A DNA stretch of 40,759 nt, taken from positions 1 through 40,759 of IMG/VR virus record IMGVR_UViG_3300045996_000721; one strand, given 5' to 3'. Every line of letters begins with the position of its first letter. Position 1 is the stretch's first letter. Shown here one piece after another: positions 1 to 40,759 of this stretch. This stretch comes from a virus. The notes beneath the pieces were generated by a model. The model did no database searches, was not told the origin of the DNA, and saw nothing but the letters and a program-made list of their open reading frames with translations. The translations under genes were made by a program, and so were the position numbers.

Positions 1-8
1 CCTCTTTT

Positions 9-36
9 TTGACCCTATCTCACAATTCCATACGGT
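9..36 (+). promoter_or_regulatory. Weak candidate promoter before terS
   Basis: TTGACC (9-14) and TACGGT (31-36) are separated by 16 bases. The -35 is good and the -10 is poor. A start near base 43 would leave almost no leader before the ATG at 48, and there is no clear Shine-Dalgarno sequence. Packaging genes may instead be read from a promoter on the other side of the genome junction. Confidence 0.25.
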
Positions 37-47
37 AACAATTCGCC

Positions 48-533
48 ATGACAACAGGCCAACCCCCGAAGAAACAACGGCAAGCACGTAGCGACAGCGC
101 CACCGCCGCGATCCGAGCTGCAAAAAATGCCGCGTTGCCGGACCTGCGGCCACCTGCACATGTGCGAATTTCTGCTGATGCCGAACCGTACTTCGCCGAC
201 ATTGTGCGCGCACGCGCGCGTGACGAATGGAACCCGCACCAGCTGACCATCGCCGCGCAAATGGCCCACTGCATGGTGGAGCAGGAGGAAGTCGGCGCCC
301 TGCTGCTGCTGGAGGGCCGGGTGCTCGCCAACGAGCGAGGGACCAGGGTGGCCAACCCCCTGGTATCTATCATGGAGCAGCTTGCGCGCCGGCAGATGGC
401 GCTGGGCCGCTCGCTGCAAATGATCGGCCGCGGTGTCGGCGACCCGCGCGCCAAGACCAAGCAGCGCCAGCTCGAGAACAACGCGCGCGGCGTGGCCGGT
501 GAGGTGGAGCAAGAGGACGATCTGCTGGCATGA
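48..533 (+). CDS. terS: Terminase small subunit
   Basis: A 161-residue protein placed directly before terL, which it overlaps by ATGA (530-533). Small terminase subunits recognise the packaging site on phage DNA and load it onto the large subunit. The N-terminus is short and basic (KKQRQAR), the middle is helical, and the C-terminus is acidic (EQEDD), as in P27-type small terminases of HK97-like phages. The call rests mainly on position, size and composition, because small terminases diverge strongly. The ATG at 48 is the only start that precedes the helical core without a long basic extension; its ribosome site is weak. Confidence 0.8.
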   Translation: MTTGQPPKKQRQARSDSATAAIRAAKNAALPDLRPPAHVRISADAEPYFADIVRARARDEWNPHQLTIAAQMAHCMVEQEEVGALLLLEGRVLANERGTRVANPLVSIMEQLARRQMALGRSLQMIGRGVGDPRAKTKQRQLENNARGVAGEVEQEDDLLA

Positions 534-2164
534 GGATCAAACCGACCGAGCACCCCGGCGACTTGAAAGCCATTCCGGCCGCGTTGATGACGCGCGGCCA
601 GCGGGTGATCGCGTTCATCGAGCGGTATTGCCGAGCGCCCGAAGGCATGCTCATGGGGCAACCCATCCGGCTGCAGCAGTTCCAGAAGGATTTCATCCTC
701 GCCGTGTACGACAATCCGCACGGCACCCACACCGCAGTGCTATCGATCGGGCGGAAGAACGGCAAGACCGCGCTCATCGCCGGCCTGCTGCTGGCCCACC
801 TGGTCGGCCCCGAGGCGGTAGAGAACAGCCAGATTGTGAGTGGCGCCCTGTCCAAGGACCAAGCGGCCATCGTGTTCAAGCTGGCGCGCAAGATGATCGA
901 CCTGTCCCCCGAGCTGTCGGACCCGGCCCGTACCAAGGTGTTCCCCACCCTCAAATCCCTGCTGGGGGTGAAGAAAAACGTCGAGTATGTGGCGTTGTCG
1001 GCCGAGGCCAAGACCAAGCACGGTTTGTCGCCGCTGCTGATCATCTTCGACGAAATGGGCCAGGTGCGCGGCCCGACGAACGACTTTGTGACCGCGTTGG
1101 AAACCGCGCAGGGCGCCTACGACAACGGCCTGAAAATCATCATCTCAACCCAGGCGCCGACGGATGCGGATATGCTGTCCATAATCATCGACGAGCAGGC
1201 GCGCGACCCGGACCCGCATGTGGTCTGCCACGTCTACACATCGCTGATGGAGCGCCTGGGGGTGGACGGGCAGCCGGAAGAGGTGCCACTGGACGACGAG
1301 GAGGAGTGGCGCGCGTCGAACCCGGCCCTGGGCGTGTTCCGTTCCTTGGCCGACATGCGCAAGCTGGCGCGCAAGGCGATGAACACGTCGTCTTTCGAGC
1401 CTGAATTTCGGAATCTCAACCTGAACCAGCGAGTTGAAGCCACGGCGCCGTTTGTGTCCAGGTCGATCTGGCAGAAGAACGGCGCCGAGCCTATCCGTCG
1501 GCCACGCGCCAAGGTGTATGGCGGCCTTGACCTGTCCAGTGTCAGCGATTTGACCGCTGCGGTGCTGGTCGACGCCGAGAATGGAAGCGTTTTCCCGTAC
1601 TTTTGGCTGCCGGCAGACGGCCTTCGCGAGCGCGCGAAGGGCGATAAAGTGCCCTATGACGTGTGGCACGAGAAAGGATTCTTGCTGACAACGCCCGGAA
1701 AAGCGATACAATACCGAGATGTAGCGCAGTATTTGCGCAAAATTTTTGATGAATTCGACGTTCAACTGTTCGGTTTTGACCGGTATTTGATGGCGTTTTT
1801 GGTGGAATGGCTGAAAAAACCGGACCCTAAAACAGGAAAACCGTTGTTTTCCGTGGAAGAAATTGATAGATTTGTCCCGTTCGGTCAGGGCACCGCCAGC
1901 ATGACGCCGGCGCTGCGCGATCTGGAGGTGATGTTGGTGGAAGGCCAACTACGGCACGGCAACCACCCGGTGCTGACCATGTGCGCGAACAACGCCAAGG
2001 TGGTCGGCGACAGCGGCGCCCGCAAGTTCGACAAAAAGACCCTGCGGGGGCGGATTGACGGCATGGTGGCGTTGGCCATCGCGCGCGGAGTTATGCCGCA
2101 GGAGCAGGCGAAAGAAGCAGAACGCAACTGGGACGATTATCTGGCGGATATGGCGAGCGCATGA
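530..2164 (+). CDS. terL: Terminase large subunit
   Basis: The 544-residue motor ATPase and nuclease that pumps DNA into the prohead and cuts concatemers. The ATPase half shows a Walker A-like GRKNGKT (residues 74-80) and Walker B LLIIFDEMG (D174/E175). The nuclease half shows an acidic strand at GGLDLSSVSD near residue 334 and a late conserved stretch at KTLRGRIDGMVAL. Length and motif order match the HK97/Terminase_1 family. It overlaps terS and portal by ATGA. Bases about 1670-1875 are markedly more AT-rich than the rest of the gene, which suggests a recombined patch in the nuclease domain. Confidence 0.95.
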   Translation: MRIKPTEHPGDLKAIPAALMTRGQRVIAFIERYCRAPEGMLMGQPIRLQQFQKDFILAVYDNPHGTHTAVLSIGRKNGKTALIAGLLLAHLVGPEAVENSQIVSGALSKDQAAIVFKLARKMIDLSPELSDPARTKVFPTLKSLLGVKKNVEYVALSAEAKTKHGLSPLLIIFDEMGQVRGPTNDFVTALETAQGAYDNGLKIIISTQAPTDADMLSIIIDEQARDPDPHVVCHVYTSLMERLGVDGQPEEVPLDDEEEWRASNPALGVFRSLADMRKLARKAMNTSSFEPEFRNLNLNQRVEATAPFVSRSIWQKNGAEPIRRPRAKVYGGLDLSSVSDLTAAVLVDAENGSVFPYFWLPADGLRERAKGDKVPYDVWHEKGFLLTTPGKAIQYRDVAQYLRKIFDEFDVQLFGFDRYLMAFLVEWLKKPDPKTGKPLFSVEEIDRFVPFGQGTASMTPALRDLEVMLVEGQLRHGNHPVLTMCANNAKVVGDSGARKFDKKTLRGRIDGMVALAIARGVMPQEQAKEAERNWDDYLADMASA

Positions 2165-3486
2165 GCAAAGACACGAAGGCGGGCGGCTGGTCCCTCAAGC
2201 AGATTTACTTTTCCATACGGGACGCCCTCGCCTATCGCCAGCTCGACCGCGATCCGAACAACCGCGACATCACCCGCGAGCCGATCGGCGGCGGAAGTGC
2301 CCGCGGCGACGCATCCCCGCGCATCGATCGCGCGCTGCAGCTGTCCACCGTCTGGTCCTGCGTCCGGCTGATCTCGGGCACGATCTCCACCCTCCCCCTT
2401 TTCCTGTACGAGCGCGCCGAGAAGAACGGCCGCACGGTGCGCGTCGTCGCGCGCGACCATCCGCTGTTCACCCTGCTGCACGATTCACCCAACGCGGACA
2501 TGACCCCCGTGGAATTTTGGGAGGCCATCGCTGTGGGCCTGCTCACCTGGGGGAACGCGTATGTGCTCAAGACGCGCAGCGGCGGGCGCCTGGTTGCGCT
2601 GGACCCGCTCAACCCGGCCGAGGTCACGGTGGTGCGCTCGCTCGACGGCGATGTGCGTTACGTCCACGCCGACGCGCGCGGCCGGCGCGAGTACACCGAG
2701 GCCGAGGTGTGGCACATCAAGGGTTTTGGCTCGGACGGGCTGATCGGGCTGTCGCCCATCGGCATGGGCTGGCGCTCGATGCTGGGCGCGGCGAACGTCG
2801 AGCAGGCCGCATCGCGGGTGTTCGGCGGGAACATGCGCCCGAGCGGGGTGGTGACGATCGCCGAGATTCTCAATGCCGACCAGCGCCCGCAGATGCAGAA
2901 GGTGATCGAGCAGGGCGTGTTCGGCAACGATCAAATGGGCTACGTCCACCTGCTGGAGGGCGGCGCGCAGTACAAGCAGCTGACCATCAACCCGGTCGAC
3001 GCGCAGATGGCCGAGACCCTGGCGCGCAGCGTGGAGGATATCTGCCGCTGGTTCCAGGTGCCGCCATCGATGATTGGCCACGGCACCGCGGTGTCGAACT
3101 GGGGCACCGGCCGCGAGCAGATCAACCTGGGTTTCAAGCAGTACGTGCTGGAGCAGTACACCAAGCGCATCGAAAAGAGCATCAACAAGCACCTCCTGAC
3201 GCCGGCCGAGCGCAAGCGTTACTATGCGGAGTATAGCTTCGAAGGCATGCTGCGCGCCGACAGCGCGGGCCGATCGGCCTTCTACAGCACCGCCCTGCAG
3301 AATGGCTGGATGACCCGCAACGAGGTGCGCGAGCTGGAGAACTGGGAAGCTGTGGACGGCGCCGACGATTTGACGTGCCAGAGCAATCTTGTTCCTGTTA
3401 AACTATTGGGTAAAACAGCGGCGGCCTCCCCGTCCGAGCCTACCGAACCGGAAGAAACCGATGACGATCCTGCACAAGTCGATTGA
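2161..3486 (+). CDS. Portal protein, HK97 family
   Basis: A 441-residue portal subunit, the dodecameric ring at one vertex through which DNA enters and leaves and to which terminase and connectors dock. Family features include the early STVWSCVRLIS segment, the central GSDGLIGLSPI stretch and the FQVPPSMIGHG segment near residue 300. The C-terminus is acidic and proline-rich (EPTEPEETDDDPAQVD). It overlaps terL by ATGA, and its last 26 bases overlap the protease gene. Length is typical of the family. Confidence 0.94.
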   Translation: MSKDTKAGGWSLKQIYFSIRDALAYRQLDRDPNNRDITREPIGGGSARGDASPRIDRALQLSTVWSCVRLISGTISTLPLFLYERAEKNGRTVRVVARDHPLFTLLHDSPNADMTPVEFWEAIAVGLLTWGNAYVLKTRSGGRLVALDPLNPAEVTVVRSLDGDVRYVHADARGRREYTEAEVWHIKGFGSDGLIGLSPIGMGWRSMLGAANVEQAASRVFGGNMRPSGVVTIAEILNADQRPQMQKVIEQGVFGNDQMGYVHLLEGGAQYKQLTINPVDAQMAETLARSVEDICRWFQVPPSMIGHGTAVSNWGTGREQINLGFKQYVLEQYTKRIEKSINKHLLTPAERKRYYAEYSFEGMLRADSAGRSAFYSTALQNGWMTRNEVRELENWEAVDGADDLTCQSNLVPVKLLGKTAAASPSEPTEPEETDDDPAQVD

Positions 3487-4129
3487 ACTTGACCTGAAAA
3501 AAGCCCCGGACGACAAGGGCCGCTTCTCGGGCTACGGCTCGGTGTTCAACGTGGTGGACAAGGGCGGCGACATCGTGGCCCCCGGTGCCTTTGCCGAGAG
3601 CCTGGAGACTTGGCGCAAGAACGGGCGCACGGTGCCGGTGCTGTGGCAGCACGACCCAGGCCAGCCTATTGGGGCCTGGGAGGATCTGAAAGAGGACGAT
3701 TACGGCCTGCTGGGCGACGCCGCACTGTGGCTGGAGGACGCGCCCTACGCGCGCCTGGCCCATCGCGGCATGAAGTCCAACACCATCACCGGCCTGTCGA
3801 TCGGCTATCGGGTCAAGAAGTACAGCATCAATCAGGACACCAAGGTGTACACCCTGGAAAAGCTGGACCTGGTGGAGATCAGCGTGGTTACCAACCCGAT
3901 GAACGACGACGCCCGGGTGGCCGATGTCAAGACCATGATTGAGGCCGGCCGCTTGCCGACTCTTTCCGAATTCGAAGACTTCCTGCGCGAGGCAGGCGGG
4001 TTTTCAAAATCGCAGGCCAAGGCCATCGCCGGCAATGGGCTGCGAAAATTGCTTGATCGGTGTGAGGCCGATGGCGAAAAAGGCGATGATATTCTGCAAC
4101 TGCTGAATAATTTCAAACTCACCCCGTAA
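3461..4129 (+). CDS. Prohead maturation protease, HK97 family
   Basis: A 222-residue serine protease that is packaged in the prohead, removes the capsid delta domain and then destroys itself. The fold signature FSGYGSVFNVVDKGGDIV is followed by the likely catalytic His in LWQHDPGQPIG and the likely catalytic Ser in TGLSIGY. I chose the ATG at 3461 because the conserved domain starts there; an upstream in-frame ATG at 3389 would add 24 residues unlike the family. The gene starts inside the end of the portal gene. Confidence 0.92.
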   Translation: MTILHKSIELDLKKAPDDKGRFSGYGSVFNVVDKGGDIVAPGAFAESLETWRKNGRTVPVLWQHDPGQPIGAWEDLKEDDYGLLGDAALWLEDAPYARLAHRGMKSNTITGLSIGYRVKKYSINQDTKVYTLEKLDLVEISVVTNPMNDDARVADVKTMIEAGRLPTLSEFEDFLREAGGFSKSQAKAIAGNGLRKLLDRCEADGEKGDDILQLLNNFKLTP

Positions 4130-4140
4130 GGAAAACCATC

Positions 4141-5463
4141 ATGCAAAAATCCCGTAGTTTCTTCAAGGCCGCCATTGGCCTGGCCATTCTGGCCGCTGCT
4201 GGCGTCGCACAAGCGTGCGGTGTCGACGTACACGCTTTCGTCCAGGCTAATGCTGGCGCTGCCGCCGGCCTGGCGCTGCTCGGCTTTGCCGGCGAGACCG
4301 ATATCAAGGGCCTGGAGGCCGCGCTGGCCAAGATCACCGACCAAGTGCGCGAGAAAGGCGAGGAAGCCGTGGCACTGGCCAAGAAAGGCATTACCCTGTC
4401 GGAATCCGCAAAGGGCCAAGTTGACGAACTGCTTACCAAGCAGGGCGAGCTGCAGGCAACCGTCACCGAACTGGAGCAGAAGATGGCCCGCCGCGGCGGC
4501 GCCAACGAGGTGCAGACGCCGGACACCGCCGGCTACAAGTTCATCGAATCAGAACAGTACAAGTCGTTTGCCGCCGGCGGCGATCGCCTGCAGCGCGGCC
4601 AGTCCCTGCGCGTCGATGTCAAGGCCATCACCAGCCTGTCGGCCTCCGGCGGCCTGCTGGTCGGCCCTGATCGTCAACAAGGCGTGATCGCGCTGCCGCA
4701 GCGCCCTGCCACTGTGCGCTCGCTGCTGGCGCCGGGCCGCACCTCGTCGAACCTGATCCAGTATTTCCGCGAGCTGCTGTTCACCAACAACGCCGCCCCG
4801 GTGGCCGAGGGCACCCGCAAGCCTGAATCGAATCTGACTTTCGAGCAGCGCGACGCCAAGGTGATCAAGCTGGCCCACTTCATCAAGGCCACCACCGAGA
4901 TCCTGGACGACGCGCCCGGCCTGCAGTCGATGATCGACGAGCGCCTGCGCTACGGCCTGGACTTCGTGGAAGACCTACAGCTGCTGATGGGTTCCGGCGT
5001 GGGCAACAACCTGTCCGGCATCTACACCACTGCGTCGGCCTACGTGGCGCCGTTCGCCGTGACCGGCGAAACTGCCATCGACCGTCTGCGCCTGGCTTTC
5101 CTGCAGGGCGAACTGGCCCTGCTGCCGGCCGACGCCGCCGTGCTGCACCCGCAGGACTGGGCCAAGATCGAACTGCTCAAGGACACCCAGGGCCGCTACA
5201 TCATCGGCAATCCGCAAGGTAATCTGTCGCCGACCCTGTGGGGCCGTCGCATCGTGACCACCCTGGCCATGACCGCGAACACCTTCCTGGCCGGTAACTT
5301 CCGCCAGTCGGCGCAAATCTTCGACCGCGAGGACGCCAACGTGGTGGTGTCTACCGAGAACGAAGACGACTTCGTGAACAACCGCGTGACCATCCTGGCC
5401 GAGGAGCGTCTGGCCCTGGCCGACTACCGCCCCGAGGCCCGCATTAAAGGCTCGTTCGCGTAA
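4141..5463 (+). CDS. Major capsid protein, HK97 fold, with signal-like N-terminus
   Basis: The 440-residue shell subunit. Residues about 53-120 form a charged helical or coiled-coil delta (scaffold) domain that the upstream protease should remove. The HK97-fold part follows, with typical stretches such as ITSLSASGGLLVGPDRQ and LRYGLDFVEDLQLLMGSGVG. The start is secure because AAGGAAAACC lies directly before the ATG. The first 30 residues are odd: a basic start, a hydrophobic run (AAIGLAILAAAGV) and AQA-C, which looks like a Sec signal peptide with an AxA cleavage site. Whether it works as one is unknown, and it should be lost with the delta domain. Confidence 0.95.
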   Translation: MQKSRSFFKAAIGLAILAAAGVAQACGVDVHAFVQANAGAAAGLALLGFAGETDIKGLEAALAKITDQVREKGEEAVALAKKGITLSESAKGQVDELLTKQGELQATVTELEQKMARRGGANEVQTPDTAGYKFIESEQYKSFAAGGDRLQRGQSLRVDVKAITSLSASGGLLVGPDRQQGVIALPQRPATVRSLLAPGRTSSNLIQYFRELLFTNNAAPVAEGTRKPESNLTFEQRDAKVIKLAHFIKATTEILDDAPGLQSMIDERLRYGLDFVEDLQLLMGSGVGNNLSGIYTTASAYVAPFAVTGETAIDRLRLAFLQGELALLPADAAVLHPQDWAKIELLKDTQGRYIIGNPQGNLSPTLWGRRIVTTLAMTANTFLAGNFRQSAQIFDREDANVVVSTENEDDFVNNRVTILAEERLALADYRPEARIKGSFA

Positions 5464-5472
5464 TAGTCCAGA

Positions 5473-5492
5473 CCGGCGGGGAGACCCGCCGG
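5473..5492 (+). terminator. Hairpin after the capsid gene
   Basis: A perfect 8-bp stem, CCGGCGGG (5473-5480) and CCCGCCGG (5485-5492), with a GAGA tetraloop, starts 9 bases after the capsid stop. No T-run follows, so it is more likely to stabilise the capsid mRNA 3' end or act as a leaky barrier than to be a full intrinsic terminator. Confidence 0.55.
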
Positions 5493-5516
5493 CGTCCTCA
5501 CATATCGGAGCACACC

Positions 5517-5909
5517 ATGTCGAAAATCAAAGTTACCGCGCTGTCGAGCTTCATGCACGGCCGCGTCCACATGCAGGCCGGGCAAACGGAAGAGTTCACC
5601 AAGGGCGACGCCGACGAACTGGTGAAAGCCGGCTTGGTGGTTCAAGGCGAAGGCCAAGAGCAGAGCGCGCAGCCCCAGCAGCCCCAGCCGCAGGCCGCCG
5701 ACCAGGCGCAGGAAGCAGCACCAGTCGAGAAAGCGCAGCCCATCGAAGGCGACCCCGCGGCGCATGCCGTGCCTGTCGATATCTCGGCCGAAGAAAACGG
5801 TCCGAGCGAACTGGACGACCTGCTGGGCGAAGAGAAAGCCGAGCCGGACCCCGAAAACAAGATGGAAAAGCCGGCGTCGAACAAGGCCAGCAAGGCGCGG
5901 GGTAAATAA
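5517..5909 (+). CDS. Small head-module protein, unknown
   Basis: A 130-residue protein between the capsid and SGNH genes. The first 45 residues form a compact basic/acidic domain (KVTALSSFMHGRVHMQAGQ) resembling small proteins often found after capsid genes, where an N-terminal domain carries a disordered tail. The rest is low-complexity (QPQQPQPQ, many Glu/Ala/Pro, basic end). The ribosome site is ATCGGAG. Its position suggests a capsid accessory or decoration role, but no family is recognised with certainty. Confidence 0.75.
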   Translation: MSKIKVTALSSFMHGRVHMQAGQTEEFTKGDADELVKAGLVVQGEGQEQSAQPQQPQPQAADQAQEAAPVEKAQPIEGDPAAHAVPVDISAEENGPSELDDLLGEEKAEPDPENKMEKPASNKASKARGK

Positions 5910-5911
5910 CC

Positions 5912-7303
5912 ATGCCAAAAACTATCCGCTTGCTGTCGACCTACAACGGCAACCGCCCGAACACCATTCTCAGCAATGTGGCCGACAACATTGCGGACCA
6001 GTTGCTGCTGGGCGGCGTGAACGCCACCCTCGACTTGACCGGCGGGGTGCCCTATGTCGCCCCGCAAACCCCCAACAACCAGTATCCGACCCTGGCCGAA
6101 ACGGACGCAGCGGGCAACGTCCTGGGCCTGACCATTCCGGCTATCAACCGGACAGTGCAAACGCCCGGCACGGTGCCGCTGCCGACCTGGCGCGCGGCGG
6201 TGGGCCGACTGCGCAATAACGTGCTGTTGCCGAATGGTGCCGGCAACCCCAAGGTGTGCTTCGTGGGCAGTTCGTCGTATCTGGGTTACGGCGCGGCGTC
6301 GAGCGTCTACAACACGAACACCAGCCTTGCGGCCGGCGGGCGGGAAAAGAACATTGTGGCCAAACTGGCAGCGATGCTCAATACCTATTTTGCCCCGGCG
6401 CAGGCGCACAATTTCTTCGGCGCCGGCGGCGAGTTCACCGGCAATCGTGCCGCTTTCCTGGCGTTCGATCCGCGCATCTCGATGGACGGCACCGGCTGGG
6501 GCATGGATGACCCGGGCCGCACCGCCAACCCGCAAACGCACTCGTTCCCCGCCGGCGGCACGTTCTTCCTGAACAGCGGCACTACCGACCAGTTCCGTTT
6601 CACGCCCAACGGCGCGGTGGATTCGTTCGAAGTGTTCCGCCACCAGACCACCGGCAGCGGCACCCTGGCGCCGCTGATCGATGCCGAGGTACAGACGAAT
6701 ATCGGCCCGCAGACGGGCGGCGCGGAGCCGGCCATGCGAAGCTACACCTTTACCACCGCCACGCCCGGAACGCACACCCTGCGCTTGACGCCGACCGGCG
6801 CCGGCCAGGTGAACAGCATCCACGCGGTGCGCGCGTGGAACTCGACCAAAGCCGAGATTGAGCTGTGGCAGATGGGATCGCCGGGGTCAGTTGCCAACGA
6901 CTGGATTCGCACGACCGATTACCGCTCGGCCGGAAACACGCTGGGCACCATCTACAAGGCCGATCTGTGGATTATTGACCTGGCGCGTAACAGCTGGGGC
7001 AGCAGCGAGAACATCAATGATTTTAAGACCCGCACGCAGCAATTGATCACCAACTGCAAGCGCAGCGGCGACGTGATCCTGGTGTCTGGCGCCCCGACCA
7101 ATGCGGCCTTGGAACTGCAGCAGCCATACGTCGACGCGTATGCCGAGCTGGCGCGCGATAACAAGTTGATTTTTATCGACATGTGGCGTCGCATCGGCAG
7201 TTTCAGCAGCACCAACAATCTGTATTCGGACAGCGTCCACCTGGGCGGCAACGGGTACGGGCTGTACGCGCAAGCGCTGTTCAACGTCTTGACCCAGGTG
7301 TAA
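5912..7303 (+). CDS. SGNH/GDSL-hydrolase-like head-module protein
   Basis: A 463-residue protein with SGNH-hydrolase blocks: CFVGSSSYLGYG (residues 116-127, GSS where the family usually has GDS, with Ser121 as likely nucleophile), a block III-like DLWIIDLARNSWG, and a C-terminal DSVHLGGNGYG with Asp440 and His443 as likely catalytic pair. A segment of about 140 residues (roughly 190-330) between blocks I and III looks like a beta-rich insertion. The first 110 residues may anchor it to the head. SGNH enzymes are esterases or deacetylases, often acting on acetylated sugars. Its place between capsid and connector genes suggests a head fibre or decoration protein with esterase activity. The substrate is not predictable. 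Confidence 0.75.
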   Translation: MPKTIRLLSTYNGNRPNTILSNVADNIADQLLLGGVNATLDLTGGVPYVAPQTPNNQYPTLAETDAAGNVLGLTIPAINRTVQTPGTVPLPTWRAAVGRLRNNVLLPNGAGNPKVCFVGSSSYLGYGAASSVYNTNTSLAAGGREKNIVAKLAAMLNTYFAPAQAHNFFGAGGEFTGNRAAFLAFDPRISMDGTGWGMDDPGRTANPQTHSFPAGGTFFLNSGTTDQFRFTPNGAVDSFEVFRHQTTGSGTLAPLIDAEVQTNIGPQTGGAEPAMRSYTFTTATPGTHTLRLTPTGAGQVNSIHAVRAWNSTKAEIELWQMGSPGSVANDWIRTTDYRSAGNTLGTIYKADLWIIDLARNSWGSSENINDFKTRTQQLITNCKRSGDVILVSGAPTNAALELQQPYVDAYAELARDNKLIFIDMWRRIGSFSSTNNLYSDSVHLGGNGYGLYAQALFNVLTQV

Positions 7304-7306
7304 CAC

Positions 7307-7846
7307 ATGGCCGAGCCGCTGACCCTGGAAGAAGCAAAGCGCCATCTCCGCGTTGTCGTTGACGATGACGACGCGGAGATAACCAGCTTCATCGTGGCGG
7401 CTCGGCAGATGCTCGAGCAGCGGCTGCAGCGCGCGATCGTAGTCCGCACCGTCGACGTGACGGAATACGGCTTCTACGACGGCATGCCGCTGCCTGTGGT
7501 GCCGTTCCTGGGCAGCCTGGCCATCACCTACACCGACCCGGACGGCATCGGCCACACGCTGGCGCCGGAAGCGTACGAGCTGGATATCACCAGCGAGCCG
7601 GTGCGGGTGTACGCGCTGGTCGGCACCACATGGCCGGCCACGCGGTTCTCGCGCGGCGCGGTGAAGCTGCAGTATCAAGCGGGGTACGCCGACGGCACCG
7701 TGCCGGCGCCGCTGGTGCAGTGGATGAAACTGGCCATTGGCACGATGTACGAGCACCGCGAGAGCCTGGTGGCCGGTGTCAGCGTGGCACCGCTGCCCGA
7801 CGAGTTCATGAAGTGGCTGTATCAGCCGTACATGGTGTACAAATGA
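7307..7846 (+). CDS. Head-tail connector protein, gp6-like
   Basis: A 179-residue adaptor that sits below the portal ring. The N-terminus (LTLEEAKRHLRV, then an acidic stretch and helices) and the later GAVKLQYQAGYADG segment are characteristic of the HK97 gp6 / phage_connect family. Length is normal. Three bases separate it from the SGNH gene, and it overlaps the next gene by ATGA, consistent with ordered neck assembly. Confidence 0.88.
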   Translation: MAEPLTLEEAKRHLRVVVDDDDAEITSFIVAARQMLEQRLQRAIVVRTVDVTEYGFYDGMPLPVVPFLGSLAITYTDPDGIGHTLAPEAYELDITSEPVRVYALVGTTWPATRFSRGAVKLQYQAGYADGTVPAPLVQWMKLAIGTMYEHRESLVAGVSVAPLPDEFMKWLYQPYMVYK

Positions 7847-8184
7847 GGGGCGGCCAGCTGGATCGGCGCATCACCATCCAGCGCCCCGGGCAAGTGGACG
7901 GCGACTACGGCCCGCAGCCGACCGGTGAGTGGGAGGATTGGAAAGCCCGCCTGCCGGCCCAGGTGCAGGACGATTTACCGAGCCAATCCGAGACCGTGCA
8001 GAACGGCCTGCGGCTGGCCGACCGCCCTGCGCGCGTGCGTATCCGCTACCTGCGCGGCATTACCGCAGACATGCGGATCGTGGTCCATAACGAGCAGGAC
8101 GACATCTACCAGGTTACCAGCACGCCGGCCGAGATTGGCCGGCGCGAGTGGACGGAATTTACCGTGAAGGCGTACACAACATGA
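7843..8184 (+). CDS. Head closure / head-tail adaptor protein
   Basis: A 113-residue protein of the SPP1 gp16-like head-closure group. It starts MRGGQLDRRITIQ, typical of the family (a short start followed by LDRRITIQRP), and ends with a strand-rich part (VVHNEQDDIYQVTS). It seals the portal after packaging and forms the tail docking ring. The ATG at 7843 is chosen because the conserved domain begins there and the start overlaps the previous stop by ATGA; a longer in-frame extension upstream is unlike the family. Confidence 0.87.
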   Translation: MRGGQLDRRITIQRPGQVDGDYGPQPTGEWEDWKARLPAQVQDDLPSQSETVQNGLRLADRPARVRIRYLRGITADMRIVVHNEQDDIYQVTSTPAEIGRREWTEFTVKAYTT

Positions 8185-8693
8185 CGACCCGCGACCAGGC
8201 GGTGACCGGCGGCGCCCAGCTGGACGCGCTGCTGCGCACCCTGCCCGAGAAGATGCAGAAGAACATCAACCGCACCGGCCTGCGTGCTGGCGCGGCGGTG
8301 TTCTTGGCCGAGGTCAAACAGAATATCCCGGTGGACAGCGGCGCGCTGCGCAGCACGGCGCGCATCAGTAGCCGCAACACCCCACAAGGGCCGCAGGTAT
8401 CCGTCAAGGTGGGCGGCAAGGTCAAAGGCGTTGATGCTTGGTACGCGCACCTAGTCGAGTTCGGCACCCGGCCGCATGTGATCAAGCCGAAACAGCAAGG
8501 CGGCGCGCTGCAGTTCGGCGGCGTCACCACCAAGTCGGTGCAGCACCCCGGCACACGCGCGCGGCCGTTCATGCGGCCGGCCGTCGACTCCAAGTTTCCC
8601 GAGGCGGTGGACGCGATCAAGAACAAGATCCGCGAGCGACTGGCCAAGCAAGGTCTGAACGTGCCCGATCCAGCGCCAGCAGGTGACGAATGA
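8181..8693 (+). CDS. HK97 gp10-like neck/tail component
   Basis: A 170-residue protein of the HK97 gp10 family. It shows the usual helical start (AQLDALLRTLPEKMQ), the VDSGALRSTARISS segment and the WYAHLVEFGT motif, followed by the RARPFMRPAVD segment. Such proteins help join tail to head. It begins inside the previous stop codon (ATGA) and overlaps the next gene by ATGA. Confidence 0.9.
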   Translation: MTTRDQAVTGGAQLDALLRTLPEKMQKNINRTGLRAGAAVFLAEVKQNIPVDSGALRSTARISSRNTPQGPQVSVKVGGKVKGVDAWYAHLVEFGTRPHVIKPKQQGGALQFGGVTTKSVQHPGTRARPFMRPAVDSKFPEAVDAIKNKIRERLAKQGLNVPDPAPAGDE

Positions 8694-9097
8694 GCGCCAC
8701 GGTGATCATGCGCGAGCTGTTGCTGGCGCGGCCCCAGGTGACCGGCAAGGTGCCGGCGGCGCGCGTGTTCATCGGCCAGACCATCACCAACGAGACGCCC
8801 ATGCCGGCCATCCTGATATCGGAAATCGACGGCAACGAGATCACCACGGTGGCGCGCAACGGCACGCACTCGACGATCCGCGCACGCGTCCAGGTGACCG
8901 TCTACGCCAAGAACTACCCCGAGCAGGAGCAGGTGCTGCTGGCATGCAAGCTGCCCGGCATCCCGCGCGGCATCGTCAAGGGCTTCAAGGTCAACGCGGT
9001 GGAGCCGATGGGCACCGGCCCGGCGATACCGCCAGCGGGCGATGGAATTTTCGAGCGGTCGCGAGATTTTATGGTAACTTTCAAAGAAGCAAACTAG
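8690..9097 (+). CDS. Tail completion protein, DUF3168-like
   Basis: A 135-residue protein in the position of the tail completion or terminator protein that caps the tail tube at the head end. The core pattern, a target-binding strand region (PAILISEIDG) followed by RARVQVTVYAK, fits the DUF3168/gp17 group. It starts with ATGA overlap to the gp10-like gene and ends before a strong hairpin, so it closes the neck operon segment. Confidence 0.78.
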   Translation: MSATVIMRELLLARPQVTGKVPAARVFIGQTITNETPMPAILISEIDGNEITTVARNGTHSTIRARVQVTVYAKNYPEQEQVLLACKLPGIPRGIVKGFKVNAVEPMGTGPAIPPAGDGIFERSRDFMVTFKEAN

Positions 9098-9114
9098 AAT
9101 AGCGGAATGCTTCT

Positions 9115-9146
9115 AGCCCGCCCGTAACGCATGGTGCGTGCGGGCT
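9115..9146 (+). terminator. Hairpin between tail completion gene and small accessory gene
   Basis: AGCCCGC (9115-9121) pairs with GCGGGCT (9140-9146), and an inner ACGCA/TGCGT stem extends it. Only three Ts follow. It may be a partial terminator or RNA-processing site separating neck from tail expression. Confidence 0.5.
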
Positions 9147-9161
9147 TTAACGGAGATGTGT

Positions 9162-9356
9162 ATGGCACCGCACCAACAGCGCGTAATTGACGAACACCAG
9201 GAATTGACGGATAAGCTTGACAAGCTGAATTCGTTTTTCAGCAACCCTGTTTTCCAAGGGCTTGATGCGGCCGAGCAGGACCGGATGCGCAGGCAGGCGT
9301 CTGCAATGCAAGAATACGCCGATGTGCTCGTTGAGCGCATCAACGCTTTTAATTAA
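9162..9356 (+). CDS. Small helical phage protein, crAss001_48-like
   Basis: A 64-residue, all-helical, charged protein (RVIDEHQELTDKLDKL, then MQEYADVLVERIN). The pattern HQQRVIDE..EL..KL..L...F plus a final MQEYA.VL.ERI matches a widespread family of short phage proteins that I recall as crAss001_48-related; its function is unknown. The start at 9162 has CGGAG six bases upstream; other in-frame ATGs at 9138 and 9156 lack a site. It interrupts the tail operon, is preceded by its own hairpin and is unlikely to be structural. Accessory, possibly host-interaction, is inference. Confidence 0.7.
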   Translation: MAPHQQRVIDEHQELTDKLDKLNSFFSNPVFQGLDAAEQDRMRRQASAMQEYADVLVERINAFN

Positions 9357-9370
9357 CCAGGAGATTTGCA

Positions 9371-9844
9371 ATGGCATTCGAACCGGATTTTGAAACTATC
9401 GCCGGCACCAAACTTTTCATCGCGGCCGGCAAGCCGACCGACGACACCCTGGCCGCTTATGAAACCCTGTTCGCCGCGGCAACCGGCGGCGACGAGTTCG
9501 AACTGACCAACGTGGGTGCTGTCGACGGCCGCAATTCCGACATTGCTTCCATGACAGTGGTGTCGCGCGGCCGCACCCGCCAGAAGCCCGGCACCTACAC
9601 CTTCCCGCAGGCGGACTTCACCATTCAATGGTTGCCGGAATCGGACGCCCACCAGACCGCCGACACCGCGCTGCGCACCCGCGCCATCTGCTCCTTCCGC
9701 CTGGAGCGCCAATCTGGCGTTGCGGTCTATTTTATCGGCTACGTGCTGAACCTGGCCGATGCCGGCGGTGGCCCGAACGATGCGTTGACCGGCACCCTGT
9801 CGATTCTGCGCGATTCGGAAACGATCATTGACCTGACCCCGTAA
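9371..9844 (+). CDS. Major tail (tube) protein
   Basis: A 157-residue protein expected to polymerise into the tail tube. It is strand-rich with a short helical middle, and its segments GTKLFIAAGKP and TFPQADFTIQW resemble tail tube proteins of HK97/lambda-like phages. It lies just before the chaperone G/GT pair and the tape measure, the canonical order. The ribosome site AGGAG lies 10 bases upstream. Intergenic hairpins follow it. Confidence 0.87.
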   Translation: MAFEPDFETIAGTKLFIAAGKPTDDTLAAYETLFAAATGGDEFELTNVGAVDGRNSDIASMTVVSRGRTRQKPGTYTFPQADFTIQWLPESDAHQTADTALRTRAICSFRLERQSGVAVYFIGYVLNLADAGGGPNDALTGTLSILRDSETIIDLTP

Positions 9845-9851
9845 AGTTTTC

Positions 9852-9865
9852 CGCCCTTAGGGGCG
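9852..9865 (+). terminator. Short GC hairpin after the tail tube gene
   Basis: CGCCC-TTAG-GGGCG, followed by TTA. This short stem eight bases after the tube gene stop could cause pausing or partial termination, which would keep tube protein in excess over downstream chaperones. Confidence 0.45.
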
Positions 9866-9879
9866 TTACCTAGCACCGA

Positions 9880-9945
9880 CTGCTCGCGTGTCTCCTTATC
9901 GAGAGGAGCGCGCGGGCAGCACGGGCAAATTCTCTCGATGAAGGA
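9880..9945 (+). promoter_or_regulatory. Structured leader of the tail chaperone gene with paired CTCTCGAT motifs
   Basis: One hairpin spans 9880-9919 (CTGC..CGCG outer arms, TCTC/GAGA inner arms). In addition TCCTTATCGAGAG (9893-9905) can pair with CTCTCGATGAAGGA (9932-9945), which contains the ribosome site for the gene at 9953. The two foldings exclude each other, so translation of the chaperone could depend on which forms. This is inference from base pairing only. Confidence 0.45.
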
Positions 9946-9952
9946 AAAGTAA

Positions 9953-10399
9953 ATGAAAAGTTTGAAGCAGCTGGCGATCGACGCCACCGGCACCATGGAA
10001 GTCAAGGACGCCGCCGGCAACGTGGTCACGAACGATGACGGCAGCGTGTGGTCGATCACCTTCCACAGCCCAGGTACCAAGGTGTATCAGGAAGCGCACC
10101 ACAAATTCCAGGCGCGCAAAGCCTCGAGCATGAAGGCGCTGATGGGCAACAACGCCGACAAGGGCGACCCGATGGAAGAGATCAACGGCGTGGCCAACTT
10201 CCTCGCGTCTGTGACTGTCTCGTTTAACAATTTCGATTACGAAGGTCGCACGGGCAAGGCCGCTTTCACCGCCGCATACGCCGACCTGGAAATTCTGCAC
10301 GTCGCTGAGCAAGCCAATGTGTTCCTGGGTAACCGGGGAAACTTCTGGAAGAAGCCTGCGGTCAGCTCGCCCGAGCAGTCCGGCATCTCGCCTGGCTGA
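9953..10399 (+). CDS. Tail assembly chaperone G
   Basis: A 148-residue protein between tail tube and tape measure genes, the position of lambda gpG. Such chaperones coat the tape measure protein and recruit tube subunits. The ribosome site GAAGGA is good. The frame contains the slippery heptamer GGGAAAC at codons 128-130, after which most translation should continue to the stop at 10399 while a fraction shifts -1 into the T extension. Confidence 0.87.
   Translation: MKSLKQLAIDATGTMEVKDAAGNVVTNDDGSVWSITFHSPGTKVYQEAHHKFQARKASSMKALMGNNADKGDPMEEINGVANFLASVTVSFNNFDYEGRTGKAAFTAAYADLEILHVAEQANVFLGNRGNFWKKPAVSSPEQSGISPG
10336..10342 (+). promoter_or_regulatory. Programmed -1 frameshift site GGGAAAC
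   Basis: In the G frame the bases read G GGA AAC, an X XXY YYZ heptamer close to lambda's GGGAAAG in the same gene pair. The -1 frame has a stop at 10330-10332, just before the site, and stays open from there to 10794, as a shift site requires. Possible downstream pairing (CTGC..GCAG) is not resolved. Confidence 0.88.
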
Positions 10400-10794
10400 A
10401 CACCGCGCCGGATCCGCAGGCATCGGCCAAGACGGCGGCGCCTGCGAAACGGGAACGTACGCGGCGGGAGCAAATCGAGAGCCTTAAACTGGACCCGGTG
10501 ATGCCGGATCTTGAGTGGGGCAGCCATCTGGTTGAAGTGCTTTTTGAGTTCGGCCCGGTGCGCGCGGAAGGGCCACTGGAGGTGGAGCACATCAAGCCGA
10601 TCGAAAAGGTGGTGTGCGCGAAGTTCCAGCCGTGGGAGAAACGTCTGCTGTTGCGGCTCTCTCGAGAGTACAAGGCCGAGATGCACAAGGCCACGGACCC
10701 CGGCGCGCCGCCACCATGGCCGGCAGCAGAGAAGCAGTGGCGCCGGGTGCAAAGCGCGAAGGCTGCGCGCAATCTGGACGCATTTTTGAAATAG
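10342..10794 (+). CDS. Tail assembly chaperone T extension (GT fusion by -1 frameshift)
   Basis: After slippage at 10336-10342 the -1 frame adds 150 residues to the first 130 of G, giving a GT protein of about 280 residues. In the lambda system GT binds the tape measure through G and tube subunits through T. The only stand-alone start (GTG at 10498) has no ribosome site, so frameshifting is the better explanation. The T part holds a basic linker (AKRERTRREQ) and a helical domain (EHIKPIEKVVCAKFQPWEK). It ends 13 bases before the tape measure gene. Confidence 0.83.
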   Translation, partial: LLEEACGQLARAVRHLAWLNTAPDPQASAKTAAPAKRERTRREQIESLKLDPVMPDLEWGSHLVEVLFEFGPVRAEGPLEVEHIKPIEKVVCAKFQPWEKRLLLRLSREYKAEMHKATDPGAPPPWPAAEKQWRRVQSAKAARNLDAFLK

Positions 10795-10807
10795 GAGAAC
10801 ACGCGCA

Positions 10808-13800
10808 ATGTCCGTCGTAAGCGATATCGAAATTCGACTGCGGGCAGACATTGCGCGCCTCCAACAGGACATGACCCAGGCCCGCCAAGCTGTCGGCGGC
10901 GCCATGACCAGTATCACCAACGCCGTGCGCGGCGCGGCCACTGGCCTCGCGGCCCTGGCCGCCGGCCTCACTGTCGGCGCCTTCGCCGGGTGGATCAAAG
11001 GCGCCATCGACGCGGTGGACGCTATCGGCGACATATCACCGGCCACGGGGGTGGCGATCAAGGACATTGCCGGGCTGCAGATGGCTTTCCAGTTCGGCGG
11101 CCTGGAGGCCGGCGAGTTCGAAAAGACCATGATCAAGCTGTCCGGCGCCATCGCCAAGGGCGACGAGAGCATAGCCATGCTCGGCGTGAACATGCGCGAT
11201 GCAAACGGCGGGCTGCGCGAGAGCAAGGCGGTGCTGTACGACCTGGCCGATGCATTTGCCGAGATGGAAGACGGCACCCGCAAGACCGCGCTGGCAACCG
11301 AGATTTTCGGCAAGTCCGGCGCCGCGCTGATCCCAACGCTGAACATGGGCTCCGAGGGTCTGCGCGAGATGGCCGAGATGGCCGACAAGCTGGGCCTGTC
11401 GTTCACCGAGGCGGGGGTGGAAGCGGCCGGCAAGTTCAATGATTCCTTGGACACCTTGGGCCTGGCCACGCAGGGCGTCGCGCGCCAGGTGGCCGTCGAG
11501 CTGCTGCCCACTCTCAACAGCCTGCTTGGCTCGCTGGTCACCTTGATCACCGAGGGCAACGGCGTGAGCAAGATGGCGGCCGTGATCGGCGGCGGGTTCA
11601 AGACCATTTATACCGGAGCGGTGGCCGTCGGCCAAGCGTTCGACACCATGTCAAGCATCATCGCCATTTCCGTCGGCGTGGTGCTGGACGGTTTCGGCAC
11701 GATCGGCAAGACGCTGAAATACTTCATCGAGGGCGAGTACAGCAAGGCGTGGCAGGCGGCCACCACTGGCGCCCAGGCTACCGTGGGCAACGCCCAGCGC
11801 TTGGCCAACGACATGACCCGCAGCTGGGAGGCCAGCGGGAAGGCCATATCCGGCGTGTGGGACGGCACCAGCGGCAAGGTGGTCGACAGCATGGGCGCGA
11901 TCATCAAGGCCGGCAAGCTGGCGGCAGAGCAGAGCAAGGAGCAGGAGGCCGCAGCGAAGAAGGCGGCAGCCGCAGCCGATAAGGCCGCAGCCGAACAGAA
12001 GCGCGCGGCCGAGCGCAACGCCGAGGCATACGCCAGTTTGCTCGATGCGATTGAGGATCGCATATACGCTACCGACCGCGAAGCCGCCGGCCTGGCCGCT
12101 CTGACTGATTCGCAAAAGCTGCACCGCGACTTGGATAAGCAGCTGGCCACCGGAAAGCTGATCTTGACCGAGGCCCAGATCGACTATTACCGCTCGCTGA
12201 TCGACACCTTGGGGGTGAATGAACGGCTGATCGAATCGAACAAGGTGCTGAAGGATTCGGCCGAGGAGCAGCGGAAAGAACTGGCCGAGGCGGCCGCCGC
12301 GCGCAACAAGGCGCGCGAGGACGAGACCGAGAAGCAGGCCACCGAGCAACGCGAGCTGTGGGAAAGCATCGACAAGACTGCTCACGATACTTTCGTGTCA
12401 ATCGCCGACGGCGGCAAGAACGCGGCTACCCGCCTTAAGGACACCTTCAAGAATATTTTCTTCGATTGGCTGTACCAGCAGACCCTGAAGAAATGGATCA
12501 TCCAGCTGCAACCCCAAGTGGCCGGCGGCGGCGGTTCCGCGCTGGCTGCAGCTGCCGGCGGAGGCGGCGGTGCGGGCGGCGCATTGGGGATGCTGGGGGG
12601 CCTGTTCGGTGCCGGCGGCATCGGCGGAGCCCTTTCTGCTGGCGCTGGCTGGGTGACGGGCGCTACCAGCATGGGTGGCGCATTCTCGGCTGGCGCATCG
12701 CTGTTGGGAACTGGCACGCTCGGCGGCGCGGCGTCGGGCGCGGCCATGTTGGCCGGCGCGGCGGCCCCTATTCTGGCAGCCGTGGCCGTCGGCCGCGCGC
12801 TCAACAAGTCGATCAGCGGCGGCCTGGAGATCAAGGGCCTGAGCGGCATCACCAACAACCTCATGGTGGTGGGTGGCATCCTCAACCGCGCGTTCGGCCG
12901 CGGGCCGAAAGAAACCACGGCGACGGGCATCACCGGCACCTTCGGCATGGATAGCTTTTCCGGCTCGCAGTATTCGGAATGGTCGCAGAAAGGAGGCTGG
13001 TTTAAGTCCAATCGCCGGGGCACCGACACGTCGCCTATCGCCGCCGAGATGGCCACCGCGCTCAACGACGCATACAAGGGCATGAAGGACAGCACGACGG
13101 CGTTTGCCGAGGCGCTGGGCCTGCCTACGGCCGCTGTCGGGGCCTACAGCAAGCAGATTAAGCTGGCCTTTACCGGCGACGCCGCCAAGGACCAGCAGGC
13201 CCTGGCCGATATCCTCGCCGATGTGGGCGACGAACTGGCCACCCGGGTGCTGCCGAACATCGCCACCTTCATCAAGGAAGGCGAGACCGCGGCCACCACG
13301 CTGCAGCGACTGGCCACCGAGTTTGTGGCCGTCGGCGCCGTGATGGACGCGCTGGGCGCTGTGGGGGTCTCGTCGATCGAAGCGCGCACCCGCATAGTGG
13401 AATTGTCCGGCGGACTGCAAGCGCTGGCGACTCAGTATGAATTCTTCAACGCCAATTTCTTGACCGAGGCCGAGCGCATCGCCCCGGTGCAGAAAGCTGT
13501 CAGCGATCAGTTGACCGCACTGGGCGTTGCCGGCATCACGACCACCGAGCAGTTCAAGAACGCAGTGCAGGGCCTGGCCCAATCCGGCGCGCTGGCCACC
13601 GAGGCTGGCGCCAAGCAGTATGCCGGCCTGATGGCGCTGGCGCCGGCTTTCAAGCAGGTGGCCGACTACATGGCCGAGACCCAGCGTGCGGCGCAGGAGC
13701 TGGCCGACGCCGAAGCGGCCAAGGCGATGGAAGAAGCGGCACGCGCGGCGCAGGACTTGGCCGATGCGATGGCGCAGCAGAAAGCCGCGCAGGAGCAGGC

Positions 13801-14641
13801 CGCAAACGATCTGCTCAATTCCAGCTTCGCCGGGCTGCAGCGCTCGGTGGCGGCGCAGAAGAACGTCATTACCGCATCGTTCGACGCCACCATGCAGGTG
13901 TTCCAGCGCGGCATTGATTCCGTCAACTCGTCGATCGGCGCGACCCGCGACCTTGCACAGGCCCTGCGCGCGGCCACCAGCGGCATCTCGGTGGGATCTG
14001 CCGGCGCCCAGCGCGCCGCCGGCCGCGCGCAGATCGAGCAGGCCCTGGCCGTGGCCCGCGCCACCGGGGCGCTGCCTGACGCGGATGACCTGCGTGCGGC
14101 GCTGTCTGCGGTGACGATCGATGCGGGCGACCAGTTCTCGAGCTTCGCCGATTACGTGCGCGACGCCGCGCGCAGCGCACAGGCCGTCGAGCAGCTTGGC
14201 GGCATCGCTGACACCCAAGTGACCGTGCAGGAGATGCAGCTGGCCACCCTGGCCGCGCAGCAGACCCAGGCGCGCGATCAGCACGCCGTCGAGATTGGCC
14301 GCCTGGACGGCATGCTGGCCAGCGCGCAGGAGCAGATCGACGCCATCCGGGGTGTGGACAACAGCGTGCAGAGCCTGGCCACCGCCATGGCTTCATTCCA
14401 GACGGCGGCCGGCGCGTTCCAGCAGCCGCAGGCCAACAGCTGGGAGAAGTATGTGGACACCCTCCACGCCTCTGTTTATAGCCCGCAACAATCGGGTACA
14501 ATGGGCGGCAGTTCGGCGATGCTATCCGAACTGCAAACCCTCAACGCGCGGATGGTGAACGTGGAACAGAGCACCCGAAAATTCGCTGATCAGTTCGAAT
14601 CCACCTCGGGCGGCGGCGGCCCTCTACTGGTGACCACCTGA
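10808..14641 (+). CDS. Tail tape measure protein
   Basis: A 1277-residue protein whose length sets tail length. The N-terminus is an alpha-helical tape-measure start (DIEIRLRADIARLQQDM, then an Ala-rich hydrophobic run). Residues about 380-530 are coiled coil rich in Ala/Lys/Glu. A glycine-rich hydrophobic zone (about 570-670, GGGGSALAAAAGGGG style) may insert in the membrane, and more coiled coil follows (DAEAAKAMEEAARAAQ). It is the longest gene here. The ribosome site AGGAG lies nine bases upstream of the ATG. It overlaps the next gene by one base (TGATG). Confidence 0.95.
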   Translation: MSVVSDIEIRLRADIARLQQDMTQARQAVGGAMTSITNAVRGAATGLAALAAGLTVGAFAGWIKGAIDAVDAIGDISPATGVAIKDIAGLQMAFQFGGLEAGEFEKTMIKLSGAIAKGDESIAMLGVNMRDANGGLRESKAVLYDLADAFAEMEDGTRKTALATEIFGKSGAALIPTLNMGSEGLREMAEMADKLGLSFTEAGVEAAGKFNDSLDTLGLATQGVARQVAVELLPTLNSLLGSLVTLITEGNGVSKMAAVIGGGFKTIYTGAVAVGQAFDTMSSIIAISVGVVLDGFGTIGKTLKYFIEGEYSKAWQAATTGAQATVGNAQRLANDMTRSWEASGKAISGVWDGTSGKVVDSMGAIIKAGKLAAEQSKEQEAAAKKAAAAADKAAAEQKRAAERNAEAYASLLDAIEDRIYATDREAAGLAALTDSQKLHRDLDKQLATGKLILTEAQIDYYRSLIDTLGVNERLIESNKVLKDSAEEQRKELAEAAAARNKAREDETEKQATEQRELWESIDKTAHDTFVSIADGGKNAATRLKDTFKNIFFDWLYQQTLKKWIIQLQPQVAGGGGSALAAAAGGGGGAGGALGMLGGLFGAGGIGGALSAGAGWVTGATSMGGAFSAGASLLGTGTLGGAASGAAMLAGAAAPILAAVAVGRALNKSISGGLEIKGLSGITNNLMVVGGILNRAFGRGPKETTATGITGTFGMDSFSGSQYSEWSQKGGWFKSNRRGTDTSPIAAEMATALNDAYKGMKDSTTAFAEALGLPTAAVGAYSKQIKLAFTGDAAKDQQALADILADVGDELATRVLPNIATFIKEGETAATTLQRLATEFVAVGAVMDALGAVGVSSIEARTRIVELSGGLQALATQYEFFNANFLTEAERIAPVQKAVSDQLTALGVAGITTTEQFKNAVQGLAQSGALATEAGAKQYAGLMALAPAFKQVADYMAETQRAAQELADAEAAKAMEEAARAAQDLADAMAQQKAAQEQAANDLLNSSFAGLQRSVAAQKNVITASFDATMQVFQRGIDSVNSSIGATRDLAQALRAATSGISVGSAGAQRAAGRAQIEQALAVARATGALPDADDLRAALSAVTIDAGDQFSSFADYVRDAARSAQAVEQLGGIADTQVTVQEMQLATLAAQQTQARDQHAVEIGRLDGMLASAQEQIDAIRGVDNSVQSLATAMASFQTAAGAFQQPQANSWEKYVDTLHASVYSPQQSGTMGGSSAMLSELQTLNARMVNVEQSTRKFADQFESTSGGGGPLLVTT

Positions 14642-15612
14642 TGGCCTGGGACGACGATGACGACCTGACCAGTGTGCTGGTGCCTGTCACCATCACCGCC
14701 GCCATGGTGCAGTCGATCACGACCAACGGCGTGGCGCTGCCCGAGGACACCACTTCGGCATGGTCCAGCGGCGCCACGTACGCGATTGGCGACCGCCGGC
14801 ACAGCGCCACCACGCACAGGGTGTATGAGAGCCTGAAAGATGGCAACCTGAATCATGATCCCACCGACATCACCAACCAGTTCAACGCCAGCGGCACGCC
14901 CACGTGGTGGGTCGACATCGGCCCGACGAACCGGTGGGCGTACACCGACAGCCTGATATCGACGCAGACCACGGGCGCCTCGCCACTGGTCATCACGCTG
15001 CGGCCGGGGGCGTTCAACGGTTTCGCCATGTACGGTCTGGACGGTGACACCATCTCTGTGGTGGTGCGCGATGCTCCAGCGGGTAACGTCACCTACACGA
15101 CCGGCGGCGACGTGCCGCTGGAAGGATCGATGCCGGCTGACTACTACGATTATTTTTTCGCCCCGTTCAAACCGCTGACCGAATTCCTGTCCACCGGCAT
15201 CGACCCTTACGGCGCCTCCGAAATCGTGATCACGCTCAAGAAGGCCAGCGGGCAGCCCAAGATCGGCATGTTGGCGATCGGCGACGCCAAGCCCATCGGC
15301 GTGCCCGAGCGCGGCGTGCGCGTGTCGCCCCGGTCCTACTCGTATTTTGAAGAGGACAAGTTCAGCGGTGGCATGAAGATCACCAAGCGGCCCAGCGCCA
15401 TGGGCGTGACCATTCCGGTGCGGGTCGAGTACGAGAACGCCGACGACGTGCTGCAGACCGTGCAGAGCCTGCTGGACGTGCCTGTGGCCGTGATCGGCAG
15501 CAATGCGGAGTTCCACAACAAATTGAGCACTTTCGGATTGATCAGCGGCGACATGGATTACTCGAGCTTCCCTGACCGCATCCTCAATCTCACCGTGAAA
15601 GGTTTTGCATAA
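14641..15612 (+). CDS. Tail-tip protein with sugar-binding-like module
   Basis: A 323-residue protein directly after the tape measure gene. Residues about 40-105 (SSGATYAIGDRRHSATTHRVY ... WWVDIGPTNRWA pattern) resemble the carbohydrate-binding module 5/12 type repeat common in phage tail proteins. The remainder is strand-rich and may be a distal-tail or fibre body. By position it belongs to the tail tip and probably contacts the host surface. It overlaps both neighbours by single-base stop-start junctions. Confidence 0.72.
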   Translation: MAWDDDDDLTSVLVPVTITAAMVQSITTNGVALPEDTTSAWSSGATYAIGDRRHSATTHRVYESLKDGNLNHDPTDITNQFNASGTPTWWVDIGPTNRWAYTDSLISTQTTGASPLVITLRPGAFNGFAMYGLDGDTISVVVRDAPAGNVTYTTGGDVPLEGSMPADYYDYFFAPFKPLTEFLSTGIDPYGASEIVITLKKASGQPKIGMLAIGDAKPIGVPERGVRVSPRSYSYFEEDKFSGGMKITKRPSAMGVTIPVRVEYENADDVLQTVQSLLDVPVAVIGSNAEFHNKLSTFGLISGDMDYSSFPDRILNLTVKGFA

Positions 15613-16508
15613 TGGCAATCCAGACCCCACCCACCATATCACCGACGCCCACCCCGACCATCCAGCGAGGCGACCGCACGACTTTTTCCGCGCGCGTGGA
15701 CGCCTTCATCCTGTGGCTGGTCAACGCGGTGACCCAGTTCAACGGCTCGGCCAGCGCCACCAACGCCAACGCGCTTGATGCGCAGGCCAGCGCGCAACTG
15801 GCGAGCACCATGGCCGACGCCGCGGTGTCCGGTGTCAACGCCACTGCCTGGGTGTCTGGCACGACCTACACCGCCGGGCAAGTGCGCTACAGCCCGTTGG
15901 ACTCTCTCACGTATCGCCGCAAGACCAACGGCGCTGGCACCACCGACCCGAGCCTGGATACTGTCAACTGGGTGCGGTTGAGCCACAAACCGGAATCGAT
16001 GCTGCTGCTGGCTACGATCGTGCCGACGGTGGCGACAACCATTGATTTTTTGAACGTGTTCACTAGCGAGTTCGACAGCTACATGGTGACCATGGACGGG
16101 GTGACGCCCAACGTTACGCAGTCACTGCAGATGCGCCTAGCCAAGGCGGGGGTAGCCGATGCCTCGACCGTCTACTATGCGGGCGCGGAGAAGGGCAACG
16201 TGGACACCGCAGTTACTCTCGCGCAGCTGACCACCGTGCAGGTATCGGCCGGCGGGCAGGGGATCAATCTGACCGCGCTTATCCGGAACGCCAACGCCCC
16301 TGGCAACCCCAGCGCGGGAGGGTTGAAAAGCATCGAGGTTCGGTATGTAGCTGACACGACGGGCAGCCCTAGCCGGTTTCAAACTGAGATCCGCAGTTTC
16401 GTTTACCTCGATGGCGCGGTGTCCGGATTCCGCCTCTTTTGGTCGGCTGGCGGTAACTTCCAGGCCAACGGCCGGGTGCGGGTGTACGGCCTGCGCAACG
16501 TAGTGTAA
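15612..16508 (+). CDS. Tail fibre / receptor-contact protein
   Basis: A 298-residue protein starting at TAATG overlap with the previous gene. The N-terminal 75 residues are Pro/Thr-rich then helical (TPTPTIQRGDRTTFSARVDAF style) and may attach to the tail tip. Residues about 78-128 (WVSGTTYTAGQVRYS ... VNWVRLS) repeat the CBM 5/12-like pattern seen in the neighbouring gene. The C-terminal 160 residues are a beta-rich domain ending in RVRVYGLRNVV, like many fibre tips. The receptor is unknown. Confidence 0.72.
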   Translation: MAIQTPPTISPTPTPTIQRGDRTTFSARVDAFILWLVNAVTQFNGSASATNANALDAQASAQLASTMADAAVSGVNATAWVSGTTYTAGQVRYSPLDSLTYRRKTNGAGTTDPSLDTVNWVRLSHKPESMLLLATIVPTVATTIDFLNVFTSEFDSYMVTMDGVTPNVTQSLQMRLAKAGVADASTVYYAGAEKGNVDTAVTLAQLTTVQVSAGGQGINLTALIRNANAPGNPSAGGLKSIEVRYVADTTGSPSRFQTEIRSFVYLDGAVSGFRLFWSAGGNFQANGRVRVYGLRNVV

Positions 16509-16518
16509 GGACAACATC

Positions 16519-16881
16519 ATGGCATTTAATATCATCTACTGGGACGCCGAAGCCGGCGAACAGCGTACTCGCCAATCCACGCCGGAGGAGGACGCGCAGC
16601 GCGAAGCCGATATTGCTGCGGCCGCGCAGCCGGTGCTACCAGATGCCATCCCCATGCTCAACCTGCACCTGGTGCTGATCGAGGACGGCCACTTGGACAC
16701 GGTGGAGCAGATCCTTGCCGCCGGCACCGGCACCGAGGGCGCACGTGCTCGCGCATATTGGGCCAAGGCGCTGACCGCGCGCCGCGACAACGAGCTGGTG
16801 GCGTCCCTGTGGCCCGCCCTCTACGGCACCGAGGAAGCGTTCAACGACGCTTGGCGCCGCGCGGCGGCCCTCAACCCGTAG
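16519..16881 (+). CDS. Tail-associated small protein, possibly fibre chaperone
   Basis: A 120-residue protein, Ala/Glu-rich and helical after a strand start (NIIYWDAEAGEQRTR). It follows the fibre gene by 10 bases and is the last gene before the lysis promoter. Short helical proteins in this position often help fibre assembly, but no signature is seen, so the role is positional inference. Confidence 0.7.
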   Translation: MAFNIIYWDAEAGEQRTRQSTPEEDAQREADIAAAAQPVLPDAIPMLNLHLVLIEDGHLDTVEQILAAGTGTEGARARAYWAKALTARRDNELVASLWPALYGTEEAFNDAWRRAAALNP

Positions 16882-16884
16882 TCG

Positions 16885-16914
16885 TTGACTTAGTGCAAAT
16901 ACGGGCCGCATAAT
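16885..16914 (+). promoter_or_regulatory. Candidate promoter for the lysis cassette
   Basis: TTGACT (16885-16890) and CATAAT (16909-16914) are separated by 18 bases in the 70-base gap between tail and lysis genes. The match to sigma-70 boxes is good. Transcription from about 16921 would give a 30-base leader to the gene at 16952. Confidence 0.6.
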
Positions 16915-16951
16915 AGCGGCGTCCACTTCCCCAACCGCTGAAAGGCAAACC

Positions 16952-17095
16952 ATGTTGCGCATCAAACTGAGCATCAACCAGACCGGCAACGGCGACCCGC
17001 CACCGAAGAAAAACCCGCCACCAGAGCCGACCCGCGCGCCGGCTGAACCGATCGATCCGGCCGACTCCGACACCACCGACAGCCCGAAGAAGTAA
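16952..17095 (+). CDS. Small proline-rich protein, unknown
   Basis: A 47-residue protein with a short strand-like start (MLRIKLSINQTGNGD) and a disordered, Pro/Lys/Asp-rich remainder. The ATG follows CTGAAAGGC by six bases and the stop is one base before the next ATG, which argues for a real gene. Its closeness to the lysis genes gives no clear function. Confidence 0.55.
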   Translation: MLRIKLSINQTGNGDPPPKKNPPPEPTRAPAEPIDPADSDTTDSPKK

Positions 17096-17096
17096 C

Positions 17097-17486
17097 ATGC
17101 TGCTCAACGCGTACGCCATTCTGCTCGGCCTGGGTTTCTACCTGAACCGCCATGACCGGCGTATGCTGGCGCTCACCTTCGCCATAGGGGTGAGCGTGTT
17201 TATTCCGGTGCCACGCGACACCGCTTTCGCCTTCTACACCTTCTGCATCGCCGCCGAGGCGTGCGTTGCTCTTATCGCCTGGTGGCTCGACACGCGCGCC
17301 ACCGAACTGGTGGTCGGTATTTGCATTGTGTTGGTACTTGCCCACGTGATGGGGTATATTCTCAACGGACACCCCTCGCTGAGTTCGTACCGCGTTATTG
17401 TCCCTCTGCTGGAATCGGCTCAGTTGCTGATGTGCGTTTGCATGTCACCATCTCTACACGCCCGATTGCAGAACAGACAAACATGA
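17097..17486 (+). CDS. Membrane protein of the lysis cassette
   Basis: A 129-residue protein with about four predicted membrane helices: AYAILLGLGFYL, LALTFAIGVSVFI, FYTFCIAAEACVALIAWW and LVVGICIVLVLAHVMGYIL. It starts one base after the previous stop and overlaps the next gene by ATGA. Membrane proteins clustered before a holin may be a second holin or antiholin, but this is unproven. Confidence 0.7.
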   Translation: MLLNAYAILLGLGFYLNRHDRRMLALTFAIGVSVFIPVPRDTAFAFYTFCIAAEACVALIAWWLDTRATELVVGICIVLVLAHVMGYILNGHPSLSSYRVIVPLLESAQLLMCVCMSPSLHARLQNRQT

Positions 17487-17938
17487 TGCGCAGGCTACAA
17501 GACCAATTCTCCCCTTTCGTCCGCTTCCTCCTCGGCGGCCAGGCCCTTGTGACCTGGTACAACGCCATCACCAATCCCGACGCAACGTTGTTCATTGTTG
17601 CATCGACTCCCGATGGCAACATTATCCTGTGGGCAATGGGCCTACTTGGCGCTACAATGTTGCTTGACCTGTTCGTGAACGATTGGACCCCGGACAAATT
17701 TTCTATCGGCCGCTGCACGCTGCAATTGAACTGGCGCCGCAGCTGGGTCCACCGTCACTGGCTCTTCGTGGGCATAGCCGCATGCTACGCCGCGCAGCCC
17801 CACCTCGCAGAGATGGCGGGTCAAAGTGTTGCTGTCACCCTGGTGTGCTATTGGAACAGTTTGACCCACATGGTGGCCGCGTTCATTGATGCCGGCGAAC
17901 GATCGAGGAGATTATGGTGGGCAAAAACATGCAGCTAA
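17483..17938 (+). CDS. Second membrane protein of the lysis cassette
   Basis: A 151-residue protein with likely membrane segments at FVRFLLGGQALVTWY, IILWAMGLLGATMLLDLF, HWLFVGIAACYAA and VAVTLVCYWNSLTHMVAAF. It starts at ATGA overlap (an adjacent ATG at 17486 is also possible), and its last 25 bases overlap the holin gene, whose GAGGAG site lies inside it. Holin-like or antiholin function is possible; no family is recognised. Confidence 0.7.
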   Translation: MMRRLQDQFSPFVRFLLGGQALVTWYNAITNPDATLFIVASTPDGNIILWAMGLLGATMLLDLFVNDWTPDKFSIGRCTLQLNWRRSWVHRHWLFVGIAACYAAQPHLAEMAGQSVAVTLVCYWNSLTHMVAAFIDAGERSRRLWWAKTCS

Positions 17939-18396
17939 AGCGGGTACTGTGGGCATATCTGCTGTGCTGCTGGGCCTCCGTCGTTTATGCATCTGAATTG
18001 TCCTTCACTGAGGGCGTCGACTCAATTCCTTTCCGCGCGCTGGGTTATGTCCTGGGCCTGTCCATTCTCGGCGGCATGGCCGGCACCCTGCCCAAGATCG
18101 TGAATCCCACCGTGCAGATCCGCAACGTGTGGCTCGAAATGCTCAAGGACACGGTGGCGTCGATCGTCGCTGGTCTGGTGATCTTTTTCCTGGCCACCTG
18201 GATGGGCTGGCCGTGGCCGTTGCAATGCCTGCTGATCCTGCTGGGCGGCGCTGGCAACGCCAAGGTGATCGACATGGCCCTGAATCAGGGTCTCATGCCT
18301 GGACTGAACCACGCACTGGGCAAGGTGCCCGGCGCCCGCCCGCCAACGACTTCCCCGCCCGAGAATACGCCACATGACTCCGCAACGCCTCCTTAA
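17914..18396 (+). CDS. Holin, LydA-like superfamily III
   Basis: A 160-residue holin candidate. It opens with a hydrophobic, signal-like segment (VLWAYLLCCWASVVYA), followed by membrane helices ALGYVLGLSILGGMAG, TVASIVAGLVIFFLATWMG and LQCLLILLGGAGNAKVIDM, and a disordered Pro/Thr tail. The GGAGNAKVIDMAL end of the last helix is typical of the LydA-like group. It should make inner-membrane lesions that let endolysin out. GAGGAG lies three bases before ATG 17914; an ATG at 17929 is an alternative and might give a shorter form. Confidence 0.82.
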   Translation: MVGKNMQLKRVLWAYLLCCWASVVYASELSFTEGVDSIPFRALGYVLGLSILGGMAGTLPKIVNPTVQIRNVWLEMLKDTVASIVAGLVIFFLATWMGWPWPLQCLLILLGGAGNAKVIDMALNQGLMPGLNHALGKVPGARPPTTSPPENTPHDSATPP

Positions 18397-18874
18397 CACT
18401 GGCATCGTTCCCGCACTTGAGGAGCTGTCCACCTTGGGCATCCCCGACAGCGTGGACGCGCGCCGATTCCTGCTGGCCATCGCGCTGCAGGAATCGAACC
18501 TTGAGCACCGCCGGCAGGTGGTGGCCAACGGCGTGGAGGATGGCCCGGCCTCGTCGTTCTGGCAGTTCGAAGCGGGTGGCGGGTGCCGCGGCGTGCTCGA
18601 CCACCGCAGCACGTCGGCTAGGATGGAGAAGATTTGCGAGGCGTACAACGTCAGCGCAACGTCGCGAGGGCTGTGGGAGGCGATGCGGTACAACGACGTG
18701 GTAGCAGCTGCCGCCGCGCGGCTGCTGGTGTACACCTTGCCGTCCAAGCTGCCCACCAAGGCCTCGGACGGGTGGATGCAGTATCTGAGCGCCTGGCGGC
18801 CCGGCAAGCCGCACCCGCGCACCTGGGATGCCCACTGGGCCAATGCAACGATCGCAACAGGAGCCAAACCATGA
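18374..18874 (+). CDS. Endolysin, lysozyme/transglycosylase-like
   Basis: A 166-residue glycan-cleaving endolysin. The lysozyme-fold signature is IALQESNLEHRRQ with likely catalytic Glu40, followed by SSFWQFEAGGG and later RYNDVVAAAAARLLVY. There is no signal peptide, so release depends on the holin. It begins 23 bases inside the holin gene and overlaps Rz by ATGA. Confidence 0.87.
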   Translation: MTPQRLLNTGIVPALEELSTLGIPDSVDARRFLLAIALQESNLEHRRQVVANGVEDGPASSFWQFEAGGGCRGVLDHRSTSARMEKICEAYNVSATSRGLWEAMRYNDVVAAAAARLLVYTLPSKLPTKASDGWMQYLSAWRPGKPHPRTWDAHWANATIATGAKP

Positions 18875-19416
18875 GCCTTTTACCCACTTGGCCAATTGCG
18901 GCCGGCGCGCTGGTAATTGGGATTGTCGCTGGCGCCGGCACCACGGCACTGGTGAAGAACGCCAAGATTGACCGGATCGAACTGGCATGGGCCAAGGAGA
19001 AACGGAATATCGCCGCCCAGCGCGAGACCGAACAGGTGTTCGCGCGCGCGGCCGAGCAGACAGGAAGTATCGCGGTGACCCGCGCCCTACAGGAGAAAGA
19101 AGATGAGAAAGCTGCTATTGCTGCCCAGCGTGATGCTGCTGTTGCAAGCCTGCGCAACCGCCCCGAACGCCGTATCGTCGTTGCCGGTCCAGCCGCCGCG
19201 CCTCCCGCCAATTGTCAAGGAAGCACCGGGGCCGAGCTTTCAAGACCGGATGCAGAATTTCTTGTCGGCGAAGCTACCCGAGCCGACAACCTCCGCGCTG
19301 CCCTCGTCGCCTGCTACTCGCAGTACGACGGGGCAAAAGCAGCGCTAGATCAATACGCCAACGATGTCAGCACCAGGGACACCACCGCCAGGCCGACGAA
19401 CGCGACGAACAGGTAA
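18871..19416 (+). CDS. Rz: Inner-membrane spanin (Rz)
   Basis: A 181-residue i-spanin. A single N-terminal membrane anchor (WPIAAGALVIGIVAGAGTTALV) is followed by a long periplasmic charged helix (AKEKRNIAAQRETEQVFARA). It fuses inner and outer membranes with Rz1 in the last lysis step. It overlaps the endolysin by ATGA and contains the whole Rz1 gene in the +1 frame. Its final 67 bases are also the 3' end of a leftward gene. Confidence 0.88.
   Translation: MSLLPTWPIAAGALVIGIVAGAGTTALVKNAKIDRIELAWAKEKRNIAAQRETEQVFARAAEQTGSIAVTRALQEKEDEKAAIAAQRDAAVASLRNRPERRIVVAGPAAAPPANCQGSTGAELSRPDAEFLVGEATRADNLRAALVACYSQYDGAKAALDQYANDVSTRDTTARPTNATNR
19103..19348 (+). CDS. Rz1: Outer-membrane spanin lipoprotein (Rz1), nested in Rz
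   Basis: An 81-residue lipoprotein encoded entirely within Rz in another frame. It has a signal sequence MRKLLLLPSVMLLLQAC with a lipobox ending at Cys17 and a Pro-rich mature part (PPRLPPIV). AGGAGAAAG precedes the ATG. The embedded arrangement is one of the known Rz/Rz1 architectures. Confidence 0.88.
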   Translation: MRKLLLLPSVMLLLQACATAPNAVSSLPVQPPRLPPIVKEAPGPSFQDRMQNFLSAKLPEPTTSALPSSPATRSTTGQKQR

Positions 19417-19478
19417 GCGGCCACGCGACGAGCGAACGCCGCGTCCTCCATCTCCTGCTTGATTTCTTCGGGGGTCAT
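19350..19478 (-). CDS. Small membrane protein at the end of the leftward operon
   Basis: A 42-residue protein with a charged helical start (MTPEEIKQEMEDAAFARR) and one membrane helix (VAAYLFVAFVGLAVVSLVL). The ATG overlaps the stop of the large upstream gene by ATGA. Its 3' half is antisense to the end of Rz, so the late and leftward transcripts converge here with no visible terminator. Function unknown. Confidence 0.65.
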   Translation of the reverse strand: MTPEEIKQEMEDAAFARRVAAYLFVAFVGLAVVSLVLTSLAY

Positions 19479-21688
19479 TTGCCACCCCGCGCCGCGCGCT
19501 CGGCCACCAGCACGTCCGTAAGCGCCAGAGTTGCATCCAGCGCGGCCTTTTCCATCACCGACTTATCCGCCGCACTTGCGTAGGCGTTCACAGCCTGTTC
19601 CAGCCGCACCCGCGCGCCGATTCTCTCGTCCTTGGCCGGTGGCTTGGGCTGCTCGACCACCACAGCTTTAGGACGTGGCACGATGGCGAATTGCGGGCCA
19701 TCAGCATACACTGGCTTGACGGTGCGCGATTCGAACACCTGCCATGCCTTCTCGGCGCCGGGCACGCCCAGGGTGACCGCAGTGGCCAGCGCTGGCTGCA
19801 TGTTGGACGGGTACCCCATGGTCGACCCGGCATAGCCGAACGTCTGCCCGTCGGTCCACTTGCGGCCCGCCTCGCGAATCCACGCAGCCTGCGCAGCTGG
19901 CGTTTTCTGGTCGATCCACCGCTTGCCGGGCACGCTCATTGGCTTGCGGTCGTCGTCGGCGATCACATCACCGCTGTAGTTCTTCTGGTACATCTGGGCA
20001 AAGGTGTCGTACACCGGCCCGCCGGCGTCATCGCGCACGCGGTAGAAGTAGTCCGCGGCCATGATCGGGTCGAACCCCGGCGCGGTGAGGCGGCCGACGA
20101 CGAATTGCGCTTTCCAGTTGAACAGCGCCTTGGCCTTCTCCGAACCCAGCTCGACCAGGTGGCCGATGGCCCAGGTGAAATAGTCGTCCTGCCATGGCGC
20201 GGCGCCCGTACCCGGCGGCGTGCCGCCCAACTGGAATGCGCCCTCGCCCGAGCCGTCGTAGATGCCCAGCGCGTTGGGTTTGCCCTCCACGTAGGTGCGA
20301 AGGTAGAAGTCCAGATTGTTGCCAAGCTGCCGGCTGAAATACGCTTTCATCGGGTGGTCGTCCGGCGTGATGTAAGCGGTATGGCCCAGGGTTCGCACGC
20401 TCCACGCCTGTCCGCGCAGCTGCTGCCAGCGCACCAGGCCGGCGCCGTTGCCGTGGTTGCCGGGGGCAGTCTCAAGCGGGTTCCATGCAGCCCAAAAGTG
20501 CAGTTCGTCGAGGTAGAACTGCTCACCCGTGATCAGGTACGGCAGGTACGCCAGCGAGGGCTGGTGCGCGGTGTCCGGGGTGTAGGGCACCTGGTCCTGC
20601 CCCTTGATCGTGCGCGGCACCGGCAGCGGCCCTTTGTGCGCCATGTTGCCGTGCGTGGTCACCTGGGACAGCGCGGTGGTGTCGGTGCGCAGCGGGTAAC
20701 CGGTGTTCTCATCGCGGTAGTGGATCGGCCAGCTGCCGGCGCCGTCGGCCGCAGCCAGCATCGCATCGTGCGCGCGGCGGTCGTGCGACAGCAGATAGGC
20801 CACGGTGAAGCCGGGCAGCGGACCGATGTCTGGCCGGCCGCCAGTGGTCGGCATGTACTCGCGGATCGGGCCGATCTTCATTGGTCCCGCATTGACGCCG
20901 CGGCCCCACTCGGCCAGCATCTTCTCGGAAGGCTTCACCGACAGGTCGTAGTTGGGGATAGCGCGCGTGGCGATCAGGTAGGCGGTATCCGGATGCACCA
21001 CCAGATCGGACGCGGCGCCCAGCCACGACACCCAGCGCCAGCGCGCCTGCCGGTAGTGGGTGATCGGCGGGCCGTCCGGGCTGGTGGCGTAAAGGGTCTT
21101 GCCGCCGGCCGTTATGGCGACGTGATAGGTGTAGTTGCGCGCCGGGCCGGCGAAGGTGCGGGTGTTCTCGATCACCACCTCCAACCGCACCTTCTCGCCG
21201 TACGATCGGAAGGCGAACAGCGCGGTGAGGTGGGGGTGTGGGCCGGCGGGGCCGACGAATGGCACCTGCGCGCGGCTTTCCTGGACCACGGGGCCAGACA
21301 GCCACCTTTGCAACGGCGTGCCCTTGGGGTCGATCGTGGCGCGGTACTGCACGCCGTCGATGTTCAGCAGCACCTCGGGCACCGCCGGGCCGGCGTTGGA
21401 TGGCGCCAGCTTGTTTGCCATCGGCGGCGCCGCGCCAAGGATCAGCGGCACTTTCTCGCCGGCTGCGGCCTTGGGCAGCACGCCGGACAGGATGGCGTGG
21501 CGCACCGAGCCGTCGGGGTGCTTGGCTTTGATGTCGACCTGCAGCGGCACGACGTTGCCGTGCGATACAACGCCTACCAGTCCGGCATCGGCGCGCAGGT
21601 GGCCGGGCGCGAACACCTGGCCGAAGGTGAAAGGGGCGTCAGCGGTGTCCGGCCCCACGTTTTCGATCGTTACGACTGGCATTTGCAC
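19475..21688 (-). CDS. Large protein resembling PcRGLX/YetA carbohydrate-active enzymes
   Basis: A 737-residue protein without signal peptide. The N-terminal part (VTIENVGPDTADAPFTFGQ, LQVDIKAKHPDGSVRHAILS) resembles the RIFT-barrel start of the PcRGLX/YetA family, which includes rhamnogalacturonan-lyase-like enzymes. The middle (LAYLPYLITGEQFYLDEL, FTWAIGHLVELG) looks like an alpha/alpha barrel of the polysaccharide-lyase type. The last 70 residues are a helical tail. It could be a polysaccharide depolymerase carried on the virion, but it lies on the replication strand at the end of the immunity-gene operon. GTG 21688 has AAAGGAA upstream; ATG 21682 is an alternative. The family call is from memory and moderate. 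Confidence 0.6.
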   Translation of the reverse strand: MQMPVVTIENVGPDTADAPFTFGQVFAPGHLRADAGLVGVVSHGNVVPLQVDIKAKHPDGSVRHAILSGVLPKAAAGEKVPLILGAAPPMANKLAPSNAGPAVPEVLLNIDGVQYRATIDPKGTPLQRWLSGPVVQESRAQVPFVGPAGPHPHLTALFAFRSYGEKVRLEVVIENTRTFAGPARNYTYHVAITAGGKTLYATSPDGPPITHYRQARWRWVSWLGAASDLVVHPDTAYLIATRAIPNYDLSVKPSEKMLAEWGRGVNAGPMKIGPIREYMPTTGGRPDIGPLPGFTVAYLLSHDRRAHDAMLAAADGAGSWPIHYRDENTGYPLRTDTTALSQVTTHGNMAHKGPLPVPRTIKGQDQVPYTPDTAHQPSLAYLPYLITGEQFYLDELHFWAAWNPLETAPGNHGNGAGLVRWQQLRGQAWSVRTLGHTAYITPDDHPMKAYFSRQLGNNLDFYLRTYVEGKPNALGIYDGSGEGAFQLGGTPPGTGAAPWQDDYFTWAIGHLVELGSEKAKALFNWKAQFVVGRLTAPGFDPIMAADYFYRVRDDAGGPVYDTFAQMYQKNYSGDVIADDDRKPMSVPGKRWIDQKTPAAQAAWIREAGRKWTDGQTFGYAGSTMGYPSNMQPALATAVTLGVPGAEKAWQVFESRTVKPVYADGPQFAIVPRPKAVVVEQPKPPAKDERIGARVRLEQAVNAYASAADKSVMEKAALDATLALTDVLVAERAARGGK

Positions 21689-21690
21689 GG

Positions 21691-21891
21691 TTATTCCTTT
21701 CGGGTTGATTGGGCGGTCTCGCGGGCGCGCACCGCCATGACAAGGGCGACCACCCAGCCGATGATCGACCAGCCGAGCAGCACATTGACCAAGCCCACCG
21801 ACCAGCGCCGGCCGCGCGGGGCCAACCAGGTGGGCGCCATGAACAGGGCGGCGACGGTCACGACGATGAAAAAGGCTTGGGCTTCATGCAT
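21691..21891 (-). CDS. Superinfection immunity protein, Imm-like
   Basis: A 66-residue membrane protein with two helices (FFIVVTVAALFMAPTWLA and VGLVNVLLGWSIIGWVVALVMAV). The stretch NVLLGWSIIGWVVAL matches the hallmark of the T4 Imm-type superinfection immunity family, which blocks DNA entry by related phages at the inner membrane. I start at ATG 21891, which has GGAG six bases upstream; ATG 21903 would add four residues without a site. It ends two bases before the large enzyme-like gene, so both are probably cotranscribed. Confidence 0.82.
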   Translation of the reverse strand: MHEAQAFFIVVTVAALFMAPTWLAPRGRRWSVGLVNVLLGWSIIGWVVALVMAVRARETAQSTRKE

Positions 21892-22099
21892 GGTCGACTC
21901 CATTGATCATCGGGGTCCAGGGGCAGCGGCGGCACGCAATGCGGTACAGGCGCTGCCAGCGGCGATACTCGCGGTTCCACTGCGCGGCGGGCCAGGTGTC
22001 GCCCTGGTAGGCGAGGCGGTCGGCCTGCTTGACTTCGCGGCGCCCGGCTTCCAGGGCCTGCAGCAGGATGCGCACGCGGCGGGTGATGTTGCTGATCAT
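21884..22099 (-). CDS. Small basic protein, unknown
   Basis: A 71-residue protein rich in Arg and Trp, mostly helical (ITRRVRILLQALEAGRREV, WNREYRRWQRLYRIACRRC). AAAGGA lies five bases before the ATG, within a CTCTCGA-AAGGA leader motif found elsewhere in the genome. It overlaps the immunity gene by a few bases. Its basic character could suit nucleic-acid contact, but no family is recognised. Confidence 0.65.
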   Translation of the reverse strand: MISNITRRVRILLQALEAGRREVKQADRLAYQGDTWPAAQWNREYRRWQRLYRIACRRCPWTPMINGVDHA

Positions 22100-22150
22100 A
22101 CTATCCTTTCGAGAGGTGGGCGCCAGCCGGGTGACTGGCGCGGGTTGGTG

Positions 22151-22330
22151 TTAGGCAGTGATCGGACCGCGTGCGGCGCGCTCGGTTTCGCGGTTCATCT
22201 GGTACAGCACGGATTGAATCGGTACGATGTTGCCGTTCATGCGCACCAGGAAATCCATCGGCTGCGCGTCCATTGCCACGATGGTGACCATGTTCGACTC
22301 GATGATGCCGCTGTGGATAATTGCTGCCAT
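22151..22330 (-). CDS. Small protein, first gene behind a strong leftward promoter
   Basis: A 59-residue protein (MAAIIHSGIIESNMVTIVA ... RAARGPITA). TAGGAG lies seven bases before the ATG. It is the promoter-proximal gene of the 22370 promoter, upstream of the basic protein and the immunity gene. The sequence is mixed strand and helix with no membrane segment. A small first gene after an early promoter is often a host-takeover or anti-defence protein; that is inference only. Confidence 0.7.
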   Translation of the reverse strand: MAAIIHSGIIESNMVTIVAMDAQPMDFLVRMNGNIVPIQSVLYQMNRETERAARGPITA

Positions 22331-22367
22331 GATGTTCTCCTAATGGGTTTGTAGTGCCGATGAAAGA

Positions 22368-22395
22368 AGTATAGCACAACAAAATACTTGTGCAA
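22368..22395 (-). promoter_or_regulatory. Leftward promoter A with overlapping operator sites
   Basis: On the - strand, TTGCAC (22395-22390) and TATACT (22373-22368) are 16 bases apart, with TGC just before the -10 (extended -10). CTTGTGCAAGCA (22387-22398) overlaps the -35 and TAGCACAA (22372-22379) overlaps the -10; both match parts of the operator at 31800. A 22-base stretch, 22358-22379, is identical to 25746-25767 at promoter B. Confidence 0.75.
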
Positions 22396-22399
22396 GCAT

Positions 22400-23773
22400 T
22401 TATTTGTAGCCGCGTACCTTCATCGCTTCCAGCAGAATGTCCTGAACCTCCCTCTTGCTCTGCACCCGCTCCAGTACCATCTCGTCCACGGTCCCCCTCG
22501 CCAGCAGGTTATGGATGAACACCGGCCGGTCCTTGCCGGCCTGCATCTGGCGAGTGGGGCCAACCCGCTCGATGATCTGCAGCCGGTTCTCCAGGTTCCA
22601 GTCCATGCCGAAGAAGCACAGGATATTGCAGTGGTTCTGCAGCCCGTCCACCCCGTGGCCCATACTGGCCGGGTGGCCGAACCACACCCGCCCCTCGCCG
22701 CGCTGGGCGCGCCGCAGCCCGTCGTCGCTCGACAGCCAGATGCCATCGGGGAAAGCCTTCTGCAGCCGGGCCAGATCGGACTTGAACTGGTAGGCCACCA
22801 GCACCGGTACGCCGCAGGCTTCCTCCACCACCTCCTCCAGCGCGGCCAGCTTCTCGTCGTGGATGGCCTGCCATTCGTTACCGCCCTCGCCCACATAGGC
22901 CGCGCCGTTGGCGATCTGAAGGCACTTGACGGTGCGCGCGGCGGCGCCGAACGCTTCCACCTCATGGCCGGCCAGCTCCATGAACATGCGCTTCTCCATG
23001 TCCTCATACAGCGCGCGCGCCTTGGCCGGCATGTCGACATAGATGTTATTGACGATCGGCTCGCGCAAGTCGAACCAGTCCTTGGCGTCGATGGTGATGC
23101 ACACGTCGGCCAGCGCGCGCTGTATCTGCGCCTGGGCGTGGTCGCGCGGTGTCACGCTGTACCCGTCATACGACTTTTCGAACCAGCGCTGCCGGAAGTC
23201 GTCGTACGTGCGGCCGAGCCGCTGGCCCTTGTCGACGAACCACAGCTGCCCCCACAGGTCGGACAGGCCATTGGGCGACGGCGTGCCGGTGAGCAGCACC
23301 ATGCGGCGGATTTTGCTGTGGGCTACCCGGCCCAGGGCCTTGGCGCGTGCGGTGCCCTGGCGCAGTCGGAAGCCTTTTAGTTTCGTGCTCTCGTCCACCA
23401 CCACGGTGCGGTACGGCCAGCGCTCGCCCCAATATTCGACCAGCCAGGGCAGGCTCTCGAAATTGGTCGTGTAGATGTCGGCCGGCACCTTGACGGCGCG
23501 CTCCCGCTCCTTGGCGCTGCCCACGATGGGCACTAGCCGCAGGTGGCGTAGGTGCCGCCACTTGCGCACCTCGTCGGGCCAGGTGGTGCGGGCCACGCGC
23601 AACGGCGCCACCACCAGCACGGGGCCGTCTTCGACCGTGAGGATGGTGTCAATCGCATTCAGGGTGGAGGGGGTCTTCCCAGTCCCCATACTTGCCCAAA
23701 CGCAACACCGGGGATTGTCCAGAATGTAATTCGTGATAGTCGACTGATAGGGGCGGGGAGAAAAATCACGCAC
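22400..23773 (-). CDS. SNF2-type DEAD/DEAH helicase
   Basis: A 457-residue superfamily 2 helicase. A PRPYQ start is followed by Walker A MGTGKT (residues 29-34), VDEST (126-130) in place of DEAH, and LTGTPSPNG (motif III). The C-terminal helicase half ends in IIERVGPTRQ, motif VI-like but with Gly-Pro replacing part of the usual Arg-rich pattern. Such helicases travel with VRR-NUC, PolA and DUF2800/2815 genes in many phages and probably act in replication or recombination. GTG start at 23773 overlaps the HNH gene by eight bases. Confidence 0.9.
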   Translation of the reverse strand: MRDFSPRPYQSTITNYILDNPRCCVWASMGTGKTPSTLNAIDTILTVEDGPVLVVAPLRVARTTWPDEVRKWRHLRHLRLVPIVGSAKERERAVKVPADIYTTNFESLPWLVEYWGERWPYRTVVVDESTKLKGFRLRQGTARAKALGRVAHSKIRRMVLLTGTPSPNGLSDLWGQLWFVDKGQRLGRTYDDFRQRWFEKSYDGYSVTPRDHAQAQIQRALADVCITIDAKDWFDLREPIVNNIYVDMPAKARALYEDMEKRMFMELAGHEVEAFGAAARTVKCLQIANGAAYVGEGGNEWQAIHDEKLAALEEVVEEACGVPVLVAYQFKSDLARLQKAFPDGIWLSSDDGLRRAQRGEGRVWFGHPASMGHGVDGLQNHCNILCFFGMDWNLENRLQIIERVGPTRQMQAGKDRPVFIHNLLARGTVDEMVLERVQSKREVQDILLEAMKVRGYK

Positions 23774-24227
23774 GGCGGCGCCCTTTGATCAGGTCTTCTC
23801 GGTGTTCCTCAATGTGCTCGGCTCGCGTCATCACCTTGAGGTTTTCCGGCCGGTTGTCGCGCCGATCGTGGTTGACGTGGTGGACCACATCTTCGGAAGT
23901 AAGAGGCCGGCCGGCGATCTGCGCGCCGACAATGCGGTGCTCGTGCACGCCGCGCACCTTGCGATACCAGGTGGCGCCAGGAGGGTTGCGCACGCTGTCG
24001 CCGTTATTCATCCTGCCGCGCCGGGTCTGCTCCTCGCTGGTGAACAGGCGTGTGTGGTGGCCGTGCTTGTAGGTGTAGGAGGTCATCTCCCCGCAACCAC
24101 ATCCGCAGGGCTTCATGCGGCGTTGCGCCTTGAGGTGCCCGTAGTGCAGCTGGCACAGGCCGACGCATCGCACCGGCTGGCCGCAGTCGGCAACGCTGCA
24201 GATTTTGCCCTTCGCCTGCTGCCTCAT
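23766..24227 (-). CDS. HNH endonuclease with zinc-binding N-terminus
   Basis: A 153-residue protein. The N-terminus is cysteine-rich (CSVADCGQPVRCVGLC, then CGCGCGE), likely binding zinc. The C-terminus holds HEHRIVGAQIAGRPLTSE, VVHHVNHDRRDNRPENL and AEHIEEH, the HNH_3 pattern with catalytic histidines. It is inserted between the helicase and VRR-NUC cluster and is probably a free-standing homing-type endonuclease. ATG 24227 overlaps the preceding stop by ATGA; longer in-frame extensions have unlikely composition. Confidence 0.87.
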   Translation of the reverse strand: MRQQAKGKICSVADCGQPVRCVGLCQLHYGHLKAQRRMKPCGCGCGEMTSYTYKHGHHTRLFTSEEQTRRGRMNNGDSVRNPPGATWYRKVRGVHEHRIVGAQIAGRPLTSEDVVHHVNHDRRDNRPENLKVMTRAEHIEEHREDLIKGRRRA

Positions 24228-24595
24228 GGCGTCACCTTTATCCGGCTGCTCACCCGCGCCACGATCACGTCGGATGCGGCGCCGCTCAGATTGACCAGTG
24301 CCCGGAGCTGGTCGCGCTCGGCAGTCACGTCGACGAGTTGGCGCCGCGCTTCGGCCAGTTCCTTCTGCATGTTGCGGATCTGCTCCGCGAGGTCTTCCCA
24401 GTCTTTGCACATGGCTTTCATACTCAATGGAAGTTGTTCGGCGGCCGCCAGCAGGTCGGCCGGGTGCTTGCTGCGCACGCCCAGGTGAAGGGCGATCTGC
24501 CGGATAAGGGCGTGCGCTTCGGCGTTCTGGTCGGCGGCGCGGCGGTGCTGCATGCGCGCGGCGCGGACTTGCGCGAGGTCGTATGCGTGGGTCAT
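24224..24595 (-). CDS. Coiled-coil protein, unknown
   Basis: A 123-residue protein, helical and charged, with a heptad-like middle (DLAEQIRNMQKELAEARRQL). It overlaps VRR-NUC upstream and HNH downstream by ATGA, so it belongs to the replication operon. No enzymatic motif is seen. It could be a partner or adaptor for the neighbouring nuclease or helicase. Confidence 0.7.
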   Translation of the reverse strand: MTHAYDLAQVRAARMQHRRAADQNAEAHALIRQIALHLGVRSKHPADLLAAAEQLPLSMKAMCKDWEDLAEQIRNMQKELAEARRQLVDVTAERDQLRALVNLSGAASDVIVARVSSRIKVTP

Positions 24596-24900
24596 GTCAG
24601 GACTTCATCAACCCGGGCAAAGCTGTCCACCACTTCCACGCGCTGGCCCATCTTGCGCATGCGCGCATGCTCGCGCAGCTGGTGCGGCTCAGGCGCCACG
24701 CCGGGCGCCTTGAGTTCGATCCAAGGGGTGCGGGGATCGTAGACGTTTTGCGCGATGAAGAAAGCCGGGGGCAAGAACAGCACGCGGTCGGGCGCGCCGC
24801 GCCGGCCGATCCATTCCACCTTGCGCACCTCGCCGCCCAGGGCCTTCACCTGCTGGACCAGATAGCGCTCGATATCGCGCTCACGTATTTGCTTTTTCAA
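24592..24900 (-). CDS. VRR-NUC nuclease
   Basis: A 102-residue PD-(D/E)xK nuclease of the VRR-NUC family. Key parts are GGEVRKVEWIGRRGAPD, then WIELKAPG with the catalytic E-x-K, then HQLREHARMRKMG. The family acts on branched DNA in replication or repair. I choose the TTG at 24900: GCAGGAG lies six bases upstream and TTGA overlaps the previous stop; the next in-frame ATG (24939) lies inside the preceding gene. The family in phages is usually 80-110 residues. Confidence 0.85.
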   Translation of the reverse strand: MKKQIRERDIERYLVQQVKALGGEVRKVEWIGRRGAPDRVLFLPPAFFIAQNVYDPRTPWIELKAPGVAPEPHQLREHARMRKMGQRVEVVDSFARVDEVLT

Positions 24901-25115
24901 AATGGACTCCTGCGGTAGTAAGTGATCCCGTCGCTGCACCGCCAGCCGGTGCGCTCAAGGCTTTTCGAAACGATCTTGCAGCGGTGGGCGCCGGCGAAGT
25001 TCCGCCAGGTGCGCTCCTCGTCAGCAACGAGGTATCCGGCTTGGTAGGCGCTGACTAGAAGCGCAAAGAGCATCGCGACGGCAGCGGCGATTTCAACGAG
25101 TGTTGGTGCTTTCAA
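24897..25115 (-). CDS. Small membrane-anchored protein
   Basis: A 72-residue protein from a TTG start with AGGAGG four bases upstream. It has an N-terminal membrane helix (LVEIAAAVAMLFALLVSAYQA) and a short polar domain with two cysteines (HRCKIV, GWRCSD). Its start overlaps the previous stop (TTGA) and its stop overlaps the VRR-NUC start the same way. Function unknown. Confidence 0.65.
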   Translation of the reverse strand: MKAPTLVEIAAAVAMLFALLVSAYQAGYLVADEERTWRNFAGAHRCKIVSKSLERTGWRCSDGITYYRRSPF

Positions 25116-25225
25116 AGTGCCTCCTGCACAAGGACGATAATTTGAGCCAGCAGCGCGCCGGCGCCAAGGGCCAGGTACAGCACGGCCAGCAGCCGGATAA
25201 GGGCGTCCCACAGTTCGCGGTTCAT
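25112..25225 (-). CDS. Very small membrane protein
   Basis: A 37-residue protein, mostly one membrane helix (LIRLLAVLYLALGAGALLAQ). The ATG overlaps the stop of the upstream 22-codon frame by ATGA, and its own stop overlaps the next TTG start. The AGGAGG for the next gene lies in its last codons. It is probably translated as part of a coupled chain. Confidence 0.55.
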   Translation of the reverse strand: MNRELWDALIRLLAVLYLALGAGALLAQIIVLVQEAL

Positions 25226-25290
25226 TGCGCCCACCCTGCCAGCATCGACAGCGCCACCAGCAGGATGAAGATGTACGGGAGGGCTTTCAC
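25222..25290 (-). CDS. Possible 22-residue membrane peptide
   Basis: GTG 25290 follows GAGGTGG and overlaps the previous stop by GTGA; its stop overlaps the next ATG by ATGA. The product is one hydrophobic helix (YIFILLVALSMLAG). The junctions argue for translation, though it may serve only to couple its neighbours. Confidence 0.4.
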   Translation of the reverse strand: MKALPYIFILLVALSMLAGWAQ

Positions 25291-25505
25291 GATGCCACCT
25301 CTGCTTTCTGCTCGGCGTAGTGCGCGGCCAGCAGCGCCACAGGGCACACCTGCAGGTGCAGCACGCCGAACCAGTACACCTCGCCGTGAGAGCACAGCGG
25401 CACGGTGTGATACATGGTGCCGTCCACCTGGGCGCTACGCATGGTGCCGTGGACTTCTATCTTGCGGCCGCTGGCAGGGCCGCCGAGGAGCAGAACTGTT
25501 TTCAT
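25287..25505 (-). CDS. Small phage protein, unknown
   Basis: A 72-residue protein starting MKTVLLLGGPASGRKIEV, a pattern (LLGGPxxGR then a strand) common in short uncharacterised phage proteins, with a later HGEVYWFGVLH strand. Upstream is the CTCTCGATAAGGA motif (25524-25512, - strand), which includes the ribosome site. Function unknown. Confidence 0.68.
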   Translation of the reverse strand: MKTVLLLGGPASGRKIEVHGTMRSAQVDGTMYHTVPLCSHGEVYWFGVLHLQVCPVALLAAHYAEQKAEVAS

Positions 25506-25554
25506 GTTGGTTCCTTATCGAGAGGATGGCCCGCTGGGCGGCGGGCCGGAGTGC

Positions 25555-25722
25555 TCACATGTACGACTTGACCTGGACCGGCTGGCTGATCGCAGGCACC
25601 AGTTGGATGGCGATATGCTCGGCTGCCAGGTAGTCATCTGCGATGACTGTTTTGGTGATGATGCGACCGGTTGGCAGGCTAAGGAGGTTGAAAATCCATT
25701 CGGTGCGGTTCGATGCGATCAT
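25555..25722 (-). CDS. Small protein, first gene behind leftward promoter B
   Basis: A 55-residue protein (MIASNRTEWIFNLLSLPTG start, VKSYM end). TTAGGAG lies seven bases before the ATG, a layout almost identical to the gene at 22330 behind promoter A, although the two proteins are not clearly similar. Early, promoter-proximal expression suggests an accessory or host-directed role, which is inference. Confidence 0.68.
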   Translation of the reverse strand: MIASNRTEWIFNLLSLPTGRIITKTVIADDYLAAEHIAIQLVPAISQPVQVKSYM

Positions 25723-25755
25723 TTTGCTGCTCCTAAGTGGTGTGTCGATGAAAGA

Positions 25756-25783
25756 AGTATAGCACAAGTAAAAACTTGTACAA
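25756..25783 (-). promoter_or_regulatory. Leftward promoter B with operator sites
   Basis: On the - strand, TTGTAC (25783-25778) and TATACT (25761-25756) are 16 bases apart, with TGC before the -10. The perfect palindrome CTTGTACAAG (25775-25784) covers the -35, and TAGCACAAG (25760-25768) overlaps the -10. It lies between the DNA polymerase stop and the gene at 25722. Confidence 0.77.
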
Positions 25784-25793
25784 GCACTTTTTA

Positions 25794-27998
25794 TCAATCC
25801 TTGCGATATCGAAATGCCTCAAACCCCGCAGCCGCCAGCGGCAGGCCCGGCGCCCATTCCGGCACGGTGGCCATGATCGCGGCCAGGTGCTCGCAGTTCC
25901 AGTTCTCGTGGTCGGGCGCTTCGGTCAGCAGCTCATCGTGGACGCTCAGCACCATCTCGTACATGGCATCCTCAACGGCGGGCATATTGGCGGCCATGAC
26001 ATCGCGCGCCACAGCCTGGGTTACGTTCTCCACCAGCTTGCCGCCGTATGTGGTCAGCCGTTCCCACTTCCGGCTGTACTGGTTGATACCCATGTAGGTG
26101 ATCACGGTGCGGCCGGTCGGCTCGCCCTCCAGCACTTCTTCACCGGCCTCCCACTCCTGCAGCTTGCGCGCTTTCTTCTCGGGCACCAGCGCCGGCGACG
26201 GATAGCATATGGCCCGGCCTGACGGCAGCACGATGCGCAGCCAGGCGCCATCGCGTCGCACCTTGAGAGGCCCGCACTCGATCGTCACCCCGGGCCGGGT
26301 GATCGCCGCGCGCACCGATGCGTCCAGGTCGCGCCACAGCGCCACCACGTTGGGGTGGGCATCGCGCCAACCGATCTTGAACGACTCGCACACCAGCCAG
26401 GTCTTATCGGCCATGCCCAGCATGTGCGCTGGGTCGCGGCCCTTGCTACGGTGCCATTCCAGCATGATGTTGGCGCGGCCCCGCACCTCGCCGGGGATCG
26501 CGCGCTGCGCGGTCTCGGCCAGCACGTCCAGGTCGATGTTGTATGTGGCGGCGAAGGTGACGAACGCGCCCACCCCGCCCTCATACCCCAGCGCCAGCTC
26601 CTGCACCTTGCCCACCTGCCGCTGGTCCTTGCTCACGTCCTCGGGCCGCACGCCGAACGACTTGGCGTATGACAGCTTGTACAGGTCTGCCCCGGTGCCG
26701 GCGTCGAATGCGTAGAAGGCTTTCAGCTTCCAGCGCTCGCCGGCCAGCCAGGCCAGCACGCGGCCCTCGATGTTGGAAAGGTCGGCCACCACCAGCTTTT
26801 TGCCCGGCGGCGCGATGATGCAGCCCCTGATCACGTTGGAGGTCAGCCGCATCACGTCGTCAAACAACAGCGGCGCGGCGCCGGCCATCAAGGCCTCAAT
26901 GCCCATGTCGATCTGGTCCTGCTTCATGTTCGGGCGAGGCAGGTTGTCGGGCTGAAATAGGCGGCCAGCCCATCGCCCGGTGCGGCCGGCGCCGCAGAAT
27001 TGCTTGGTGCCGCGCAGCCGGCCATCGCTGCTCACCGAACGGATAAGGGTCTTGTACTTGCTGGTGCTGGTGGTGCTGGAGGCCAGGCGAATCCGCAGCA
27101 GCTCGCGCAGGCCCTCGGGCAGCTCGGGGTCGGCCACGCGCCGCTCCAGAGTGGCCTTCTGCAGGTCAGGCAGGTCCACACCGTATTGCGCCAGAATGTG
27201 CAACAGGAGGGCGTCCCGCTTCATTGCGCTTTCCACCTCGCCATTGGTCATCGCCACCGTGCGCTCGCGCAGCACGGCCTGTTCCTCGTCTACAGCATTA
27301 ACCGCGCACTCGGCCAGCGCCACGTCCATGCACATGCCGCGGCGGTTGATAATCTGATCGATGTGCCACAGGTTCACCTCGGTGGGGGTCAGATTCCATT
27401 TCGGCATTTTGTGGTACACCTCGCGCATGGCCGCGATGTCCAGGCGGGCGTATTCGACGAACTGCTGCCACTCCCGTGGGTGCGTGGCGGCGGTGGCGCG
27501 GCCCGCCCACTGTTCCGCTGCCGCGGCTTTCGCCTGGTCGTATTCCTTCTTCGGTTCCCCATCGGCGCGCTTGCGAAAGCGGAAGGGAATCGGTTTGCAG
27601 AATAGGCTGATCAGCTGCTTGCCGGCCTTGTCCTTCGCCTTGTCGGTATCGATCCGAAGCACCTCGCACAGCGCGCCGAGTGAACCGGGCAGGCTGTGCG
27701 CCAGGGCCTGCACCAAGGTGTCGTGCAGCCGCGGCAGAGGGATGTCGATACCCATTGCCAGCTTGAGCACCACGGAATCGAACATGCCGCCGTTGTGCCA
27801 GCAGGTGCGCACGTCAGGGTCGCCCAGCATATCGACCAGCTCGGCCGGCATCGGCGTGCCGCTGGCTACGTCCCACACCGAGATGGGGCCTTGCTCCATG
27901 GCGTACGCCCACAGCAGCACCTCGGCTTTCTCGGCGTAGGCCCAGGTGCCGTTGTTTATCGGAACGGTGCTGTACGTCTCCAGATCGTGGAAACTCAT
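25794..27998 (-). CDS. DNA polymerase I-like, family A
   Basis: A 734-residue replicative polymerase. The proofreading half carries exo I FHDLETYSTV, exo II CWHNGGMFDSV and exo III YARLDIAAM. The polymerase half has motif A VADLSNIEGR (most family members have DYSQIELR), motif B KDQRQVGKVQELALGY and motif C SVHDELL. It is the central enzyme of the leftward module. Start 27998 overlaps the preceding HNH stop by ATGA; ATG 28004 two codons earlier has GGGAGG four bases upstream and is equally possible. The operon is interrupted just after it by promoter B. Confidence 0.93.
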   Translation of the reverse strand: MSFHDLETYSTVPINNGTWAYAEKAEVLLWAYAMEQGPISVWDVASGTPMPAELVDMLGDPDVRTCWHNGGMFDSVVLKLAMGIDIPLPRLHDTLVQALAHSLPGSLGALCEVLRIDTDKAKDKAGKQLISLFCKPIPFRFRKRADGEPKKEYDQAKAAAAEQWAGRATAATHPREWQQFVEYARLDIAAMREVYHKMPKWNLTPTEVNLWHIDQIINRRGMCMDVALAECAVNAVDEEQAVLRERTVAMTNGEVESAMKRDALLLHILAQYGVDLPDLQKATLERRVADPELPEGLRELLRIRLASSTTSTSKYKTLIRSVSSDGRLRGTKQFCGAGRTGRWAGRLFQPDNLPRPNMKQDQIDMGIEALMAGAAPLLFDDVMRLTSNVIRGCIIAPPGKKLVVADLSNIEGRVLAWLAGERWKLKAFYAFDAGTGADLYKLSYAKSFGVRPEDVSKDQRQVGKVQELALGYEGGVGAFVTFAATYNIDLDVLAETAQRAIPGEVRGRANIMLEWHRSKGRDPAHMLGMADKTWLVCESFKIGWRDAHPNVVALWRDLDASVRAAITRPGVTIECGPLKVRRDGAWLRIVLPSGRAICYPSPALVPEKKARKLQEWEAGEEVLEGEPTGRTVITYMGINQYSRKWERLTTYGGKLVENVTQAVARDVMAANMPAVEDAMYEMVLSVHDELLTEAPDHENWNCEHLAAIMATVPEWAPGLPLAAAGFEAFRYRKD

Positions 27999-28549
27999 TC
28001 GCATACGGCCTCCCAAGTATGGCCGAACGCGGTACGGCGCCGGCCGGACAGACAAGCGCTCACCTTGGTGCCGTTCCTGCGGCTGCCCGTCAACTGCAGC
28101 GCGGCTTGGCTCTGCGAATCGAACACGCGCGCTGCGCCGCCCTCCACTGGCGTACCCTTTACGCGCATGGCGGCTGGGTTCAGGCCGATCCGCACGGCGT
28201 GATCGTGGTTGGCAGTGCGCGCCAGCCATTCCAGGTTGGCTGCAGCGTTGTGCGTCTTACTGCCATCCTTGTGGTTCACGTCCAGGTCCGGGCCGGCGTC
28301 CGGGCAGAAAGCTGCGGCTACCAGCCGATGCACCAGCAAGGCCTTGCGCACGTTATCGAGGTGCAGGTGGACAATCATGTAGCCGCTGTTGATCTTCTGT
28401 TGCGCCAGGACGCGCTCGCGCGTGCGTCGCAGGCCGTGCTCGCACCGCTGCATGAACGACAGCGAGCGCACCTGGCCCTGGTCGCTCACTTCGTATCGGC
28501 CCTCATAGCCGGGAATGGCTTTCCATTGTTCATTTTGGATGGTAGTCAC
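27995..28549 (-). CDS. HNH homing endonuclease with NUMOD4 domain
   Basis: A 184-residue protein. The N-terminus (EQWKAIPGYEGRYEVSDQG) is a NUMOD4 motif, followed by the HNH core (VHRLVAAAFCP, VNHKDGSKTHNAAANLEWL) and a C-terminal DNA-binding part (ALQLTGSRRNGTKVSACL) of NUMOD1 style. This is the standard architecture of mobile phage HNH enzymes. It sits directly before the DNA polymerase gene, a common homing target. GTG 28549 is chosen for its GAGGA site eight bases upstream; ATG 28564 lacks one. Confidence 0.88.
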   Translation of the reverse strand: MTTIQNEQWKAIPGYEGRYEVSDQGQVRSLSFMQRCEHGLRRTRERVLAQQKINSGYMIVHLHLDNVRKALLVHRLVAAAFCPDAGPDLDVNHKDGSKTHNAAANLEWLARTANHDHAVRIGLNPAAMRVKGTPVEGGAARVFDSQSQAALQLTGSRRNGTKVSACLSGRRRTAFGHTWEAVCE

Positions 28550-28844
28550 TCGGGATATCCTCATGGGCCACGCCACGGGCGCGCGCCTGGTTGTAAATGC
28601 CGTGCGGGTGCTGCTCACAGCAGGGGTGCGTCGGGCGGTGCGGGAACGGCTCGCCGTTGCGGCCGATCGGCCCGTCGCACTTGCACAGCCCGCGCCTGTT
28701 GTAGTCGCGCTGCTCGATGCGCCAGCCCTTGCGCTGGCCGCACACCGGGCAGCGCGGCACCACCTTGTATTCGTCGGGGTGGGTCCGCACCACCCGGCGG
28801 TGGCGGCATGCGGTATGCCGGCAGCGCACCGAGTAGGTTGTCAC
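28530..28844 (-). CDS. Cysteine-rich zinc-ribbon protein, unknown
   Basis: A 104-residue protein with several Cys/His clusters (CRHTACRH, CPVCGQRKGW, CKCDG, HPCCEQHPHG), implying zinc binding and possibly nucleic-acid contact. GTG 28844 overlaps the preceding stop (GTGA). Its end overlaps the start of the HNH gene by 20 bases. It is in the replication operon between the DUF2815 and polymerase genes. Confidence 0.65.
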   Translation of the reverse strand: MTTYSVRCRHTACRHRRVVRTHPDEYKVVPRCPVCGQRKGWRIEQRDYNRRGLCKCDGPIGRNGEPFPHRPTHPCCEQHPHGIYNQARARGVAHEDIPSDYHPK

Positions 28845-29032
28845 AGCCCGGCAGCCCACTCCATGGCCACCAGCGTTGCGGCGATCTTTCCTTCGTCACC
28901 GAACTCCGCAACGACTGCTCGGATTTTCTCTGCTGCCAGCCGCACGCGTTCCTGCTCGTCGGGGGTGCCTTCGCTGATTACGCCGCGCAGCACGTAAAGC
29001 TGCATTTTCACGGTGTTTGCATCGTCTGCCAT
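28841..29032 (-). CDS. Small helical protein, unknown
   Basis: A 63-residue acidic, helical protein (EQERVRLAAEKIRAVVAEF). It lies 39 bases after the DUF2815 gene and is coupled to the zinc-ribbon gene by GTGA. No family is recognised; the replication operon context is the only clue. Confidence 0.65.
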   Translation of the reverse strand: MADDANTVKMQLYVLRGVISEGTPDEQERVRLAAEKIRAVVAEFGDEGKIAATLVAMEWAAGL

Positions 29033-29071
29033 ATCGCTCTCCGGTTGGCCCGCCGTAGCGGGCCGGGTTGA

Positions 29072-29626
29072 TCACACCAAGTCGTCGGCCTCGGCGCCTT
29101 CGCCCAGGTCGTCGAAGTCGTCCACGTCGGCCGCGCTGCCACCGCCGGCGAAGGCGTCACCGTCGCGCACGAACTGCACGCCGCCTAGCTGAGCATTGAC
29201 GCGCTTGCCGTAGTTGTTGTCCTGCGCCCACAGCTCCAGGGACACGTTGACATAGCAGCCCGCGTACGGGCACTTGTCGTCGCCTTCTTCCACCGGGGTG
29301 CGGTTGCGATCGATCACCATTGGGCGGGTCTTGCTGCGCGAGGCCACAAACATCATGCCTTCGAAGCCGGCGTACTGGCTCTTCGTGTCCCCGTCGTGCA
29401 AGCACACCTTGTCGCCGGCGCGCATCTGCTTCAAGATGGCGTCGGCCTTGGCGCCCCACTTCTCCTTGGCCGTCTGGTCGATTGCCTTATTGATGGCCGC
29501 GATCTGCGGGTCGGTGGGCTCCAGCAGGAAGGATGCGCCATAAGCCGGTTCGCCTTCGCCGTTCACGGTTTGCGCCTTGAACAGATTGGGGAAGGCCAGG
29601 CGAACGTTTTGCAGTTTGATTTTCAT
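29072..29626 (-). CDS. DUF2815 ssDNA-binding protein
   Basis: A 184-residue protein. The start MKIKLQNVRLAFPNLF and the middle YVNVSLELWAQDNNYGKRVNAQ-like stretch are characteristic of the DUF2815 family, viewed as OB-fold single-stranded DNA-binding proteins of phages. The C-terminus is highly acidic (DVDDFDDLGEGAEADD), as in SSBs, for partner binding. It follows the DUF2800 gene, its usual partner, and should protect ssDNA in replication or recombination. Confidence 0.85.
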   Translation of the reverse strand: MKIKLQNVRLAFPNLFKAQTVNGEGEPAYGASFLLEPTDPQIAAINKAIDQTAKEKWGAKADAILKQMRAGDKVCLHDGDTKSQYAGFEGMMFVASRSKTRPMVIDRNRTPVEEGDDKCPYAGCYVNVSLELWAQDNNYGKRVNAQLGGVQFVRDGDAFAGGGSAADVDDFDDLGEGAEADDLV

Positions 29627-29650
29627 ATTTGCTTTCGAGTGGTTGAGGGG

Positions 29651-31144
29651 TTACAGCAGGTCGCCCAGGTCGTCGTCGGCCGGGTCGGGTACTTCGTCAA
29701 AATCCGCCATCACGTCCGGCGGGGTCCATACTGGCCGCTTGTCGGCGGCCGGCGCCACCGAGGGCTTACCCTCGCTGCGCTGGATGATCTTCTGCAGCTT
29801 GGCCCACTGCTTTGGGCCGATCAGGGGTTTGCCCTTCTCGTCGAGCGTGGCGGTCAGCTTCTCCGCGCTGGTCGGGCTGATCAGCGACAGGTCGTGCATC
29901 TCTTCCACCTTGAGCCGGAAGGATTTCAGCATCTCGCGCGCTTCATCCTCAGCCGACCACTGGCGGTTGCCCTGCTTGCCCTGCACCAGCTTGAACCCAG
30001 GGATGGCGCTGCCGGCCAGTAGACGGCGCTCGGTCTCGGCGCGCACGGCCTTGCACCAGCCCTCCACCAAGTCGATCGACTCCATGCACACGGCCAGGTG
30101 CTGGTCGTCCAGCGTGGCTACGCGATCGTCGACCTGGTCGAGCACGGGGCGGACGGTGGGCTTCTTGACACAGAAATACGTCTGTTCGGCGTCGGGGTCG
30201 TTCACGAAGTCCACCGCCTTGGGCGCCACGCCGTGCGCGGCGGCGATGATCTTCTCGGCGTCGGTGATGCTCACCGCGATCTCGCCTTTGCCCATCACGA
30301 TCATTTGGTCGACAACGGGAACGGTCTTTTCCTCGATGCCTTTCTCACCGAACACGGCGTATTCCAGCACTTCGAAGTCGCCCGCCACCGTCGCCAGCAC
30401 CTGGTCGCGCAGCTTCGGACAGCTGCCCTTGGCCTTGCAGAACCGGCACTGCTTGTCGCCGGGGACCAGGTGATGCAAGACGGCACCGTCCACTTCGTTC
30501 TCGAGCACCTGCAGGGCGTGGTATGCGCGCTCCTTGGCGTGCTTCTCAAACTCGCGCAGGCGGGCCGGCGTGGTGGTCCACTCGTCGTAGTGGTTCAGCC
30601 GCGGCTGGTGGATGGCCAGCACCACCTCGTCGAAGTCTTCCAGCAGGCCGTATTCGTCCAGCGCACCCAGGCCGTACAGCATCAGCTGTTCGTTTTCCTC
30701 GGCATACACCTGGACACCGCGACCGTACTTTAGATCGATAATGCGGAGCTGACCAGGCTTGACGATCACGGTGTCGCTGGTGCCGAACTGCTCGGGCACG
30801 CGGGGGTCGCCGGTGAAGAACGGCAGCCGCTGCTCGACGAAGAGCTGCCCGCCTTCGGCATTGGCGCGCACGCGGTCGATGTACTTCTGCGCCTCGGCGG
30901 CCATGTCGGTGGTAATGGTCGCCGATTTCTCTACGCCATGGTCTTGGTAGTGGTACAGCGTACCGACCCAGAAACTTGCGTCACGTTCGTTTTCCAGGCA
31001 GGTCGCGGCCAAGTCGTGCGCCAGGGTGCCCTCGTCGGCAAACTCGCTTGACTTGTCCGGCAGGGCCGATTCCAGCCGCAGCGAGCCGGCACAACGCATC
31101 CACCGATGTGCGCTGGAAGGGGATAGTTTGGCGTGCTCGGCCAT
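29651..31144 (-). CDS. DUF2800 PD-(D/E)xK nuclease with Fe-S cysteines
   Basis: A 497-residue protein. The nuclease core shows Glu104, GTSD (Asp124), IDLKYGRG (Asp137, Lys139) and Gln153, the PD-(D/E)xK pattern of AddB/Cas4-like enzymes. Cys18 and the cluster Cys233, Cys236, Cys242 could hold a 4Fe-4S cluster. The start [15 protein letters not shown] is a family hallmark. It pairs with DUF2815 in many phages and probably works as a recombination exonuclease. It begins two bases after the preceding gene. Confidence 0.87.
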
Positions 31145-31146
31145 GA

Positions 31147-31692
31147 TCAGCCCTTGATCGCTGCCAGCACGGCCGGGTACTGCTCGACCTTGAGGTCGGT
31201 GGCGCGGGCCACACCGAACTGGTCGGTAAGCAGCTTGCGGCAGGCTTCCTGGCTGTTGGCTTTGATGAACGCCAGCAGCGCCGGCTTCACGTCCTTGTCG
31301 TAGTTCAGCGGCTCGGCGTCATCCGTATCCGGTGCCGCTGCAGACCCAGCAGTGGACGCGGCGGTGTCGGTTTTGGTCGCTTCCGCAGCACCAGCAAGCT
31401 TTTTTGCGTCGGCTTCCACCTTGGCCACGGCCTGGTCCAGTTCGGCGTCAGGCTTGACTTCGGCCGCTTTTTCCTTCTTGGTGATGGCCTTCTGGACTTC
31501 GGCCATCACGGCCTCGCGTGCAGGGTTGGCCTTCTGCTCTACTACCAGTGGGCCGCCACCCGACGAAGCGGCCAAATACGCCTTGGACATCGCCTCATAG
31601 CCGGCAGTGTTTGCGCGGGTCGCTTCGGCGCTGATATCGGCGGCATAGCGCAGCGCGGCTGCCAGTTCCAGAATTGCATTCTCAATCGACAT
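31147..31692 (-). CDS. First gene of the leftward replication operon, unknown
   Basis: A 181-residue protein with a helical N-terminus ([17 protein letters not shown]), a long Ala/Lys/Thr-rich linker and a compact C-terminal domain ([22 protein letters not shown]). AAGGAAC precedes the ATG. This layout, a helical end joined by a linker to a small domain, is seen in uncharacterised proteins near DUF2800 genes. As the first gene after promoter C it should be made early. Confidence 0.72.
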
Positions 31693-31737
31693 ATTGTGGT
31701 TCCTTAATAGTTGGTTTGATCGGGGACAACGGAATCA

Positions 31738-31766
31738 AGTATTGCACAAGCAATTGATTGTTGCAA
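31738..31766 (-). promoter_or_regulatory. Leftward promoter C of the replication operon
   Basis: On the - strand, TTGCAA (31766-31761) and AATACT (31743-31738) are 17 bases apart. TTGCTTGTGC (31753-31744) fills the spacer end, as in promoters A and B, where a TTGTGC also precedes the -10. It drives the gene at 31692 and the replication cluster. Confidence 0.7.
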
Positions 31767-31799
31767 GTAGTTTTCGAGAAAATTTGCGGGCACAATATT

Positions 31800-31815
31800 T
31801 TGCTTGTGCTAGCAA
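31800..31815 (+). promoter_or_regulatory. Operator-like element in the rightward regulator promoter
   Basis: TTGCTTGTGCTAGCAA, an imperfect inverted repeat (TTGCT/AGCAA), covers the likely -35 TTGTGC (31805-31810) of a rightward promoter whose -10 is CATACT (17-base spacer, 31828-31833). The same element, or half of it, recurs at promoters A, B and C and at 34107. It probably mediates autoregulation of the gene at 31864. Confidence 0.68.
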
Positions 31816-31863
31816 TCTTTTGTTGGCATACTTCGGATCATTCACTTGACAAGGAGGGAAACT

Positions 31864-32334
31864 GTGACTACTGAAAAGCCGAAGTACGGCATTGACCGCG
31901 CCCTGCAGCGGGTGCATCCCTACAGGCTGGCGGAGGAACTTGGCTTAGGCAAACGCCGCGTGCCCAAATGGATCAAGGACGATCCGGCCAGCGCGCTGCA
32001 GAAGTGCGCCGAGGCGGCAGGCAGCCAGGTCGCCCTGGCCCGCATCCTGGGCGTATCCCAGCGCACCATCAGCGTGTGGATTGCGGCCGACCTGCCCAAT
32101 CGCGAGGCCAAGCAGCCAGGCAACGCCGTGGAGCGCGCGGTGGCGGCGGCCGGGGGCCAGCCGGCCATGGCCGAGGCGCTGGGCGTCACCCAGCAGAGCG
32201 TGTCCGAGTGGTGCAAGCAAGGGTACGTGCCGGCAGCGCGCGCCCAGGAGATAGAACACACCTGGGGGGTGTCGCGCGTGGAGCTGCTGGCGCCGAAGTT
32301 GCGCAATGCCCTGGGTGCCGGGGGTGAGCTGTGA
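31864..32334 (+). CDS. Transcription regulator with three helix-turn-helix repeats
   Basis: A 156-residue protein with three copies of one pattern, LG[VL]xxxx[IV]xxW: residues 21-36 (RLAEELGLGKRRVPKW), 57-72 (ALARILGVSQRTISVW) and 101-116 (AMAEALGVTQQSVSEW). Repeats two and three resemble the YdaS/Cro family of small phage repressors; the first is more diverged. The third is followed by EIEHTWGVSRVELLAP, the usual YdaS end. Start GTG 31864 has AAGGAGGG six bases upstream; it diverges from the replication operon over a shared operator region, the place of a Cro/CI-type switch protein. Likely the controller of promoters A-C and 34107. Confidence 0.82.
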   Translation: MTTEKPKYGIDRALQRVHPYRLAEELGLGKRRVPKWIKDDPASALQKCAEAAGSQVALARILGVSQRTISVWIAADLPNREAKQPGNAVERAVAAAGGQPAMAEALGVTQQSVSEWCKQGYVPAARAQEIEHTWGVSRVELLAPKLRNALGAGGEL

Positions 32335-33059
32335 AGCCGCCGGTACAGGCGCAGCCAGCAGCGCCAGAGCAGCGGCAGGCCGATCCGCTGGACGCACGAA
32401 GCCACATGATGACCGAGCGCAATGGCAGCGGCTATCGCCTGATCATCGGATTCGACAATCTCACGAAGGCGCAGGACGCGATGTCGTTCTTGGTCAACCG
32501 GGATTTCGCTGGTGATGGCACGAACCGGCGCATTGCCACCGCCACAGTACCGGCGCAGGGCGAGCGGGAGGACTTCCGCGCCTGGGTGACTGAACGCTAC
32601 ACGCACCCGGAAGAAGTGCTGCGCAACGTGACCAGCTACGCATGGGACGCATGGGAGGAACGCGGACGCCGCGCCGCTCTCGCCGCCAAGGTGCAGCCGG
32701 TAGCAGTGCCGGAAGCGAAGCAGTACGATGAAATGGAATCACCGGAAGGTAGTTTCAACTGGGCCAAGATTGAAGGTTGGAACGAATGTCGTGCTGCCGT
32801 CCTCGCCGCAGCCCCTGCGCCAGCCCAGCAGGACAAGCAGGCAGGCGATGTGGCGCGTGATGCGGTGCGCTATACCTGCATTGGCAAGGGCGGTGAATAC
32901 GAACTCCTGGGCGTTGCATACGGGGCTGGCAGCAGCCGTGGCAACACGGTCAATCTGTACCGCGAGATTGCAACTGGCGTGACCTATTTCCGTACGCCTA
33001 CCGACTTTGCCGAGCGCATGCAGATGATCGCCCGCCCCGCCACCGAACAGAAGGACTGA
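32331..33059 (+). CDS. Unknown protein with DUF1653-like C-terminus
   Basis: A 242-residue protein. Three parts can be seen: a Pro/Gln-rich start, a middle domain (RLIIGFDNLTKAQDAMSFL; AWDAWEERGRR), and a C-terminal 55 residues (YTCIGKGGEYELLGVAY, VNLYREIATGVTYFRTP) that follow the short DUF1653 pattern. GTG overlaps the regulator stop by GTGA. Similar multi-piece proteins occur near phage regulators; the role is unknown. Confidence 0.65.
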   Translation: MKPPVQAQPAAPEQRQADPLDARSHMMTERNGSGYRLIIGFDNLTKAQDAMSFLVNRDFAGDGTNRRIATATVPAQGEREDFRAWVTERYTHPEEVLRNVTSYAWDAWEERGRRAALAAKVQPVAVPEAKQYDEMESPEGSFNWAKIEGWNECRAAVLAAAPAPAQQDKQAGDVARDAVRYTCIGKGGEYELLGVAYGAGSSRGNTVNLYREIATGVTYFRTPTDFAERMQMIARPATEQKD

Positions 33060-33063
33060 CACC

Positions 33064-33615
33064 ATGAGCAACGAAGAAATCAAACTGCCGCCGCTACCGC
33101 GCATGGCTGGCGATATCGACGTGAACGGGGAGACGATCCCGTTCTACACCGCCGAGCAGATGCACGCCTACGTGCTGGCCGACCGTGCCGCCCGCCCTGT
33201 TGCGGATGCTGGGGAGGCTGTGGCGTGCCGCGACTGCTGGGACGGCGCTGCATGTGGCGAACACGACCGCGCCGCCCCTTCCGCTCGCACGCTGAGCGAT
33301 GACCAGATTTGGAATTTCTGGCTGTACCGCGACTGCATGCACATGGTCAGGCAGGGCGATCAGAGGGGCCAGTTTATCGCGGTGGTGCGAACAATTCTTG
33401 ACGCATCCGCCGCGCCAGCCGAAGCGCCGAGCGTAGGGAGAAGCTTACTGCGACCAGCAATCAGTGTCGCAAACCCGCTGCCGCCGGGCTGCTACTGTGA
33501 GCCGGGCAAGTGTGCAGCCCCGAGAATCATGGGTCGCCAGACGCCATGTCGTGATCCCTTAAAGCGTGATGCCCTTCAGGGCAAGCCCGAAGCGGCGAAG
33601 GGAGAACCGCAGTGA
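33064..33615 (+). CDS. Unknown protein with cysteine clusters
   Basis: A 183-residue protein with a strand-rich start (DIDVNGETIPFYTAEQMHAY), a CRDCWDGAACGEH cluster, a short helical block (DDQIWNFWLYRDCMHMV) and a second Cys cluster (CYCEPGKC). It overlaps the next gene by GTGA. Phages carry many mosaic proteins of this kind; no function is inferred. Confidence 0.63.
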   Translation: MSNEEIKLPPLPRMAGDIDVNGETIPFYTAEQMHAYVLADRAARPVADAGEAVACRDCWDGAACGEHDRAAPSARTLSDDQIWNFWLYRDCMHMVRQGDQRGQFIAVVRTILDASAAPAEAPSVGRSLLRPAISVANPLPPGCYCEPGKCAAPRIMGRQTPCRDPLKRDALQGKPEAAKGEPQ

Positions 33616-33845
33616 CGCTCAAGGAGTTGCGCGCCTGGCACTGGGACCAGTTCGTGGATGCGTGCCGCGCGCGGCGCTTCGCCGGCGCCAACCTCAACAA
33701 GGCCGCCGGGCTGCAGGGCCAGGCCCGGCGCGCGGCATATGACAACTTCGACCGGCTGGCCCATCACCATGCCGAAGCGGTAAAAGCGCTTGACGCGGCC
33801 ATACCCGGCCGTGCCCTTCACTCTTTCATGATTGCTCACCTATGA
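33612..33845 (+). CDS. Small helical protein, unknown
   Basis: A 77-residue, Ala/Arg/His-rich helical protein (LKELRAWHWDQFVDACRAR). GTG start overlaps the previous stop (GTGA), and its end overlaps the next start (ATGA). No family is recognised. Confidence 0.62.
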   Translation: MTLKELRAWHWDQFVDACRARRFAGANLNKAAGLQGQARRAAYDNFDRLAHHHAEAVKALDAAIPGRALHSFMIAHL

Positions 33846-34009
33846 AATTCTTCATTGTCCACATCGCCGGGCGCATCGTGCTGCCGGCCTACTTCATCGG
33901 CGCTGCCCTGGTGTCGATCGTGCGGCCGCGCGCCGGCGCCATGCTCTTGAAGGATATGCGCGCAGGCCGCGCACTTCGTGATAAGCTGGACTTCTCCTGC
34001 CGGCCATGA
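33842..34009 (+). CDS. Small membrane-associated protein
   Basis: A 55-residue protein with a hydrophobic N-terminal helix (MKFFIVHIAGRIVLPAYFIG, continuing to ALVSIV) and a basic remainder. It begins at ATGA overlap and ends 27 bases before a strong terminator, so it closes the regulator operon. Function unknown. Confidence 0.6.
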   Translation: MKFFIVHIAGRIVLPAYFIGAALVSIVRPRAGAMLLKDMRAGRALRDKLDFSCRP

Positions 34010-34035
34010 CAGGGGACTCCACGTGTAGCACCTTG

Positions 34036-34060
34036 CGCCACCTTCGGGTGGCGTTTTCTT
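34036..34060 (+). terminator. Rho-independent terminator of the regulator operon
   Basis: CGCCACC (34036-34042), loop TTCG, GGTGGCG (34047-34053), then TTTTCTTTT. A perfect 7-bp GC-rich stem with a stable UUCG-type loop and U-tract, placed just after the last gene of the operon. Confidence 0.93.
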
Positions 34061-34106
34061 TTGGCGATTCGGTATAAGCAGACTGGTCCTTATATCTAAA
34101 GGTTAT

Positions 34107-34135
34107 TTGCTAACACAAGGAAATTTCCTCATAAT
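34107..34135 (+). promoter_or_regulatory. Promoter with operators for the methyltransferase-primase operon
   Basis: TTGCTA (34107-34112) and CATAAT (34130-34135) are 17 bases apart. TTGCTAACACAAGGAA (34107-34122) matches the reverse complement of the 31800 operator at 14 of 16 positions, and the spacer holds the perfect 12-base palindrome AGGAAATTTCCT (34118-34129). Transcription should start near 34142. Confidence 0.7.
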
Positions 34136-34160
34136 CATTGAGCCAAGTCAAACAACCAGT

Positions 34161-34238
34161 AAGCAGCAGGAAGGTGCCCCACCCGGGATTGGCCGGGAGA
34201 CTTGGCAGTCGGGGCGCCTTCCTGCTGCTTTTTCTTTT
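34161..34238 (+). terminator. Large terminator-like hairpin in the methyltransferase leader
   Basis: A 20-bp stem joins 34161-34180 to 34211-34230, with one G-U pair if RNA. The 30-base loop contains an inner CCCGG/CCGGG stem, and the last arm runs into TTTTTCTTTT. It lies between the 34107 promoter and the gene at 34253, so it can terminate transcripts before the operon. It could be an attenuator controlled by antitermination, or a structured small RNA. The GGAG before the gene starts right after the U-tract. Confidence 0.8.
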
Positions 34239-34252
34239 GGAGCACAGGAAAT

Positions 34253-35845
34253 ATGCAATTCACAATACTGCGCGGCGACTGCCTGGCCCGCATGCAGGAG
34301 ATGGCCGATAACTCGGTCGATTCAATCGTAACGGATCCTCCATATGCCTTCACCGGGGGCTTCATGGGCAAGAAATGGGACAACTTCGACGGAAGGGAGG
34401 ATGCGGGCTTTGGATATTGGCTGGCGGGCTTCACCGACGGCGAAGGCCATTTCAGGGTGCAAAAGCACGAACGCGGCACCCACATGTGTGCCTTCCAGTT
34501 GAAGCTCCGTGACGACGATCTGGCGGCCCTTGAGCGCATCAAGCGTTTCGTTGGTGCCGGCAGCATCCATTTTATTGAGGGGAACGGGTCGAGCAATCGA
34601 CAGGCGGTATACGTGGTCCAGGATAAAGACGGTTGCGACCGCCTGGTGACCTTGTTCCGCAAGTACCCATTGACCGCCAAGAAAGCCCTAGATTTCGAAA
34701 TTTGGGCCGAAGCTGTGGAGGAATGGCTGGATCGCCCCCGCGGTAATCGCTGGGCGGGTGCGTCGGATCAAACCCGCGCGGCCGCGCTTAAGGCCCGGCT
34801 GGAGGACGTGCGGCGATACACCGACATTCCGTGGTCTGGCCATAAGTTCCAAGATTGGGTGCGCCAGTGGGCGAAAGAGTGCATGCGCGTGCTTAAACCG
34901 GGCGGCCACCTGCTGGCGTTCGGGGCCACGCGGCAGTATCACCGGCTGACAGCGGGTATTGAAGATGCGGGGTTTGAGATCCGCGATTCAATTGCCTGGA
35001 TGTACGGATCTGGATTTCCGAAAAGCAACAATCTTGACGGCGAGTGGAAAGGATGGGGAACAGCCCTGAAACCGGCCCATGAGCCTATCTGCGTGGCGCG
35101 CAAGCCGCTGACCGGCACCGTGGTGGCGAATGTGCTGGAGTTCGGTACTGGGGCGTTGAATATCGACGGGTGCCGGGTGGCTACGGATGACGTTCTGCAG
35201 CTCGGCAAGACCGGCCTGGCATCCGAAAAGTTCTTTACGAAAGGTGCCGCGCCGCAGATCGAGAAGCAACAGCACGACGCCGGCCGTTGGCCGGCCAACA
35301 TCATCCATGACGGCAGCAACGAGGTGCTGGCGCTGTTCCCAGACACTGGCCCCAGCACCGGCGGTGGGCGCAAGAATGGCGACAAATTTGGAGGCGGTTA
35401 CGCCGCGCCGGGTAGGGACACAATCGGTTTGGGCGACACCGGCAGCGCCGCCCGCTTCTTCTACTGCGCCAAGGCCAGCAAGGCAGACCGCAACGAGGGT
35501 TGCGAAAGTCTGAAATTGACGGACGCATCCGAAGTGACAGGCCGGGCGCCAGGTAGCGCGGGCTTAGTTATGGAGGGAGGCAAAGCGAATCCTTACGCCG
35601 GAACATCGGGCGCAGCCCGCACTAATTCCCATCCGACCGTCAAGCCCACCGCCCTGATGGCCTACCTGGTGCGCCTGGTCACCCCGCCGGGCGGCCTGGT
35701 GCTGGACCCGTTCATGGGCAGTGGCTCGACCGGCAAGGCGTGCATGCGCGAGGGATTCCGGTTCATCGGCATCGAGCTGTCGGACGAATACGCGGACATC
35801 GCCGAGGCCCGCATTACCCAAGAAATGGTAGGAGACCTCCTGTGA
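34253..35845 (+). CDS. Beta-class DNA methyltransferase with inserted LAGLIDADG domain
   Basis: A 530-residue adenine-N6 or cytosine-N4 methyltransferase. Motif IV TDPPY (residues 27-31) is near the start and motif I DPFMGSGSTG near residue 485, the order of the beta class. GFMGKKWD (36-43) and FQDWVRQWAKECMRVLKPGG (199-218) would join in an ordinary member. Between them, residues about 44-198 carry WLAGFTDGEGHF, a LAGLIDADG motif, and the helical remainder of such a domain. Intein end motifs are absent. DNA modification may protect the phage from restriction; the insert may be a homing or DNA-binding module. ATG 34253 has GGAG and AGGAAA upstream. It overlaps the primase gene by TGATG. Confidence 0.87.
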   Translation: MQFTILRGDCLARMQEMADNSVDSIVTDPPYAFTGGFMGKKWDNFDGREDAGFGYWLAGFTDGEGHFRVQKHERGTHMCAFQLKLRDDDLAALERIKRFVGAGSIHFIEGNGSSNRQAVYVVQDKDGCDRLVTLFRKYPLTAKKALDFEIWAEAVEEWLDRPRGNRWAGASDQTRAAALKARLEDVRRYTDIPWSGHKFQDWVRQWAKECMRVLKPGGHLLAFGATRQYHRLTAGIEDAGFEIRDSIAWMYGSGFPKSNNLDGEWKGWGTALKPAHEPICVARKPLTGTVVANVLEFGTGALNIDGCRVATDDVLQLGKTGLASEKFFTKGAAPQIEKQQHDAGRWPANIIHDGSNEVLALFPDTGPSTGGGRKNGDKFGGGYAAPGRDTIGLGDTGSAARFFYCAKASKADRNEGCESLKLTDASEVTGRAPGSAGLVMEGGKANPYAGTSGAARTNSHPTVKPTALMAYLVRLVTPPGGLVLDPFMGSGSTGKACMREGFRFIGIELSDEYADIAEARITQEMVGDLL

Positions 35846-37974
35846 TGGACCCGATCAAGACCCCGCCCGCCCTCCTGCCGCCCAACGTCGACGGCATCCC
35901 CGCCGAGATGATGGCCACGCCCCGCTGGGCGCCGTGGCGCGCCGTGTGGAACCCGAAAGGGAACGGCGGCGCCGGCAAATACGAGAAGATCCCGCACCGC
36001 GCTGACCGGCCCTCTGCCGGCCTATCCAACAAGACCGCCGCCGGCTGGACCACCTTCCACCAGGCCCTGGCCGCCTACAAACAGCACCCGGACAAGTTCG
36101 CCGGCGTGGGCTACCTGATGACCGGCCCGCACGGTGTCGTGGGTATCGACCTGGACCACTGCCGCGACCCGCAGACCGGTGAGGTGGCGCCATGGGCCGC
36201 AGAGGTGGCCGCCAAGCTGGACAGCTACACCGAGGTGTCGCCCAGCGGCACGGGGCTGCACGTGATCACCTCGGGCGAGGTGTCGGAAGACTGGGCCAAC
36301 CATGAACAGGGCGTCGAGGTGTACGCGGGCAACGTGGCGCGGTTCCTGGTGATCACCGGCCAGCGCTTGCCCGGCGCGCCGGCGGCCATCCGCCCGCTGC
36401 GCACCCCTGTGCTCGACCAGATGGCCGCGCGCTGGCGCAAGAAGCTGACGGCGGCCGAGGTTCACGATCTGCACCTGCCCGAGCTGATCCCCGAGTGCAT
36501 GCTGCCGGCGGTCGAGGATCTGGACTTGCCCACCTACGCGCGTAATTTCCTTCTGGATGGACCCGGGCCGGGCGACAGGTCGCGCCAACTGATTGCAACG
36601 GCGATCGCGCTGGCGCAGGCCGGCATAACCCGGGAAGAGGTGCTATCGATTCTCGAGCAGAACGACCACGCCATGGAGGTGGCGCTGGACCACCGCAGGC
36701 AGGACTATGACAAGGCCCTGCGCTTCCTGTGGCAGCACAGCGCCCAGGCCGGCGCGGCGCGCGCGCAGGAGATTCGCCAGTTGCAGATGGACGAGTTCGA
36801 CGACATGGGGGCGGCGCTGGACATCCTCGCGATTCCGAGGACGGATGAACAGGCCACCCCACCAGCAGACCAAGTGATTGATATTGCTGATGATTTTGAG
36901 GATTTAGGCCCTGACGACCAGCAGCAGGTGGACGCCCCGGCAAAGAGCCTGGCGCCCGTCAAGGTGCCGCGGTTCACCCCGCAGCGGCTCGGCACCTTCC
37001 TGCAACGGCGGCGCGCTGAGTGGACTATCAAGGGCGTGCTGCCCCGTACCGGCCTGGCAGTGGTCTACGGCGCCAGCGGCTCGGGCAAGACCTTTCTCAT
37101 GCTGGATATGGCCGGTGCCGTGGCGCGCGGTGCGGATTGGCGGGGGCGGCCCGTTGCCCAAGGCCGGGTGGTCTATATCGTTGCGGAGGGCGCGGACGGC
37201 TTTCGCAATCGCGTGGAGGCGTATTGCCGGCAGCAGGATATCGAGCCGGATACGGTCGAACTGCTGGTGATCCCGGACACCCCCAACTTCCTGGACAAGG
37301 TCCACATCAAGGAACTGGTGGCAGCCATCAAGACGGTGGGCCAGGTGGCACTGATCGTGGTCGATACTTACGCGCGCGTGATGGTGGGTGGCAACGAGAA
37401 CGACAGCAAGGACACCGGCCAGGCCGTGGCCCACTGCGACCTCCTGCACAAGATTTTCAAGGCCTTGGTGGTGCTGGTCCACCACAGCGGCAAGGACGCC
37501 ACCAAGGGGGCGCGCGGGTCCGGCGCCCTGCGCGCGGCGGCCGATGTGGAGATGGAGGTGGTGCGCACCCGGGAGTACCGGGCCGCCACCATCACCAAGA
37601 TGAAGGACGGCGAGGACGGCGCCGAGCTGGGTTTCAACCTTGGTATCGTCACGATCGGGCAGGACGATGACGGCGAGGACATCACCTCTTGTGTGGTCGA
37701 GCACCGCGAGAACTTGCCCGCAAAACACGAGCGGAAAGAGGAACCAAAGGGCGAAATCGAGAAGCTGGTGTACCGATATGTGGCCACCGTGGCCGATCTG
37801 GACACCGACGGAATCACCCGGGACGACATCATTTCGACCACCTCGGAGCAGCTGGACCCACCCGCCGCTGGCGAAAAGGATCGGAGGAAGGAAGCAATTA
37901 AACGCGCGCTCACCACCCTAGTGCGCAAAAATTTGCTTGCTGACGACGGATTTACGGTTTCGCTAGTGCCATGA
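35845..37974 (+). CDS. Primase-helicase (AEP-like N-terminus, RepA-like ATPase)
   Basis: A 709-residue protein. The N-terminal 200 residues (GVGYLMTGPHGVVGIDLDH, TEVSPSGTGLHV) show an AEP-type primase core with Asp102/Asp104. The middle is helical. The C-terminal half is a hexameric helicase-type ATPase with Walker A GASGSGKT (409-416), VALIVVDTYAR and VVLVHHSGKD. It should prime and unwind at the origin, working with the PolA and DUF2815 proteins of the other strand. Start ATG 35845; GTG 35842 immediately before it has better spacing to GGAG. It ends just before the TACACG repeats. Confidence 0.88.
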   Translation: MDPIKTPPALLPPNVDGIPAEMMATPRWAPWRAVWNPKGNGGAGKYEKIPHRADRPSAGLSNKTAAGWTTFHQALAAYKQHPDKFAGVGYLMTGPHGVVGIDLDHCRDPQTGEVAPWAAEVAAKLDSYTEVSPSGTGLHVITSGEVSEDWANHEQGVEVYAGNVARFLVITGQRLPGAPAAIRPLRTPVLDQMAARWRKKLTAAEVHDLHLPELIPECMLPAVEDLDLPTYARNFLLDGPGPGDRSRQLIATAIALAQAGITREEVLSILEQNDHAMEVALDHRRQDYDKALRFLWQHSAQAGAARAQEIRQLQMDEFDDMGAALDILAIPRTDEQATPPADQVIDIADDFEDLGPDDQQQVDAPAKSLAPVKVPRFTPQRLGTFLQRRRAEWTIKGVLPRTGLAVVYGASGSGKTFLMLDMAGAVARGADWRGRPVAQGRVVYIVAEGADGFRNRVEAYCRQQDIEPDTVELLVIPDTPNFLDKVHIKELVAAIKTVGQVALIVVDTYARVMVGGNENDSKDTGQAVAHCDLLHKIFKALVVLVHHSGKDATKGARGSGALRAAADVEMEVVRTREYRAATITKMKDGEDGAELGFNLGIVTIGQDDDGEDITSCVVEHRENLPAKHERKEEPKGEIEKLVYRYVATVADLDTDGITRDDIISTTSEQLDPPAAGEKDRRKEAIKRALTTLVRKNLLADDGFTVSLVP

Positions 37975-37979
37975 AGAAA

Positions 37980-38079
37980 GTACACGCGTACACGTCAAGG
38001 TACACGTGAGTACACGTGTGTACCTGGAAAAGTACACGTGAGTACACACCACCCTTTAGGGGGTGTGTACCGCGTGTAC
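37980..38079 (+). repeat. Origin-like cluster of GTACACG repeats with hairpin
   Basis: GTACAC occurs at 37980, 37988, 38000, 38010, 38032 and 38042, and GTGTAC at 38018, 38065 and 38074. The 16-base GTACACGTGAGTACAC appears twice, at 38000-38015 and 38032-38047, 32 bases apart (about three helical turns). 38042-38070 forms a hairpin (GTACACACC/GGTGTGTAC with inner CCC/GGG). No T-run follows. Iteron-like spacing directly after the primase gene suggests a replication origin; binding sites for another regulator are an alternative. Confidence 0.72.
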
Positions 38080-38134
38080 CGGACTTTGACGTGGATCAGG
38101 TGGATTGGTAAAAATTTGCAGATAGGTGGGTGAA

Positions 38135-38461
38135 ATGCCGTGGAGCAAGGAAAGTAGGCAGTCAAGGGGGTATGGGAGTTCCTGGGAAAAAATTCGCAAG
38201 TTGGCGATTGCGCGTGACAAGGGCCTTTGCCAGCCCTGCCTGCGCGAGGACCGGGTGACGATGTTCCAATCGGTCGACCACGTGGTGAGCAAGGCTGAGG
38301 CGGCCAAGCGGGGGTGGAGCCAGGCCCAGGTGGATGCGTTGTCGAATCTGCAATGCATCTGCGAGCCTTGCCACAAGGCAAAGACCATCCGCGAGACCGG
38401 CAAGACCTACACCCCCAAAGTGCAGATCGGACTGGACGGGTGGCCGGTGGATGGGTCATAA
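38135..38461 (+). CDS. HNH endonuclease, packaging-type
   Basis: A 108-residue protein. Residues SRGYGSSWEKIRKLAIARD start the domain, followed by LCQPCLREDRV and VDHVVSKAEAAKRGW, then the second zinc pair CICEPCHKAKT. This is the short HNH type that often sits beside terS in cos phages and helps the terminase cut. Here it is separated from terS by the fibre genes (circular map). ATG 38135 follows AGGTGGG by four bases. Confidence 0.9.
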   Translation: MPWSKESRQSRGYGSSWEKIRKLAIARDKGLCQPCLREDRVTMFQSVDHVVSKAEAAKRGWSQAQVDALSNLQCICEPCHKAKTIRETGKTYTPKVQIGLDGWPVDGS

Positions 38462-38626
38462 TCGGGCCGTGCGATAGACCAGGCCTGGGTGAGCACGTCG
38501 AGGACGGAAGACAGATGCCGTGACAGCCGGGAGAGACCGGCACCAAACACTCCACAGTCGAGCCGAAATTTCCGCTAGACTATCGCCATTCCTCTCGATC
38601 TTCGCCAACCCCAACGCGAGAGAGCC
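38462..38626. other. Intergenic region before the fibre module
   Basis: A 165-base gap with no convincing gene or strong promoter. Its end contains CTCTCGAT (38592-38599), part of the leader motif found before several genes. A -10-like TAGACTAT near 38577 has no good -35. Confidence 0.4.
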
Positions 38627-38971
38627 ATGGCAGACGACACCCCCGAAAAGATCATTTTTGGCATTGGCAACGGCCGCAGCCGATCCATGCAGCGCTTACC
38701 TGATGGCAGCTATGCCGACCGGGTGGCTATCTCGGCCGGCGCTGGTCTGATCACCGACAATACAGGCAGATTCACTTTCGACCTGTCGAGCCTTGCCAGC
38801 CAACCCGAATACGACGACGAAGGCAACCAGGTCAAAATCACCTACGGCCCCGATCAGCATGGCCGGTACGTCATGCAGGAATCGCGCTGGCTACCAGGCA
38901 ACGTGTGGAACGGGGATACGGATTGGACGGTGGTAGATGGGCAAGGCAAGCCTGTGGGGGCCAAACCGTGA
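38627..38971 (+). CDS. Probable virion-accessory protein, unknown
   Basis: A 114-residue strand-rich protein ([34 protein letters not shown]). It precedes the collagen-like gene with GTGA overlap and may form its base or be a partner. No family is recognised. Confidence 0.65.
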
Positions 38972-39687
38972 GCCCCGACGACAACCGCGCGCTCAAGCGC
39001 TTGAACCGGCGCTTGATCAAGGTGACCCGAGATGCGGCCGGCAAGGTGAACGGGATCGAGACGGCAGACGGTAAGTTCCGGGTGGACAACGCAGGCAAGG
39101 TGATGAACCCTGGGCCCCAAGGCGAACCAGGCCCGCAGGGGCCACCAGGCGAGCCAGGAGCGCGCGGAGAGCCAGGGCCAAGGGGTGAGGCAGGGGCACC
39201 CGGTGAAAAGGGCGCCACGGGGCCGTCCGGGCCTCCTGGCCCTATTGGGCCGCAGGGTCCAGCGGGTAAAGACGGCGCGCCGGGGTCGAAAGGCGATACC
39301 GGCCCCGCTGGCCCCCAGGGTCCGATTGGCTTGATTGGGCCAGCGGGCGCAACCGGTCCGGCAGGGCCAACCGGTGCAACCGGGCCTCAAGGACCGGCCG
39401 GAGCGTCGAATGTTCGCTTCGCCACCCGCGCGACGACCGACGCCACGGGCAAATTCGTGTGGACCTTCCCGACCGCTTTCCCCGCAGGCGTGTTGCCCGT
39501 GCTGACCGTGGCTGTGCAGGATGCCACTGCCGTGCTGGCGCAAGGAGAGATCACCGCGGTGTCAAACACCTCGGCCACGATCCAGGTCACCCGCTTGAAC
39601 AGCATATCGATGGGCGGAGTTATGCTTTTAGGTATAGACACAAGTAGTGCAACCGTCGTACACTTGACGGCAACGGCGCCGACCTGA
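38968..39687 (+). CDS. Collagen-like fibre protein with C-terminal knob
   Basis: A 239-residue protein. After a 47-residue N-terminal domain ([17 protein letters not shown]) there are 33 uninterrupted Gly-X-Y triplets ([16 protein letters not shown] onward), which should form a triple helix. The C-terminal 90 residues ([31 protein letters not shown]) form a beta knob of the kind seen in tail fibre tips. It is a likely receptor-contact fibre, located apart from the main tail module. GTG start overlaps the previous stop. Confidence 0.85.
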
Positions 39688-39697
39688 TGGTGTCGTC

Positions 39698-39711
39698 CTC
39701 TCGATAAAGGA
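39698..39711 (+). promoter_or_regulatory. Recurrent leader motif CTCTCGATAAAGGA
   Basis: This motif, which includes the ribosome site of the gene at 39720, recurs at 9932-9945 (+), 25524-25512 (-) and, shortened, at 22115-22104 (-) and 38592-38599 (+). It may be a common translation leader or a protein or RNA recognition site. Confidence 0.5.
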
Positions 39712-39719
39712 AAACCCAC

Positions 39720-40361
39720 ATGAGCAAGGCACTGATCGACGCGGCCGCGTCCTATTTCGGCATGGACCCTGAGCAGCTGGCGCAGGGCACCATGTCCACC
39801 AACAGCGAGGGCCTGCGCTTCACGTTCATCGTGCAGGTGTCGGACGACGACTATTTGGGCATTGCCGATCGCATGCGGGCGATGCGCGAGCCGATCGAAC
39901 CTGAGCAGGACCAGGCCACCGACTGGGTGCAGATGCCTACTGTGCAGGAGGTGATGGCCCAGCCCGAGAAGTACGTGGGCGATCCGACCTATGCCGAGGT
40001 GTTCGCGCATGCCGCGCGCATGAGCCGCAAGGTGCGCGATGTTCAGAAGCTCTATGACGAGGCGGCCAAGCAGATCGAGCAGGTCAAGAGCCAGCCCAAG
40101 ACCATCGACGATGTGCGTAAAGCCGAGGGTCTTCCCACCTTGGCCGAGGTGGCATCGCAGGGTGTAGGCGGCCGCGCGGTCAAGCATGTGGACGTGCCGG
40201 CCGAGGAGGATAGCGCGTTGCCTGCTGCGGTGTGGGTACGCGCGGAAGACACCACCCAGGCCCAGCAGCAGATGGCCTCCGATTACGACATCAAAGACCA
40301 TCGGTACTTGGTGCAAACCGCGATGTTGACGCCCGAGCAACTGGCAAAGGTGAGGTCGTGA
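39720..40361 (+). CDS. Unknown protein with helical charged middle
   Basis: A 213-residue protein: a folded N-terminus (MSKALIDAAASYFGMDPEQ, FTFIVQVSDDDYLGI), a helical charged central part (RKVRDVQKLYDEAAKQIEQV) and a C-terminal strand/helix part ending LTPEQLAKVRS. It overlaps the next gene by one base (TGATG). Function unknown; the fibre module context is the only clue. Confidence 0.7.
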   Translation: MSKALIDAAASYFGMDPEQLAQGTMSTNSEGLRFTFIVQVSDDDYLGIADRMRAMREPIEPEQDQATDWVQMPTVQEVMAQPEKYVGDPTYAEVFAHAARMSRKVRDVQKLYDEAAKQIEQVKSQPKTIDDVRKAEGLPTLAEVASQGVGGRAVKHVDVPAEEDSALPAAVWVRAEDTTQAQQQMASDYDIKDHRYLVQTAMLTPEQLAKVRS

Positions 40362-40486
40362 TGGAGTGGGTGCTTTTGTTCTTGGGCGTGTGTGCCCTGG
40401 TCGTGACGATAGCTGATTGGCGCAGGAGCAGGCACCGTAGAGCGTGCCATCGTCGACTTGCTGCCAAGCGCGGGGAGCAATCGTGA
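40361..40486 (+). CDS. Small membrane protein
   Basis: A 41-residue protein with an N-terminal membrane helix (MEWVLLFLGVCALVVTIA) and a strongly basic tail (RRSRHRRACHRRL). It is coupled on both sides by single-base overlaps. Function unknown. Confidence 0.62.
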   Translation: MEWVLLFLGVCALVVTIADWRRSRHRRACHRRLAAKRGEQS

Positions 40487-40698
40487 TGATCAAGCTTTCG
40501 GATGGCTGTTGGGTAGCCGCGGATCAGATCGCGGAGATCAGCGCGAAGCCACACGATGATGGGGTAACCGTTCGCATGAAGGACGGCATCGGCCACCACC
40601 TGGGTAACGACTTTCGGCAGAGCAGCTACGCGACGTGTAGCCGACTGGTGAAGCTGGTAAATGATGCGCTTGCTTCTGGTACACTGCACAAAAATTAA
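40486..40698 (+). CDS. Small protein, last gene before the genome end
   Basis: A 70-residue protein (MIKLSDGCWVAADQIAEISA; TVRMKDGIGHHLGNDF). The strand pattern resembles short phage proteins with an H-N style end, but no family is certain. ATG 40486 overlaps the previous stop (TGATG); GTG 40483 is an alternative. Confidence 0.62.
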   Translation: MIKLSDGCWVAADQIAEISAKPHDDGVTVRMKDGIGHHLGNDFRQSSYATCSRLVKLVNDALASGTLHKN

Positions 40699-40713
40699 TC
40701 AGTAAAAATTTAC

Positions 40714-40752
40714 GCGGGAGGGTGGGTCAAAAGTTCGCAGACCCCCTCCCGC
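40714..40752. other. Cos-like inverted repeat at the genome end
   Basis: GCGGGAGGG (40714-40722) pairs with CCCTCCCGC (40744-40752), and GGGTC/GACC extends the stem with a bulge. GGGTCAAAA (40724-40732) also pairs with TTTTGACCC at bases 7-15 across the window junction. The position, between the last gene and terS, is where the cos site of an HK97-type phage lies. The overhang cannot be read from one assembly. Confidence 0.55.
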
Positions 40753-40759
40753 AAAGGAC

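Follow-up and report, generated by a model that had tools for sequence, protein, structure and literature searches.

The recognition helix of phage 434 starts with TQQS and its operators contain ACAA half-sites, with N6 between ACAA and TTGT. The YdaS protein of prophage CP-933P leaves footprints at divergent promoters, and a role as Cro analogue has been argued for it (PMC8630535). The immunity repressors of cluster A mycobacteriophages use dispersed, asymmetric stoperators, which are bound by the monomer via two different domains and at which elongation is also stopped (PMC9283540).

The DNA analysed here, in the following called the window, is the IMG/VR virus record IMGVR_UViG_3300045996_000721 with a length of 40,759 bases. 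Terminase, portal, major head and tape-measure genes were all found. The replication module is homologous to that of Bordetella phage BPP-1 (Rauchvirus), with exonuclease, ssDNA-binding protein, polymerase A and helicase in the same order. Unlike the window, BPP-1 carries a UmuD-like CI, a small Cro and an integrase; a related regulator is absent, and no dyad of the kind described below was found in the 18.5 kb examined.

With the Cro proteins of P22, N15 and Xfaso 1 and with CP-933P YdaS, the window shares the HTH fold of the last regulator domain, a regulator gene divergent from another operon and symmetric operators over both promoters. In contrast to these systems, the regulator chain holds two or three HTH domains, no CI partner was found and operators also occur at internal promoters at distances of several kb. 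The half-site of the window is GCACAA, compared with the repeat GTTTAGTAA of CP-933P. The TQQS start of the recognition helix and the half-site ACAA are common to the window and the 434 repressor/Cro, whereas the N8 spacing, the tandem domains and the dispersed sites are not. The 434 proteins were not among the sequence-search matches. Like the cluster A repressors, the window has one regulator with more than one DNA-binding domain per chain and many dispersed sites, but these sites are symmetric, few and all located at promoters. Asymmetric sites within transcribed units, as in stoperators, were not found; operator copies outside the immunity region are present as two internal sites.

Regulator protein

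The regulator gene (31864..32334, + strand, GTG start) encodes a protein for which models predict three tandem HTH domains, the last two being YdaS/P22-Cro-like. By sequence it belongs to the Cro/YdaS family, with Pfam scores of 85.8 bits for YdaS_toxin (cut-off 30) and 50.2 bits for P22_Cro (cut-off 30.2), above the curated cut-offs and on two stretches each. The third, N-terminal unit appears HTH-like in the model. In a Foldseek comparison, the model of the last domain showed the Cro-type HTH fold when matched to Xfaso 1 Cro and N15 Cro, with a TM-score of 0.80-0.84 for Xfaso 1 Cro, normalised by target length. The models do not reliably orient the domains relative to one another (pTM 0.48-0.52).

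Typical members of the Cro/YdaS family are small proteins with a single domain, whereas two to three HTH domains are found in the window and its close relatives. The regulator of relative L007 can be aligned over the same length as that of the window, most relatives have two domains, and the distant relatives L150 and L151 have a single HTH domain. The related phages show stages of domain gain, with one, two and three HTHs. It is the last domain that is conserved, and its recognition helix in the window reads GVTQQSVSEW. A Caulobacter phage GB2A match was rejected as a tandem protein, since it joins two genes of which only the second encodes an HTH. The regulator is a new tandem-HTH variant of Cro and the likely reader of the operator described below.

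Operator sites and promoters

The initial annotation had proposed the 16-mer TTGCTAGCACAAGCAA as an operator shared by five promoters. This 16-mer was confirmed on the minus strand at 31800-31815, with a 14/16 match at 34107-34122. Allowing up to three mismatches, these two were the only matches in 40.8 kb (0.27 expected). Because 5/100 shuffles also reached two matches, the 16-mer alone is weak, and it was dropped as the operator unit. In an alignment of the four convincing sites, the shared element emerges as a 20-bp dyad, GCACAA-N8-TTGTGC, matches to which were scored over the 12 arm positions.

The dyad at 22374..22393 (- strand, 12/12) lies in a leftward internal promoter that immediately follows the helicase gene and is read from the sequence as TTGCAC-16-TATACT (-35 at 22395-22390, -10 at 22373-22368). 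Directly after the DNA polymerase gene, the dyad at 25762..25781 (- strand, 11/12) lies in a second internal leftward promoter, TTGTAC-16-TATACT (-35 at 25783-25778, -10 at 25761-25756). The third dyad, GCACAAGCAATTGATTGTTG at 31744..31763 (- strand, 10/12, right arm imperfect), is found within the leftward promoter of the replication operon, TTGCAA-17-AATACT (-35 at 31766-31761, -10 at 31743-31738). This operon begins with a gene at 31147..31692 (- strand), followed by the exonuclease, ssDNA-binding protein, DNA polymerase and helicase genes. In each of these leftward promoters, the space from -35 to -10 is taken up by the dyad. The fourth dyad, GCACAATATTTTGCTTGTGC at 31790..31809 (+ strand, 12/12), instead covers the -35 and upstream DNA of the rightward regulator promoter TTGTGC-17-CATACT (-35 at 31804-31809, -10 at 31827-31832). 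The sites earlier placed over promoter boxes at 31744-31753, 22370 and 25760 were correctly positioned. Between the two divergon operators lies an AT-rich inverted repeat (TTTTCGAGAAAA, 31771-31782), possibly a second regulator site or simply promoter DNA.

Small orphan genes follow directly downstream of the internal promoters, one of 59 aa at 22151..22330 (- strand) and one of 55 aa at 25555..25722 (- strand). Neither matches a known PHROGs family, and the membership of an 'immunity gene' in the regulon, as suggested earlier, found no support. A 737-aa protein encoded on the early-gene strand at 19475-21688 (-), downstream of the 22374 promoter, is likewise without a PHROGs match.

At 11/12 or better, three dyads were seen in the window against 0.07 expected. 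At 10/12 or better the count was only 8 against 1.85 expected, so that the 31744 site, a weaker, degenerate copy, rests on its position and on the relatives. As the motif had been chosen post hoc, after looking at the sequence, a surrogate test was run: dyad families with AT-containing arms and no fewer than three members turned up in 12/40 surrogates. From the window alone, the three-dyad family is therefore moderately unusual and suggestive, and the case is decided by the relatives.

Conservation in related phages

With the window regulator as query, no matches were obtained in viral or genome contigs and none in plasmids. An exonuclease query reached eight relatives (L003-L008, L012 and L083), all of which carry a syntenic, divergent regulator homologue. 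All 8 of these relatives have dyad sites, and the sites recur at matching places: in the regulator/replication divergon and right behind the polymerase and helicase genes. A third internal site is also frequent. The genome thus contains several copies of one site, with two internal copies in the window and two or three in most relatives. The pattern derived from the window found four sites with at most one mismatch in L007 (G005) and one exact site in L003 (G001). In L007 the 31790 dyad is kept (G005:9313, 11/12), the 31744 dyad occurs at the same place, and the divergon dyads are spaced 46 bp as in the window. Overall, core dyads numbered 38 in 436 kb of records with the regulator, compared with 2 in the 176 kb from homologous phages that lack it. 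Those phages had no intergenic sites; the AT-rich one of their two dyads, from Xenorhabdus L084, was rejected as an operator because it is located inside coding sequence. The operator is conserved in about a dozen relatives, dispersed and real.

A second group of relatives, clade 2 (L005, L006, L008, L012, L083 and L111-L114), shows an invariant internal site, GCACAAGTAAATACTTGCGT, followed by GTATAGT. Here the dyad sits 2 bp further from the -10 than in the other phages, yet it is kept. The clade 2 divergon dyad has other arms, CGCAAG-N6-CTTGCG, and lies upstream of the -10. In the window and the relatives alike, each internal promoter is followed by a conserved leader and then a small gene, whose start codon is 52-80 nt away from where the dyad starts.

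These relatives allow the dyad to be weighed against a repeat that simply belongs to the promoters. The elements might represent a phage-wide promoter consensus (-35 TTGYAC and extended -10 TTGTGCTATACT), copied along with the small-gene cassettes, with incidental symmetry and no phage protein as reader. Three of the four window sites do coincide with -35/-10 boxes and the extended -10, of which TTGTGY before the -10 is partly an element, and the replication promoters of clade 2 keep TTGTGT before the -10 with no dyad partner. The internal cassettes are, moreover, nearly identical copies, leaders included. However, the 31790 dyad is off register with its promoter and covers only the -35, the clade 2 divergon dyad has its different arms and position, and the sites go together with the regulator gene. 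Most telling against a simple promoter repeat, the dyad stays intact although its register to the -10 changes, both in the clade 2 internal sites, where the two arms are kept, and in the regulator promoter. We regard such a copied promoter consensus as improbable.

The two dyads after the polymerase and helicase genes directly follow stop codons and are listed as terminator-like in a terminator scan, as would be expected if they formed RNA hairpins acting as weak intrinsic terminators or processing sites. Terminator-like sites occur near the shuffle level, though (13 compared with 9.2), the -10 comes at once and is followed by leader and start codon, and the 31790 dyad belongs to a divergent promoter. 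Because no U-run follows the dyad in clade 2 (GTGTATAGTTC), a function as RNA hairpin is unlikely, and we give it very little credence.

Recognition helix and half-site

In the phages whose helix carries TQQ (the window, L007, L003 and L151), A precedes CAA in 30/30 listed half-sites. In clade 2, where the helix is mostly TRQ, G is found in 8/8 divergon half-sites and in 1/2 internal half-sites. A natural Q-to-R exchange in the recognition helix is thus paired with A-to-G in the operator, and the change runs the way one would expect were this base read by the first glutamine. The fit is imperfect, as L083 combines TPQ with G-type sites and L004 combines SGQ with A-type sites, and the correlation is essentially one evolutionary change. 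Together with the likeness of TQQS to 434, the covariation of TRQ and G points to the last domain as the probable operator reader.

Proposed regulation of early genes

We consider it likely, with good confidence, that the dyad is the operator of the Cro-like protein encoded at 31864 and that this protein represses four early promoters including its own. The autoregulated regulon of replication operon and small early genes, as put forward in the initial annotation, is supported by conservation in the relatives and by the match of helix and operator, and control of the early replication genes very probably lies with a single protein. The protein would bind the dyad via its last domain, two copies reading the two ACAA half-sites, presumably as a dimer. 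Bound in the gap from -35 to -10 or over the -35 itself, it would sterically exclude RNA polymerase and so probably act by repression rather than activation. Early in infection the free promoters of the replication operon, the two internal small-gene units and the regulator would fire; the accumulating protein would later shut all four together, its own included.

The main rival is that the same operator is read by the same protein in a CI role, as a lysogeny-type immunity repressor and not as a Cro-type regulator of the lytic cycle. Immunity repressors, for example those of mycobacteriophages (PMC9283540), typically have their operators scattered over early promoters. No S24-type CI repressor was found in the window and seven relatives, a result that leaves room for a non-S24 repressor, and the 31864 protein is the sole repressor candidate identified. 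On the other hand, its domains are Cro/YdaS-like with no regulated C-terminal domain, a strong site covers the -35 of its own promoter, and no integrase domain was found in the window or in the seven relatives, though any of these records may be incomplete. The pairing with an opposing CI-type prophage repressor that goes with the Cro/YdaS family was not seen in them. A CI-like immunity role seems to us unlikely, if worth keeping in view. A reverse transcriptase was not found in the same eight records either. As CI-type repressor, integrase and reverse transcriptase were all not found, the protein is most likely a stand-alone Cro-like early-gene repressor acting in a system without CI. The system is a well-supported variant of the classic phage switch, and it offers a compact system, open to testing, in which a dispersed early regulon would be run by a stand-alone Cro-like protein.

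Variation of the first HTH domain

In the clade 2 regulators of L107-L113, the core of the first HTH (codons 14-34; locus coordinates 10001-10348) is hypervariable, with a pN of 0.49 and a pS of 0.49, compared with a pN of 0.01-0.02 in every other segment. Clade 2 phages whose first-HTH cores are almost wholly different are nearly or fully identical in the rest of the regulator and in the internal operators. A diversity-generating retroelement was rejected as the source of this variation, given that no reverse transcriptase was found in the eight records and that the changes are not confined to one base; replacement of the first HTH by recombination is possible. Covariation with the divergon operator or the promoter spacer was also rejected: L107, L112 and L113 have nearly the same promoter region but each a different first HTH, and in L111 and L112 one and the same first HTH goes with different promoter regions.

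Since the first HTH varies, the internal operators are identical and no covariation with the divergon promoter region was seen, it is unlikely that the clade 2 first HTH reads the invariant half-sites through its recognition helix. Tentatively, and with low probability, the last HTH may read the dispersed operator while the first is a fast-diversifying module that sets phage-specific, immunity-like specificity for DNA or protein among co-occurring phages. That regulators so alike elsewhere should be hypervariable in the first HTH raises the question of what a phage regulator must diversify against.

The promoter at position 34107

The fifth promoter of the initial annotation, TTGCTA-17-CATAAT at 34107..34135 (+ strand), is a good promoter of the methyltransferase operon with one half-site-like stretch, ACACAA, and is probably not an operator. 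The right dyad arm is absent, and a similar element, looked for in the equivalent promoter of relative L003, was not present there. The count of five promoters accordingly falls to four, and membership of the methyltransferase-primase operon in the regulon is not supported for the window phage. A strong terminator-like hairpin at 34035-34054 (+) just upstream of the 34107 promoter suggests that this operon is a separate unit.

In L083, a dyad promoter is present in the left operon, unlike in the window's methyltransferase-primase operon. In the L083 phage (G008 contig C28, 31315-31334), the internal operator-promoter cassette is also present in the leftward operon on the regulator side, where a small gene and then helicase and methyltransferase genes follow it. 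Such cassettes can thus move between operons. The methyltransferase frame of the window (34202-35845, +) contains an in-frame LAGLIDADG endonuclease domain at protein residues 74-171, and the methyltransferases of the relatives align on both sides of this stretch.
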